Shown here piece after piece: positions 1 through 64,000 of a DNA stretch of 64,000 nt (its first letter is position 1; each line of letters starts with the position of its first letter). The DNA comes from Pedosphaera sp. (lineage in GTDB: Bacteria; Verrucomicrobiota; Verrucomicrobiia; Limisphaerales; AAA164-E04): assembly GCA_002690655.1 (NCBI GenBank), contig NZFL01000001.1, positions 62,001 to 126,000 of the forward strand, read 5' to 3'. The position numbers and the translations under genes are program-made. The notes under the pieces are model-generated. The model was not told the origin of the DNA and ran no database searches. It saw only the letters and a list, made by a program, of their open reading frames with translations.

Positions 1-1
1 A

Positions 2-196
2 ATGGAAGAATACGACCTCACAGCCCACGCCAACCGAGATGAGCTATTGAGCTTCGTGGGCAAGGTCGATCCCAAGATCGTGATTCTTGGACATGGAGAG
101 CCTGCCTCCAAAGAATGGTTCGCAGAACAGATCCGATCCAAATACCCAAATACAGAGGTTCGCACGACCAAGCCAGGTAATCCGCTGGAGTGCTGA
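2..196 (+). CDS. C-terminal fragment of a metallo-beta-lactamase-fold hydrolase (truncated by window edge)
   Basis: Open at the left edge; KIVILGHGEPASKEWFAEQI...VRTTKPG resembles the C-terminus of MBL-fold exonuclease-like hydrolases. Confidence 0.5.
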   Translation: MEEYDLTAHANRDELLSFVGKVDPKIVILGHGEPASKEWFAEQIRSKYPNTEVRTTKPGNPLEC

Positions 197-395
197 CGGC
201 CCAAGGTGCTTTCAACTTAAGGAATAGGTAACCCGTGAAATGTCAACGCGCTCCCTTTTGAGATGCCCGCGCCAAGCTCGCACGAATTGGCATCAGAAAG
301 TATCATCCTCACCTTAATTTTATTCAGTGGGCGCAACAAGGATCGGGAACGATCTGAGCTACCTTTGTGTTCCTGTAAATGCAGAGGATCTCTCT

Positions 396-1175
396 TCAGT
401 GACCTTCTTCTTCCAGTCGTCCGCAAGCCCATAACAATCCACGACCGACCGCAAGGATGAATGCCTTGTCGTGGAAGGTCGTATCATTATGTCCGTAGGT
501 CGTTCCGAAGATGCGCGCGCCTCCAAACTCATTCACCCACATGACCGGGTGCGCCTTGCCATCTCGTTCGCTGATGGAAATGGTGAGGGCCTGAGCTGTT
601 GGCCAGAGTTTTTCGACGATGTAAAGTTCGTCCTTGGGTGAAGTCCAATCTTCTGGAAAACCCTGCATGATGGGGTGATTGGGAGCGACTACCTGTACGG
701 GGTATTCACTTTGATGGTCATGACGACGACTGGTCACTCCAAGAAATTGACGCCAATCATCGAAGGGAGCGGCTCGATAAGTATGCATCGCGCAATGAAT
801 CACCACTCCGGGAACACCCGCTTTGTGGGCTTCAGTGATACTCTTCACATAAGCCTCGTCTTTGGTATTGGCAAAACATTCGTTGTGCACCACGACATCA
901 AACTTCTTGGCCCAATCTGGATCTTTGTAAAGATCAATTTGTGCCTGAGTACCACGGCCACCTTCATTGATGACGGTCCAAAGAATCTCTCCGTAAGGTG
1001 TTAAACCGTCTTTGAGCGCATCGGTCTGTGCCTTGTAGTTGTGACAGCATCCACCTGTGACGAGTAACGCTTTGATCGAAGTGTCATGGGACTCATGATG
1101 ATCAGCAAATGCAGAATGGGCTAAAACTGCGGATACCAGTGCTGCTGCACTCAACAAGACTCTGGGAAATTTCAT
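396..1175 (-). CDS. ThuA domain-containing protein, secreted
   Basis: Signal peptide (MKFPRVLLSAAALVSAVLAHSAFA) and ThuA-like KALLVTGGCCHNYKAQ...VVHNECFANT...HCAMHTYR...FGTTYGHN. Confidence 0.8.
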   Translation of the reverse strand: MKFPRVLLSAAALVSAVLAHSAFADHHESHDTSIKALLVTGGCCHNYKAQTDALKDGLTPYGEILWTVINEGGRGTQAQIDLYKDPDWAKKFDVVVHNECFANTKDEAYVKSITEAHKAGVPGVVIHCAMHTYRAAPFDDWRQFLGVTSRRHDHQSEYPVQVVAPNHPIMQGFPEDWTSPKDELYIVEKLWPTAQALTISISERDGKAHPVMWVNEFGGARIFGTTYGHNDTTFHDKAFILAVGRGLLWACGRLEEEGH

Positions 1176-1295
1176 GGGTTAACCATGCAGAGTTCGTGAT
1201 GAAAAAACAAGCATCAAGACCCGGTCCACATCCCCATCGCATACATTGACCTCAAGACAACGCAGAAAGAGGAGCGTTTACTACCACCGCAGGAA

Positions 1296-2333
1296 TCACG
1301 GAGAACTTGTTTCAGCCTTATGCTCAGGCAGTTGATACTGCTCCAAGAACCGATTGTATAATCCATTCCATACGCTTGGAAAAGGACTCGAAACAATGGT
1401 TCGCAGCATGATTTCATAAACTTCACTCCGAGGAACTTTGGCAGGTTTGGACTGAGGTAAAGGTGGATTGGCCAATGGCTGCAGCGTACGAATACCTAGG
1501 AGAATGGGCCAGGAACAGGATAAACGCACCCGAATCCAGGATGATGGAAGAGCCTGAGTATAAGTCCATCCGTCGTTTAGACAATCCATCGCCAGCTTTA
1601 TGTGATCTTTCCAAAGAGAATTAAAAGCAGGATTATCGCCATTATTATGCTGAGGCGTCCAACCCGTGGGAGCCCATTTTTCTTTGGGAAGATAACAACG
1701 TCCCATAGATAAATCACCCTGAAAATCCCGTAGAATATTCACCATTTGCAGCCCCTGCCCGAACCTGATTCCAAGCCGCTCGAGTTCGTCCGGAGGCACG
1801 GAGGGGTTGCCCTTCAAATGAAGAAGACTTACGCGAGTCCAGAAAGCCCCCACGCAACCTGCAACACGATAAGCATAATCCATCAGTTCATCGGAAGTAT
1901 CCAAACTGATAATTCCTTCGCCTGTGCTGCTGTGAAATCTCTCCAGGTCAAGTTGCTGCCCAGAAATGATGATCCCGAGAACTTCCTGGATCAGAAGCCG
2001 ATTGTGGTCAGGTGTCTGGCGCAACAGATCAATGGCTTCGTGGCATACCCGCAGGAGTTCCGCCTCGCTGTCGTCCTGCTGATGTTTCTCCAGATCCTTC
2101 ATCACAGGCGCCGCGGCGGACTCGGATTGAATCGCATTGCCATAGGCACGCAATAATTCAAGTCGACGACTCGAGGGAACAAGCTCTGTATCTGCAATCG
2201 TGTCGGAAGCGCGTGCCAGCAGGTAAGCAAGCCCGATGGGTTCGCGCATGACCGACGGAAGCACGCGCAGTGTCAGATAGAAGGAGCGTGAAACACGGCT
2301 CAGTAAATCGGTTAATAATAATGAACGATCCAT
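1296..2333 (-). CDS. Squalene/phytoene synthase family protein
   Basis: SRSFYLTLRVLPSVMREPIGLAYLLARASDTIADT and NILRDFQGDLSMGRCYLP motifs of trans-isoprenyl diphosphate synthases. Confidence 0.88.
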   Translation of the reverse strand: MDRSLLLTDLLSRVSRSFYLTLRVLPSVMREPIGLAYLLARASDTIADTELVPSSRRLELLRAYGNAIQSESAAAPVMKDLEKHQQDDSEAELLRVCHEAIDLLRQTPDHNRLLIQEVLGIIISGQQLDLERFHSSTGEGIISLDTSDELMDYAYRVAGCVGAFWTRVSLLHLKGNPSVPPDELERLGIRFGQGLQMVNILRDFQGDLSMGRCYLPKEKWAPTGWTPQHNNGDNPAFNSLWKDHIKLAMDCLNDGWTYTQALPSSWIRVRLSCSWPILLGIRTLQPLANPPLPQSKPAKVPRSEVYEIMLRTIVSSPFPSVWNGLYNRFLEQYQLPEHKAETSSP

Positions 2334-2395
2334 CTCAATTGAAACTGGGCACTAAACATGAGTCATGCAATCTAATATCCATGACATTCCGGCGG

Positions 2396-3808
2396 CTAAC
2401 GCTTGAGACGTTTTTTCCAGAAAGTAAGCTGGCGTTTCACTTCCTTGATCCCTGGAGATCCAACCATCTGTCTACGTTCCATCGCACGCTCGGTACTGAA
2501 AACTTCAAGCGCCTGTCGAGTGAAGCGTTTGTCGATTTTTTTGAGTTCGGAGATCTTCAGCTTGTCAAGAGGACGCTCCAACGTTTCAGATAAAGCGACA
2601 ACAGCTCCCACCAAATGGTGGGCCTCCCTGAATGCCGCTCCCTGCTCAACCAACCAATCCGCTAAGTCTGTCGCCAGCAACGCAGGATCTTCAGCAGCAG
2701 CATTGCATACATCCTCCTGCACTTTGGTATGCGCTATCATCCCCGTCATGATGCGAACACAGGCTCGCAGGGTGTCTGCTGTATCAAATAATCGTTCCTT
2801 GTCTTCCTGAAGGTCACGATTGTAGGTCATTGGCAATCCCTTGAGCATGGTCAGCAAGGACACCAGATTGCCCACAACCCTTCCCGATTTACCGCGGGTC
2901 AACTCCGCCATATCAGGATTTTTCTTTTGAGGCATGAGGGAAGAGCCCGTGGTATATTCATCCGAAATCTGGATAAAATCAAATTCGGCACTCGACCATA
3001 GTATCAAATCCTCGGAAAGCCTGGATAAGTGCACAGCCGCCAATGCGGCCGCTGAACAAAACTCAACTATGTAATCTCGATCACTGACAGCATCCATGGA
3101 GTTACGTGTGATCTGAGGCTCATCATCGATGTCAACGAAGCCAAGCTCTTCTGCGACCATTTTACGATTCAGCTTCAAGGTCGAACCCGCCAGCGCTCCG
3201 CTACCCAGCGGGCAGACATTTACCCGCTCGAAGGCATCACGAAACCGGCCCTTGTCGCGATCCAGCATTTCCACATACGCCAGCAGATGGTGGGCCATGA
3301 ATACCGGTTGAGCACGCTGTAAATGGGTATAACCGGGGATCAATGTCTGCTTGTTTCGCTCTCCGAGTTTGGTCAGAGCCTGCTGCAGTGCATGCAACTC
3401 ACCCATCAAATCCACAATCTCTTCACGCATCCACATACGCATGTCAAGAGCAACTTGATCGTTGCGTGATCGAGCTGTGTGCAGCTTGGCTCCGGCGGGA
3501 AACCGCTTGGTCAACTCAGCTTCAATGTTCATGTGAACATCTTCCAATTCCGTCTTCCACTCGAAATTTCCATCTTCGATTTCCTCACCTATTTTTCCCA
3601 GACCTTCAATGATCTCTTCGAGCTCCTTTGCTGTCAAAATGCCTATCGATTTCAACATGCGTGCGTGCGCCATGGAACCGATGATATCATGTTTCCATAA
3701 TCGCCAGTCGTAGGAAACAGATTCTGAGAAAGCCATGACTTCAGCAGCCGGGCCCTTGGTGAAGCGTCCACTGCGACTGACTGTTTTGGATGGTTGAGTA
3801 GTGCTCAT
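2396..3808 (-). CDS. argH: Argininosuccinate lyase
   Basis: Fumarase/ASL signature GSSLMPQKKNPD; HTARSRNDQVALD; full-length 470 aa. Confidence 0.97.
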   Translation of the reverse strand: MSTTQPSKTVSRSGRFTKGPAAEVMAFSESVSYDWRLWKHDIIGSMAHARMLKSIGILTAKELEEIIEGLGKIGEEIEDGNFEWKTELEDVHMNIEAELTKRFPAGAKLHTARSRNDQVALDMRMWMREEIVDLMGELHALQQALTKLGERNKQTLIPGYTHLQRAQPVFMAHHLLAYVEMLDRDKGRFRDAFERVNVCPLGSGALAGSTLKLNRKMVAEELGFVDIDDEPQITRNSMDAVSDRDYIVEFCSAAALAAVHLSRLSEDLILWSSAEFDFIQISDEYTTGSSLMPQKKNPDMAELTRGKSGRVVGNLVSLLTMLKGLPMTYNRDLQEDKERLFDTADTLRACVRIMTGMIAHTKVQEDVCNAAAEDPALLATDLADWLVEQGAAFREAHHLVGAVVALSETLERPLDKLKISELKKIDKRFTRQALEVFSTERAMERRQMVGSPGIKEVKRQLTFWKKRLKR

Positions 3809-3811
3809 GAT

Positions 3812-5311
3812 TCAGGATCCAACGGACTTTTTAATGGTCTTAAGTTGAGTAAATTCAGGTTTCGTTTTGTAATGTTCATCGAGAGGATAACAACCGCTGA
3901 TCATTCCATTGCGTGGCGCAGTTGTGCAATCACTGAAGGTGCGACAGATCATTTTAGGAATTAATGTTCCCTTTGTAGTCGCATCAGCAAGGATGTCCGG
4001 ATAACTCAAGGTCATTCTTCCAAGGCCTACCATATCAGTCCATCCTTCACGCACATTATGCTGGGCCACATGAGGTAAATATTCCTGAAGATAGCTGTAG
4101 GCGGTACCTACGAACACCATGGATGCGGGGGCCTTGGATTTGATTTGCCGCACCACCTGGATCTGACGATCAACATCAATCAAAGGGTCGTGAGCAGGTT
4201 GATAACCGTCTGATGGAGGATAAGCCGCCGGCCGCTGAATATGCGGATTATAATAAGGCGAGCCCGCGCTCACATTGAGTATCTTGACTCCAAGAGATGC
4301 ACATAATTCAATAAACTGAAACGCCTCCGTAAGATCATACGCCTCAGGATGGTCTGGGTTCACACCAAAACCATATCGATAGGGCATACAATGGTCATGA
4401 GACTCTGGAATTCCCGGCCCCAGCTTACCCGGTTTGGACAGCTCAGGGTCGGGTCGAAATGGAACAAAATCAAACGCGCTCAAGCGCACTCCAATATCAA
4501 TATTATTTCCCGTGCTTCGAATCCCTTCGATGATCTCTCGCAGAATACGCGTCCTGTTTTCAAAAGAACCACCAAAGTCTCCCGGCCGAGTGAAAGCCCC
4601 GAGAAATTCATGCAGCAAATAACCGTGACAATGTTTGATATCTACAAAATCAGCGCCTGCATCTCTGGCCACTTGTGCTGCCTCAACGTATTTCACAATG
4701 AGGTCTCGGACGTCCTGGTCGGATAATATCTGATCGTCTGAGGTCACGTTGAATTTTTTGTCCAGAATGGGATGCCTGTAAGCAATACGTGATTCCCATC
4801 GCGTCTTGTCGTTTGGACGACAAAAACGACCAGAGTGTGTCAACTGAAACCCAATGACGAGGTCATCCGTATTGCCATAACGTTCATCGTGCGCCTTGGT
4901 CAGGGTATGGACCAGCGAGCCAAGACTCGCTTCCCGTCCTTTCTGAATGATCAGCTGGTTCGTGTTCGCACGACCATCGGGGCGAACGGCCATGGCTTCC
5001 CCTCCGTATATTAGTTTGGCGCCACTGACACCGAAACGATGCCACCGACGCACGACTTCTTCTGTGGGCTGACCCTCTGTGGTGCCATCCCAGCCTTCCA
5101 TTGGATGAATGGCCCAGCGGTTACCTATCGTCTTGCCATTGATGACCACGTTGTTGACGGGTTGTGTCAATGGCGAAGCAGTCCCGGCTTCCAGGTTATC
5201 GTCACAACGAATATCCAAGCCAAGTGACTGGACATGACTCCTGAAAGCCTCCGTTGTCTTGAGAGTCGGAATGCGAGTTATTTTAAAAGGTTCAGCCATG
5301 CTAATTATCAA
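3812..5311 (-). CDS. NADH:flavin oxidoreductase (Old Yellow Enzyme family)
   Basis: NRWAIHPMEGWDGTTEG, DFVDIKHCHGYLLHEFLGAFTR..DFGGSFENRTR, VGLGRMTLSYPD. Confidence 0.92.
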   Translation of the reverse strand: MIISMAEPFKITRIPTLKTTEAFRSHVQSLGLDIRCDDNLEAGTASPLTQPVNNVVINGKTIGNRWAIHPMEGWDGTTEGQPTEEVVRRWHRFGVSGAKLIYGGEAMAVRPDGRANTNQLIIQKGREASLGSLVHTLTKAHDERYGNTDDLVIGFQLTHSGRFCRPNDKTRWESRIAYRHPILDKKFNVTSDDQILSDQDVRDLIVKYVEAAQVARDAGADFVDIKHCHGYLLHEFLGAFTRPGDFGGSFENRTRILREIIEGIRSTGNNIDIGVRLSAFDFVPFRPDPELSKPGKLGPGIPESHDHCMPYRYGFGVNPDHPEAYDLTEAFQFIELCASLGVKILNVSAGSPYYNPHIQRPAAYPPSDGYQPAHDPLIDVDRQIQVVRQIKSKAPASMVFVGTAYSYLQEYLPHVAQHNVREGWTDMVGLGRMTLSYPDILADATTKGTLIPKMICRTFSDCTTAPRNGMISGCYPLDEHYKTKPEFTQLKTIKKSVGS

Positions 5312-5354
5312 AGATTCAGGTTATTGGATTTGAAGTCACCGCTGGTTGAATGCC

Positions 5355-6743
5355 TCAACCAAGACAACCGAAAAACGTCAAATATGGCTTTTTATTGGCA
5401 AGGCGATGCACCAGCAATGCCAACTCGCGAAGGTGATAATCCCCCCACATGGAACTTTCTCCACATGGAATCTTTTCGCCACGAGGGATATGATCCCAAC
5501 CATTGGGTCGATGATAGACCGAATGGAGAAGCAGTCCCTGATGCTTTTCATTGGTTGAAATGTAAGGCTCTTCCAGCAATGAGGAAGTAACCGTGAGCCC
5601 GGCTTGGTAATATCGCTTACCTTCGGATTTTTTTCCCTTGGATTGAAGGTATTTTCCAAGTCGAACCAACCCTTGAGCCGCGATGGCAGCCGCAGAGCTG
5701 TCCACGGGCTCCCAATCGTTGTACGGATCCGAGGCGTGGTCTAAATATTCACCCAGTCGATGTAAGTTTGGCGCTCCGGTATCCCACATGGGGATGCCGT
5801 CAGCACAAGTATTAGCCAGATAGAAGTCGGAACTCGCAGTTGCAGCCTTCAGCATCATGGCTTCGATGCTTTTGCGACCACCCAAAGGTCTGAGTTCCTT
5901 GTCAGAAATTATCTTTAGAAATTCAAGTTGCTCGGCGTAGCCACAGATGGCCCACGCCAATCCGCGCGTCCATGTACTGAAAGGGGAATACCCTTGCTGT
6001 GAATTCGGGCAGCGGTAATTGCCATCCTTCAGATTGAAGATACTTTCATGAGCGGTGCGACCTCGAATGTCGTAAAAATCACGCCCTTCACCGTAATACA
6101 CACCGTAGTCGGCCGTGCTTTGGGCGTGCTCGATGAGACGCTGCAATAACGAAACAGGCTGATCATTCTCAGCCATCAAAACATGACCCAGACGATGTGC
6201 CAGACCCAAAGCGCGCATGGATCGGATGGTATCAATAAAAAGAGAATGAGGACCATTGAATGAATGGACAAATCCTCCCCCCTTGGCTATGGGTGTCCAA
6301 CGCGAGGCCTGCACCGCACCCGACACTTTGAGTGCAAGCTCGTAAAAGTTGCGTTCGAATTCATTGTTTACAATGCGGTTTTCGCGTATCAGGCGCAATA
6401 AGTTGCCATAGGTTGAAACGTTGTTGAACCCATGATCATGCACCCCAATGTGGGAAACATGAGTCGCCATGCGCTGAACGGTCTGTGTACGACCTATCTT
6501 GAGAAATGACTTTTGGTTGGTGGCGTCGTATTGCAGAACTGCAGAACCAAACTGAAATCCTTGGGTCCACTCAGTCCAACCACGTGTCGCGTATTTGCCG
6601 CGTACGGTAAACACCGGCGTGCCCTGCGTAGATTTCCAGGTTTTTTCGATACTCAGGATCTTCTTCCCAGAAAGGTCGAACATACGCTCCAAAGCCGGAA
6701 CCATTTTCCCGGGCGTCAATTTTGTATCAATTTTAATGGCCAT
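5355..6743 (-). CDS. Glycoside hydrolase family 88-like (unsaturated glucuronyl hydrolase-like)
   Basis: YSPFSTWTRGLAWAICGYAEQLEF, PYNDWEPVDSSAAAIAAQGLVRLG and C-terminal YHRPNGWDHIPRGEKIPCGESSMWGDYHLRELAL. Confidence 0.8.
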   Translation of the reverse strand: MAIKIDTKLTPGKMVPALERMFDLSGKKILSIEKTWKSTQGTPVFTVRGKYATRGWTEWTQGFQFGSAVLQYDATNQKSFLKIGRTQTVQRMATHVSHIGVHDHGFNNVSTYGNLLRLIRENRIVNNEFERNFYELALKVSGAVQASRWTPIAKGGGFVHSFNGPHSLFIDTIRSMRALGLAHRLGHVLMAENDQPVSLLQRLIEHAQSTADYGVYYGEGRDFYDIRGRTAHESIFNLKDGNYRCPNSQQGYSPFSTWTRGLAWAICGYAEQLEFLKIISDKELRPLGGRKSIEAMMLKAATASSDFYLANTCADGIPMWDTGAPNLHRLGEYLDHASDPYNDWEPVDSSAAAIAAQGLVRLGKYLQSKGKKSEGKRYYQAGLTVTSSLLEEPYISTNEKHQGLLLHSVYHRPNGWDHIPRGEKIPCGESSMWGDYHLRELALLVHRLANKKPYLTFFGCLG

Positions 6744-6879
6744 AATCTCAAGCTGTACGAATCAATCATTAACAGGCTCCCTGCATCAAATACTGGTGGA
6801 TCACTCAACGAAGTAGCTTGCAACGCGATCAAACTAGCGAGAAACGCTCAAAGCGTCACCAAAGTTTTTTGAATTACGC

Positions 6880-9800
6880 TTATCGGCGAGGCAGGAAAGC
6901 CATGGAAGTCTGCAAGGAAAAATGACAAACGCAACCAGCACTGGCTTCCGGAATCATCACCAAACCTCCAGCAGGAATGATATTGATCCAACACCCAGTC
7001 CGACTGGGTGAAAGTTTGATGGATGATTCACCCGAGGCCAGATTTTCCGATAAGTCGAGAACCGTTGGATTAGTCGCTCTAAAAAACAGACAATCTCCTC
7101 CTGCGGAGAGTGTCCCACAACTATGTCCAGGGCGATCAAGAAACCATGGATCATTCGATTGAAACGAGGCAACCGGCACTCCAGTTTCCAATTGGTAAAT
7201 CACTGGCTCGGTAATCAAAAGGTCCTTCATGATCACCGGATGGTGGACCTGCTCTCCATGAAACATCTGACCGGGTTTGCCTTTTTCATGGAAAGCTTCC
7301 CAATTCAAGGATCCAGATGAATGATCAAAGCAAGCCACGCTGTAAGTCGTATCGTTCCTGGCATCACCATGAGATCCACATGCGATCAATCGATTTTCGT
7401 ATGCCTGCAGGTAGAGGATGTTTCTGGATTTCAAAATGGATATCGGAAGAGGCTTCCTCCATAGCACCCTGCCAGTCTCACAGGAAAGCGTTACAAGTGA
7501 AACGGGCCCATCCATAAGGTCCTTTAATGTGATCCTACCGCCGTTATCGGCCAGAGCCGATGGACTTCGGCTTTCTACAAAAGAAACTCTATCCTTCGAA
7601 AGCGTGAATGAAGCATTTAAAAGCACGCCACCCTGATATACCCATTGGTCTTTCGGCTCATTGATTGACATTCCAAACAGTGCTTCACTCGTGACGAGAG
7701 GCTGGTTATTTCGATAGTCTGAGTCAATCTGCTGATAACCGGGAGTGGTTCGGGAGGCGGTTTCTTTCTGGATGGATCCGATGAGTCGATCTTTTTGGAT
7801 GACGGTGTAACCCCAATGCTTGCCGACTGGATTCCCAGGTATATCAAAGGATTCAAGTCGTTTGCCCGATAAGGCATCAAGCACATCACAAGCATCATTG
7901 ACAGCAATTGCCAGGCGACCTGAATTCAGACTCATGTAGCCAGTGTCATATGGCATGGAATATCGTTGAGAGCGTTCGAGCTTCCTGGACCAGAGTTCGG
8001 TTCCGTTGTAAGGATCCACGCCCACGAGGACGTTTTCCCCTGGCACGATGAGCATGCCATTTTCATAGAGAGGCGCCGAGCCACGCAAGTGGCGGTCGAC
8101 CATTTGCTGAGGCCCTGGCCCCCCGAACCATTGCAGACTCATTTCCTGCCTTATCCACTCATCACCACTGTGACTGGTGTTTCCCGGATTTCCATAGAGG
8201 TGCGTCCAACTGCCTTCACCCGGAAGGGCTCCCCGCCGATACAAGACGTCACCTCCGAATGACCTCAGCTCGCCTCCGTGCGGACGGAGCACTCGGCTGA
8301 CGGCTTCTTCAGAATACAACTTTCTAGCGTTGCCTGATAAGTAGATCACATTGGCTAGATAGTCGGTAAAGGGTAAATTTTCAGAAGCCACACAATGAGC
8401 GGTGATACGCGGGCCGTAAGATCCCATGCGCATGAGTCGCTTTCTGAGCTTTTGGATCTGTTCCGGATCAGGGTCTATGACCAGCAACTGCCGGGTTGCA
8501 CGATCCATCATGTGCGCAAGCTGATCTTGCGTAGGGATGCCCAGCACCAATGCATACCCTTGACTCTTCCAATCAACGGCAGGGCGTGGTTGAGCCATGG
8601 ATTGAATGGGAAGTTTCAGTGAATCAGGTAAGCCATAACAGAGAATATTTCCGCGCTCATTGCTGATGACGATCGAGTTCTCACTCAAGGCCATTCCGAG
8701 AGGTGTCCCCTCACAGGAATAACTTGCCTCGATCATCCCTGTGTCCAATCGGTAGAGGTTCACCCCGTTTTTGAAACCCGTGACCAGGTAAGTGCTTGTT
8801 GCCATCAGGACACTGCATTCACCAATCTCTTTTTTGAAGCGCACGCAATCGGACAGATCCAGCCGAGCGTCCTCCAGTGTCTTGGAAACGTTCAATATGG
8901 ACAGTCTCAGAGACTCCTCCTTGGAACTGGAGGGAGCAGTTTTTAATTCACTGCGCAGTGCATTTAATTTCACCTCACAATCTTTGATCTTTCGATTGGT
9001 CTTAAAAAATCGGACCCGGTCAAGCACTGTTACAAATGGAGACTGATAGAAAACCGAGTATTGGGGTGTTACCGCTAATTGAGTCCCGCGTATTTCAACA
9101 ATCCGCTCAGTAGATCGTGTATCAGAAACGCTCAATGTTCCATCATTGCCACGTCCTGCAATCAATGCTTCATCCGCCACCACCGAGAATGTTCCCCCAA
9201 CACCAGTAAAACGCTTGATGAAGGAACCATCTTTCAAATCCAGTGCAATTGGGTTACCCCGACCGGTAGGTATGTAGAGATGCCCAGTGGACGCGACAAG
9301 GTAACCTTGGGGAGAATCTGTCATCTTTTGGCGCCAAACCTCCTTCCCCTGGTCAATGCTCAAGGCAAATGCGACTGCTCCTTGCTGAGGGAATAATCCG
9401 GCAGTGGCAAACACAATACCATTTTTTACCACACAGCCTGTTCTAATTGGCCACGAAGAAATAATGCGGCCATTACCGGGAACGCGGCGATCTTCTTGGA
9501 AAATGCGACGACTCCATAAAAGATGACCCTTATCAGCGTTCAAACAATAAACACTGCCATCATCACTTCCGAAGAATAAACGATCGTCTGCATAGAATGG
9601 CGCATATCGAATGGGGCCATCGGTGCAAAAAGTCCAAAGCACCCGTCCTGAAGTCGCCTCTAGACAATAAAGGTGGTCATCCGCAGACGAACCAAAGTAG
9701 ATCTTTCCCTGCACTATGATGGGTTGGAAAGTCGCATCGTCTGTTACCCGTGGCATGATGGAATCCAATCTCTGCCAATAACTACGGCGGGCAGCTTGGG

Positions 9801-9993
9801 GCCAGGCAGGTTGAGGTGCTTTCGCTTGATTGAAGGACCAGAGCAGTTTCATATCATGTCTCAGATCCACATCCACAAAACCGGTTCTTGCGCTGTCAGC
9901 CCGATATGCAGGCCATTCTGCGAGTAGGCCGGTCGGTGAGAACATCCACAAAAGGGCCAGGAGGAAAGCAAACTTTGGAGTGAGGGATTTCAT
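6880..9993 (-). CDS. Large secreted PQQ-like beta-propeller repeat protein with methyltransferase-like insert
   Basis: Signal peptide; WPAYRADSARTGF, IYFGSSADDHLYCLEATSGRVLWTFCTDGPIRYAP and other propeller repeats; SAM-MTase-like LLVIDPDPEQIQKLRKRL...ENLPFTDYLANVIYLSG in the middle. Confidence 0.85.
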   Translation of the reverse strand: MKSLTPKFAFLLALLWMFSPTGLLAEWPAYRADSARTGFVDVDLRHDMKLLWSFNQAKAPQPAWPQAARRSYWQRLDSIMPRVTDDATFQPIIVQGKIYFGSSADDHLYCLEATSGRVLWTFCTDGPIRYAPFYADDRLFFGSDDGSVYCLNADKGHLLWSRRIFQEDRRVPGNGRIISSWPIRTGCVVKNGIVFATAGLFPQQGAVAFALSIDQGKEVWRQKMTDSPQGYLVASTGHLYIPTGRGNPIALDLKDGSFIKRFTGVGGTFSVVADEALIAGRGNDGTLSVSDTRSTERIVEIRGTQLAVTPQYSVFYQSPFVTVLDRVRFFKTNRKIKDCEVKLNALRSELKTAPSSSKEESLRLSILNVSKTLEDARLDLSDCVRFKKEIGECSVLMATSTYLVTGFKNGVNLYRLDTGMIEASYSCEGTPLGMALSENSIVISNERGNILCYGLPDSLKLPIQSMAQPRPAVDWKSQGYALVLGIPTQDQLAHMMDRATRQLLVIDPDPEQIQKLRKRLMRMGSYGPRITAHCVASENLPFTDYLANVIYLSGNARKLYSEEAVSRVLRPHGGELRSFGGDVLYRRGALPGEGSWTHLYGNPGNTSHSGDEWIRQEMSLQWFGGPGPQQMVDRHLRGSAPLYENGMLIVPGENVLVGVDPYNGTELWSRKLERSQRYSMPYDTGYMSLNSGRLAIAVNDACDVLDALSGKRLESFDIPGNPVGKHWGYTVIQKDRLIGSIQKETASRTTPGYQQIDSDYRNNQPLVTSEALFGMSINEPKDQWVYQGGVLLNASFTLSKDRVSFVESRSPSALADNGGRITLKDLMDGPVSLVTLSCETGRVLWRKPLPISILKSRNILYLQAYENRLIACGSHGDARNDTTYSVACFDHSSGSLNWEAFHEKGKPGQMFHGEQVHHPVIMKDLLITEPVIYQLETGVPVASFQSNDPWFLDRPGHSCGTLSAGGDCLFFRATNPTVLDLSENLASGESSIKLSPSRTGCWINIIPAGGLVMIPEASAGCVCHFSLQTSMAFLPRR

Positions 9994-10036
9994 GGCTGAA
10001 CCGGATGCTACGTATTTTTAACTGAATTAAAAAATA

Positions 10037-10834
10037 CTACAATGTCCTCAAGTGAAAACCGCCATCCACGTTGATCACTTCTCCTGTGCTGAAGGGCAGA
10101 TAATCGAGAGCAATAGCCTTGATGGTTTTACCGATATCGTGCGGCTGCCCCCATCGAGGTATTGGCGTAAGCCCTTCGGCAATCAATTTGTCATACTTTG
10201 TCTGCACCGGAGCGGTCATATCCGAAGCGATAATACCGGGACATATTTCATAAACACGGATTCCGTGCTCTGCCAAACGAACGGCATAAAGCTTCGTCAT
10301 CATTCCGAGTGCTGCTTTGGCCATGCAATAATCAGCACGATTGACAGAAACAGTGTAGGCACTCACTGAAGAAATAGTCACGACCTTGGGTGATTCGACG
10401 ATTCCTTGTTTGGTTAATTCGATCATCCAATTCGCAGCTTGTTGGGTCAGGAAGAAAGGCCCCTTGAGATTCACGGACATGAGTTGATCAAAATTCTCTT
10501 CCTTGGCCTTCAGAATATCTGCACGACCAATGGAGGTGATCCCTGCATTATTAACCAGCAAATCCAGACGACCAAACTGTATGCGGGCGGCTTCAACCAG
10601 ATGATCCCTTTCCTCTGCCTGTCCGACATCAGCTTTGACAGCAAGGGCGGTAATCGAATGCCCCGCAAGCTGAGCCGCTTCCTGACAATCCTCCACCGTC
10701 TTTTCCGCTGCTTGCTTGTTACCAGCGTAATTGACAACCAGATCATAGCCGATCGTGGCCAATTCAAGACTGATGCCCCGTCCGATCCCCCGGGAAGCCC
10801 CTGTGATAATCGCAGATTTGTTTGCCATAAGCAA
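10037..10834 (-). CDS. SDR family oxidoreductase (3-ketoacyl-ACP reductase-like)
   Basis: ITGASRGIGRGI, LVNNAGIT, YCMAKAALGMM, C-terminal INVDGGF. Confidence 0.92.
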   Translation of the reverse strand: MLMANKSAIITGASRGIGRGISLELATIGYDLVVNYAGNKQAAEKTVEDCQEAAQLAGHSITALAVKADVGQAEERDHLVEAARIQFGRLDLLVNNAGITSIGRADILKAKEENFDQLMSVNLKGPFFLTQQAANWMIELTKQGIVESPKVVTISSVSAYTVSVNRADYCMAKAALGMMTKLYAVRLAEHGIRVYEICPGIIASDMTAPVQTKYDKLIAEGLTPIPRWGQPHDIGKTIKAIALDYLPFSTGEVINVDGGFHLRTL

Positions 10835-10961
10835 AAGTATGAGGGAAATCGATGGGCTTGGTCAATCGGGTATCCATTCCAATGAAACCTTGAATTTTTT
10901 CGAAAGAAACAAATTTATTTTCCAAATGTCCCATATGCAATAGAGTTTTCCCAGGTTTTAG

Positions 10962-12728
10962 ATGAGCGAGAAAGGTGAAATCATATTCCAGGGCGTTGCT
11001 GCCTCGGGGGGTATCTGTCGAGGGCGTGTGTTCGTGCTGGGCAGAAGGCACTTGCATGTTCCACACCGAATGATCACTCAAGACGACGTCAACGAGGAAT
11101 TGAAACGTCTGGAAGAATCCATTGTTTCGACACGCAAGCAATTGACAGACCTGCATCAGAGTTTGCGCGAGCAGGTGGGTTCTCATGACGCCGATATTTT
11201 TGAAGCCCATCTCCTGGTTCTTGAGGATCATGCGTTGATCGATGAGACCACCAAGTTGGTTGAGTGCGATCTTTGCAATGTCGAATACGCCTACCAGAAG
11301 GTCACGAATAAGTATGCCAAAGCTCTGGAAAGCATGGAGGACGATTATCTCCGAGAACGGGCGGTGGATCTGCGGGATGTTTCGAACCGGCTTCTCAGCC
11401 ATTTGCTGGGTCATGCCGAAGAAGATTATCCCTACAATAACATGCGAGAACCCTGCATTGTCGTCGGGCATGATTTGACTCCGAGTACCACGGTCATGCT
11501 TGACCGCAAGATGGTGTTGGGCTTTGCAACCGACGTTGGCAGCAAAACGTCTCATACCGCTATTCTTGCTCGAGCATTGAAAATTCCTGCTGTCGTGGGG
11601 CTGCACAATATATCGTCTAAAATAGAAAGCGGACAGGGTATCCTGTTGGATGGGCATAATGGAAAAGTCATTGAAAACCCGAGTGATCAAACTTTATTTG
11701 AATACGGCCATGTCATCCGCAAAAACGAAGATCAAGATGTTCGACTTGCCAAGGTTCGCGAATTGGCGGCGGTCACATTGGATGGACATGAAGTCACGCT
11801 TGCAGCCAACCTGGATCAAGCTTCCGAAGCAACCGATATCACAAAATACGGTGCAGAGGGAGTAGGATTATTCAGATCCGAGTATCTTTTCCTTAACCGC
11901 AGCACATGGCCGGATGAGGATTTGCAGACAGGTGTTTATGCGCAGGTAGCGGAAGCATTGAGCCCAGATCCGATTATCATTCGAACGCTTGATTTGGGCG
12001 CGGACAAACTATCAACATTGACCCGAACGAATGGTGAGGAACCCAATCCTGCCTTGGGTTGGCGGGCGATTCGCTACTGCCTCGATCACCGGGAAATATT
12101 TAAAACCCAGTTAAAATCCATCCTGAGAGCTGGCTCCAAAAGAAACATAAAGATCATGTTTCCGATGATCACTACCCTGAGTGAACTGGATCAAGCTTTG
12201 GAGTTGCTGGAAGAGAGCAAACAATCATTGCGGCAGGAGGGTAAACCTTTTGATGCGGGGATGAAGGTGGGAGTCATGATCGAGACACCAGGGGCAGTCA
12301 TGATTGCAGACACCCTTGCTTCCAAAGTAAATTTTTTCAGTATTGGTACCAACGACCTCATTCAATACTCGCTGGCCGTCGATCGGACTAATGACAAAAT
12401 TGCCCACCTTTACAATCCAACTCACCCGGGCATCATTAGATCCATTCGACAGGTGATCGTCGCCGCCCACAAAGCGGGAATCCATGTGGGTATTTGCGGT
12501 GAAATGGCGGGTGAACCAGATTTTGTACCGCTCTTACTTGGCTTGGGAGTTGATGAATTAAGCGCTTCAGCTCCCCTGATTCCACAGGTTAAATATTTGA
12601 TACGCCGACTAAAAATTGAGGAATCAAGAGCCTTGGCCGAACAGGCCTTGACCATGCAATACAGTCACGAAATTCTTGAAGCCTCAAGGACATTGATGCA
12701 GCGTGTAGCTCCGGAAATTGTAAATTAA
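10962..12728 (+). CDS. ptsI: Phosphoenolpyruvate-protein phosphotransferase (PTS enzyme I)
   Basis: GFATDVGSKTSHTAILARALKIPAVVG active-site His region; FFSIGTNDLIQYSLAVDRTNDKIAHLYNP; ICGEMAGEP. Confidence 0.96.
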   Translation: MSEKGEIIFQGVAASGGICRGRVFVLGRRHLHVPHRMITQDDVNEELKRLEESIVSTRKQLTDLHQSLREQVGSHDADIFEAHLLVLEDHALIDETTKLVECDLCNVEYAYQKVTNKYAKALESMEDDYLRERAVDLRDVSNRLLSHLLGHAEEDYPYNNMREPCIVVGHDLTPSTTVMLDRKMVLGFATDVGSKTSHTAILARALKIPAVVGLHNISSKIESGQGILLDGHNGKVIENPSDQTLFEYGHVIRKNEDQDVRLAKVRELAAVTLDGHEVTLAANLDQASEATDITKYGAEGVGLFRSEYLFLNRSTWPDEDLQTGVYAQVAEALSPDPIIIRTLDLGADKLSTLTRTNGEEPNPALGWRAIRYCLDHREIFKTQLKSILRAGSKRNIKIMFPMITTLSELDQALELLEESKQSLRQEGKPFDAGMKVGVMIETPGAVMIADTLASKVNFFSIGTNDLIQYSLAVDRTNDKIAHLYNPTHPGIIRSIRQVIVAAHKAGIHVGICGEMAGEPDFVPLLLGLGVDELSASAPLIPQVKYLIRRLKIEESRALAEQALTMQYSHEILEASRTLMQRVAPEIVN

Positions 12729-12744
12729 GTACCTTTTATAAACG

Positions 12745-13491
12745 ATGAAATTGATTATTTTGGCAGCGGGTTACGCCACGCGGCTTTATCCACTGACAAT
12801 CAACCAGCCAAAACCCTTACTTAAGGTGTCTGAACGTCCCATGATTGAGCATGTGATAGATCACCTGAAAGATGTTCCAGAACTTACGGGCGTCATCATC
12901 ATATCCAATGAGAAATTCCATGGACACTTTGAGAAATGGGCGAGTGATTACCAGATAAGTGGAAAAAACATTCCGATCACAGTCGTTAATGACAAATCAA
13001 CGGATGAAAAAAATCGTCTGGGAGCGATAGGCGATATGGTGTTTGCCATGAATGACCAGTCCGTTGATGAAGACGTGATCGTGGTTGCAGGTGACAACCT
13101 ATTTAGTCAGAGCATCAAGGCTTTTGGAGAATTTTGTCTGGAAAAAAAGGCTCCAGTTTTAGGTGTGTATGATGTTGGCCGCCTGGAAGACACTAAAAAA
13201 TACAGTGAAGTTCATACTGACATGAATGGCCATATCACTTCATTCGAGGAAAAGCCTGAACATCCCAGCACCACCGTGATCGGTATCGCTCTTTACTACT
13301 ATCCAAAAGACCTGATTCCTACCATCAAACAGTATGTGGAAGATGGTCATAACGCAGATCAGCCGGGGCGTTTGGTACAATGGCTTTACCCGCGTATCCC
13401 CGTTTTCACCTGGAGTCTTCCGGGTCTTTGGTACGATATTGGGTCTAAGGAAACTCTGGAAGAAGCCAACCGCATATTTTCGGAATTATGA
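12745..13491 (+). CDS. Sugar nucleotidyltransferase
   Basis: MKLIILAAGYATRLYPLTINQPKPLLKVSERPMIEHVI NTP-transferase signature. Confidence 0.92.
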   Translation: MKLIILAAGYATRLYPLTINQPKPLLKVSERPMIEHVIDHLKDVPELTGVIIISNEKFHGHFEKWASDYQISGKNIPITVVNDKSTDEKNRLGAIGDMVFAMNDQSVDEDVIVVAGDNLFSQSIKAFGEFCLEKKAPVLGVYDVGRLEDTKKYSEVHTDMNGHITSFEEKPEHPSTTVIGIALYYYPKDLIPTIKQYVEDGHNADQPGRLVQWLYPRIPVFTWSLPGLWYDIGSKETLEEANRIFSEL

Positions 13492-14381
13492 AAAAACATA
13501 TAGGAATCATAGGGCTGGGTGACATGGGATTTTCAATGGCCCGGAATATCCTCAAGGCTGGGTATCAACTGACAGGTTTTGATCTGCGTGAAGAGCGGTT
13601 GGAGATGCTGGAGGCCTTGGGAGGAAAGCGGGCCAGCTCTCCCGCTGAAGTAGGCGAGGTTGCTGATGCGGTATTCATCATGGTAATGACTGGTAAGCAG
13701 GCCGAGTCCATTGTGAGCGGAGAAGATGGGCTGCTGAAAACAATGAACCCCGGCAAGACGATCCTTCTGACAGCCACCATTGAACCCCATGAAGCCCGCT
13801 CCATTGGAAAAACTGTTGCCAAAAAAGGGGTCCATTTGATCGATGCGCCAGTCAGCGGGGGGCAGAACGGGGCAGAATCAGGCACGCTGGCTTTGATGGC
13901 CGCAGCAGACAAAGAGGTGTGGGATGAGAATCTGGACCTCATGAAAGCAGTCGGTGAAAATATCTTTCATGTCGGTGAGGAAATCGGTATCGGCCAAACG
14001 GTCAAGGCCTCCCTCCAAGCTCTGATAGGATGCACATTCACAGCTATCTTTGAATCACTTGTTCTCGGAAGCAAAGCAGGCGTCAGCGGCAAGGTACTTT
14101 ATGAAGTTTTCAGCGCCAGTGGAGTAAGCAGTCCTCTCTTTAAAAATTGCGCGAAACTGATCATGGACCGAAAATTCAAAGATACAGGAAGCCAGATAGG
14201 TACCATGTACAAGGATCTGGGTATCACTATGGATCTGGCCCGTCAAAATGGGGTCCCGATGTTCACCACTGCTGCGGCACAGCAATTGTTTCAATCTGGT
14301 ATTTCTAAATTCCCTGAAGAGGACAACTGGACCATTACAAAAGTACTGGAAGAAATCGCCGGAACGGAAGTCAAATGGTAA
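13488..14381 (+). CDS. NAD(P)-dependent oxidoreductase, 3-hydroxyisobutyrate dehydrogenase / tartronate semialdehyde reductase / threonate dehydrogenase family
   Basis: IGIIGLGDMGFSMARNILKAGYQLTGFDLR Rossmann motif; LIDAPVSGGQNGAESGTLALM; starts 4 bp inside the preceding gene. Confidence 0.92.
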   Translation: MKKHIGIIGLGDMGFSMARNILKAGYQLTGFDLREERLEMLEALGGKRASSPAEVGEVADAVFIMVMTGKQAESIVSGEDGLLKTMNPGKTILLTATIEPHEARSIGKTVAKKGVHLIDAPVSGGQNGAESGTLALMAAADKEVWDENLDLMKAVGENIFHVGEEIGIGQTVKASLQALIGCTFTAIFESLVLGSKAGVSGKVLYEVFSASGVSSPLFKNCAKLIMDRKFKDTGSQIGTMYKDLGITMDLARQNGVPMFTTAAAQQLFQSGISKFPEEDNWTITKVLEEIAGTEVKW

Positions 14382-14397
14382 GAGGAAAAAATCAACA

Positions 14398-15276
14398 ATG
14401 AACAATAACAAAGCAAAATTAGGGGTCATTACCGATGGAATCAGCCGGGATTTCAAACGTGCACTTGAGGTAATGACCAAGGCTGGGCTTGAATATGCCG
14501 AGTTACAATTTCTCTGGGACAAGGAAGTGGGGGATCTTGATGCGGATGAATTAGCACGAGTCAAGCGCCTCGTTAGCGATTACAAAGTCAAGGTGGCCTG
14601 TATTTCAAGGCATAATTTTGTCGGCATGGGAGTGAACCAGACAGAGGTGGGTGACGAACAATACAACTGTCACATGGATGGATTGAAAAGGTGCATTGAG
14701 ATGGCACAAGAGCTGGAGTGCCCCAAAGTACGTATCATGAGTTTCCGCCGGGAAATGATTCTGTTTGGTAAAGGGGGTGCGGAACATTGGGTCGCCGCCA
14801 ATGGTGCATGGGAAAAGCTGCTTGAACTCCTTAAACCACCCGTAGAGCTTGCTGAAAAAGAGGGAGTCCAACTCGTACTTGAAACCGGCAACAATGCAAT
14901 GGTTCCCTCTGCTTATCTCGGTAGAAAGCTGATCGAAGATATGGGCAGCAAACATTTAAAGATTCTATGGGATCCAGGCAACTGCCTTTGTGCTAACGAA
15001 CCTGCATATCCAGATGGTTGGGAAGCTCTGAAGGGCGGATTCATGGGACATTTGCACGTCAAGGACGCGATCGTGGAGATGAATAAAGCAACCGTCACTT
15101 TTTGCCGCATGGGAGAAGGACAGCTTGCTGATAGCTTTGAACCCATGGCGCGCGGCCTCAAGGAAGACGGTTATGACGGGGTTGTTTCTTTTGAAAGTGT
15201 TCATTGTGATGAACAAGGAAGTTTCGAAGGAGGCTTTCTGCGATCCGTCGAAGCATTCAAACGAATTTTCGGCTGA
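14398..15276 (+). CDS. Sugar phosphate isomerase/epimerase (xylose isomerase-like TIM barrel)
   Basis: Start set to ATG at 14398 (MNNNKAKLGVITDGIS) rather than the overlapping longer ORF from 14248; KILWDPGNCLCANE, GHLHVKDA, DGVVSFESVH. Confidence 0.88.
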   Translation: MNNNKAKLGVITDGISRDFKRALEVMTKAGLEYAELQFLWDKEVGDLDADELARVKRLVSDYKVKVACISRHNFVGMGVNQTEVGDEQYNCHMDGLKRCIEMAQELECPKVRIMSFRREMILFGKGGAEHWVAANGAWEKLLELLKPPVELAEKEGVQLVLETGNNAMVPSAYLGRKLIEDMGSKHLKILWDPGNCLCANEPAYPDGWEALKGGFMGHLHVKDAIVEMNKATVTFCRMGEGQLADSFEPMARGLKEDGYDGVVSFESVHCDEQGSFEGGFLRSVEAFKRIFG

Positions 15277-15296
15277 TTCGGTTCACGCATCCTGCC

Positions 15297-16343
15297 ATGG
15301 CATTTCTGAAACACCAGCTGGGCCAAGGCCTCTTTGGGCTACTTATTCTAGTCATTTTGACGTTGGGAGTTTCATGTGAAAAACAACAGGACATCATCGT
15401 TTTCCGTTATTCAAATAGTCAACCCAAAGCAGCATTGCGCAGCCAATCAATGCTATTTTTCGAAAAGGAGCTTGAGAAGCGCACTCAGGGTCGGATTCTG
15501 GTCGAACTTTATTTCGGAGGGGTGTTGGGAAATGAGCGTGAATTGATGGACTTTGTCACCATGGGAGTGCTTCAAGGCACTCGTGGTGCCTATTACGCAG
15601 ATGCCAATCCAAAGTTCCAACTATTCACGCTTCCTTTCCTTGTCGATGATTGGGATCAGGCCCTGCGATTGATGCAGAGTGAATTCACGGCTGACATAAA
15701 TCGCAAGGCAAAAGAACGTGGCTTCCACATCCCGGCCACAGGCATATCTCAAGGCTTTCGCGCGCACACCAACAGCAAACTGCCCATCACTCATCCAGAC
15801 GATTTGAAGGGTCTCAAAATGAGGGTTCCACCGCAGGAGGTTTATCTGCGCACCGCACAAGCCTTTGGTGCCAATCCTCAGGAAATACCTGCCGTCGAAA
15901 TCTACCAAGCCCTAAAGACTGGTGTAGTGGACGGCCAGGATAATCCACCTTCCAACATTTGGGACTATAAAATCCACGAGGTGTCGAAATATCTCACGAT
16001 CACCCATTATTCCACCGGTCCAGATCCGTTAATGGTTCATTTGAAATGGTATGAAGAATTACCTCAGGATCTAAAAAGAATATTTGACGAGGTGGCACGG
16101 GAAACCATGCTTCTGAGCGATCAGTTGAACCGTGAAAAGGAAAAAGAATACATTCAGATGCTCGATGATTCCCTGGAAGTTAATTTTCTTTCCGGAGAAC
16201 AACTTAAACCTTTTCAAAATGCGGTGAAACCCGTCTACGATTACTTTGTTTCCAAGGGCGATTTTTCTTATGATGATGTTGAATCAGCCAGACGCGAGGC
16301 TCGAAAGGCAGAAGTATCATCGAGAACAACAGAATCCAGATGA
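15297..16343 (+). CDS. TRAP transporter substrate-binding protein (DctP family), probable lipoprotein
   Basis: Lipobox-like LTLGVSCEK; LKGLKMRVPPQEVYLRTAQAFGANPQEIPAVEIYQALKTGVVDGQDNPPSNIWDYKIHEVSKY. Confidence 0.95.
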   Translation: MAFLKHQLGQGLFGLLILVILTLGVSCEKQQDIIVFRYSNSQPKAALRSQSMLFFEKELEKRTQGRILVELYFGGVLGNERELMDFVTMGVLQGTRGAYYADANPKFQLFTLPFLVDDWDQALRLMQSEFTADINRKAKERGFHIPATGISQGFRAHTNSKLPITHPDDLKGLKMRVPPQEVYLRTAQAFGANPQEIPAVEIYQALKTGVVDGQDNPPSNIWDYKIHEVSKYLTITHYSTGPDPLMVHLKWYEELPQDLKRIFDEVARETMLLSDQLNREKEKEYIQMLDDSLEVNFLSGEQLKPFQNAVKPVYDYFVSKGDFSYDDVESARREARKAEVSSRTTESR

Positions 16344-16371
16344 CATCAACCTCCACTGAGACAAGCCAAGA

Positions 16372-16863
16372 TTGAAAAACAAACTGATCAAATCCATCGA
16401 GATCCTTTTGTCAGGACTGGTGTTCGTCATCTGGCTGACGATTGTCATACTGGTGACGTTGCGTTATGTCTTCAACAGCTCTATTCCGGGAGCGAATGAA
16501 TGGATCGTGATCTTATTCGTTTACGCAACCTCCCTGGGAGCGGCTCTGGGATTTGGAAAAGGTGGGCATCTGTCGATCGAATTTGCCGTGGCGAAAGTAT
16601 CCGGCAAATTACGTTGCTACATTAATCTATTGCAAACCACATTGCTCTGCTTGCTTCATGCAACCATTGTTGTGCTGAGTTTTTATTGGATTTGGAAAAC
16701 CGGACATTTCCTGATGCCCAGCACAGGATTGCCGCGGTGGGTGGCACAAATCAGCATTCCAATTGGCGGCATCCTTGGACTGGTTTTTATTTCATTACGT
16801 TTTAAGCAACAGATGAAAAACGCATCACAAGCCAATCCATCTGAAAATGGATCTAAGTTATGA
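16372..16863 (+). CDS. TRAP transporter small permease (DctQ family)
   Basis: TTG start; four hydrophobic helices; FNSSIPGANEWIVILFVYATSLGAALGFGKGGHLSIEF; between DctP- and DctM-like genes. Confidence 0.9.
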   Translation: MKNKLIKSIEILLSGLVFVIWLTIVILVTLRYVFNSSIPGANEWIVILFVYATSLGAALGFGKGGHLSIEFAVAKVSGKLRCYINLLQTTLLCLLHATIVVLSFYWIWKTGHFLMPSTGLPRWVAQISIPIGGILGLVFISLRFKQQMKNASQANPSENGSKL

Positions 16864-18137
16864 CCGTCCTTCTGATCACCTTGGCCCTCCTTCTGCTTTT
16901 GGGTATTCCCATAGCTTATGCACTAGGGATGGCCTCTTTGCTTTACTTTGTTGTGGCGCAACCCGAGCTGTTGCCAGTGTTACCTCAGCGTTTATTTGCG
17001 GGCATGCAATCCTACGCCCTGATAGCGCTTCCTCTCTTCATTTTCATGGGCCAGTTGATGAACTCCAGTGGGATCACCCAACGACTGGTCGATTTGTGCC
17101 TTGTATTCGTAGGCAGGTTTTCGGGTGGACTTGGCATGGTCAATGTCAGCACAAGCATGCTGTTCGGCGGCATATCCGGATCCTCCACTTCAGATACGGC
17201 ATCCATCGGATCAGTGCTTATTCCGGAAATGAAAAAACGTGGTTATCCACTGAGTTACGCATCAGGAATCACAGTGGCTTCCTCGACGATGGGTATGATT
17301 CTTCCGCCAAGTATTCCCATGGTGCTTTACGCCGTGTCAGCGCAGGTATCGGTGGGAAAGCTTTTTCTAGGCGGCATCATACCGGGTCTGATGGTAGGCA
17401 TTCTGCAGCTCTGCATTGCGGTTTGGATTTCCAAGCGCAACAATTATCCTAAAGAAAATGCGGAAGGATCATGGAAGCGTTGTTTCACTGCGGTCAGTCA
17501 ATCTGTTCATATTTTGATCATGCCTGTGTTTGTCGTAGGAGTAGTGGTTTTTGGTATCGCAACAGCTACTGAGTCTGCGGCATTAGGTGGCTTGTATGCA
17601 CTGGGCATTGGAATCTTTTTCATGCGGTTTCTAACGTTGAAATCTTTTTACGAATCCTTGCTCTCTGCTGCCAGAACAAGTGCATATATTATGATCATCA
17701 TTGCTTTTTCTCAGGTGTTTGTATGGATACTTGCTTTGGAAAGAGCACCCGAGAGTATGACTCAATTGATGCTTTCTCTGGAACTGACACCTACTTTGCT
17801 CATGCTCTTGATCATGGTCATCGTGCTGGTAATCGGTACGGTGATTGACGTCAGCCCAGCCATTCTTTTACTGACGCCTATATTGTTACCGGTCATTACG
17901 AAGGCCGGAATCTCGCCTGTTTTATTCGGTGTGGTCTTTGTGGCATCGTTGGCTATAGGCGCCTGCACTCCACCCGTAGGGAATTGTTTGAATGTTTGTG
18001 CACTTATTTCAGGTCAGCGAATCGGAACCATTTTTCTGGGAGCACTTCCCTTCCTTTCTGCAAATATCGCCACTCTGCTGGTGATCATTTTCATTCCCGA
18101 ACTGGTTCTGTGGCTGCCTAAACTGTTTCTACCGTGA
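16860..18137 (+). CDS. TRAP transporter large permease (DctM family)
   Basis: LFAGMQSYALIALPLFIFMGQLMNSSGITQRLVDL; FGGISGSSTSDTASIGSVLIPEMKKRGY; ATG overlaps the DctQ stop. Confidence 0.95.
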   Translation: MTVLLITLALLLLLGIPIAYALGMASLLYFVVAQPELLPVLPQRLFAGMQSYALIALPLFIFMGQLMNSSGITQRLVDLCLVFVGRFSGGLGMVNVSTSMLFGGISGSSTSDTASIGSVLIPEMKKRGYPLSYASGITVASSTMGMILPPSIPMVLYAVSAQVSVGKLFLGGIIPGLMVGILQLCIAVWISKRNNYPKENAEGSWKRCFTAVSQSVHILIMPVFVVGVVVFGIATATESAALGGLYALGIGIFFMRFLTLKSFYESLLSAARTSAYIMIIIAFSQVFVWILALERAPESMTQLMLSLELTPTLLMLLIMVIVLVIGTVIDVSPAILLLTPILLPVITKAGISPVLFGVVFVASLAIGACTPPVGNCLNVCALISGQRIGTIFLGALPFLSANIATLLVIIFIPELVLWLPKLFLP

Positions 18138-18155
18138 CGGACTGAAGCTTCCCGC

Positions 18156-18836
18156 TCATAAACGCAGTATCTCTTCGGCGTGTATGTCGGCGAGCATTTC
18201 GACGGTCCCTGTAGCTCCACAATTCTGAAGTGTCGCTGAATCAAAGTTTCCAGTGGCCACGGCAAGTGATTTAGCACCAATGCTTTGAGCGCATTCGACA
18301 TCGCGCGGTGTGTCACCAATGATCAGAATCTCCTCCGATAGAAGGGAGTCACCTATGACTTGCTTGGCTCGCCTTTCAGCTATGGAGGCGAGTTCATTCC
18401 GACAGGTGTGATCATCTCCAAATGCCCCCAGCTTGAATCGACCCCACAAATCGAAATGACGTAATTTCACCTCTGCAGCGAGCCGCGTATTTCCTGTCAA
18501 TAAACCAAGCTGGACCGTTGCATCGTGAGCCGTAAATGCGTTCAATAACCCACATACACCGGGCAATACAACACCTTCCACCTGAGGCAACAATTCTCCT
18601 AACCAATGGGTATAAACATGAAAAAAGGACGATTCCAGATTTTCGGTAGCTTCGATGGAGTGATGATCCAGAAACTCCTTCAGCAGGGATGTGTCCGTTC
18701 GACCTGCAAAATCCAGCAGGGCTGCACCCTCTGGCAGATTGAACAAGGTCCCAAAAGCTCGACCAAAGGCCATGCTACCAGCCCCGGCTGACCGGATCAT
18801 GGTACCATCAATATCAAATAGAATCAGTTTTATCAT
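18156..18836 (-). CDS. HAD family hydrolase (phosphoglycolate phosphatase-like)
   Basis: MIKLILFDIDGTMIRSAGAG; LLTGNTR; IIGDTPRDVECAQSIGAKSLAVATG; start trimmed to 18836. Confidence 0.9.
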   Translation of the reverse strand: MIKLILFDIDGTMIRSAGAGSMAFGRAFGTLFNLPEGAALLDFAGRTDTSLLKEFLDHHSIEATENLESSFFHVYTHWLGELLPQVEGVVLPGVCGLLNAFTAHDATVQLGLLTGNTRLAAEVKLRHFDLWGRFKLGAFGDDHTCRNELASIAERRAKQVIGDSLLSEEILIIGDTPRDVECAQSIGAKSLAVATGNFDSATLQNCGATGTVEMLADIHAEEILRL

Positions 18837-18889
18837 CGCACAATGACTTGCAAAAAGGTTGCCAAAACTGTAGAAGACTGACGCCAACT

Positions 18890-19366
18890 ATGCCACCAAA
18901 ACCCAGCCAAACTGCCGAGGATTACTTGGAGCGTATTCACGAACTCATTGAAGAAAAAGGGTATGCTCGAGTCGTTGACATTGCTTCCTCACTCGCCGTT
19001 CGCCAGGCTTCGGTGACAAGCATGGTTCAAAAACTGGATGAATTGGGCTATCTGAATTATGAAAAATACCGTGGCCTCGTTCTAACGGATGCCGGACGCG
19101 AAATAGCACAAAGAATTCAGCGTAGGCATGAAATGTTATCGCGTTTCTTCTCACTTCTAGGGATTGATGCAGCTACTCAGCAGTCGGATATTGAGGGTAT
19201 TGAGCACCACCTTAGTTCAAAGACACTGGAAATGCTCACCTCTCTCACTGACTTTTTTGAAAAGAATCCTGAAACTCTCGGAGCGTTTCAGAAACATTTT
19301 CAACCGGGAGAAAACACTGGGCAAGAAGCCGATTCCAATCAAGAAGCAAAGCTACCAGAGAAATGA
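18890..19366 (+). CDS. Metal-dependent transcriptional regulator (DtxR/MntR family)
   Basis: TAEDYLERIHELIEEKGYARVVDIASSLAVRQASVTSMVQKLDELGYLNYEKYRGLVLTDAGREIAQRIQRRHEML. Confidence 0.92.
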   Translation: MPPKPSQTAEDYLERIHELIEEKGYARVVDIASSLAVRQASVTSMVQKLDELGYLNYEKYRGLVLTDAGREIAQRIQRRHEMLSRFFSLLGIDAATQQSDIEGIEHHLSSKTLEMLTSLTDFFEKNPETLGAFQKHFQPGENTGQEADSNQEAKLPEK

Positions 19367-20400
19367 ACCAAATCGCAATCTTGTGCAGGAAAATCCCCGC
19401 GCTGTGTGCGTGCATTTTCGCCCTCGTCTTTCAAGACAGGATGTGCGGTGGTTCCCTTGACTCAATCATCGATTCCATTGATCCAGACATTTCAAAATGG
19501 GCTTCTCTGGTCATCGCTCATAACACTGAAGGCCAAACTGAATTCGATTGGCATTATTACCGCAACAGTCGTGAAACTGTTGATTTCTGGCCAGCAAGCA
19601 CGATCAAAATTTACACTGTCGTGGCTGCTTTGGAATACTTGAACGAACTAAAAAGACCTTTGGATTCGACATTGGTATTCGAGAGACAAACTGATGATCT
19701 TTGGCATTTGGATACGGCACGTACGATGCGTGAGATGATCAGTGAGGTTTTCCGTCGATCCTCAAATGAAGACTATAGCTTGCTTCTTCGATTTGTCGGT
19801 ATCGATCGAATCAACACACAATTCCTCATTCCCGAAAAAGGATTCCCTCATTCTGCACTCATGCGGGATTATGTCACACACAGACCGATAGTGTATGAAA
19901 ATACCGAACCCCAGCGAATTCATATCATTACCTCCCAACAGGAATCCATGACCCTCACCCACACCTGGTCTGGTATCTCTTTTGCCGAACAACGAGGCGC
20001 CACGATTTTGAGTTCGAAGACCGGGAACTGCACATCAACCGCTGAACTCGCTGAGTGCATGCGCCGCATCATGTTCCATGAATCCATTCCTGAAGCAGAG
20101 CGCTATCAACTGACCAATGCACAAGTGGACGCCATCCGTTACGGTGGTGGCGGCCTTTACGGCCTTGAGAATAAAGAAGCCGGGCCTTATGCATGGGAAA
20201 GTGATTTAAAGAAAATATTTCCAAAGGCACGCTATTTTCACAAAGCAGGAATGATCAGCAATTACACGCTGGATGTAGCCTATATTGCGGATGAGAATTC
20301 CAACACGCGCTTTATCCTTAGCCTTGCTGCCAAAACCGGTAAAGGGGATACCATCCGCAAAATGGCAGGTGCCCTCGCCAGATGGGTGCACTCTCAATGA
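19363..20400 (+). CDS. Serine hydrolase of class A beta-lactamase-like fold
   Basis: SxxK motif in WPASTIKIYTVVAALEYL; second motif RRSSNEDYSLLLRFVG; KTG-like FHKAGMISNYTLDVAYI. Confidence 0.7.
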   Translation: MNQIAILCRKIPALCACIFALVFQDRMCGGSLDSIIDSIDPDISKWASLVIAHNTEGQTEFDWHYYRNSRETVDFWPASTIKIYTVVAALEYLNELKRPLDSTLVFERQTDDLWHLDTARTMREMISEVFRRSSNEDYSLLLRFVGIDRINTQFLIPEKGFPHSALMRDYVTHRPIVYENTEPQRIHIITSQQESMTLTHTWSGISFAEQRGATILSSKTGNCTSTAELAECMRRIMFHESIPEAERYQLTNAQVDAIRYGGGGLYGLENKEAGPYAWESDLKKIFPKARYFHKAGMISNYTLDVAYIADENSNTRFILSLAAKTGKGDTIRKMAGALARWVHSQ

Positions 20401-20689
20401 CTGCTGGAGTATTTTGTGATCACAAAGTGAAGTTGACTGATCTGCCATACACAGATAATTGCGGGATATCCCGTCGAGCAACCCTCGTGGTTTTCATACT
20501 TTCTGCTCATGCTAACTTGGGATCCCATGAAATCTTCAAGAACAAGCCACCTTTTACTATCCCGCAACACAGATAAAAGATTCCGTGCTGTTCAGTAAAG
20601 GCTGATCCCGTCAAATCCCACCATATTGACCCCGAACAAATCCGTATATTCTTACGTATGATTGACGTGAACTCATAACAGCTGGATGA

Positions 20690-21217
20690 TTGAATTCATC
20701 TGGAATGCGTGACATGGTTCTTCGCATGGAGACATTGCCACAAACCACGGCCTGCTTCGGCTGCGGACATGGAAATCCTGCCGGTGTTTCACTCAAGATG
20801 AGAACGGATGGAAAGGCGGTTTATGCCGACTGGACACCTCGTCAGGAACATGCAGGTTTCAGTCACGCTGTACACGGTGGAGTCATTGCAACGGTTATTG
20901 ATGAAATGATGGCGTGGGCCTGTGGAATTCTGGGAGGTAAATTTGCCTATTCTGTCGATATGAACATCCGCTATCACAAGGTAATCGAACCGGGTATGAA
21001 GATCCAATGTATTGGTAATCTTGATGAAAACCGGCGTGGAAAGCTCTTTTTGGCAAGCGCACAGCTTCTGATGGACGACGCCAAGGCAGCCTCTGGATCA
21101 GCCAAGTTTTTTCCATTGAGAGGACATCAGGAATCGATGCTCCAATCCGAATTTGGAAACCAATGGGAGGAAATACAAGGAGCGATGAACAAATACAGGA
21201 TACCTCATCGGATATGA
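20690..21217 (+). CDS. PaaI-type thioesterase (hotdog fold)
   Basis: CFGCGHGNPAGVSLKM; HAGFSHAVHGGVIATVIDEMMAWA; true start may be 20705 or later. Confidence 0.85.
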   Translation: MNSSGMRDMVLRMETLPQTTACFGCGHGNPAGVSLKMRTDGKAVYADWTPRQEHAGFSHAVHGGVIATVIDEMMAWACGILGGKFAYSVDMNIRYHKVIEPGMKIQCIGNLDENRRGKLFLASAQLLMDDAKAASGSAKFFPLRGHQESMLQSEFGNQWEEIQGAMNKYRIPHRI

Positions 21218-21241
21218 AATTAAACGCGAGAGAACGTTGAC

Positions 21242-21694
21242 ATGGATATGCTGGAAAAGGCCATTGGCATTGCACTTAAAGCACATCAGGACCAGATTGA
21301 TAAATACGGCCGCCCCTATGTTTTGCATCCCGTTCGGGTCATGGCCCGCTTCAGGAACCCGGTCCTCCAGCAAATCGCTATCCTGCATGATGTGGTTGAG
21401 GACAGCGCATGGACCTGCAAGCAATTGAGGGCTCAAAAATTTTCAGTAGAGATCATAGAAGCTATCGATGCACTCACACGCCGACAAGGTGAACCATATG
21501 ATTCCTTGATCGAGCGAGCCGCGCTCAATCCCCTCGCCCTTCAAGTAAAGCTTGCCGATTTGGAGGACAACATGGACATTCGCCGCATGAAAGACATAAC
21601 ACAGCAGGACGGGGAACGTTTAAATCGTTATCGCGAAGCTCATGCAAAATTAAGTTCGGTAAAAGAGCAGCAAATAAGTCAAATCTCAGATTAA
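21242..21694 (+). CDS. HD-domain protein, RelA/SpoT-hydrolase-like
   Basis: IALKAHQDQIDKYGRPYVLHPVRVM, ILHDVVEDS, LADLEDNMDIRRM. Confidence 0.85.
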   Translation: MDMLEKAIGIALKAHQDQIDKYGRPYVLHPVRVMARFRNPVLQQIAILHDVVEDSAWTCKQLRAQKFSVEIIEAIDALTRRQGEPYDSLIERAALNPLALQVKLADLEDNMDIRRMKDITQQDGERLNRYREAHAKLSSVKEQQISQISD

Positions 21695-21703
21695 GGATAA
21701 ACC

Positions 21704-22465
21704 ATGTTTCGTCCCTGTATCGATCTTCACAATGGCCAGGTAAAACAAATCGTAGGCGGCACGCTGACCGACAAAGGTGACCAGCTGGAAACCAACTTTG
21801 TTTCAGAACGATCCAGCGCTTGGTTCGCCAAACTTTATCGCAAAGATGAACTGAAAGGTGGGCATGTGATCCAACTGGGTCCGGGCAATAAGGAAGCTGC
21901 ATGTGCTGCCCTGCGAGCCTATCCTGATGGCCTTCAGATCGGTGGAGGCATTCACGCTGACAACGCACTCGAATTCATAGAAGCTGGTGCCTCTCATGTC
22001 ATTGTCACCTCCTGGATCTTCGATGGCCCCATTTTAAGACGCGATCGTTTGGATGCCCTGATGGAAACGGTCGGAGCCGAACAACTCGTGCTCGACTTGA
22101 GCTGTCGATTGCGAGATGACTCCTATTACGTCGTCACGAACCGCTGGCAAACCTTTACAGATTTGATATTAAGTCGTTCTGTTCTGGAAGATCTGGCAAG
22201 CTACTGTGATGAATTTCTGGTTCATGGAGTCGATGTCGAAGGTTTATGTGCAGGCGTAGATATAGAATTAGTGAAGAAACTCAGTAAATGGAGCCCAATC
22301 CCGATCACCTATGCAGGAGGTGCCCGCTCGATGGAAGATTTACAGTCAGTTCACGATGAGAGCCAAGGAAAGGTTGATCTCACCATCGGCTCAGCTCTGG
22401 ATATTTTTGGAGGGACGGGTCTTACTTACGAGGAGGCGGTGGAATTTAACCGCCGACACGTTTGA
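21704..22465 (+). CDS. hisA: Phosphoribosylformimino-5-aminoimidazole carboxamide ribotide isomerase, eukaryotic-type
   Basis: CIDLHNGQVKQIVGGTL, NFVSE, HVIQLGPGN, LQIGGGI, VIVTSW, VDLTIGSALDIFGG as in fungal His6. Confidence 0.92.
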   Translation: MFRPCIDLHNGQVKQIVGGTLTDKGDQLETNFVSERSSAWFAKLYRKDELKGGHVIQLGPGNKEAACAALRAYPDGLQIGGGIHADNALEFIEAGASHVIVTSWIFDGPILRRDRLDALMETVGAEQLVLDLSCRLRDDSYYVVTNRWQTFTDLILSRSVLEDLASYCDEFLVHGVDVEGLCAGVDIELVKKLSKWSPIPITYAGGARSMEDLQSVHDESQGKVDLTIGSALDIFGGTGLTYEEAVEFNRRHV

Positions 22466-23824
22466 TTATTTGTTTTGTGACTGAGAGCTTGGTTCACCTT
22501 CGTTTTGGAACGTGGCGGGGGATACATTTTTTTCAAGACAATACAAAAATTTTTCGCCCCGTAAGAATAGTTGATTTCCCACCAGTGCAGGCGAAGCACT
22601 GAAAACGTCGTTGAGTCGGTTTACCGAAAGAAGTTTCGAATCCTCCGCATTACTCATGACAAGAGTGATACCTTCACGACTCGTGATATAAATTCGATCA
22701 GCCGCACCGACTGGAGACGCGAATAGAACCCTGACCAATGGCAACCGATAGGGACCACCCAGGGGTTCGCCTGTCATGAGATCCACGCAGGATAGAATTC
22801 CCTGAAGATGCCTGAGAAAATAAAGTTTCTTGCCATAGAGCAGCGGACTGGGAACATAAGGAGTCAAGCGGTTCATACTCCAGACAATTTGATTCGTATC
22901 TGTTAAATCACCAGTGGCACCTTCAAGCCGTATCGCCAGCATGGCTTGCCAGTCGTAACTGTTGGATGCCACCAGCAGACCATGGCCGGCAACAGGAGTT
23001 GCAACCACATTGCGAGAAAGACCACCGCATTCCCATATTACTTTCCCGGTCAGCAAATCATATGATCGGATTTTACCCGTCGCACTCACAATGACCTGAG
23101 GCTTACCAGACTCCTCAACGATCAAGGGCGTGGACCACGAAGTTGACTCATTTCGCGATACTTTCCATATCTCACTACCATTCGATTTATCCAAACAATA
23201 TACAGCTGACTCTCCCTCGTGATCCCAGTTCACGATCAGTCGATCATCATGTAAAACAGGCGAGGAGCCTTCCCCATGAGCGTGACGAGTCTGCATTTGA
23301 CCGAAGTCACGTTCCCATATGAGATCACCCTGCATGTTCAATCCGTAAAGACCATGCGACCCGAAAGACACGATGACATGCTCCCCATCCGTGACGGGCG
23401 AGGCTGAGGCTAAACTTCCGGTGTCATGACCGCCTTCATGCGGAAAGGTGCGATGCAGATCACGTTGATAACGGAGAGAACCATTCTGACGATTGTAAGC
23501 CAGCATACTGAATAAATGGTCTTTTGATACAGGGAGGTTGTCATGAGCGCCATCAGCTTGATTGTGAATGGGTGGCTTTTCAGGTCCAACAGGAATCGCG
23601 CAAGACACGAAAACGGTATCCTTCCATACGACAGGAGTCGAATGCCCCTTTCCGGGAAGCGAGGATTTCCACCGCATATTTGAATCCTCCGACCATTTCA
23701 CCGGAGGATTGGCTTTGGGCCCAACCCCATTGTTCAAGGGTCCGCGCCATTGCGGCCAGTACAACAAAGGGTCCTCTGCTGCAAGTGACCCGCAAAAAAA
23801 AACCAATAGCACAAGCCACTTCAT
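22466..23824 (-). CDS. PQQ-like beta-propeller repeat protein, secreted
   Basis: Signal peptide MKWLVLLVFFCGSLAAE; YWPQWRGPLNNGVGPKANPPVKWSEDSNMRWKSSLPGKGHSTPVVWKDTVFVS; start trimmed to 23824. Confidence 0.9.
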   Translation of the reverse strand: MKWLVLLVFFCGSLAAEDPLLYWPQWRGPLNNGVGPKANPPVKWSEDSNMRWKSSLPGKGHSTPVVWKDTVFVSCAIPVGPEKPPIHNQADGAHDNLPVSKDHLFSMLAYNRQNGSLRYQRDLHRTFPHEGGHDTGSLASASPVTDGEHVIVSFGSHGLYGLNMQGDLIWERDFGQMQTRHAHGEGSSPVLHDDRLIVNWDHEGESAVYCLDKSNGSEIWKVSRNESTSWSTPLIVEESGKPQVIVSATGKIRSYDLLTGKVIWECGGLSRNVVATPVAGHGLLVASNSYDWQAMLAIRLEGATGDLTDTNQIVWSMNRLTPYVPSPLLYGKKLYFLRHLQGILSCVDLMTGEPLGGPYRLPLVRVLFASPVGAADRIYITSREGITLVMSNAEDSKLLSVNRLNDVFSASPALVGNQLFLRGEKFLYCLEKNVSPATFQNEGEPSSQSQNK

Positions 23825-24795
23825 TTGGAATGGGTCCCGACTATTTCTTCTTTTTGTAATCTCTCCAGCGACAGTAAGTTGGATACATAGGTCCATGATC
23901 CCATATGCAAATGCTCAGCCGTCCATTTGAGAGACATGGTTGTTCGTTTTCGTATTTCAGCAGCCAGCTTGATTTTAACTGGATCGCCTTTACGCATTTG
24001 TTTTAGATGAGAAACAGAAAGCTTTTCTCTGCGCAAGAGTTCCTTGAGCAAGTCCATGGCTTTCATTCTCTGCGATTCCCTGAAAATGACTCCTGACTGA
24101 GCTTCATTTTCGTCCGCTGCGGCATCTAATTTTACCAGAAGCTCCCTTCGATTGGCTTCTTCCCCATAGAACCAGCCTTTTCGAATGGCCTCGTAGTCTT
24201 GAAGCGAGCCAGCAAGTTCTTGTAGTTTCCTGTCTTCCATTAACAGTTCGAAGCGATGACGACCGGACATATTATCCGTTTGAACACCTTTTTCTGCCAT
24301 CAATGGACGTGGTTCCAGCCAGATGGGACGCTGAGTGGGTTCAAGAAGATAGAGCGGATAACTGCTCCAAGGGTAATCTTTGAGTGCCTGCTCCCGAGTT
24401 AATAGATTGGAACGTACAGGATTCAAGTGAATGTAGTCGCAAACCTTGTGCAGATATCCCGTATTGCTTCCGTCGACGATCAAAGATTTGTATCGACCTG
24501 CAAAAAGGTGGCCTACGCGCTTATGCCGTTTGTTAAAACGGGTGGAGTAGGTTCCAAGAAGCCATTTCATACCCGCAACCAGATTGGGCTGAGGTGTTTC
24601 AAGACAGAGATGAAAATGATTGCCCATCAAGCAGAATGCGGTAACACGCCAGCCTGTTTTTTCGCAAGTTTCCCCTAATGCCTTGATGAACATTTTGCGA
24701 TCCTTTGCATCCAGAAAGATGTCTTGCTTGCCATTGCCGCGGCTCATCAAATGATAAACAGCCCCAGCATATTCGACACGGAGTTTTCGAGCCAT
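23821..24795 (-). CDS. RAYT/IS200-like Y1 transposase (REP-associated tyrosine transposase family)
   Basis: MARKLRVEYAGAVYHLMSRGNGKQDIF; HUH motif GNHFHLCLETP; YSTRFNKRHKRVGHLFAGRYKSLIV; YIHLNPVRSNL; YPWSSY. Confidence 0.93.
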   Translation of the reverse strand: MARKLRVEYAGAVYHLMSRGNGKQDIFLDAKDRKMFIKALGETCEKTGWRVTAFCLMGNHFHLCLETPQPNLVAGMKWLLGTYSTRFNKRHKRVGHLFAGRYKSLIVDGSNTGYLHKVCDYIHLNPVRSNLLTREQALKDYPWSSYPLYLLEPTQRPIWLEPRPLMAEKGVQTDNMSGRHRFELLMEDRKLQELAGSLQDYEAIRKGWFYGEEANRRELLVKLDAAADENEAQSGVIFRESQRMKAMDLLKELLRREKLSVSHLKQMRKGDPVKIKLAAEIRKRTTMSLKWTAEHLHMGSWTYVSNLLSLERLQKEEIVGTHSK

Positions 24796-24826
24796 GAGAA
24801 TAAATTACTACTCAGCGGACCAGGTG

Positions 24827-24848
24827 TCAATAGTTAGGACTGACCCTT
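24827..24848. repeat. REP-like half-site upstream of the RAYT gene
   Basis: tcaatagttaggactgaccctt matches tcaatagtagggactgacccT (reverse complement of the left arm of the 60740-60791 element) with one 1-nt shift. Confidence 0.6.
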
Positions 24849-25062
24849 ATTGTATTTTAAGAATGGCATGGATCTTGTTGTTATTCAGTTGCAAGAAGCA
24901 CTTGAAATTATCAACCGGCCCCGAGGGTCTGCAGGAGTAATGTGATGAGATTTAAATATGCGCAAGAAAGAGTTCGCCAATTAAAAGGAAGTCTTGAACC
25001 GACGGAGAGTTCGGTCGTAATCGATTGGCCGACCATGGATCAAAAGGGGAAGGAATTGAAAA

Positions 25063-26091
25063 TTAAACAGATTCGATCTGTCCGGAGTAAACAGATCGAG
25101 CTTCGGCTTCGCAAATGCGAATCGCATTCAATCCATCTTCAGGGGTGACAACACTGGGCCGTTTCTCCTGATTAATACAGTCCACCAGATGCTGGATTTC
25201 ACCAGCGTAGCCATCGAGACCTTCCATCTTGATGGTGCGGCCTTCTTGACCGGCTTCAAACAATTTCAAGGCATCATCACCACGGGCAATGTCATAATCC
25301 ACTGTGGCATTTTCAAAAACGGCGTTGTAGGCCATATTAAAACCAAATCCGGGTGTCATCGCCCAACTTCCCTCTGCTGAGATACAGGCGCCTGAATCAG
25401 TCATGTATTGCGTCACGACATGATCAACAGCACCACTGACTTTGGTGAATCCGGTGGAAAAAACGGCCTTGGGCACACCAAAACAGAACTGCACAAAATC
25501 CGTATCGTGAATGTGAAGGTCAAGAAGGGCTCCTCCGGATTTTTCACCATTCAAGTAATTCTGCTGACTCCACGCCGGTGGTTCCGCGATTCGTCGGAAA
25601 CGAACTCCCAAAACTTTTCCATAGGTATTTTTATCGATGGCTTTTTTCAAAAAAGCCCATTCCGGCCAAAAGCGCAAACACATGGCAGGCATGAAATGTG
25701 TCTTGGGTGCTTGCACTGCTTTGACTAGTTTTTCGGCCTCGTCACGTGTGCGCGTAATGGGTTTCTCACAAAGTACGTGCTTGCCCTTGCTCAAGGATCG
25801 AATCGCAAGATCAGTATGGGTATCGGTGGGAGAGCATATGTCGACCAGCTGAAGCCCGGGGTGATCAAGGAATGTATCGACATCTTTGTATCCCTTGATT
25901 TTTGCCATGTCCAGTTTGACTGGCTCCTGATCTCCGACATTTCCAAAAACACCACTCAAATCCCCGTCCAACCTTCGTCCACTTGGGTTACAAACGGCCA
26001 CTATCTCCACGTCTTCAAGTTGACGATAGGCTTTGATATGGGCCACGGACATGAAACCCAATCCAATGATACCTGCCTTGACTTTATCCAT
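25063..26091 (-). CDS. Gfo/Idh/MocA family oxidoreductase
   Basis: KAGIIGLGFMSVAHIKAYRQLEDVEIVAVCNPSG; GKHVLCEKPITRTRDEAEKLV; GGALLDLHIHDTDFVQFCFG. Confidence 0.93.
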   Translation of the reverse strand: MDKVKAGIIGLGFMSVAHIKAYRQLEDVEIVAVCNPSGRRLDGDLSGVFGNVGDQEPVKLDMAKIKGYKDVDTFLDHPGLQLVDICSPTDTHTDLAIRSLSKGKHVLCEKPITRTRDEAEKLVKAVQAPKTHFMPAMCLRFWPEWAFLKKAIDKNTYGKVLGVRFRRIAEPPAWSQQNYLNGEKSGGALLDLHIHDTDFVQFCFGVPKAVFSTGFTKVSGAVDHVVTQYMTDSGACISAEGSWAMTPGFGFNMAYNAVFENATVDYDIARGDDALKLFEAGQEGRTIKMEGLDGYAGEIQHLVDCINQEKRPSVVTPEDGLNAIRICEAEARSVYSGQIESV

Positions 26092-26103
26092 GATCTCGAT
26101 GCG

Positions 26104-26943
26104 TCAACCTACCAGATCGCTGACATAGTTTTTTGCTGCAAGAATATCTTCAACACGCTGTTCGCCTGCTTCACGCTCAATAGCAAAGGTACCTGTATAT
26201 TCAAGTTGATTGAGCGTGGCGAAGAAATCCTTCCAATCCACCTGACCAGTCCCGGACTGAACCTCTTCACCCCATTGACCGGCCTCGAGGGTGCGCGTCG
26301 CATCTTTGATGTGACACTGTTTGAGATAAGGCGCCAGAACCTTGAGTGCCTCAATAGGATCTCCCTTATCGTAAAGAATCATGTTGGCAGGATCAAAATT
26401 GACACCCACATTAGGCAATGCGAGTTGATCGAGGAAATCTTTGAGTGTTTCAGCGGTCTCCTGACCTGTTTCAAAACCAAGGTCCATTTCATTTTCACCG
26501 AAAAGTTCACCGATTTGACGAATTCTATTCATCAACTTGGCAAACGCTGGATCACTCGGCTCATGGGGTAAAAATCCCGCATGAAAAGTAACGAGTTTCA
26601 AACCCAGATCTTTGGCAACAAGGATATTCTCTTTGAAATTGGCAAGGTTTTCAGGCCAGGTAGAATCGGGTACCACGCCTCCCGTTTCCTTGATAGCCTC
26701 CATGGTCGAGTAATCCTCTCCGACCGTCACCATCATACCAGAAACTTGCGAAATGTCAGATTCGCGGCACAGATCCCCATACCTTCCCCAGATCGCAGGG
26801 TTTTCCCGCAGGGGATCCAAGGCAATCTGTACTTTTGAAATACCTATCGTTTTTAAGTGAGCAAGCAGCGCTTCGGGCGTCTCAGGCTGGAGTGACCAAG
26901 TACAGACGGCCAATCTATCTTCAACAGGCAATGGTAAACTCAT
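26104..26943 (-). CDS. Sugar phosphate isomerase/epimerase (TIM barrel)
   Basis: AVCTWSLQPETPEALLAHLKTIGISKVQIALDP; LPNVGVNFDPANMILYDKGDPIEALKVLAPYLKQCHIKDA; FAIEREAGE. Confidence 0.9.
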   Translation of the reverse strand: MSLPLPVEDRLAVCTWSLQPETPEALLAHLKTIGISKVQIALDPLRENPAIWGRYGDLCRESDISQVSGMMVTVGEDYSTMEAIKETGGVVPDSTWPENLANFKENILVAKDLGLKLVTFHAGFLPHEPSDPAFAKLMNRIRQIGELFGENEMDLGFETGQETAETLKDFLDQLALPNVGVNFDPANMILYDKGDPIEALKVLAPYLKQCHIKDATRTLEAGQWGEEVQSGTGQVDWKDFFATLNQLEYTGTFAIEREAGEQRVEDILAAKNYVSDLVG

Positions 26944-26959
26944 AAGGAATGACTCAGGG

Positions 26960-27538
26960 TTAATTACCTACATTTTCCTTCGCATTGAGAAGAGAAAGCA
27001 CTTTGTCCGTCAAATCATTGGAACCATCGTTGTAGAGAACAATCGGTGTTTCAGTTCTTGCTACCGCAGCGCTGTCAATAACCATAGACAATCCGTCTGC
27101 TTTTGCAATTTGTGCGATTTTTTCGCGTATGTCCCGCACGATGTTCTTCTTCATGCGAGCTTGTGTTTCGGCAATCTGAGAGCGTGTGGTGTTGTCGTAA
27201 TCGGTAATGTCTTTCTCCAAACCGCGCACTTCGACAAGTTTTGCGTCCGCTTCCTTGCCTCGCTTCTGGCGCTCGGCGTTTGAAAGAGCACCTTCGTCGG
27301 CGCTCTCACGCATTTTGCGGTATTCTTCATTGATCGCCTGATATTGCTGGATGAGCTTTTCCCGACGTATCTGGTAGTCCTTACCCTGCGTCTGAAGATT
27401 GTCCGAAATCTGTTTTGTTTTCCAGTATCCGTCAAAGACTTTTTGCAAATCAATGGTGGCAATCTTGCCCTGCGCCTGAGTTAGCGGACTTGAAATGATT
27501 CCAAGTAAAAGAGCGAGCGATAGGATGGTTTGTTTCAT
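26960..27538 (-). CDS. OmpH/Skp family periplasmic chaperone
   Basis: Signal peptide; KIATIDLQKVFDGYWKTKQ; VVRDIREKIAQIAKADGLSMVIDSA; directly downstream of bamA. Confidence 0.9.
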   Translation of the reverse strand: MKQTILSLALLLGIISSPLTQAQGKIATIDLQKVFDGYWKTKQISDNLQTQGKDYQIRREKLIQQYQAINEEYRKMRESADEGALSNAERQKRGKEADAKLVEVRGLEKDITDYDNTTRSQIAETQARMKKNIVRDIREKIAQIAKADGLSMVIDSAAVARTETPIVLYNDGSNDLTDKVLSLLNAKENVGN

Positions 27539-27684
27539 CTTATTTTATCTGTCGTTGTTATGATCAATAGAAACTAAGGAAGAAATGTTGCTCAAGTTGA
27601 GACATTTCCTCAATGATGTTTTCTCAAGATTTGTTAAAAAACTGCATCTCTTGCTGGAAATGAGAAGGTCCCTCTGAATTGTCC

Positions 27685-30150
27685 CTAGAATGGACGTTCC
27701 CATCCCACACCAAAGTTGAATCGGCCGCTTGCATCATTAAAATCATCCGAAGTAATCGGAATACCATAATCGAGACGAAGTGGACCGATGGGAAGGTTCA
27801 AGCGCAGCCCAAGACCAAAGTTATCGTTGTAGGCGCCAGTATCAAACAGAGTGGCACCACTGGCTGCAGGATCTGGATTGGTCACACGTGAATCAAAGCT
27901 GTAGGAATCTTGAAAGACCATTCCGATATCATAAAACAGGGCAAATCGCAGTCGCTCGATGATTGGTAGACTGTATTCAGCGGATGCAAACCAGTAAGTG
28001 CTGCCACCAAATGGCTCCTGCTGCCCATCTTTGGGACCCACATCACGGAATTTAAAACCTCGGAGGTTACGAAGGCCACCCAACCAGTAACGGTCAAACA
28101 GGGGTACTTCATCAGTATTTGCGTAGGCATCGGCAACACCCACTTCTCCCAATACTTCCAGAATGTGGCCGGAACCAAACCCCTTGAAGTAATGCTTCGT
28201 GGTTAATTCAAGCTTGTATGTGTCCACTTCAGCACCGAGAGGACCCCCTGATAATTGTCCTCGCAATCGTGTTAACTGACCACTGTTGGGCAGGAACCCC
28301 CCGCTGCGAGTATCGTAGGAAATGGAGGAACCAACCTTGGAGATCATGGAGTCACCTTCCTGATTCTGGAAAAAGTAGGAAGCTCCTGGCTCCACATTTT
28401 GAATCCCGATGCTTTCAAGGGTGTAATCAACACCCCCGATGATAAAGTCACTTCCCAAAGTCTTGCGCAGCCCCAACTGAGTTCCCGTACGTCGCTCATC
28501 AAAGACACTGCTCACATAACTGAGTTCGCGATGGTAGAGGTCTTGCTGGAACTCCAGTTTTTTGTCGAACAGCCAGGGTTCGATGAAAGTCAGTTGATAA
28601 TCCTGCAATCTTGTTCCTGCTTGAGCACGTAATCGAAGCTTTTGACCACCCCCCTGAAAGAGAGGTGGTTTGAACAGATCGAAGTTACCCTGCGAAAGTT
28701 CAACGAATGCAACCAAGTTTTCAATGGAGTTGAATCCAGCGCCGATTACAAAATTACCCGTGTTCTTTTCTTCAACAGAAACCACCAGGTTTTTTCGGTC
28801 TGGAATATCAGTCGGTTCAACTGCAATTTCCACTGTCTCAAAGTAAGTTAAACCTCGAAGTCGTTCCTGACTAAGTTTGGCGCGCACCATGTTGAAAGGT
28901 TCACCCGGCGCAACAGCAAGCTCCCGACGGAGAACCTTGTCCTTGGTTTTGGTGTTTCCACGGATTTCAACTTTCTCGATGTAATCGCGATCGCCCTCGT
29001 CGATCTGATAATCCAGATCAATCGTGCCTTTCTCAGTGTTGGCGGATTTGGTCTCTCGGATGCGGGTTTGACCTTGGTTGCGAGGTGTCAGATAGCCGTC
29101 GGCCTCGTAGAGATCCTCAAGAGCCCCACGATTGTCATCAAGACCGCCTGGAGTAAAAACATCTCCCTTGTTCATCGCGAGGCGTTTGAGTGGCCCTTTG
29201 CGAGTTTCAATGAAGAGAACTTCCTGTGCAGGGTAGATTTCATTCCCCTGAATTCGGAGATCCCCAACCCGGTATTGGTTGCCTTCGAAGATTTCGATGT
29301 TGATCACCATTTTGTTTTCCTCGGGATATTCGAACTGAATATCACGGATGGCAAAATCAACATATCCATTATCCCAGTAATGTTGGCGGAGCTTTTCCTT
29401 ATCCTCAGCAAACTGCTCTTCTTTGAGCACACCGCTACCCGTTAACCATGAGAATGCCCAGCGACGACGGGTTTTGATCACCTTGCGAAGTTTCTTTGGC
29501 TTGAAAGCAGATGCACCAACGAAATTGACCTCCTGGATGCGCACTTTCGGAGCTTCTGTCACTTTGAAGGTAACATTACCTTGCCCCCGTTCCTCGGTGA
29601 TACTGGCCTGATAAACGACTACTGTGTTTTGATAGCCTTTTTTCTGGTAAAATGTTTCGATTTCTCGCGCATCGGTGAAAAGTTTTTTTTCATCGATAGG
29701 TTCTCCAACTTTGGAGCTGACCTTCTTCTTCAAGCGACGATCACTCAATCGCTCATTTCCTTCAAAACGAATTTCGGTTAGCCTGGGTTTACCCTGCACA
29801 GAGTAGACCAAGTCGATACCGGAGTCTTTGACTTCCCAGGACACATCAACGTTATAAAAATAACCCGTGCCCAGAAGATTTTTGACGTCCTGATTGATGC
29901 GGGCTGCAGAGAAATCATCACCGGAACGCGTCTGGATGTTGACGAGTACCATTTGATCACTCACAGAGGCGGGGCCCACATGAGCAACCTTGACGGCTTC
30001 AATATTTTTGTTCGAGAGAACGTTCTGACCGGATACCTGTGGCAACCAACATGCCAGAAATGCCCAGACAGGCCATTTGTATTTCAACCGACGCACTAAT
30101 TTATACGCCCGCCGGGACGTCTTCTTCGCTGACTTTGGCCGCATTTTCAA
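27685..30150 (-). CDS. bamA: Outer membrane protein assembly factor BamA
   Basis: Multiple POTRA repeats (IRFEGNERLSDRRLKKKV; VEIRGNTKTKDKVLRRELAVAPGEPFNMVRA) and a C-terminal surface-antigen barrel; start ambiguous (ATG 30150 overlaps dnaB; GTG 30096 does not). Confidence 0.95.
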   Translation of the reverse strand: MKMRPKSAKKTSRRAYKLVRRLKYKWPVWAFLACWLPQVSGQNVLSNKNIEAVKVAHVGPASVSDQMVLVNIQTRSGDDFSAARINQDVKNLLGTGYFYNVDVSWEVKDSGIDLVYSVQGKPRLTEIRFEGNERLSDRRLKKKVSSKVGEPIDEKKLFTDAREIETFYQKKGYQNTVVVYQASITEERGQGNVTFKVTEAPKVRIQEVNFVGASAFKPKKLRKVIKTRRRWAFSWLTGSGVLKEEQFAEDKEKLRQHYWDNGYVDFAIRDIQFEYPEENKMVINIEIFEGNQYRVGDLRIQGNEIYPAQEVLFIETRKGPLKRLAMNKGDVFTPGGLDDNRGALEDLYEADGYLTPRNQGQTRIRETKSANTEKGTIDLDYQIDEGDRDYIEKVEIRGNTKTKDKVLRRELAVAPGEPFNMVRAKLSQERLRGLTYFETVEIAVEPTDIPDRKNLVVSVEEKNTGNFVIGAGFNSIENLVAFVELSQGNFDLFKPPLFQGGGQKLRLRAQAGTRLQDYQLTFIEPWLFDKKLEFQQDLYHRELSYVSSVFDERRTGTQLGLRKTLGSDFIIGGVDYTLESIGIQNVEPGASYFFQNQEGDSMISKVGSSISYDTRSGGFLPNSGQLTRLRGQLSGGPLGAEVDTYKLELTTKHYFKGFGSGHILEVLGEVGVADAYANTDEVPLFDRYWLGGLRNLRGFKFRDVGPKDGQQEPFGGSTYWFASAEYSLPIIERLRFALFYDIGMVFQDSYSFDSRVTNPDPAASGATLFDTGAYNDNFGLGLRLNLPIGPLRLDYGIPITSDDFNDASGRFNFGVGWERPF

Positions 30151-31567
30151 ATCGTGTAAATCCTTTGAAAAAAGTTAGATTCACGTCCCCTGTGGGACCA
30201 TTTCTCTGTTTGGCGATTAACATGTTCACACCAATGGACTCCTGCTCTGATTGGGCAGGTCCATCATCATCGTCACCTTGACTCGGTTTGTAAAGCAAAC
30301 CTATCAGATCCGCATCCTGTTCGATCGCCCCGGATTCACGCAAATCAGACATTCGGGGCTTGCGACTTTTGTCTTTTTCAAGCTCACGGTTCAACTGACT
30401 GAGCACGATGACTGGCACTGAGAGTTCTTTTGCCAATGCTTTCACACCGCTGGAAATATCGGATATCTCCTGTTGGCGGTTCTCTGCACGACGCGCAGTA
30501 GAGTTGAGCAGCTGTAGGTAGTCAATGACAAATAGCTTAATCCCATGCTGCTGCGACATGCGACGGGCTCTGGCTCGAAGCTGGAGAACGGATAGACCGG
30601 GAGTATCATCAATCACGATCGGAGCCTTGGCAAGCTCGGTCGCAGCTTGAGTAATTCTTGGGAAGTCTCGTTCTGCAAAAAATCCGTCTCTCACCGCACG
30701 AAGGTTGATGCGGGCACGGCAACAGAGCATGCGGAGAATCAGGGACTCGGCAGTCATTTCCAGACTGAACACGCCAACCGGTTCATTTTGTTCCAGAGCA
30801 ACATGTTCTGCAATATTCATCGCCAGAGAAGTTTTTCCCATACTGGGGCGAGCAGCAATCACGACCATTTCACCCGGGTGCATCCCGTGAGTCATCTTAT
30901 CCAGATCGTGAAATCCTGAGGATAGCCCGGTGAGCATCCCCTGATTCTTGTGATAAGACTCCAAGGTGGAAATGGCATCACGCACCAGGGTTTTGATCGA
31001 CTTATCTTCATTTTCAGAGCGCTCTTCACTGATGGACAGGACGTCTCGTTCTACTGTGTCCAGAAGAGAATCAACATTGTCCTGCTCTTCATAAACACGG
31101 CCGACGATGTCAGAGCAGGTATGCAGCATTTTGCGCAACACATATTTTTCTCGAACGATTTCCAGATAGTAAGGGAGATTGAGCCCGGAAGGCGCTTTGT
31201 CCATCAAATCGTTGAGATAGGCCAGTCCCCCGACGTTGTTGAGTTGTTTGCGATCTCTCAAACTCTGAGAGAGTGTGAATATGTCAATAGGCTGCTTTTT
31301 ATCGTAAAGTTCAGCGATAAGGTCATAAAGCTCCCGGTGACGCAAGTCATAGAAAACCTCAGCACCTGACTTGAATTTTTCAATGCAGGTGCCCATGTTT
31401 TCGTTGGGATTGAGCATCACACAACCCAATACACCCTGTTCAGCCTCAATGGAATGAGGCGGTAAACGATCCAAGGGGCTCACCTCTTCCTTGCGACGAG
31501 TTTGGCGCTTGGTTCGTTTCAGATCGGGTTTGTCACTTTGGGTCTCTGTGGCGGCGTTGTCTGGCAT
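30101..31567 (-). CDS. dnaB: Replicative DNA helicase
   Basis: PHSIEAEQGVLGCVMLNP; MVVIAARPSMGKTSLAMNIAEHVA; LFVIDYLQLL; LSQLNRELEKD; start trimmed to MPDNAAT. Confidence 0.96.
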   Translation of the reverse strand: MPDNAATETQSDKPDLKRTKRQTRRKEEVSPLDRLPPHSIEAEQGVLGCVMLNPNENMGTCIEKFKSGAEVFYDLRHRELYDLIAELYDKKQPIDIFTLSQSLRDRKQLNNVGGLAYLNDLMDKAPSGLNLPYYLEIVREKYVLRKMLHTCSDIVGRVYEEQDNVDSLLDTVERDVLSISEERSENEDKSIKTLVRDAISTLESYHKNQGMLTGLSSGFHDLDKMTHGMHPGEMVVIAARPSMGKTSLAMNIAEHVALEQNEPVGVFSLEMTAESLILRMLCCRARINLRAVRDGFFAERDFPRITQAATELAKAPIVIDDTPGLSVLQLRARARRMSQQHGIKLFVIDYLQLLNSTARRAENRQQEISDISSGVKALAKELSVPVIVLSQLNRELEKDKSRKPRMSDLRESGAIEQDADLIGLLYKPSQGDDDDGPAQSEQESIGVNMLIAKQRNGPTGDVNLTFFKGFTRFENAAKVSEEDVPAGV

Positions 31568-31916
31568 CTTCACCAAGGAAAAGACAATCAGGGGAAAAAG
31601 GCAAACACGACTTCTTGGAAGGTTATTCATAGGTTATTCACAAAGAAGGTGACGGGAGATTGACAATCAGCATCGAAAATCAACCCTTGGATAAGACGAA
31701 TGGTCACAAAATTTCCGGCATCACTGATTGATTATCTGAAGAATCTGACAATGTCGGCCGAGTGTCATGGAGTTTATCTCAGGCTTAATTCAAAGCAGTG
31801 AAGCATCCGCGCTCGATTGCTGTTAGAAAAAAGAAAAATGTAACTGAAAAAATGAATCAAAACAAAGTTGCCTTTTCCTTGAGGTGTCAATGTCCAAGTG
31901 TTTAAGATTAAATCAC

Positions 31917-33242
31917 ATGAAGTCTTCATTCGAAACTCTGCGTTTCCTTGCCCATGGTTCATTCTGGGCGATTTCAACTACTCTCATGAATTCAGTTTTT
32001 AGCTTGGCAGCCGCAGACTGGCCAGAGTGGCGCGGGCCGCATTCCAGCAACGCAATTGAAGAAACCGGGTTTCCGGTCCAATGGTCCGCCGAGGACAATA
32101 TACGCTGGAAAGTCGATTTACCTGATCGTGGGAACAGCTCACCCATCGTGGTAGACGGGAAGGTAATCATTACTCAGGCCATCGAAAAAGAACATCGACG
32201 CATGACGCTGGCTTTTGACAGACAAACCGGCAAGCGCCTCTGGCAACAGGAAGTTATTTACGACCAGAAGGAAACTACTCATCAACAAAATCCTTACTGC
32301 GCTGCTTCGCCTACTACCGACGGTAAACGCATTGTTTCAACATACGGATCAGCTGGTGTTTATGCCTATGATTTGAACGGAAATATTCTCTGGAATCGAG
32401 ATCTTGGCCCCCAGGTTCACATTTGGGGCAGCGCCGTTTCTCCCGTTTTCCACGATAATCTCTGTATTATCTACCACGGTCCCGGCCCTCATGCCGCGAT
32501 TTATGCCTTGGACAAAGAAACCGGTAAAACGGTCTGGAAATATGTAGAGCCCGAAGTGAACCAAAAAGGCAGGACCGATGGCTTTCGAGGCAATGAAAAT
32601 GGTAATACAGGCTCCTTCAGTACGCCCCTCCCCATGGCTTATCAAGATCGTGAAGCATTGATCATGACTTTTCCTAACAACATGGTGGCTTTTGATCCTG
32701 CGAATGGTGAAAAGATCTGGTGGGCTTCGGGCATGAATCCTCTCGTTTACACTTCCGCCATCGTTGGAGATGGCATGGCGGTTGGCATGGGTGGATACAA
32801 AGGTTCCACCATCGGTGTCCAACTGGGCGGAAAGGGTGAGGTCACCCGCTCTCACCGACTCTGGCAAAACGTGGGAGAAGGCAACAACATAGGATCAGGA
32901 GTGATCTATGAGGGCCATATCTATTTCCTCAGTTCATCCGGAATCGCAAGCTGCCAGGATTTGAAGACTGGCAAAACCATTTGGGAAGAACGAGCCCGCG
33001 GACAGGGACGAAAAAGCTCCAGCTGGTCCACTATGATTCGCAGCGGTGAACACTTATACTGCCTGAATCAAAGCTCGGAAATGGTCATTCTGGAAGCAAG
33101 CCCATCGTTCAATCTAATTGCTATCAATCCGCTCGACAAGGCCATGTGTAACTCTACTCAGGCCATGTCCGACGGCGATATTTTCATCCGCACCTGGGAT
33201 CATTTATGGTGCGTCAGCAAAATAAAGATAAATACCTTGTGA
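31917..33242 (+). CDS. PQQ-like beta-propeller repeat protein, secreted
   Basis: DWPEWRGPHSSNAIEETGFPVQWSAEDNIRWKVDLPDRGNSSPIVVDGKVIITQA; repeats such as YALDKETGKTVWKY. Confidence 0.9.
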   Translation: MKSSFETLRFLAHGSFWAISTTLMNSVFSLAAADWPEWRGPHSSNAIEETGFPVQWSAEDNIRWKVDLPDRGNSSPIVVDGKVIITQAIEKEHRRMTLAFDRQTGKRLWQQEVIYDQKETTHQQNPYCAASPTTDGKRIVSTYGSAGVYAYDLNGNILWNRDLGPQVHIWGSAVSPVFHDNLCIIYHGPGPHAAIYALDKETGKTVWKYVEPEVNQKGRTDGFRGNENGNTGSFSTPLPMAYQDREALIMTFPNNMVAFDPANGEKIWWASGMNPLVYTSAIVGDGMAVGMGGYKGSTIGVQLGGKGEVTRSHRLWQNVGEGNNIGSGVIYEGHIYFLSSSGIASCQDLKTGKTIWEERARGQGRKSSSWSTMIRSGEHLYCLNQSSEMVILEASPSFNLIAINPLDKAMCNSTQAMSDGDIFIRTWDHLWCVSKIKINTL

Positions 33243-33345
33243 TCCTCCCCAGGCTGAACGCCTGGGTCGGATGCGTTTTGTTGACCTGCATATTTGTAAT
33301 TCAATCAGAAGAACCCGACAATCTGGACTGGACGCTGCAAGGGTG

Positions 33346-33855
33346 GTCAGTGCGGATGAGGCATTGAAGAACCTGAAAGAAGGCAACGGCTGGAAAAAGG
33401 ACAACATCCGTTCGCCGTCGTTCTGGAAGGCAGCAACTCACGTGTGCTACCCGAACTTGTTTTTGATCAGGGGCTGGGGGATCTGTTTGTAACTCGTGCA
33501 GCGGACAATGTGGTGGACGTCGACGTCACAGCAAGCATTGAATACGACACTGACCATTTGAGCACCAAATTGACCGTGGTCATGGGCCATACCAGCTGCG
33601 GAGCCGTACGCGCTGCAGTGAATTACTTGCCTGATCCCAATGGAGAACAAGCCGAAGTAGTGGACTGCTATTATAGTCATTGATACTATACAATCACGGG
33701 AAAAACAGATTCAGCAAACGGTTCATCAGAACGTCGAACAACCGGTGCAACGCCTTTCACCCGTTCCCGACCTGCGCAAGAGCCTCAAAGGCGGCAGTGT
33801 GAAGATTGCGGGTGCCATTTACAACATGCACACCGGAAAAGTGGCGTTGAAATAA
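33346..33855 (+). pseudogene. Decayed beta-class carbonic anhydrase
   Basis: Pieces in different frames: VVSADEALKNLKEGNG / GQHPFAVVLEGSNSRVLPELVFDQGLGDLFVTRAADN...VVMGHTSCGAVRAAV / ...LRKSLKGGSVKIAGAIYNMHTGKVALK. Confidence 0.8.
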
Positions 33856-34068
33856 GCGAATCCGACGTGATTTTTTCCGTGACACAAGATTACTGAAATT
33901 CAAAAAGCACACTGAAGACTCAGAGATGAGTAAATCTTAACTCTGAATTATTTGTGTTCTCTGCGGTAAAAAAGAAAAGTTCCTTTCCGCAGTGATAATT
34001 GCAACTATCGGAATCCTTCTCACCATTCTTGCCTTGCGATGATCCGTTTTTCTTGAGTGGATAGTGGC

Positions 34069-35529
34069 ATGCGAATTTTTCTGTTGTTTCTGTGGACGTG
34101 CTTTGTCATGCCTTGCGGATGGACAAGCTGGGCAGCTCCCAGAAATATCGTGCTTATCTTAAGCGACGATCACCGGCATGACTTCATGGGATTCATGGAA
34201 GGAGGGCCGGCCTTTCTCGAAACGCCGAACCTCGATCGCATGGCCGCGCAGGGCGCCCACTTCAGGAATGCATTTGTCACCACTTCACTTTGCAGCCCCA
34301 GTCGAGCAAGCATCCTGACCGGACAGTACATGCATCACCACCGTGTGGTTGATAACCAACGTCCGGTGGCAGAAGGGACACGCTTCTTTCCCGAGTACCT
34401 CCAGGAAGCCGGATACACAACTGGTTTCGTGGGCAAATGGCACATGGGTCACGACCATGATGAACCTCGCAAAGGTTTCAATCATTGGGTCAGTTTCAAG
34501 GGACAGGGAACCTATTTCGATCCCGAACTCAATCTTAACGGTTCCAGAAAGTCGTTCAAAGGATACACCACAGACATATTAGCTGATCAAGCGCTTGAAT
34601 GGCTCAAGACACGCAGCGATGAAGATCCTTTCCTGCTCTACCTTTCATTCAAAGCAGTGCATTACCCTTTTCAACCGGCGCCACGCCACCACGGACGTTA
34701 TGAAGACAAGGCCATTGATTACCCAATGACCATGGCCAATACCGAAAGCAATTACCAAACTCAATCCAACTGGATTCGGGAGCGACGGTATGGCATCCAT
34801 GGAATCGACCACATGGAAACCGGGCCACTTGACAAAGACCCAGTACCTTCCTTCGATGACCTTTACCATCGCTACTGTGAAACCGTGCATGGATTGGATG
34901 AAAACATCGGCCGCGTATTGGATTACCTCGACTCCAGTAAACTCATGGAAAACACCATCGTCGTTTATCTGGGTGACAACGGGTTTGCTCTTGGCGAGCA
35001 TGGGTTCTATGACAAACGCGATGCTTTTGAAGAATCGATCCGCATTCCCATGCTTGCCATGGCACCCGGGCTCATCAAACCAGGTTCAAAAATTGATGCC
35101 ATGATGCTTAACATGGACCTTGCACCTACCCTCCTAGAAGCAGCAAATATCAATATTCAAAAAAGCATGCAATTGGATGGTCAATCCGCCCTCCCCTGGT
35201 TAAGAGGTGAAACCATTCCATGGCGGGATCACATATTGTATGAATACCATTGGGAATGGAACTTCCCGGCAACACCAACCACACTGGCCATAAGAGGAGA
35301 TCGCTACAAATACATTTATTACCACGGAGTGTGGGATCGCAATGGATTCTATGACCTTGAGACCGATCCAAATGAACGAGTCAACTTGATCAAAATTCCT
35401 GCATACCAAGAGCAGATTCTGAGCATGCGAAGCCAATTGTTTCAGGAGTTGGATGCATCAGGAGGCTTAGTACTACCCGTGCGACCACCCAAGGGAGTAC
35501 AATTTTACGACCGCAAATTGCGGCGATAA
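34069..35529 (+). CDS. Sulfatase (formylglycine-dependent type), secreted
   Basis: NIVLILSDDHRHDFMG; sulfatase signature TTSLCSPSRASILTG; YTTGFVGKWHMG; VYLGDNGFALGEHGFYDKR. Confidence 0.95.
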   Translation: MRIFLLFLWTCFVMPCGWTSWAAPRNIVLILSDDHRHDFMGFMEGGPAFLETPNLDRMAAQGAHFRNAFVTTSLCSPSRASILTGQYMHHHRVVDNQRPVAEGTRFFPEYLQEAGYTTGFVGKWHMGHDHDEPRKGFNHWVSFKGQGTYFDPELNLNGSRKSFKGYTTDILADQALEWLKTRSDEDPFLLYLSFKAVHYPFQPAPRHHGRYEDKAIDYPMTMANTESNYQTQSNWIRERRYGIHGIDHMETGPLDKDPVPSFDDLYHRYCETVHGLDENIGRVLDYLDSSKLMENTIVVYLGDNGFALGEHGFYDKRDAFEESIRIPMLAMAPGLIKPGSKIDAMMLNMDLAPTLLEAANINIQKSMQLDGQSALPWLRGETIPWRDHILYEYHWEWNFPATPTTLAIRGDRYKYIYYHGVWDRNGFYDLETDPNERVNLIKIPAYQEQILSMRSQLFQELDASGGLVLPVRPPKGVQFYDRKLRR

Positions 35530-35562
35530 AAAAGGCCTTCCCATTTGGGAAGGCCTTTCGGT
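35525..35562 (-). terminator. Intrinsic terminator in a convergent gene gap
   Basis: Perfect 12-bp stem aaaggccttccc-attt-gggaaggccttt (35531-35558); minus-strand T6 tail follows the stem for the YceI-like gene. Confidence 0.7.
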
Positions 35563-35584
35563 TGATTATCATTCAGAAGCTCGT

Positions 35585-36232
35585 TTATCTTTTCTGGGTA
35601 AACCATTCAAAAGACAACGAAACTTCGTCGCCGGTTGTGATCAAACCAAGCGCAATCTTGGGAGCAGGTGCCTTGATGCCATGGTCAGACATCTTGATAA
35701 TGACTTTGCCCGCAACTTTCAATCCCTTGTCCGTTGGTGAAATATTCACTGGCATTGAAATTTCCTTTTTCACACCGGAAACTGTCAATTCACCTTTGGT
35801 ATCGTATTTCAAAGCATCTCCGATTTTACGCTCCCCCTTGGAGGGAGTCATTTCAGTGAGCTTGTAAGTAATCCAAGGGTGGTCATCCGCATTCATGGCG
35901 GTCAACATGACTTGATCCATGGTAGGCTTTCCACTCTTCATGGATCGGGCTGCCACTTTGACATTCACCTTGGGAGTCACTGACAATGCTGGAACCGCTT
36001 CCAGCGAAAGGTCAGAAGGGAACCCCCCCTCAAACTCCATGTTACCGGAGATCAATTTGCTTTCCACGGTCCAGTCGTGCACGGTGGAAGTTCCATCAAT
36101 CTTCATCGAGCTGCCTTTGAACATGCCTCGATATTTGACGGTTTCAGCGGAGACAGATGTGGCCAACAGCATGGCTGCCAAACAACCATTCCAGATAAGT
36201 CCTTTTAATTTGTGTATCATATACTTCTTCAA
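35585..36232 (-). CDS. YceI family protein
   Basis: Signal peptide; SSMKIDGTSTVHDWTVESKLISGNMEF; LTVSGVKKEISMPVNI; IKMSDHGIKAP. Confidence 0.9.
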   Translation of the reverse strand: MKKYMIHKLKGLIWNGCLAAMLLATSVSAETVKYRGMFKGSSMKIDGTSTVHDWTVESKLISGNMEFEGGFPSDLSLEAVPALSVTPKVNVKVAARSMKSGKPTMDQVMLTAMNADDHPWITYKLTEMTPSKGERKIGDALKYDTKGELTVSGVKKEISMPVNISPTDKGLKVAGKVIIKMSDHGIKAPAPKIALGLITTGDEVSLSFEWFTQKR

Positions 36233-36244
36233 TTAGGTTTAAAA

Positions 36245-37627
36245 TTATCCGAGGTCAAACAAGCTGTCGTCCAGTTCGACACGCTTATTGTTCATGGTCG
36301 CTTCATGTGCTTTAACAGCGATCACGTTAGCCTCGAATCCAAGCTGATATCCAGCTGCTGGTTTCTTGGACCCTTCAAGCTCAGCAAGATATTCACCTAG
36401 AATTTCATCGTCAGTATCACCGAAACTTGCAATGAAATCTTCCACACCCGACTGGTGGACATATGCATTATGCACGAATGCTTCCAATGCATACCACAAA
36501 GGAGTGTCGGTGAAGGGGCTCGCCTTTGCAGCTTCTTCACCGGAACCAGTCACGGTAGTCAATTTGGTCGCATTCGCGACCAAATAGATTCCAACCTCCT
36601 TGTGGAAAGTATCCTTTTTGGCATAAACCTCCCAACCGAGCATGGGAGCATCAGCTTCCTTGAACATCCAGGCTTGAGATCCGCGAACCATTAATGCCGA
36701 ATCCGTACCGTGATACATCTCATATTCGGAATCGAAGCTATTACAGAGTGTGATGTCAACGTAGGATTGAACACCATCGGGGTATTCCAGAGTGACTTGA
36801 GCCGTATCGGGAACATCACGTCCATCCTTCCAGAGAAGGTTGGATCCAAATCCTGAAACAGCCGAAGGTCGACCTGAGAGGAACCAGTTATTGGCGTCCA
36901 ACAAATGAATACCGATTTCACCTGCAATACCACACGACGTTTTTTTATCTAAACGCCAATTGATCTCACGCTCACGTTCATTGCTGGGAGCAGCACGCTT
37001 CCAACTGGTCTTTTTGTGCCACTGGGCACGGGCAAAAATAGAATGCCCCCATGCTCCGGTTCGAACGTAGTCCACTAGGAAATGGCGTTGGGGATCGCTT
37101 CTGTATTGAAGTCCCGCTTGAAAATACTGTTTGGGCGTATTTTTCGCAGCCAGGGCAATGGCTCGGGCATCCTCAATGGAGGAAGCGATGGGTGCTTCGC
37201 AATAGACATGTTTACCAGCCTTCAACGCATCAATGACGATCTCTTTGTGCTGATGACTTGGGGTAGCCACGACCACCGCTTCGACATTTTCGTCGGCAAG
37301 CAAGTCCTTGTAATTTTCATACTTGGTTGCCTCAGGAGCAGAACGGCCAGTGCGTCGCAGGAAAGCGCCGTAATGATCACAGATGGCGACAACGGGTGCA
37401 TTGGGCAGAACAGCCAAAGTGCCAACGATATCGCGACCGTGGTAACCGCACCCTATCACGCCGAATTTTACGGGAGGGCCGATGGGAGGCTTGCTTGACT
37501 GCGCATTTGCATCTGCAGGTTTGAAGGCGGTCGCGCCGCTGGCCATCATGGCCATCATGCCGGCCATGGAACCTCCCTTGAGGAAGTCGCGGCGATTTAA
37601 GTCCATTTTTTCTGTCTGATCTGTCAT
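36245..37627 (-). CDS. Gfo/Idh/MocA family oxidoreductase with Tat-type signal
   Basis: NRRDFLKGGSMAGMMAMMASG Tat-like signal; KFGVIGCGYHGRDIVGTL; GKHVYCEAPIASSIEDARAIA; GEIGIHLLDANNWFL. Confidence 0.92.
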   Translation of the reverse strand: MTDQTEKMDLNRRDFLKGGSMAGMMAMMASGATAFKPADANAQSSKPPIGPPVKFGVIGCGYHGRDIVGTLAVLPNAPVVAICDHYGAFLRRTGRSAPEATKYENYKDLLADENVEAVVVATPSHQHKEIVIDALKAGKHVYCEAPIASSIEDARAIALAAKNTPKQYFQAGLQYRSDPQRHFLVDYVRTGAWGHSIFARAQWHKKTSWKRAAPSNEREREINWRLDKKTSCGIAGEIGIHLLDANNWFLSGRPSAVSGFGSNLLWKDGRDVPDTAQVTLEYPDGVQSYVDITLCNSFDSEYEMYHGTDSALMVRGSQAWMFKEADAPMLGWEVYAKKDTFHKEVGIYLVANATKLTTVTGSGEEAAKASPFTDTPLWYALEAFVHNAYVHQSGVEDFIASFGDTDDEILGEYLAELEGSKKPAAGYQLGFEANVIAVKAHEATMNNKRVELDDSLFDLG

Positions 37628-37710
37628 AAATCCTTGCTCTTATGGGCGCTCATTCAATTGAGTAATTACCATAAAATTGTCACTTAATCACTCTGGGTCA
37701 AGGCTGGTGT

Positions 37711-39066
37711 TTAATCCAGTACTTTGATGCGAATGTTGCGCAAAGCAACGGCGCCATGGTCTCCCTGAACGAATAGTGAGCCGGGCTGATCAACATTGGC
37801 ATCCAACTCACTGCCAGTAGCCCTGTTTACTTCAACATTTTCGTGTACTTGGACGCCATTAAGAGTCACACTTATTCGATTACCCTTGATGGTGGCCTCT
37901 ACTTCCTGCCATTCACCTGCGCGCCGGGAAGCTTGAAGTGAAACAGGCTTCACGCTGTATATGGCACCATTTCCACCCATTGCAGGTTTTTTACCGTAGT
38001 CATCGAAGATTTGGATTTCATGGCGTCCTCTGAGATAAAAGCCACTATTACTGCCTTTGGGAATCAGGTATTCGTAGCGCACGGTGAAGTTCCAGAATTT
38101 ATCATTGGTTACAATATCAGTACCATGCTCACCTTTACCTACTGTGTTGACCATCATGCCATTCTGCACATTCCAACTCTTGGCACCGTCTTTTTGACGG
38201 AGTTTCCAACCATCAAGGTTAATGCCATTGAACAAAGGTTTGAAGCCGGCTGCACGTTCTTCGGCACTCACTTCGTAGCGGTTGTTAATGGGTTTGCCAT
38301 CACCTTTGGCAAGACCAAGCGCCCAGTGGATTCCTCCAAGGATGTGTTTCTGGTAGTGATCACTGGTCCAGATATCTTCGCGATGCCCAAGAGAAGTGTA
38401 GAAAACTTTGCCTTTGCCATACTCGCTGCACCATGCGATGGGATAATCTCCGGGTGCGGTGGTATTTGGATGGCTATCCTGGCTCAAAAGACCGTGCACG
38501 CGATCGCGATGGAAGTTTTTGAGAATATAAATCTCGTCATGCACTTTAAAGTTTTCCCCATAGTGTTGACAGGCAGGATGATGACCATCTTCAACCCGAG
38601 CAATCACTGTCGCTTGTGCGCCATGAGTCTGGAACTCGCCACCAATCATGCCGACAAACTTGGGGAATCCATGAAATGTATCTGAGGCAGAATGCATGCC
38701 AATAAAGGCTTTGCCGCTTTGAAGCCATTCCAAGAAATACTCGCGATTGGGGATAGGCAAATCACCCGTCGTATTGGCAAAAATGACGCCGTCATAATGC
38801 TTGAGGGCTTCTGGATTCATTTTTTCCGAAAGTTCCTCATCGTTACGCGCATAATCCACATCAAATTCTTTGGAGTGATCAGCCAGGGTTCCCAGCACCG
38901 ATTCAGCGGTGGGTATGGAAGAATGACGGAACCCTTTAGTTACGGTAACAACCAACAGGTTTTTGGATGCGGCCTCAATGGAAGCGCCAGCTAGACAGGC
39001 TATCGCGACAATGAAGCCAACGACAGGTCGGGTAAGTGATGATTTATTCATACAATTTTCGATCAA
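37711..39066 (-). CDS. ThuA domain + DUF1080 (3-keto-disaccharide hydrolase-like) fusion protein
   Basis: N-terminal ThuA (LLVVTVTKGFRHSSIP...FIGMHSASDTFHGFPKFVGMIGGEF); C-terminal DUF1080 (FKPLFNGINLDGWKLR...GSNSGFYLRGRHEIQIFDDYG). Confidence 0.93.
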   Translation of the reverse strand: MIENCMNKSSLTRPVVGFIVAIACLAGASIEAASKNLLVVTVTKGFRHSSIPTAESVLGTLADHSKEFDVDYARNDEELSEKMNPEALKHYDGVIFANTTGDLPIPNREYFLEWLQSGKAFIGMHSASDTFHGFPKFVGMIGGEFQTHGAQATVIARVEDGHHPACQHYGENFKVHDEIYILKNFHRDRVHGLLSQDSHPNTTAPGDYPIAWCSEYGKGKVFYTSLGHREDIWTSDHYQKHILGGIHWALGLAKGDGKPINNRYEVSAEERAAGFKPLFNGINLDGWKLRQKDGAKSWNVQNGMMVNTVGKGEHGTDIVTNDKFWNFTVRYEYLIPKGSNSGFYLRGRHEIQIFDDYGKKPAMGGNGAIYSVKPVSLQASRRAGEWQEVEATIKGNRISVTLNGVQVHENVEVNRATGSELDANVDQPGSLFVQGDHGAVALRNIRIKVLD

Positions 39067-39195
39067 TGATTAAATAGTCCCTGATTCTGAAACCAAGATG
39101 AAGCCTGTGATAACGGTTCATGACATGTGTCGTCAGGCGTCAGGGTAGATTCTGGTTTAAGCTCTCCACGCAAAGGGTCAAGGAATCTTTCAACC

Positions 39196-42100
39196 CTAGT
39201 TCGTATCGAGCTCCTTAATTGAACCTTTATCTTGCTCTTGCTTAAATAGTTCAGATTTTTCTTTCGATTTCCAAAGTCGCTGCACCGGGATTAAGCTATC
39301 TTCGGATGATAACGAGTTGTCCATGGAATTAAGCGACTGAAAGGGAAGCAGCAGATATTTGGGAACCATGTAAAGTGGCTTGATTTGAGGTTCGCCCAAG
39401 CTGCCGGTCACTCGATACTCAAATAATTTGGAAACTGGCCAGAGTGCCAGGCTGAATACTTTGCCAAGCATGGGCGCATCCCTGAGTAATTCGGCTTCCA
39501 CCCTTGCATCAAGGTTGCCATCAAAATCAACCGATCCCTTGTATTTCAATCGAGCCGTACGCTCCTTGATTTCAAGGCCGCTTGTTTCAATCAGGCTGTC
39601 CGTAATGGTAAAATCCGCTTGACCGTGCGTAGCGCGACTGTTGCCTAGTCCGGGAGAAAATGCATTCATCAATCTGGAGAAAACCCCAAACAGCGGCGTG
39701 TCCCACAACCGACCCTCTCGCAGATCAACTTTTCCGAAGCCCTGCCAACTTTCCCAGTCACCTGTCTCTGCATCGGTTACTCTTAATTGACCATTGAGGA
39801 TTCCCTCCGACTCTCGTGTCTCTGCGACGACATCCCTCATCAGAGGTCCAAGGTGTACATTTTCAAGATCAGCATCCATTTCGAAAGTGGTAGTACCCTT
39901 CTTTTTGAGACGAAGACGCATTTCTCCCTTCAATTTACCTTCGTAGAAAGGAGTCTGCACATTGCCAATTGTAAGCTTTTCATGGTCCCATTGAATGTGG
40001 CCGCTGATGGTGGGAACGTGAAATTTCCAGAAGGAAAAAGGGCCGCCGTCCACTTCAAAAAAGGCGTCGGCAGACTCAATGTCGTCAAAAGGAATTAAAC
40101 CATTCATCTTGATTTCAGGTGGCATGCTGAAATCGTAAGGTGCCAGAGTGCGGGCAGTTACTGGCCCTATTGCTCGAGCAATAGCCATGGGCTGCACATG
40201 GCTCAGAGCGTTGGTAATGGTGATGAATCGTTCCGCCGCATCAATACCCAGAGCTTCTGCCTGAACTATTCCCTCTTCTCTTTGAACAAAAGGATTGAAA
40301 ATCTTGAAGTATTTATTCGTGTAACTGCCCTGAGCTTCGACTGTCAGGGCGTCTTGATCGCGATAGCTCATGCGCCCGGTCTTGAGCCTGGCCTCAGCCC
40401 CGGATCGATCGAGATGATGCCATCTTCCCCAGATCTTGCCTTTGACTTCAACAGGGTCTTCAAATTCCAATTGTGAGAGAACTTTTCGGCCAGCTGCATT
40501 TAACAGCGGTTTCAAAGCTTTGGGCTGAGCCACACTATCTACCTGCCACACGTAATCCTGAGTGCTCGCGTTGCATTCATACCCCAGACGAGTGATACCC
40601 TCCGGTCGGTGGATGGTCAGATTCGGCAAACGCCAGAGCATGTTTTCAAAGAAAATATCTGATGAAGCTTTCTCTACAGGTACTCCACGAAAGCCACCTT
40701 CATCCACGTCAAAATGACCATTGATGTGCAAGGTCGGCTTGACTTCGCCGCGCCAATCAGGCTGGGTATCGGTCCAGTCAGGCAGGCGGGCTCCTAAAGT
40801 GGCTTTGAATCTAGGTGGATTCACCCAGACATATTGATCAATCCATTTTTGTCCGTTGGGCGGTAGCAAGTGCCGAATTTCTCGTGCATCGAAATCGGAT
40901 ATGACTTCCAGTGTCGCCTCACGACTTGGAATATCTAGTAGCCCTTGAAGGTCGACACTGCCACGATAAAGGGAACTTTTCAGTTGCTGAACGTGCAAAG
41001 ACGGAGCTTTCCATTGCAATTGCGTCTCAAATTCAGATGCTTTGATCCAGGGACCATCAACTCCATTGATCTCAGTTTTCAAACCGATGCTGTAGGGAAG
41101 CAAAGCAGCCCACCAGGCCCACGATTCAGTGGATGCTTCGAGTACTCCAGCCTCTTTGCTCGGAGTTAAATGGGTGATGAAGGTAGCTTGATCAATGGAG
41201 GCCCAAGGTGAGTCTAATCCCTGAATGTTGATTTCGAGACCACTATCCCAATCCAGATCAGAACCGGGTAACCACTGAAAATTTGCTTTCCATTCAGAAC
41301 GCTCCAGTTGGAGGGAATACTTCTCCAACCACTCTACCTTGTCGGTGACAATTGTTGTCTCACCATGCCAGTGTGCATCCTCATGAGTCGGTGCTTCGAG
41401 TCGACCCGTTATAAGGATGGGGTCCAGTCGAAGTTGATCGGGCATTTGAAACTCAGCTGTTCCAGCGAATAAAGCGTTACGTAATGCCCCGGTCCGTGTC
41501 ACCAACTGCACCGCTCCATTTAGATTGGCGCTGGCTTGGATGCCTTGAATAAACGTGGCAGCGTCCCATGAGAGATTCCATTCAACATTCCAAAAATCCT
41601 TTTCGTCGTCACGGGTTGTTATTTCAGCTGTAAGTATGGCTCCTTGGATTTCGCCAAATTCAGTGGTTATCACATCTGATTCAATACTAAATTGAGCCGT
41701 CGATTTTTCAGGGTTTTTTGCATCCAGCTCGACATGCACTTGAATCTCCGGAGGTATGCTGAACTGAAGGCGCTCTTTGGTCTCCACAATTTGTTTAACC
41801 ACGCGCTCGAATTTCATTGGGGTATCAGCAGCACCTTGCCCCTTACTCCATTCCGAAAAAGCGTAAGCGTTGGTGACGCTTCCCGAAAATGCTATCTGCA
41901 GTCCGAGCATTTCTGCGTTTAAAAATTCAAGTTCCCACCAATGCTTGGAATGTAACTTTATCTTGGTGTCAATACCAACCGCTTCAAATTCCTCAACCCC
42001 TGCAAGCTCGGAATCGATAGGCATGGTGACTCGGCCACCGCGAATAATGGCTTCTTCAATATTGATTTCCTGAGAGAACCATTGAAGGGGGCTTAATCTT

Positions 42101-42408
42101 ACTTGAACGGCTTCCGCTGAAAAGGAAGGTTCGTTGAGATCTTTTGGTGCGACCAAAATCACTTCCTCAACTAGTATTCCATCCGCAGGGGTCCATCGCA
42201 TGCTGGCAAAATCAAGTTCAAGTCCTTTTGCTTGCAGATTCTGGAGAATTTTAAGCTTGGCAAAATCAGGCAATCCTTGGTGCCCCAAGTACCATAACGA
42301 TCCAAAAATAAGAATGGCAAAGAGCACAATCAGCAGTGTCCCCCACTTGATACCAAATCGCAGCCACCGCTGAATCATTCCCTTCTGAGGGGGAATATTT
42401 GCGTTCAT
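39196..42408 (-). CDS. AsmA-like / large inner-membrane-anchored protein
   Basis: Single N-terminal TM (WGTLLIVLFAILIFGSLWYLG), about 1070 aa, C-terminal AsmA-like segment GFGKVDLREGRLWDTPLFGVFSRLMNAF...ARLKYKGSVDFDGNLDARVEAELL. Confidence 0.75.
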   Translation of the reverse strand: MNANIPPQKGMIQRWLRFGIKWGTLLIVLFAILIFGSLWYLGHQGLPDFAKLKILQNLQAKGLELDFASMRWTPADGILVEEVILVAPKDLNEPSFSAEAVQVRLSPLQWFSQEINIEEAIIRGGRVTMPIDSELAGVEEFEAVGIDTKIKLHSKHWWELEFLNAEMLGLQIAFSGSVTNAYAFSEWSKGQGAADTPMKFERVVKQIVETKERLQFSIPPEIQVHVELDAKNPEKSTAQFSIESDVITTEFGEIQGAILTAEITTRDDEKDFWNVEWNLSWDAATFIQGIQASANLNGAVQLVTRTGALRNALFAGTAEFQMPDQLRLDPILITGRLEAPTHEDAHWHGETTIVTDKVEWLEKYSLQLERSEWKANFQWLPGSDLDWDSGLEINIQGLDSPWASIDQATFITHLTPSKEAGVLEASTESWAWWAALLPYSIGLKTEINGVDGPWIKASEFETQLQWKAPSLHVQQLKSSLYRGSVDLQGLLDIPSREATLEVISDFDAREIRHLLPPNGQKWIDQYVWVNPPRFKATLGARLPDWTDTQPDWRGEVKPTLHINGHFDVDEGGFRGVPVEKASSDIFFENMLWRLPNLTIHRPEGITRLGYECNASTQDYVWQVDSVAQPKALKPLLNAAGRKVLSQLEFEDPVEVKGKIWGRWHHLDRSGAEARLKTGRMSYRDQDALTVEAQGSYTNKYFKIFNPFVQREEGIVQAEALGIDAAERFITITNALSHVQPMAIARAIGPVTARTLAPYDFSMPPEIKMNGLIPFDDIESADAFFEVDGGPFSFWKFHVPTISGHIQWDHEKLTIGNVQTPFYEGKLKGEMRLRLKKKGTTTFEMDADLENVHLGPLMRDVVAETRESEGILNGQLRVTDAETGDWESWQGFGKVDLREGRLWDTPLFGVFSRLMNAFSPGLGNSRATHGQADFTITDSLIETSGLEIKERTARLKYKGSVDFDGNLDARVEAELLRDAPMLGKVFSLALWPVSKLFEYRVTGSLGEPQIKPLYMVPKYLLLPFQSLNSMDNSLSSEDSLIPVQRLWKSKEKSELFKQEQDKGSIKELDTN

Positions 42409-44228
42409 TTTCGATCGACTGCTTTTTTCCATGAAAGTATGTGGCGTATGCTGTAGGTCAACGCATTGGAAATTTCGCAGATGACGGGCCCAGTTTCAAG
42501 GTCAACACCCGCATAAATCGCAGATCGAGGGCTCTGCCTGCCAAAGAGAATACGTTTACTCACAGAGCTTGCACCTCGCTCAAAATGAACGGTCAATTGA
42601 AGGCCATCTCCCGATATGTCCAGGCCAAACTGCGCATATTGGGCATCACCGGCGTCCACCCAATTACTTGTTCTCGGATGAGAAACAGTTTCGAGGAAAT
42701 TCTGGTTAAAATCCTGTTGGGTTTCAGTCAGTATGTCGCCATCCAACAACCAAATTCCATTGGCAGATTTGTCCAAACGGATCTCCGCATCCTTTTCGCG
42801 AATGCTCATGCGTATGATTTCTTCAACAGGAACATTCCATAATTCCTGATTTCGAATGTCGACAGGATGCGCAGGAAGATCAAGAAGCAGGCTTGCAGGT
42901 AGTTCGTAAATTGTTTTTTCATCGGATCGCCTTGCATACATGGAAGCGCCAAAGGATCGGCTGAGCTCCACGGTGAGCATGGAAGATTCAGTTTGATCGG
43001 TCACGGTGGAAAAGCGCATCTGGTAGGTTTGAGCACCAAACATATTCTCTTCCAATTCGGAATTCACTGAATCGTGGTAGGCTTTGATCTGGATATTCGC
43101 CAGCGTCTGGAAGAGTTTCCTGACAAGCAAGGCATCGGTTGGAAGCGAAGCAGGTTTTTCTAGTTTCCATTTCGTTTGGGAAGCGTCATAAGAAAGCGCA
43201 AATGGCTCCTTGGTCACAAATTCCAACCGATTGAAAGAGAAAGCTGGATCAATCAAGTAAGGATCTCTGAATGCACTGGCAGGAACGTTCAATTGTTCCC
43301 TGAAAACCACATCCGGAGCAAGCATGATTGCAGGTCGACCTTCCAATTTCGCATAACGCAAACCGGGCTTGTCAGGAACATTGAATCCCCAGGAAAGATG
43401 AAGTGGTTTCCTGTCCGCCATGCTGAGGTAAAGCTCCAACACGGGATCTTCCAAGCCCAACCATTTTAATTCTCCAGCCTCCTCCTTGGATAAAAATTCA
43501 TGCACGTGAAGTGTGGGAAGCGATTTAGTCAGTAAGGTTTCAATCCTCGTGATATTGGCACGCGAATCTACCAGTGCGTCGGGTAAGGAAAAATGCCAGG
43601 CTTTGCCATTTGGATTTTTATCCATCACAATGCGTGCATCGACATGACTGATCTCAATATGATCCATGTCTTCAATGTCTGCCGACACAATCCTTGGGTC
43701 TCGCCAGGCTTGCAACTGATCCGGCAAACTATCCAGCCAGGACGCATCCACCACCCAGGCATCGGGTTCCTCGTTGAGACGAAGGTATACATGATTGCCC
43801 ACTGACTCACGATCTCCCAGCTGGACACGCACGGTGTTTTCTCCCTTGGAAAGGATCATAGTGGTGGCAGCGGGTTCCAATCCAAACGTTTTCCAGCCAC
43901 CTGCTTTCTGAATATCCGCAAGGGAAAGCACGGTTTTGGGTTTCAGGTTTGAGAGGGTTTCCAATAAACCTGAAATCAAGGTGGGATGACCGATGTCCTT
44001 GATGGGCTGCGTGAGACTCCAGGTCACATCGTTGCGAACGAATTCCAGATGAGCTTGATCATTGTGAATGGCCAGGCGTTCCCAACTGCTTGATTGTGAG
44101 GGGGGAAGCAGGCTCCGTTGTTCGACCCAATCCGAGACCTCTTTCTTCCAGGGCCTCTCAAAGATCAGAATGAATCCCGACAGGACAAATGCCACAATCC
44201 ATAATAATGTGGTTTGCTTTCGCATCAT
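42405..44228 (-). CDS. DUF4340 domain-containing protein
   Basis: N-terminal TM; WERLAIHNDQAHLEFVRNDVTWSLTQPI...LLETLSNLKPKTVLS...FGLEPAATTMILSKGENTVRVQLGDRESVGNHVYLRL; location next to Gld-like genes. Confidence 0.8.
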   Translation of the reverse strand: MMRKQTTLLWIVAFVLSGFILIFERPWKKEVSDWVEQRSLLPPSQSSSWERLAIHNDQAHLEFVRNDVTWSLTQPIKDIGHPTLISGLLETLSNLKPKTVLSLADIQKAGGWKTFGLEPAATTMILSKGENTVRVQLGDRESVGNHVYLRLNEEPDAWVVDASWLDSLPDQLQAWRDPRIVSADIEDMDHIEISHVDARIVMDKNPNGKAWHFSLPDALVDSRANITRIETLLTKSLPTLHVHEFLSKEEAGELKWLGLEDPVLELYLSMADRKPLHLSWGFNVPDKPGLRYAKLEGRPAIMLAPDVVFREQLNVPASAFRDPYLIDPAFSFNRLEFVTKEPFALSYDASQTKWKLEKPASLPTDALLVRKLFQTLANIQIKAYHDSVNSELEENMFGAQTYQMRFSTVTDQTESSMLTVELSRSFGASMYARRSDEKTIYELPASLLLDLPAHPVDIRNQELWNVPVEEIIRMSIREKDAEIRLDKSANGIWLLDGDILTETQQDFNQNFLETVSHPRTSNWVDAGDAQYAQFGLDISGDGLQLTVHFERGASSVSKRILFGRQSPRSAIYAGVDLETGPVICEISNALTYSIRHILSWKKAVDRK

Positions 44229-44280
44229 ATGTGTGATGAATTCTTCAAGAATTGGTTAATGAATGTGCAGTCGCGCCACT

Positions 44281-45789
44281 TTAATAACGTCGTTTAAGCC
44301 AGATGAGAAACCCGATTCCGAACACTCCCAGTGGTAGAATCGCCAGCATGAACCACTGAAGCAGTCGCAACGAGGCGGAAGGTACATCCAGTCGGAATTC
44401 TGTTAAAGGTCTCGGTCCTATGCCTCCCAGCATCGCATCACGCTCGAGCAGCCAGCTAAGCGCCAAGCCTGCAAAGTCGCGATTCCCTTGTTTTTGAATG
44501 TGAACGTTGCTCAGGAATTGCGAGTCGCCTAAAACCAGCATGCGCGAGGCGGGCTGATTCAATCCGCTTTCGATTGAGGGAGTCGCGACCATTTCTGCCA
44601 TGAGAGAAATGGAACCTCTGAAATCAGTGATGGGATTGTGCACAAAAGCCCCTTTGAAAAATTCGGATTTCGCGACACCGTTCGTTGTGGTTAAAACAAG
44701 TTTGCCTACTTCCACTTCCAGATTTTCCATCGGCTTCGTATTGGCTGGCTCAATGGATCTTGGTAGAGAAAGCACCAGGGGCGTACGTGATCCCAGCAAG
44801 GGATTCGTTACCGGGTGTGGCACCATATTACCGATAAGCAGTTCACTGCCAGAATAGGTTTGATCATCATCAACCACGTTGTTTCCAACACGCACTCCCC
44901 AGCTACTCAACCAGTTTTCCAAACCTGTCCGTTTTCCAAAAGTCTGAAAATGAAAGGACACAAGAAGGCGTCCACCTCGTTTCATGTAATGATCCAACTG
45001 CTGAATTTCTTCGGGCGTCCATTGATTCAAAGAACCTGCGACGACAACCGCCGAGGCGTCCGATGGAAAGATTTTGGTTTCACGAAGGTTTAGTGTTTCA
45101 AATTGGATATTCTTGTCCTCAAGCACCTGTTTAAATGCCGCATAACCGTCCAGTTTCCGACTTTTTGGATCGTGTTCACCATGGCCTTGAATGAAATAAA
45201 CTACCGGTGAATTTCCCTCAACGAGGTTCATGAGTGCCGATGTAAACAACATTTCTCCCTTAAAACCCACGGCCTTCATCCTGAGCTGACCCGAGGCCTC
45301 TATCGGCAGGTCATCATACTGCGTCAGTTCGCTGACCGAAACGACACGATGCCGCTTTCCAACGGCGAACAGAACAGTTTCCCCTGACTGCTCTGCATCC
45401 ATCTCATACTGCTGCCGTATCTCCTGAGCTTTATTGCGTTCACGCAAATAATCCACTACCTCCAATTGAATGCGTGCATTGGCATGACGATATTCCTTCA
45501 ATAAACCCATCACACGCCCATGAGGGGTATCCTGATCATCAGGATCATGAAAAACTACAACCCGCACTTCATTAGTCAAAGATCGCACCCAGTTTTCAGT
45601 AAGAGGTGAAAGCATGATCGATGGGTCCTTGTGCCAGATCATGCGAACGGGATAACGGACGGCGAGGTAGTTCAAGCAAGCAGCGATCACCACCACCGCC
45701 AAACCGGCAAGAATGAGATCCAGCCAAAACATACCTCCCGCCATCAAGCGACGATGAGATAAATTAGGTATGGTTTTCCTGGGATCCAT
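44281..45789 (-). CDS. GldG-like ABC-type transport auxiliary protein
   Basis: TM helices at both ends; VVYFIQGHGEHDPKSRKLDGYAAFKQVLEDKNIQFETLNL; GGRLLVSFHF. Confidence 0.85.
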   Translation of the reverse strand: MDPRKTIPNLSHRRLMAGGMFWLDLILAGLAVVVIAACLNYLAVRYPVRMIWHKDPSIMLSPLTENWVRSLTNEVRVVVFHDPDDQDTPHGRVMGLLKEYRHANARIQLEVVDYLRERNKAQEIRQQYEMDAEQSGETVLFAVGKRHRVVSVSELTQYDDLPIEASGQLRMKAVGFKGEMLFTSALMNLVEGNSPVVYFIQGHGEHDPKSRKLDGYAAFKQVLEDKNIQFETLNLRETKIFPSDASAVVVAGSLNQWTPEEIQQLDHYMKRGGRLLVSFHFQTFGKRTGLENWLSSWGVRVGNNVVDDDQTYSGSELLIGNMVPHPVTNPLLGSRTPLVLSLPRSIEPANTKPMENLEVEVGKLVLTTTNGVAKSEFFKGAFVHNPITDFRGSISLMAEMVATPSIESGLNQPASRMLVLGDSQFLSNVHIQKQGNRDFAGLALSWLLERDAMLGGIGPRPLTEFRLDVPSASLRLLQWFMLAILPLGVFGIGFLIWLKRRY

Positions 45790-45798
45790 ATTTACATA

Positions 45799-46551
45799 TC
45801 ATTTTCTGCTCTCAACCCATCGCCAGGTCAGAAATAGAAACAAACCTGTTCCTGTGAAATAAAAGATCAAATGGCTTCCGTTGATGATCCCGCGCACGAA
45901 ATCTCCCATGTGATCAAACAGGCAGATGTGCCCGAATAGAGTCGCCTGCCAACCCGACTGATCGGGTAGTAGCTCGATGACGAAGCTCAACATGAACAGT
46001 ACCATTTCAAGCGTGAGTGCCAGCATGGCGGCAATCAGCTGGCTTTTGGTGGCTGCGGAGGCAAGGCATCCAATAGCCAGAAACAAGCCCCCGAGCAGCA
46101 TGACACCCAAAGCCGTACCACCCACAATACCGGCATCCAGGTATTCCGGATCATTAAAAAATTGTCCAAGCCAAACCATGAACCCCCAAAGCGGCAACCA
46201 CATCAAACCGTAAAAGATCCATGAAGCCAAAAACTTTGAAAACACAATTTGCAGGTTACTGACAGGTGTGGTCATCAATGCTTCATAGGTGCCGGTGGAT
46301 TTCTCATGCGCAAAGCTGCGCATGGTGATTGCTGGGCAAGCGAGGAGGACAATAAACCAAAAAAAAGGCGTCGCATAAAATGCTTCCGTCAGGGGTGCAT
46401 CCATCGCACGACCGTTGTAGGCAAGTATGACCGTTAACAGGCTCAGACCAATCAGAAACATCACCATGCTGAGGATGACGTAACCGGTCAGGGTTGTCAG
46501 ATAGAAACCCAATTCACGTTTCAAGAGGGTTTGAAAAACACGCACGTTCAT
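45799..46551 (-). CDS. ABC-2 type transporter permease (GldF-like)
   Basis: Six hydrophobic segments; FKRELGFYLTTLTGYV; CPAITMRSFAHEKSTGTYEALMTTPVSNLQIVFSKFLASW. Confidence 0.9.
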   Translation of the reverse strand: MNVRVFQTLLKRELGFYLTTLTGYVILSMVMFLIGLSLLTVILAYNGRAMDAPLTEAFYATPFFWFIVLLACPAITMRSFAHEKSTGTYEALMTTPVSNLQIVFSKFLASWIFYGLMWLPLWGFMVWLGQFFNDPEYLDAGIVGGTALGVMLLGGLFLAIGCLASAATKSQLIAAMLALTLEMVLFMLSFVIELLPDQSGWQATLFGHICLFDHMGDFVRGIINGSHLIFYFTGTGLFLFLTWRWVESRK

Positions 46552-47505
46552 TCAGACATCCTTCTGATTGGGGCGCACATGGGTCAAGTGAACGAACAGG
46601 TCCTCGAGCGCGGGTTGCTGACGGGTTAATTCTCGAAGCGTCCATCCTCGATGCTTAATTTCCTCAAATAGAAGAGGGCGTATATCGATCTCATCCCTCG
46701 CTGTCAAATGACATTTCAAAAACCCATGCTTTAAATCTTCCATTTTAAAATCAGCAATGGATGGCATCGCTTCCAGAGACTGAGACAGTCCCTCCCAGGG
46801 AGCAGCGATCTCAGCAACCACATGAGTCAATGAGCCCAAACGTCGATGGATTGTCTCCTTGCTATCGTCCGCCAAAAGCTTCCCATCATGCAGAATCAAA
46901 ATGCGATCACATGTGAGTTCAACCTCTGACAGGATATGGGTAGAAAGCAGGACGGTATGCTCGGTGGCAAGTGAACAGATCAACTTTCGAAACAAGCGGA
47001 TCTGATGTGGATCCAGTCCAATCGTGGGTTCGTCCAGAATGATCACCTCTGGTTGGTGAAGAATCGCGTCAGCCACTCCCACACGCTGACGATAACCTTT
47101 GGACATCTGACCGATGATTTTGCGTTTTACGTTGGATAAATCACATAAATCCAACACTTCTCCCAACCTTGTGCGCAAACGATCAGCGGAGACACCCTTC
47201 AATCCAGCTCGAAAACGCAGATATTCCTCGACCCTCATATCAAGATGCAGAGGATTATTCTCCGGCATGTAGCCGATGCGTTTTCGAACTTCCATGGGTT
47301 TTCTGGCCACATCGTAACCGGCAATCTGAATCCTGCCTGAAGTGGGAGGCATGAAAGTAGACATGATGCGCATGGTCGTGCTCTTTCCTGCACCGTTCGG
47401 TCCCAGAAAACCCACTATCTGACCCTTCTTCACAGAAAAGGAAAGCGCGCGTAATGCGGTGTGCCCCGCGTAGCGCTTGGTCAATTGTTCAACCTCTATC
47501 ATCAA
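46552..47505 (-). CDS. ABC transporter ATP-binding protein (GldA-like)
   Basis: Walker A GPNGAGKSTT; signature MSKGYRQRVGVADAI; Walker B VIILDEPTIGLDP. Confidence 0.95.
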   Translation of the reverse strand: MMIEVEQLTKRYAGHTALRALSFSVKKGQIVGFLGPNGAGKSTTMRIMSTFMPPTSGRIQIAGYDVARKPMEVRKRIGYMPENNPLHLDMRVEEYLRFRAGLKGVSADRLRTRLGEVLDLCDLSNVKRKIIGQMSKGYRQRVGVADAILHQPEVIILDEPTIGLDPHQIRLFRKLICSLATEHTVLLSTHILSEVELTCDRILILHDGKLLADDSKETIHRRLGSLTHVVAEIAAPWEGLSQSLEAMPSIADFKMEDLKHGFLKCHLTARDEIDIRPLLFEEIKHRGWTLRELTRQQPALEDLFVHLTHVRPNQKDV

Positions 47506-48018
47506 TTCATCCGTTCTTTGGCCGTATTGGAAAACCTGACACCATTCAGGTTCATTCTGTTGAAAGAATCAATCTCTGACCAAGGAAAAATCTTGGTTTG
47601 GGTATCGAAATGGAATGCGAAAACTGTTGCTAGTCATTTCCAGAAGGAGACTATTTTGACAAAATTAGGTGGGCTCAACCAATCAGACACAGCATTTCTT
47701 CCTCACTACCCATCTGCTAAAAAGAAAAAAACGCAGCAGAACCATGGCATTTCGCAATCTGATTGCCTTTACTTTCTGGGTATTTCCAGCCTCATATTCG
47801 AGCATGAAAGCGCAAAACAGGAGTCTCTTCTATATTCGAATTGTCAGGTAATTACGCCAGATCCAGTGGTATCTTATTGCCGATGGATCACGCATCAGGC
47901 ATAGATCCTAAACCAGAGATGAATTTATCGGACTGATCCGGTGTCGTTATCTAATGATGGATTCGAGAGCATTCGATTGCACGTGATAAAAACAAGCTGT
48001 TGGGAAGAAAGAGCGTAT

Positions 48019-48558
48019 ATGAAAACACAAGATATGCATATTGGGATGCACATCACCCACCCTGACCTGGGAGTGGGCGAAGTGATTGGTTTGGGGCGCG
48101 GGATGGCTGAGATTGAATTTGAAACAGGCAGACGAGAGTTGAGTCCTGAAAACAGCGGTATCGAACCGCTACAGTCTGAGGCGCATCTGAATGGACTGAA
48201 GATGCCGCTGGACGAATTGATGAAGGAAGTCGTGCAATCAACCATAGACTGTCTGGAATTGGAAAGGCCTGAGACAGTAGTTGAGGATCTGGCGCAAAAA
48301 TGGCAGGACGGTCGGATGGTGTTGCATCCGAAAGATCCACAGCTCCAACCCAAGGAAATCGATCTTGAAACCTTTTTCCACAAGATTGTGATGATGCGCA
48401 ATAACCTTCGCGTATTGGAGCAGCGCGTCAACAATTCGAAGCAACTCAGTGAGACCGACAAGTTTGACATGCAACAGTACATTTCACGTTGCTATGGCTC
48501 GATGACCACTTTCAACATACTGTTCCGACGAAAAGAAGATCAGTTCCGTTCAAAATAA
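48019..48558 (+). CDS. Conserved-looking hypothetical protein
   Basis: Start set to ATG 48019; MKTQDMHIGMHITHPDLGVGEVIGLGRGMAEIEFETGRRELSPENSGIEPL suggests a small beta-barrel (CarD/Tudor-like) N-terminus followed by helices. Confidence 0.65.
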   Translation: MKTQDMHIGMHITHPDLGVGEVIGLGRGMAEIEFETGRRELSPENSGIEPLQSEAHLNGLKMPLDELMKEVVQSTIDCLELERPETVVEDLAQKWQDGRMVLHPKDPQLQPKEIDLETFFHKIVMMRNNLRVLEQRVNNSKQLSETDKFDMQQYISRCYGSMTTFNILFRRKEDQFRSK

Positions 48559-48561
48559 GGT

Positions 48562-48924
48562 TTATTGATCATGGTAATGTGCCCGTGGTTCAAAACCTGC
48601 CTTTCGCATGTAAGCCTCCCATTCAGGCCCATGTGACTCAATGCCCAACCCATGGCGCCTGAACGCCATCCAGTGCGCCGCCTCATGGCAAAGCGTTTCC
48701 AGTAACAACGATTCTTTACCAGACTGCAGAAGAGAAGCATTGAGAAAAACAGTGTTGGATGCAAAATGGCACTTGCCTAGATCAGGATCTTCCGCCGGTA
48801 TGAATTCAATGTTCAAGGTCCGTGGCAAGAGAGTGTAGCCCCAGATCACAGACCAATCTTTCAACTTATTGAACACACATTCCAGCATGGATTGAATGGA
48901 TGCCTCTGTTCGCTGTGACCTCAT
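48562..48924 (-). CDS. SprT-like zinc metalloprotease family protein
   Basis: HExxH in LLLETLCHEAAHWMAFRRHGLGIESHGPEWEAYMRKAGF. Confidence 0.87.
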   Translation of the reverse strand: MRSQRTEASIQSMLECVFNKLKDWSVIWGYTLLPRTLNIEFIPAEDPDLGKCHFASNTVFLNASLLQSGKESLLLETLCHEAAHWMAFRRHGLGIESHGPEWEAYMRKAGFEPRAHYHDQ

Positions 48925-50318
48925 CTTTTTTTGCTTTTCTGTTGTTGCCTCATGGCCTGAAATTGTTCACGCCATCTCAAAACCCGATCCCGGATCTTGC
49001 GCTCGCTCCCCTGCTCTGTCGGTTCATAAAATTGTTTCTCCACACCCAGGTATTCCTGTGCGACAAAATGGTCGGGATGGGCATGCGCGTATTGATAGTC
49101 CTTGCCATGGCCAAGCCGCTTGGAACCTTGGTAATGACCATCCTTGAGGTGTATTGGAACGGGAATGGTTTTTCCTGAACGCACATCATCCAGAGCCTTG
49201 TCAATCGCAACCATTGCACTGTTACTCTTGTGAGCAGATGCGATATAGATCACTGCCTCGGCAATAGGGATACGTGCTTCGGGCCACCCAATAAATGAAG
49301 CAATTTCGTGTGCCGCATGTGCAAGCACCAATGCCATTGGGTCCGCAAGTCCGACGTCTTCCGCAGCGCAGATCACCACGCGACGAGTGATGAACCGGGG
49401 ATCTTCACCCGCATGAATCATTTTTGCCAACCAATAGAGAGAAGCATCAGGATCTCCACCACGCATCGATTTAATGAAGGCGGAGATGGTGTCGTAGTGG
49501 GCATCACCGTCACCATCGTAAACCACAGCCTTTTTCTGGATGCATTCCTCGGCGGCATCCAGATCGATATGGACCAAACCATCCTCTCCCTTCGGTGTGG
49601 TCAAGGCGGCGATCTCCAGAGAATTCAAAGCCTTACGCGCATCCCCATCAGCCAGTTTGGCCAGGTGTTGAACGGCGGCGTCTTCCACATGCAAGTTCAT
49701 GCTGCCCAGACCCCGCTCTTCATCCTTGATCGCTGTCTCAAGTAAAGTTCTCAAGGAGTGTTCACCAAGAGGTTGCAACTCAAATATCTGAGATCTGGAA
49801 ACAAGAGGAGAATTAACGAAGAAAAACGGATTGTGAGTAGTAGCTCCAATCAGTTTGATGACACCATTTTCAACATCAGGCAGAAGCACGTCCTGCTGAG
49901 ATTTATTGAATCGATGAATTTCGTCAACAAAGAGGAGTGTGGACGTTCCCGTGTTAGCCAATCGATTGGCAGCGGAACTGAGCACGCGCCTCATCTCAGC
50001 CACATTGGACTCCACACCACTGAGCCTTTCAAAATGAGCCTGCGTTCTTTGAGCGATAATTTGAGCAAGGGTTGTTTTACCTGTCCCAGGAGGCCCATAA
50101 AGTATGAGTGACTGGATTCGATCGGCTTCAATCGCCCGCCGCAACAATTTCCCGGGAGCGAGTATGTGCTCTTGACCGGCATACTCTTCCAAGGTACGCG
50201 GACGCATGCGGGAAGCCAATGGAGCTGACTCCAGCGAACTGGAATCATTGCCAGCGACCGATTTGACATCGTTGGGACTGGATTTGGGAGTAGACTGAAA
50301 TAGATCACCCTGGCTCAT
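48921..50318 (-). CDS. rarA: Replication-associated recombination protein A (AAA+ ATPase)
   Basis: PLASRMRPRTLEEYAGQEHIL; LYGPPGTGKTTLAQIIA; LLFVDEIHRFNKSQQDVLLP; LIGATTHNPFF; SAFIKSMRGGDPDASLYWLAKM. Confidence 0.96.
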   Translation of the reverse strand: MSQGDLFQSTPKSSPNDVKSVAGNDSSSLESAPLASRMRPRTLEEYAGQEHILAPGKLLRRAIEADRIQSLILYGPPGTGKTTLAQIIAQRTQAHFERLSGVESNVAEMRRVLSSAANRLANTGTSTLLFVDEIHRFNKSQQDVLLPDVENGVIKLIGATTHNPFFFVNSPLVSRSQIFELQPLGEHSLRTLLETAIKDEERGLGSMNLHVEDAAVQHLAKLADGDARKALNSLEIAALTTPKGEDGLVHIDLDAAEECIQKKAVVYDGDGDAHYDTISAFIKSMRGGDPDASLYWLAKMIHAGEDPRFITRRVVICAAEDVGLADPMALVLAHAAHEIASFIGWPEARIPIAEAVIYIASAHKSNSAMVAIDKALDDVRSGKTIPVPIHLKDGHYQGSKRLGHGKDYQYAHAHPDHFVAQEYLGVEKQFYEPTEQGSERKIRDRVLRWREQFQAMRQQQKSKKR

Positions 50319-50444
50319 GAGACCATTGTAGATTCCAATTCGAACAGATGCGAGATCTCTTCAATACCTGCTCCTCGATTAAGCAGTGAGCTGCATGTGC
50401 GGAGGCAGGTCAGGATGCATCGTTGAATAAATGATCAGGCCTAG

Positions 50445-50574
50445 AAAAAAGCCCCGCTAGTGCCGTGGGCCACAGTTCCTTGGAACGTGTTACATTAAAG
50501 TGGGACTGGCCCGCCGACATTCGACTTCCAGTCAAGGCCTGACGTGGATCGACTCCTAAGGCGTGGTGTCCCAT
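50445..50574 (-). ncRNA. Candidate structured small RNA upstream of rarA (identity unknown; 6S RNA is one hypothesis)
   Basis: No supported ORF; minus-strand promoter-like TTGAAA-N16-TAATAA (50607-50580); stem GGGCCA(..)GTTCC / GGGAC-TGGCCC (50467-50512); T6 tract at 50450-50445 preceded by GCCC...GGGC. Confidence 0.35.
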
Positions 50575-50579
50575 GTTTT

Positions 50580-50607
50580 TTATTACGGTTCAAGGATAGT
50601 ATTTCAA
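50580..50607 (-). promoter_or_regulatory. Sigma70-type promoter candidate
   Basis: Minus strand: TTGAAA (50607-50602), 16-nt spacer, TAATAA (50585-50580). Confidence 0.4.
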
Positions 50608-50740
50608 CACGAGCATAAGTAGGGCTTTAAAATGAGCACATACTAAGGATGTAAAAGATCAAACCAAAGACCCAGGTCATTGGTCATTTGAAGTTATCTC
50701 TGTGCGGCACCTCAAACAAGCATTATATCGATGCTGCGTC

Positions 50741-51310
50741 TTAACGCATCCGACTGACACCAACCAGCCAGAACGCAAATGTGTGATCAGTCGGGATCAG
50801 CCCCTGTGGGTCAGGGACGCAAGCACCCGAAAATAGGTCGGAATCTTCCTGAAGTGTTGCCCGGATTAAGGTTACGGTTTCTGCTATCTTCGTGATCATC
50901 CCATAGTGATGGATCAAAGGCTTGGCGTGTGTTTGAGAATGAAACGTGGGCGTCTCCCCACAACACATTCAACCCAACAGGGTTCCGGTTGGTTTTGTCA
51001 TACCCGCAGGCTGCCCATCCGATCCACCAAACAATCGATAAGACCACCAGGGCTTGCTTTGGGGCAGTTTTTCAGGATTGAAGAGTGCAGGATATAAAGC
51101 ATTCTCATGATCATCTGCATAGAGGAAATTACCGATCCCCAGCTGACGCAGATTATTGATACAGCTTACACGATGTGCCTTGTTTTTTGCCACACTGAGT
51201 GCCGGAAGCAGCATACTGGCCAATATGGCGATGATGGCAATGACGACAAGCAGTTCAATCATTGTAAAACCAGATTGAGACCTTGATGCCGCTGGGTATG
51301 GGTTATTCAT
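50741..51310 (-). pseudogene. Frameshifted/internally deleted type II pseudopilin-like protein
   Basis: N-terminal [46 protein letters not shown] in one frame; C-terminal [23 protein letters not shown] in another; possible tail PDPQGLIPTDHTFAFWLVG in a third. Confidence 0.7.
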
Positions 51311-52598
51311 GCCTCAAAGCCTCGATAGGATCGAGACTCGCAGCTGCGTTGGCCGGATAAAGACCAAAAACAACACCTACAGCTCCGGAAATACCAAACG
51401 CAAGTATAACGGACCAAAGCGTCACAATAGTGTTCATGTCTGTCACAGCGGTGACAATGTAGGGAGTGATGACTCCAACGATTACTCCCACTAAACCACC
51501 ACCTACAGACAGGACAATTGTTTCTACAAGGAATTGAATTGTGATATCGTTTTTCTTCGCACCAAGAGCTCTCCTTACACCTATTTCACGGGTGCGTTCG
51601 GTCACGTTCGCAAGCATGATGTTCATGATGCCAATCCCACCAACCAATAGAGAAATGGCTGCGATCGATCCAAGCACGATGTTGAACATACGCTTGGTTG
51701 CCTCCGCTTGTCGCAGCAGCTGTAATGGGACTGTGATTTCATAGTCTTCCTCCTTGTGAAATCGTGCAAGCAAGGTTCGAATTTGAGGGTCTGCCGACTC
51801 AACATACGGTTGGTCTTGCATTTGAACTCTGATTTCGTGCACCTGAACTGTTTCCGAGTTAACAGTGTTACCCGTGCGTTTAATGATTGTTTCCCCAAAT
51901 CGCGTCTTGGCTGTGGCCAAGGGGATATAGACGTTGTTCTCCATGGTCTCCCCTTCTGTTTCACCTGATTGAGGTCGATCACCCGGAGTATTTATTTCAC
52001 GCACCAAACCCACCACTTTATAGTAATTGCCGGCAATCTTGATGATTTGCTTCAACGGATCGTGGTAGGGAAACAAACGTTGCGCAAGCGAGGTGGTCAA
52101 GACACAGATATTTTGTTTATACACTTCATCCATTGGGCTGATGAAACGCCCACTGACCAAATCGATACTGACAATATCGGGGTAAAAAGAAAGGGTACCT
52201 ATAACCTGACAGGGTAATTCCATCTCATAGAAACGAACATTTTCGCGTATGATGCGCATCGGTAGTACTCGCTGCACTCCTGGTATAGTAGAGTAGATAC
52301 GTGCTGTGTCATCATAGCTGAGACCATATTGAATACCTCTGCTTCTACCGTTTGAATTGTTGGATTCGCGGGCCTGCTCGGGAGGTTTGACACTTCTGAC
52401 AATGATATTGTTACTTCCTAGAGCTTTGATGCGTTCCTGCGCCTCAAAGGATGCGCCTTCTCCAATTGCCAACATGGCAATCACTGAGCACACACCAAAA
52501 ATAATACCCATCATGGTGAGACCGGACCGAAGTTTGTGGAGCAAGAGGGTTTTGATTCCCAACTGCACCGTGCTCATGAAATGTTGGTATCCTACCAT
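51303..52598 (-). CDS. MacB-like ABC transporter permease (FtsX domain)
   Basis: [90 protein letters not shown]. Confidence 0.95.
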
Positions 52599-52603
52599 GT
52601 TCG

Positions 52604-53338
52604 TCAGCGTCTTTTGTTCACCTTCTTGCGGGCTTCGCCAGAGGCTCTTTTGACTTCCACCCGGTCGACAAGTCCATCTTTCATTTGGATCACTCGATGC
52701 GCTCTCTCCGCAACATAATTATCATGCGTGACGAGAACGATTGTTTTCCCGCTGTCATTGAGATCATCAATTAGATCGAGAACTTCCAGACCCGTTTTCG
52801 AATCCAGATTACCCGTTGGTTCGTCAGCGAGAATCATCAATGGGTCATTGACGAGCGATCTGGCAATGGCCACCCGCTGCTGCTGTCCACCCGAAAGTTG
52901 ATTAGGCCGGTGAGTGAGTCGATCACCTAATCCAACCAGCCTACCCAATTCAGCACAGCGCTCATAGGATTCCTGCATACTCTGGCCCTGATAGAATAAG
53001 GGCACCTGAATGTTCTCGAGAACGGTCAACTGCGCAATCAGATTGTATGATTGGAAAATAAAGCCAATACGGCGGCCGCGCACGTCGGACAGGGCGTCAT
53101 CCCCCATCTGCGCTACGTCCTCACCGCCGAGCCAATAAGCACCAGCAGTGGGCCGGTCAAGGCATCCGAGTAGATTGAGCATGGTGGATTTTCCTGATCC
53201 CGAAGGCCCCATGATCGCCACGTATTCACCTTGATGAATATCAACATTCACACCCCGCAAAGCCATGACCTCAATGTCATCCCCCATCACATATTTGCGT
53301 TCAATACCCTCGATTTTGATGATCGGTCCTGAATCCAA
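52604..53338 (-). CDS. ABC transporter ATP-binding protein (MacB/LolD type)
   Basis: [54 protein letters not shown]. Confidence 0.96.
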
Positions 53339-53377
53339 ACGGTTTCCTTTCGTTAAAAAAATACTCTAATCGAAACA

Positions 53378-55168
53378 TTATTTTCCACCGGGTGCACCAC
53401 CGCCGCCCTGCGATTTCTGATACTGTTTGATGGCTGCCGCGCGCTCTTCATCACTTACTTTCCCATCGCCATTGGTATCGAACCGTTTCATCATGGCTTC
53501 ACGATTAAAGCCACCACCGCCCCGACCGCCTGGCTTGCTTTCGCCTCTCTGGCCGGCAGGACCTCCCTGCATTTGAGGACGACCACCGCGCTCACCTGCT
53601 TTGGGTTTGAGTTTTTCCAACGCCTTGGTATCAGGCTTAAGATCAGAGTCACTCATTTTTTCCCCATCATCAAAAATTTCACCAGCCAGATCTACCTCTT
53701 CCATCTTCAATGGAGGTGCCAGCAGGATTCGATCATCTTCTCCAACTCCATTGAGGATCTGAATGAATTTCGTATTGAACAGCCCCACCTGGACTGGAGT
53801 ACGTTCTGGATCTCCAATGGAGGACTTGTAAACCACTTGCTGGCTATTCACAGTGGTTACAGATTGGATGGGTACCTTTAGGGTATTGGCAATGTTAGTG
53901 ATCACAATTTCTGCCCGCGCCGACACCCCTGGTTTAAGATCCGGCAATGGATCAGTAACCAGTATTTCGGTCCTGTATTCCTTTAAGTTAGGGTCGCTGA
54001 AGAATGACGCTGAATCTGGAAGAGGTGCGACTTTACTGACAATGCCCTTGAATCGCTCATCAGGCATGGAGTCAAGAACAACAAATGCGGTTTGACCCTT
54101 TTTGACCTTGTTTACCTGCGATTCATGTACCTTGATATCGACTTTCATTTGAGAGGTGTCAGGCAATGTGATTAGATCCTGACGTTTACGGACAGTGGCC
54201 CCCTCTTCAATCATGGATTCTGAACTGAAGCGGCTCCTTGATTTTGCATAAACCACCATGCCAGCAATTGGAGCATAAATTTTGGACTTGTCCAATTGCT
54301 CTGTCTCCTTGTCCAACCTCTCCTTGTTCAAGATCAGCGAATTGCTTTGAGTGATCAAATCAGAAATAGCCTTGTTGAGGCTGTTGGTTGATTGCAGGAT
54401 CACACGACTTAGTTGGTTGGATGCCTCGATCAAAGCCGAAACGTATTGTTCTTCAAGTTTGGGCAGATCATAATTTTGAAGCATCGTCAATTCAGTCCTT
54501 GACTGCTCGAGGCTGAGGAGTGAGTTGGTAACAGACAATTGATCCTGTTCCAACTTGGTTTTTGTTTCGAATCCTTCCTTGAACAATCGCTGAGACCAGA
54601 AAAGACGATCTTGGGCAATTTTCAAACTTTCTTCAGTGGTTTGAATCGAAATCTCTGCATTGCGTAATTGCTGCAGTTTGTCACCTTCAACAAATTTTTT
54701 GTAATCAATATAAGCAAAATTGGTAGACAAGATGGCTGCGTCGATCTGACTTTGAACCTGACTTTGCTCGATTTGCAGGTTGGCCTTGGCAGCTTCAACT
54801 TCCTGCACTGCCTTTTCGTAGCTCAACTTTTGCTGGTTCAATTGTTCTTCTGCTTCTGCCGAATCAAGTTCAACGAGCAATTCTCCCTCCTTGACCACAG
54901 TGCCTTCAGGTATGATGTAAATCACACGAGAGTTGCCATCTACTTCATTGCGTATGACTTCCTGATTGACAGCTTCCAAGGTCCCCCCCGCATTAACAGA
55001 TACGAGGAAGTCCCCTCTTTTTACGACATAAAAAGACTCTGATGCGCCGCCGCCCCCACCCATGCTTGACAAAAACCAAAGCACAATCAAAGCAGCGGTA
55101 ATGACACCCAAAATTAGTTTGGGTTTTGCAGGGCTTGATTTATCTGCAGATTTTGCATTCTGACTCAT
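53378..55168 (-). CDS. HlyD/MacA-like periplasmic adaptor with C-terminal EF-hand
   Basis: N-terminal TM; YVVKRGDFLVSVNAGGTLEAVNQEVIRNEVDG; coiled coil; YAPIAGMVVYAKS; C-terminal Gly-rich linker plus FDTNGDGKVSDEERAAA. Confidence 0.92.
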   Translation of the reverse strand: MSQNAKSADKSSPAKPKLILGVITAALIVLWFLSSMGGGGGASESFYVVKRGDFLVSVNAGGTLEAVNQEVIRNEVDGNSRVIYIIPEGTVVKEGELLVELDSAEAEEQLNQQKLSYEKAVQEVEAAKANLQIEQSQVQSQIDAAILSTNFAYIDYKKFVEGDKLQQLRNAEISIQTTEESLKIAQDRLFWSQRLFKEGFETKTKLEQDQLSVTNSLLSLEQSRTELTMLQNYDLPKLEEQYVSALIEASNQLSRVILQSTNSLNKAISDLITQSNSLILNKERLDKETEQLDKSKIYAPIAGMVVYAKSRSRFSSESMIEEGATVRKRQDLITLPDTSQMKVDIKVHESQVNKVKKGQTAFVVLDSMPDERFKGIVSKVAPLPDSASFFSDPNLKEYRTEILVTDPLPDLKPGVSARAEIVITNIANTLKVPIQSVTTVNSQQVVYKSSIGDPERTPVQVGLFNTKFIQILNGVGEDDRILLAPPLKMEEVDLAGEIFDDGEKMSDSDLKPDTKALEKLKPKAGERGGRPQMQGGPAGQRGESKPGGRGGGGFNREAMMKRFDTNGDGKVSDEERAAAIKQYQKSQGGGGAPGGK

Positions 55169-55193
55169 AAGGATTTGATATTAATCTAAAATT

Positions 55194-56960
55194 CTACTTG
55201 TTGAAAAGTTCTTCGGGGGTAGGCAATGCTAGATCATCACCCTCTTCGGCAGCTTCATTGAAAGATTCTTCGGATTTCCGTTGTCCTGTTTTTAAGTCCA
55301 CAATGACCGCAGATTCGTCAATCCAAAAAGCATTTCGATTTGTTCTCAAGATACCAATATCGAGCAAAAGCGACATACGGGATTCCAAGTAATCCACGAC
55401 CAAGGTGATCAGAGAATTTCGTGCTGCCACCAAATCGTCCTGTGCATCCTGAATGTCGCGAATTGTAGCACGCCCTGCCTGATAATTCAGATCGGCACCC
55501 TTGACGCGCTCATCGGCCAACTGCACGGCAAGTTTTTGAATTTGATAATTCTGTTCAAACTGCTTGAGGTTACGCAGCCCAAGACGAATCTGATTACGTT
55601 TGTTATCGAGTGCCAGACTGAGACGACGAAGAGCCGCTTCAAAACTGATAATCGTGGATCGATATTGGTTGCGTTCCCTAAATCGATTGATCGGCAGGTC
55701 GAATTCAACCCCCATACCCGCACGTATATCATCTGGGTCAAAGCTGGTGTAGTCTGTTGGCCGATCAGAGGACAAGGAAGCGTCAGCGAAGAAATCAATG
55801 CCGGTTTTGAGACGGTTGGCAGCCACGTATACCTTACGTTTGGAATCCTCAAAGCGATCAATATCATTCATCAAAGGCCACGAATATTCCAAAGCTAACT
55901 CAAAAGCATATTCAGCGTCTATATCAAGCAATGGGAGTCCTTCTTGAGACAAAGACTCAAGGGCGCTATCATCCAGGTCGAGATCAATGCCAAGCGGTAA
56001 TCCAAGGTTGATTTTAAAGCGGTCTAATGTAGTTTGATAATTGGCGATGACATTGATGTAGGAGTTCCGGGTTGACAGTTCTGCTTGCTGCGCTTGACCA
56101 ATACCGACGCTTGTCTCCAGACCAGCGTCCAGACGGCGGTTCAATCGAACTGTTTGATTCGTCCTGCTCTGGTAGTCAAGATATCGGTTGCGGATGATGT
56201 CCTTGTTCTGAAGTAGCCGGAAATAATCAAGAACTGTATTGACCGAAAACTCGTTTTGAAAGTGACTGAAATCGCGAATGGCATAGGCGACGTTGCGTTC
56301 AGCCTGCTTAAGGTTTTCGGTTGCGACACGGCTTCCTGCGTCACGCAAAAGTGGTTGAAACAAATTAACGGAGATGGTGCTGACTGCAGAACGTCTTGGA
56401 TTTCCAGTATAAAATTTCAAGAGGTCATTGGCAAATGATGCACCGATATTTCCACCCGTTCGGAGGGCCTGATTGACGCTCAACCGGGAATTGACACCAC
56501 CGCTGCGCTCACCATTGCTGCCTCGGTCGCCGGAAGCAGTGGATCGTGCAAGAAAATTGGGACTGAAAACAAACTCAGTTTCACTCAAGCTGAGGGCTGT
56601 AAGATAAAGAGATTCTTTCTGATTCTGGTATTCACGGCTGCTTTGAATAGCAAGATCAATGGATGTATTGATGTCGATGTATTTTTCCTCTTTGAAATTT
56701 CGATCATCGATAATCTCCTGAGAGGATATGTCTTCAGGTAAGCGCTCTGAATAACGCGTATCAACACTGAACTCGGAACTCTCGCCGAAAAGATCGGTCT
56801 CAATCTGCTCAATAATTGAATACACGTCTTTGTCTGTCTTCTTCTTGTAATAGGAAGACTTGCAGGCTACTAACACGGAGCAACACACGGTGGCTGCCAG
56901 AAAGATCCAGCGATTTGGTTTATTCCTAGATAATAATCCCATTATTTGGTACATCCTCAA
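55194..56960 (-). CDS. TolC family outer membrane efflux protein
   Basis: Lipobox-like LVACKSS; TLDRFKINLGLPLGIDLDLDDSAL; GMGVEFDLPINRFRERNQYRSTIISFEAALRRLSLALD; RVKGADLNYQAGRATIRDIQDAQDDLVAARN. Confidence 0.88.
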   Translation of the reverse strand: MRMYQIMGLLSRNKPNRWIFLAATVCCSVLVACKSSYYKKKTDKDVYSIIEQIETDLFGESSEFSVDTRYSERLPEDISSQEIIDDRNFKEEKYIDINTSIDLAIQSSREYQNQKESLYLTALSLSETEFVFSPNFLARSTASGDRGSNGERSGGVNSRLSVNQALRTGGNIGASFANDLLKFYTGNPRRSAVSTISVNLFQPLLRDAGSRVATENLKQAERNVAYAIRDFSHFQNEFSVNTVLDYFRLLQNKDIIRNRYLDYQSRTNQTVRLNRRLDAGLETSVGIGQAQQAELSTRNSYINVIANYQTTLDRFKINLGLPLGIDLDLDDSALESLSQEGLPLLDIDAEYAFELALEYSWPLMNDIDRFEDSKRKVYVAANRLKTGIDFFADASLSSDRPTDYTSFDPDDIRAGMGVEFDLPINRFRERNQYRSTIISFEAALRRLSLALDNKRNQIRLGLRNLKQFEQNYQIQKLAVQLADERVKGADLNYQAGRATIRDIQDAQDDLVAARNSLITLVVDYLESRMSLLLDIGILRTNRNAFWIDESAVIVDLKTGQRKSEESFNEAAEEGDDLALPTPEELFNK

Positions 56961-57042
56961 TTTAGCAGGTCTGACAGGGTAAACTCGGGAAAAGTTACAT
57001 CATAAATTCACAAAGACAAGTGAGCTTATTTCAAGAACCAAC

Positions 57043-57084
57043 TCAAAAAATAAACTGGCGCCCACAGCACGTGGACGCCAGATT
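57043..57084 (-). terminator. Intrinsic terminator downstream of the 57116-58264 gene
   Basis: ctggcgcccac-agcac-gtggacgccag stem (10 of 11 pairs) followed on the minus strand by TTTATTTTTT. Confidence 0.75.
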
Positions 57085-57115
57085 TGTTTAAAAACGATGT
57101 TGTGGTCAGCAATAG

Positions 57116-58264
57116 TTAATTTTGTATGACGGCTCGAAATATCCGATGACGTCTTGGCGCTATTCGCTCAGTATGGGTAACAGTGCCCGTCTCATTGACC
57201 AAATCCGATGCTCGTCTCGACCAATTTTCAAAATCATCCGTCGCTTCGATCGTGTAAACTTCACCTATGTTGCCGGTAACCACAAAATTAACTCTGCGTG
57301 CGACTTCATCGAGCGCCACAGAGAGGGACGGTCCTTCAGTGGGTTCCACCACAACAGGGTCGACAGAAACATTCGCAAATGAACTGCGGAGTGAAGCATC
57401 GGTCGTTGAAGCAAGAACGGCAAACTGACCTGCATCTGCCAAACTCACCGCGTCTATGGTCAATACCGATCCGGTAGCGCCAGAAATATCATTACCATTC
57501 AATTGCCATTGATAGGTGATGTTTTCGGCACCAACAGCCTCAGCTGAGAGAGTCAGAGCGCCACCCTCCACTAATGCAAGGTCTCCGGGTTGTTGTGCAA
57601 AGCTGAGCGGGTTTTCAATGCCTTCCACTGCAAAATTCTGCTCCCAATCGACAGCTTCAGGGCTATTGATGATCACTGCCTGACCTACGCTGATAATCGG
57701 CTCTGCAGGCAACCATAATCCATCGACGAAAATAGCAGGGTTCTCGACAGTGCCATCCGGGTTGATACCGCCTACCGTGGTTCCGGAAGGTGGATTAAAA
57801 CCAAGATCAGCGGAAATAAGACCGCCCGCCGCCAAACGGCTCCCCCGAGCAGATTCGCCTTGTGGGATAAAATTGTTCAGTGAACCAACAAGCGGCTTGC
57901 CAAAAGTAAACCACTGGTAAGCCTCAGGAGAATCAATTCGAGCTCCCTCTCCGGGGGTAAGGCTCATCAAAGGATTTGACCAAGTGCTTGAATCTGCCGA
58001 CCATGCATTCGCAATCCATACGCCATCAACTAGTTTGGAGACACTGAAGCCGTCAGGGACTTCTGTGAATAAATCAGAGACCAAATTGCTCCCGGATTGA
58101 AAGGGATTGGAAACCATTGAATTACCTTGCGGTAGATCCACCAAGTGAAATCCAACACCCACGGACTGGGCTTTCATATTGAGGGCTCCAACAGTCAGCA
58201 ACGCTAGACAGGCGCTTGAGAATGACTTTCCAAATAAATTTCTTAAGTTCAAAATGGCCTCCAT
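57116..58264 (-). CDS. Secreted Ig-like domain-containing hypothetical protein
   Basis: Signal peptide; Ig-like QQPGDLALVEGGALTLSAEAVGAENITYQWQLNGNDISGATGSVLTIDAVSLADAGQFAV; C-terminal VYTIEATDDFENWSRRAS. Confidence 0.75.
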   Translation of the reverse strand: MEAILNLRNLFGKSFSSACLALLTVGALNMKAQSVGVGFHLVDLPQGNSMVSNPFQSGSNLVSDLFTEVPDGFSVSKLVDGVWIANAWSADSSTWSNPLMSLTPGEGARIDSPEAYQWFTFGKPLVGSLNNFIPQGESARGSRLAAGGLISADLGFNPPSGTTVGGINPDGTVENPAIFVDGLWLPAEPIISVGQAVIINSPEAVDWEQNFAVEGIENPLSFAQQPGDLALVEGGALTLSAEAVGAENITYQWQLNGNDISGATGSVLTIDAVSLADAGQFAVLASTTDASLRSSFANVSVDPVVVEPTEGPSLSVALDEVARRVNFVVTGNIGEVYTIEATDDFENWSRRASDLVNETGTVTHTERIAPRRHRIFRAVIQN

Positions 58265-58356
58265 GATATTCTTTGTATAGCAAAGACGATACCAATCTCT
58301 TAATCACCCAAGAGATTATTGTCAAAGTTAATCGGGTTTCCGGCTGCCAGAACGCA

Positions 58357-59277
58357 TCACAACTCCAGATCTTCTTCCTCTTCTATCTCACGCAGACGTT
58401 TACGCGGTAGCCGAAGCCTGACAAAACCATAAATTAAGTATGCAGTAAAGATGAGTGGAAGAATGATAGGCAGGATCTTGTTCTGCAGTATGAAAATGAG
58501 CCCAATAAACAGAATAGCCCCTACGATTGTTAAAAACCGCCCACGTGTTCGAAATCCGACGCCTTTGAAAGAAGGATATCGCACCTCACTGATCATCATT
58601 GCTGATAAGAAGACCAATAAGACAGGCAAAACGTACCTCCATTGACCAGTCGAAAACCCCTTGTCTTCCCACCACATTAAAAACAGTGTTAAGGATGCCA
58701 CCAGACCCGCTGCCGCAGGAATGGGAAAACCCAGAAATTCGTTATTGGACCCAGAATCCGGCTCCGCAGCCATGACATTGAAACGAGCCAATCGCAATGC
58801 ACCGCATATTAAGTATACCGAGGCTATGAACCAACCGATCTCCTGATGCTGAATGAAAACATCTTTCAATACGATGCGATGTACCAGAAACGCCGGAGCC
58901 ACTCCAAAGGAGACAATGTCCGCCAGAGAGTCAAACTCACGTCCAAAAGGACTTTCCAAGCCTCCCATGCGAGCTACCCGGCCATCCAATAGATCAAACA
59001 AACAAGCTAACAGAATCAGCAAGAGGGCCTTGAGAATGATATTATTAAAATCCTCACGCGCGGGATCAGCCTGAACAATGTTCGTCAATGCAAGAAACCC
59101 ACAGAACAGGTTACCTGCCGTCATAAGATTCGGCAGGATAAAGATCCTTAACTTGGTGTTGGAGCCATCAGCACCGCTGTTCTCATGTTGAGCAACCATT
59201 TTTTCGTTTGAATCGGGTGCGCGGACTTTTTGAGATCGACGCGCTCTCCCTTCAGTTGTGTCAGATTGTCGCATCAA
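58357..59277 (-). CDS. pssA: CDP-diacylglycerol--serine O-phosphatidyltransferase
   Basis: CDP-alcohol phosphotransferase motif DLLDGRVARMGGLESPFGREFDSLAD; FILPNLMTAGNLFCGFLAL; multiple TM helices. Confidence 0.93.
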   Translation of the reverse strand: MMRQSDTTEGRARRSQKVRAPDSNEKMVAQHENSGADGSNTKLRIFILPNLMTAGNLFCGFLALTNIVQADPAREDFNNIILKALLLILLACLFDLLDGRVARMGGLESPFGREFDSLADIVSFGVAPAFLVHRIVLKDVFIQHQEIGWFIASVYLICGALRLARFNVMAAEPDSGSNNEFLGFPIPAAAGLVASLTLFLMWWEDKGFSTGQWRYVLPVLLVFLSAMMISEVRYPSFKGVGFRTRGRFLTIVGAILFIGLIFILQNKILPIILPLIFTAYLIYGFVRLRLPRKRLREIEEEEDLEL

Positions 59278-59313
59278 TCATTAAAGGCGTTTCAGACGAG
59301 AGTAGAGACCCGA

Positions 59314-60684
59314 TCAACCCCAGAATTCTCTGGGATCGGTGACTTTACCCGTCAATGCACTCGCTGCAACTGTAGCGGGTGAAGCCAGAAAAACCTGAGA
59401 TTCCTTGTGCCCCATGCGACCAGGGAAATTGCGGTTTGTGGCACTGATGCACTTCATGGGTTTATTCATTCGCCCAAAAGTATCTACAGGTCCGCCAAGA
59501 CAAGCCGAGCAACCGGCATTCTCCGTCATCTGCACACCAGCTTCCGTCAAAATATTCCAGACACTGTTTCCATTCCACTGGGTGGTTTTTAGGTCGTCTA
59601 CAATTTCAGGAGTCGCAGGCACGCCGAACGTATCGATTTTCACCGATTTACCTTTGATAATGTGGGCGAAGGCAAGGAAATCACTTGTTTTACCACCTGT
59701 GCATGAACCAATGTAGGCGCGGTCCAAGGCTAGATCACTCATCTCTTTCGCCAACTTGCGATTACCGGGATCCGGATGACAAGCGACGGTCGGTTCCAAT
59801 TTGCTCAGATCCACAGTCAAATCGGAAAAAAACGTTTCGTCGGTATCACGCTCGACAGGCTCGTAAGATGAGCGAGTTCCGTTAAGAGCACATCGGTGGT
59901 CCACGTAAGCTTTGGTTTTTTCGTCAAATTCAAAAATTCCGTTCTTGCCTCCTGCTTCAATAGCCATGTTGGCAATGGTCATTCGATCATCAATTGTCAG
60001 ACTGGAAGCTCCCTGTCCATCAAATTGCATCGCTCGATAGGTGGCCCCATCAAAACCGATCTCACCAATCACATGAAGGATAATGTCCTTTGCCATCACG
60101 CCTGGCTGGATCTCACCTTCCAGGCGGAAATGCATTGTTTCGGGCACTTTGATCAGAAGTTTTCCAGTCCCCATGACGAAACCAGCATCGGTATTACCGA
60201 TGCCTGTTGCAAACTGGTTGAACGCTCCCGCCATACAAGTATGCGAGTCCGTGCCAAATAAAACTTCACCCGGGCGTGTATGGCCACGATGCGCCAGAGC
60301 AGTGTGGCAAACACCCGCATAATTCGAACCATATTGCTTCTTGAGCAAGCCCTGCGCCGGATTAAAGGCCCACTTTCCATCAGGGTCATCGATCACGTCG
60401 TAAAAGTAAGTAATGTCCTGCTCCTTCACGAAATCTCGAAGAATATCAACGTTCCGATTGGATCGAGAATCTGCAGTAAAGATGTAGTGGTCAGGAATAA
60501 TGACAATACGTTCCTTGTCCCATACTTTCGCTGTTTCTCCAAACTCACGCTTGAAAACACCGATTGTACCGGGTCCGCATACATCATGGGTCATCAGGGT
60601 ATCTGCCTTGACCCAAACATTATCACCTGCTTTGACTTGAGCCTTCCCTGAGGCTCGTGCCAGAATTTTTTCCGTCAACGTCAT
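59314..60684 (-). CDS. leuC: 3-isopropylmalate dehydratase large subunit
   Basis: THDVCGPG; IIPDHYIFTADSRSNRNVDILRDF; FGTDSHTCMAGAFNQFATGIGNTDAGFVMGTGKLLIKVPET; YIGSCTGGK; NRNFPGRMGHKESQVFLASPATVAASALTG. Confidence 0.92.
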   Translation of the reverse strand: MTLTEKILARASGKAQVKAGDNVWVKADTLMTHDVCGPGTIGVFKREFGETAKVWDKERIVIIPDHYIFTADSRSNRNVDILRDFVKEQDITYFYDVIDDPDGKWAFNPAQGLLKKQYGSNYAGVCHTALAHRGHTRPGEVLFGTDSHTCMAGAFNQFATGIGNTDAGFVMGTGKLLIKVPETMHFRLEGEIQPGVMAKDIILHVIGEIGFDGATYRAMQFDGQGASSLTIDDRMTIANMAIEAGGKNGIFEFDEKTKAYVDHRCALNGTRSSYEPVERDTDETFFSDLTVDLSKLEPTVACHPDPGNRKLAKEMSDLALDRAYIGSCTGGKTSDFLAFAHIIKGKSVKIDTFGVPATPEIVDDLKTTQWNGNSVWNILTEAGVQMTENAGCSACLGGPVDTFGRMNKPMKCISATNRNFPGRMGHKESQVFLASPATVAASALTGKVTDPREFWG

Positions 60685-60739
60685 AATATTTGATCATCAT
60701 AGACTAATTATTTCCCTCACATCAATACCCATCTAATAC

Positions 60740-60791
60740 AGGGTCAGTCCCTACTATTGATATTTTGAAATAAATGGTAGGAACTGACCCT
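60740..60791. repeat. REP/REPIN-like imperfect inverted repeat
   Basis: AGGGTCAGTCCCTACTATT - 14 nt - AATGGTAGGAACTGACCCT; arms match at 17 of 19 positions; motif shared with the site upstream of the RAYT gene. Confidence 0.75.
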
Positions 60792-60794
60792 TTT

Positions 60795-61889
60795 TTAGAA
60801 AAAGAGTAGTTCTTCTTCTGGCACTTTTATAATGACCTGCTGACCCACTTTCCACTGCATTTCACTTGTTTCACGGATGATGATCTTATGAGGTCCTGCT
60901 AATACATGCACAAAAATATCTGCTCCGGTAGGTTCCAACCACTGAATGCTACCTTTTATTAGAAGGGTTTTACTGGAGTCATGAGTGAGTAATTCATCTT
61001 CTTCCAGGAGATGACCCTGTTCAGGGCGAAACCCAATGACATGATGGACATTTTCCCCAATAACAACCTCTCCCGGTAATCTCAATATTCCAACGGAATC
61101 AGTACCAGGCAAGTGAGCTTGGTCTGTGATTTTAACAGAATGCAGTTTCAAAAGATTCATCGGAGGTGATCCTATGAAACTGGCGACAAATTGATTGACT
61201 GGTTTCCGATAGATAGTGAGGGGAGGCGCGACTTGTTGCAGGGAGCCATTATTCATCACCATGATCCGATCACCCATTGTCATTGCCTCAGCCTGATCAT
61301 GAGTCACGTAGATCATCGTTGAACCCAATTTGCGGTGAAGTTCCGTCAACTCCATTCGCATCTGAATTCGCATTCGGGCATCTAGATTGGATAACGGTTC
61401 ATCAAAAAGAAAAACCTTCGGTCTGCGAACAAGCGCACGACCAACAGCCACCCTCTGCCGTTGCCCACCCGAAAGTTGGTCAGGCATCCTATTCAGTAAA
61501 TCCTGAATACCGAGCATGACAGAAGCTTCTTCCACACGTTGTGCAATTTCAGGTTTGGGAAATTTTCTGAGTTTCAAACCAAGTGAAATATTTTCCAAGA
61601 CACTCATGTGAGGATACAGCGCGTAATTCTGAAAGACCATCGCGACATCCCTATCTTTCGGTTCAAGGTCGTTGACCTTGGTATCATCCATATGAATGGA
61701 ACCGCCATCAATCTCCTCCAGACCTGCAATCATTCTAAGCGTAGTGGTCTTGCCACAACCAGAGGGTCCAACCAGTACCATGAACTCGCCGTGGTTGATC
61801 TCCAGTGTCAAATTAGAGACAGCAGTAACTTTTGACTTTTTCGATCCAGTATAAAACTTGGACACATTTTGGAGTGAAACTTTAGCCAT
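60795..61889 (-). CDS. ABC transporter ATP-binding protein (UgpC/MalK-like sugar importer ATPase)
   Basis: [63 protein letters not shown]-like C-terminus. Confidence 0.95.
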
Positions 61890-62057
61890 GATATCTGTGA
61901 ACTTAGATTAACAACTTTGACGCAAAGCACAAAGTGAGATATGAGATTGTTTTGTATGACAGCGATTCTCGCCGAGCGAAGTGAATGACTAAAACAGACA
62001 AGCCTGAAACTTCGTACGTTCTATTAATTATACTTATATTTATTATTATTTTATCTT

Positions 62058-63653
62058 ATGACTATTGCAAATGAATCCTGGATGCGTTTTCAGCGCTACA
62101 TGCTCCAGTTCGACAAGATCAATCTGGCTTTGGATATCAGTAAAGTCGACTTTGAAAACGAGGATTTTGAGTTATTACGGGAGAGAGCAATTGATGCTTT
62201 GAAATTAATGCAACAGCTTGAGAAAGGGGAGATTGCGAATCCAGATGAAAATCGAATGGTAGGGCATTATTGGCTTAGAAATTCTGATTTGGCCCCTTCC
62301 AAGGAATTAAAGACAGCCATCGATGGGACATTGGATCAAATCAACCAATTTGTTCAAAAGGTCCATTCGGGAGATGTCGAAGGTGTGCATGGAAGGTTTG
62401 AAAAGATCCTGATAATAGGAATTGGTGGCTCGGCTTTGGGGCCACAATTTGTATCTGCTTCACTCGAAAAACCGGGTCTAGATCCGATAAAGCCATTCTT
62501 CTTTGACAACACGGATCCAGATGGCATGGATCAAGTCCTGGGGCATTTAGGCGAGTCCCTGGGTAAAACTCTGAGCATCGTCATTTCGAAATCCGGTGGT
62601 ACAAAGGAAACAAGAAATGGCATGTTGGAAGCCAAACAAGCCTACCAAAAGGCCGGTGTTGATTTTTCCAGGCACGTGGTCGCAATCACCAGCGAAGGAA
62701 GCCAATTGGACAAAATCGCCAAAGAAGAAGCTTGGCTGGAAATCTTTCCCATGTGGGATTGGATAGGAGGTCGAACGAGTGAACTATCCGCAGTAGGATT
62801 GCTTCCTGCTGCATTACAAGGCATCGATATTCGGGCTATGCTGGAGGGAGCCAAAGACTGCGATGAAGCCACTAGATCAATGGATATCAATTCGAATCCT
62901 GCGGCTTTACTTGCCATGATGTGGCATCATTGTGGATCTGGAAAAGGTGACAAGGCCATGGTCGTTTTGCCTTACAAGGACCGGTTACAACTTTTTTCCA
63001 AGTATCTCCAACAACTTGTAATGGAATCGTTGGGTAAATCAAAGGACTTGGAAGGGAATACTGTTGAGCAGGGAATTGCTGTATATGGAAACAAGGGCTC
63101 GACGGATCAACACGCTTATATTCAACAGTTGAGAGATGGACGAAACGATTTTTTTGCTACGTTCATTGAGGTGCTCAAGGATAGAAAAGGAACCTCGCTG
63201 GAAGTGGAGCGTGGTGTCACCAGCGGAGACTATTTGAATGGATTTTTCCTGGGCACTAGAAAAGCGCTTTACGATAACAAAAGAGATACCATTACCATTA
63301 CAATCGATGAAGTCAGCCCAAGGACAATAGGCATCCTGATCGCACTATACGAGCGGGCAGTAGGGCTTTATGCCTCAATGATCCATATCAATGCCTACCA
63401 TCAACCTGGAGTTGAGGCCGGGAAAAAGGCTGCGGGAGAGGTCATTCGTCGGCAAGTCAAAATCCTGGATTATCTCATGGAAAATCCTGGAACCAAATAT
63501 ACAGTGGAAGCTCTGGATCAAGCCTTGGGCGATCACGAAGTGCAGGAAGACATATTTAAAATCTGCCAGCACCTCGCTGCGAATCCATCACGAGGAATAC
63601 AAAAAGAGGGCGGTAATTCCCCTTCCGATGTACGTTTCTCATTCAAGGGTTGA
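62058..63653 (+). CDS. pgi: Glucose-6-phosphate isomerase
   Basis: [71 protein letters not shown]. Confidence 0.94.
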
Positions 63654-63686
63654 ACAAAAGTATCTTTAAATCAAACTCCCATTTCC

Positions 63687-64000
63687 ATGTTCAAGTATCC
63701 ACGTCGTTTTGATGTTATTGTTATTGGTGGAGGTCATGCCGGTGTTGAAGCCGCTCTGGCGTCTGCCAGAATGGGTTGCCAAACATTGATGCTATCCATC
63801 AATGTGGACACCATCGGGCAAATGTCGTGCAACCCAGCCATAGGAGGTCTTGCCAAAGGGCATCTGGCAAGGGAAATCGATGCAATGGGAGGAGAAATGG
63901 GGAAGGCCACCGATATGACGGGTCTCCAGTTCAGGATGTTGAACACCAAAAAAGGACCTTCTGTATGGGCTCCCAGAGCACAATGCGACAAAAAAGCATA
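63687..64000 (+). CDS. mnmG: tRNA uridine-5-carboxymethylaminomethyl modification enzyme MnmG, N-terminal part (truncated by window edge)
   Basis: [37 protein letters not shown]...[30 protein letters not shown]...[21 protein letters not shown]. Confidence 0.96.

Follow-up and report, generated by a model that had tools for sequence, protein, structure and literature searches.

A palindrome between ABC ATPase and LeuC-like genes in a Pedosphaera genome is very probably a miniature TIR dimer of a TIRYT element

TIRYTs, or TIRtrons, were described by Di Nocera, De Gregorio and Rocco (2013; PMC3733652) as Y1 transposases bordered by terminal inverted repeats (TIRs), many of which carry GGGGWSAS; some of the TIR families are dispersed and moderately abundant, and occur as solo units or dimers. 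Most TIRYTs were later placed by Quentin et al. (2018; PMC6006769) in subclass 2.1 of TnpA-Y1, which was matched to Bertels group 1 and, among the non-IS subclasses of RAYT-like proteins, is the largest. No REP-like sequences were reported near subclass 2.1 genes in that study. The stretch of DNA analysed here (the window; 64,000 nt) is part of contig C33 of a Pedosphaera sp. genome (G000) of 4.08 Mb in 35 contigs that is 86.7% complete. A sequence-only reading had pointed to a palindrome at 60740–60791 as a REPIN-like, dispersed substrate of a resident RAYT. The observation is confirmed, and its interpretation is right in kind, with a correction in family and in tense: the palindrome is very probably a miniature inverted TIR dimer of a TIRYT element, the transposase of which is a Y1, HuH, single-tyrosine enzyme related to RAYTs, and the element in this genus is most likely a fossil.

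The left arm of the palindrome (60740–60758, + strand) was recognised by pattern match as one TIR unit, AGGGTCAGTCCCTACTATT, which continues with GATA. It is followed by a 14-nt spacer (60759–60772) and by an inverted TIR unit, the right arm (60773–60791, − strand), complementarity between the arms being 17/19. The hairpin begins 3 nt after the stop codon of an ABC ATPase gene (60795–61889, − strand) and lies 55 nt upstream of an aconitase-family (LeuC-like) gene (59314–60684, − strand); both the coordinates and the neighbours first given for this 19-bp inverted repeat were right. A 66-nt stretch with the palindrome folds as ssDNA at −13.7/−14.1 kcal/mol (z −4.8/−5.7), far beyond shuffled sequences on either strand, and none of 200 shuffles equalled it. 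An Rfam scan at the hairpin gave no family. A search of the whole window with up to three mismatches returned exactly three matches, at 60741–60758 (+ strand, 0 mismatches), 60773–60790 (− strand, 0 mismatches) and 24829–24846 (− strand, 2 mismatches), as compared with a mean of 0.09 in shuffles, none of which gave three. The claimed recurrence of the arm upstream of a RAYT-like gene was thereby borne out.

That gene (23821–24795, − strand) encodes a Y1/HuH transposase, 324 aa in length, that belongs to the TIRYT lineage; the gene is single-copy, and no other Y1 gene was found in the genome. The protein has a Pfam Y1_Tnp match, NHFH at 59–62 and YIHLNP at 121–126, and H60, H62 and Y121 are invariant in 20 sequences. 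The nearest PDB structure to its AlphaFold model (mean pLDDT 90) is 4ER8, the E. coli TnpA-REP with a REP hairpin, followed by ISDra2 and IS608/IS200; a PDB search by sequence gave no useful match. A C-terminal extension is present and is helical in the confident model, and no Pfam HTH match was obtained for it in 25 members. With the NCBIfam RAYT model NF047646 the protein scored 54.3 bits, below the cut-off of 80. The proposed resident RAYT is thus upheld by its Pfam match and its fold, but it is of the TIRYT type.

A single TIR unit, GGGTCAGTCCTAACTATTGACA, the left end of the former element, precedes the transposase start codon by 29 nt (24825–24846, − strand); it stands alone, with no palindrome or stem of its own. 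The place expected for the right TIR is occupied by a PQQ-type beta-propeller gene (22466–23824, − strand), the ATG of which overlaps the transposase stop codon (ATGA), and the neighbours of the transposase are this gene and an oxidoreductase. A right TIR was sought downstream of the transposase, and no significant partner was found in G000 or in the congeners G003 and G004. With the upstream unit only, the locus is a TIRtron derivative and not an intact TIRtron.

Genome-wide counts were obtained by pattern searches with the 22-nt family consensus GRGTCRGWCYYWACTATTGATA, allowing up to three mismatches, and the reversed pattern served as control. Fifteen matches were found in the Pedosphaera genome and none with the control, so that the motif is not confined to the two copies noted at first. 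Four congeners gave 0, 10, 16 and 8 matches (one in total with the control), and the five genomes of the genus pooled gave 49 matches against one. Two of the fifteen lie in a stretch of 1968 bases that two contigs (C1:110933–112900 and C14) share with 100% identity, reflecting either assembly redundancy or a recent duplication. When this stretch was counted once, paired matches were merged and a palindrome on C28 was added, 13 distinct sites were obtained. Tight palindromes are present on C33 (the window), C14, C19, C28 and C1, a looser pair is on C16, and the remaining sites are solo units; the paired-inverted architecture expected from the sequence-only reading is therefore real. So is the intergenic bias, 11 of the 13 sites lying outside genes, which is far from chance at a non-coding share of 6% (the window value) and even at 20%. 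Of the two exceptions, one overlaps the final codons of a gene (L118), and the other sits in frame within the N-terminal leader of a flavoprotein (L123).

The latter, a TIR dimer on C1 (L123:961–1011; the same on C14), lies in the leader of an HI0933-like flavoprotein and adds residues ahead of the FAD domain. Single units fold as RNA at only −1.6 to −4.1 kcal/mol, and the tetranucleotide position varies within the family (GTTG, GTTA, GTAG, GTGG or GTAA). A stricter gapped pattern, GGGTC...AAT, gave zero matches. Dispersed copies in the genome mostly end in GATA and the transposase-proximal copy ends in GACA; because of this difference, some of the dispersed copies may, judging from their sequence, have been made by another TIRYT that was lost.

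Transposase homologues were found in 63 of 97 genomes searched. In the 37 genomes where a close homologue was found (E < 1e-40) there are 164 motif copies, as compared with 34 in the 60 others (Mann-Whitney p 9e-6, about 1e-5, phylogeny uncorrected), whereas the reversed control gave 14 and 15 copies (p 0.40). The link persists outside the genus (p 2e-4, phylogeny uncorrected). In relatives from the same order, the unit precedes the start codon by ~30–60 nt, and its inverted counterpart is located no more than ~30 nt from the stop codon; TIR pairs bracketing the transposase gene outperformed 200 Markov shuffles in 15 of 28 such relatives. The motif thus accompanies related transposase genes, as had been expected. 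In a wider set covering many phyla, 27 of 65 loci outperformed 100 shuffles, 19 of them with a GGG[AT][CG][AG][CG] core; a few that lack the core, such as L218, may be due to chance. The transposase stop codon is often inside the right TIR in relatives (TGACCCC or TGAGGACTGACCCC, as in L150, L200, L214 and L226).

The complete element in relatives consists of GGGGTCAGT...TATTGACA, ~30 nt, the transposase gene and an inverted copy. Assignment of the window palindrome to such an element rests on the observed sequence family, its tie to the gene lineage, the two-sided TIRs of relatives and the vertically inherited sites. By analogy with known families, we infer that the copies were made by the transposase through a ssDNA mechanism: the HuH tyrosine enzyme would cut ssDNA at the TIRs, and TIR-TIR dimers and solo TIRs would presumably result, as proposed for RAYT/REPIN and IS200/IS605. 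Dimers could arise either by deletion of the gene between the TIRs or by joining of the ends. The window type, in which GGGTC is kept outside, would point to internal deletion. In one relative (G022, loci L228–L238), ~10 near-perfect palindromes of ~47 bp have GACCC and GGGTC abutted head-to-head, the reverse of the window arrangement; they look like joined element ends, and this abutted form would be as expected from end joining.

Formation of the palindrome as a classical REPIN by a canonical GTAG-type RAYT is improbable. The units are indeed paired and inverted, with an intergenic bias and a resident gene of the RAYT family, and the window arm, when read backwards, contains GTAG by coincidence (AATAGTAGGGACTGACCC). 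However, the tetranucleotide is unconserved in the family, single units form hardly any hairpin, the RAYT model score is below its cut-off, the sites number 13 and not hundreds, and the transposase genes of relatives are bracketed by TIRs. The REPIN-like character claimed for the palindrome therefore holds for its paired-inverted and mostly intergenic units, but these are of the TIR type and not of the GTAG REP/REPIN type.

If the palindrome were instead an intrinsic terminator of the ABC ATPase gene, or a hairpin at the 3' end of its mRNA, with only an incidental similarity to the transposase flank, this would account for the position 3 nt past the stop codon, the RNA fold of ~ −26 kcal/mol and a T6 run on the + strand. 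That run, however, is on the strand opposite to the ABC ATPase transcript and is unconserved in G003, and the unit recurs at 12 further sites, some of which separate divergent genes, as well as upstream of transposase genes; the hairpin was also absent from the output of a terminator scan, but its loop exceeds the limit of the scan. A terminator is hence very improbable as the origin of the palindrome, which may have a secondary RNA role. The remaining candidate, a site bound by a host regulator that also controls the transposase, is extremely improbable: inverted-repeat sites do lie upstream of genes at several loci, but the motif occurs on both sides of transposase genes across phyla, often overlapping the stop codon, and the genes flanking the sites have no evident common function.

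The preferred reading, a TIR dimer of a TIRYT element, leaves the question of its present state in the genus. The compared sites are orthologous among G000, G002 and G003. All ten are common to at least one sister species, with those on C9, C14, C27, C6, C16, C19 and C31 and the window site occupied in G003, and those on C9, C11, C16, C19, C31 and C28 in G002. One is absent from another species: the C28 palindrome (L126:1074–1124), ~44 nt beyond the 3' end of a bacterial small SRP RNA gene, is present in G000 and G002, and in G003 unrelated sequence is found instead. The presence/absence comparison proposed earlier thus yielded one missing site against a background of shared ones. At the place upstream of leuC that matches the window palindrome, G004 has a single unit, and G001, G005 and G007 have none. 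Three loci (C28, and C7 and C22 of G003) were examined for a clean empty site, and none was found; in G000 the counterpart of the G003 C7 unit is decayed, and the C22 locus has no match. The sites compared across sister species gave no sign of present mobility. The dispersed substrate claimed earlier is accordingly real as a motif that accompanies related transposases, but its copy number is low (13) and its compared sites are orthologous, so that the description fits the past better than the present.

At C19 (L121:1029–1077; orthologues L134 and L139), the two arms carry concerted changes that differ among G000, G002 and G003, which could be due to template-switch correction of a near-palindrome or to selection on the hairpin. 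The idea that compensatory arm change is general was dropped, as it was seen at C19 only, and in the window and C28 palindromes each change affects a single arm.

The transposase occupies the same locus in G000, G002 (where it is split over two contigs) and G003. In G004 the transposase (L024, on C427) adjoins the same hisA-like gene, with no PQQ gene in between. Comparison of the transposase between G000 and G003 gave dN 0.010, dS 0.118 and a ratio of 0.085 from few changes; the gene is under purifying selection. A right end is undetectable, the locus is single and the transposase is kept by selection; the element in the genus is most likely a fossil, with vertically inherited sites rather than units still jumping. 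A once-mobile TIRYT that is now immobile and conserved is the simplest reading of these sequences. The same features, a selected transposase with no right end, fixed at one locus, make a host role (domestication) plausible. More specifically, a TIRYT that has ceased to transpose (right end lost, ATGA coupling, one locus, purifying selection) might still process chromosomal TIR hairpins as a host ssDNA enzyme, a proposal that is tentative and rather doubtful. If it is true, the concordant arm changes at C19 would be a trace of enzyme action or of selection on the hairpin.

The analysis ties a RAYT-like lineage, subclass 2.1, to a dispersed repeat family with controls. It also gives a snapshot of a transposase that has become fixed and is under selection with its repeats still present, possibly a domesticated TIRYT, and helps to make a host role of RAYT-like enzymes testable outside Proteobacteria. 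Even if ordinary, the element accounts for a recurrent motif in Verrucomicrobiota genomes.

With IS200/IS605 elements (IS608, ISDra2) the system shares the HuH/Y1 core, but its ends are inverted repeats and not subterminal hairpins, it is single-copy and its neighbours are not tnpB. The REPIN/RAYT systems of Pseudomonas and E. coli (PMC3116915; 4ER8) are similar in catalytic fold and in paired, inverted intergenic units, as found on C33, C14, C19, C28 and C1. They differ in the GT[AG]G at the hairpin foot, which is unconserved here, in a stable single-unit hairpin, in RAYT model scores above 80 bits and in a large replicating population of hundreds, as compared with 13 distinct sites that, where compared, are orthologous across species. 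Subclass 2.1 (PMC6006769) is matched in the NH[YF]H and Y[IV]HLNP motifs, the long C-terminal extension, in this case with no Pfam HTH/DnaA_C match, and the low copy number; it was described as lacking REP-like sequences, whereas the present genes show a statistical association with a dispersed TIR family. The closest resemblance is to TIRYTs/TIRtrons (PMC3733652): the protein has the HuH motif and single catalytic tyrosine, its lineage is flanked by GGGGWSAS-type TIRs, the core of the window TIR is GGG(G)WSAS, and the TIR family is dispersed as solo units and dimers. The host is of the Verrucomicrobiota, a right TIR is undetectable at the window gene, and GGGTC is outside in the dimers here and inside in those of G022. 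The palindrome is thus a small genomic repeat of a known kind, here in Verrucomicrobiota, which matches the description in PMC3733652 and adds to that in PMC6006769.
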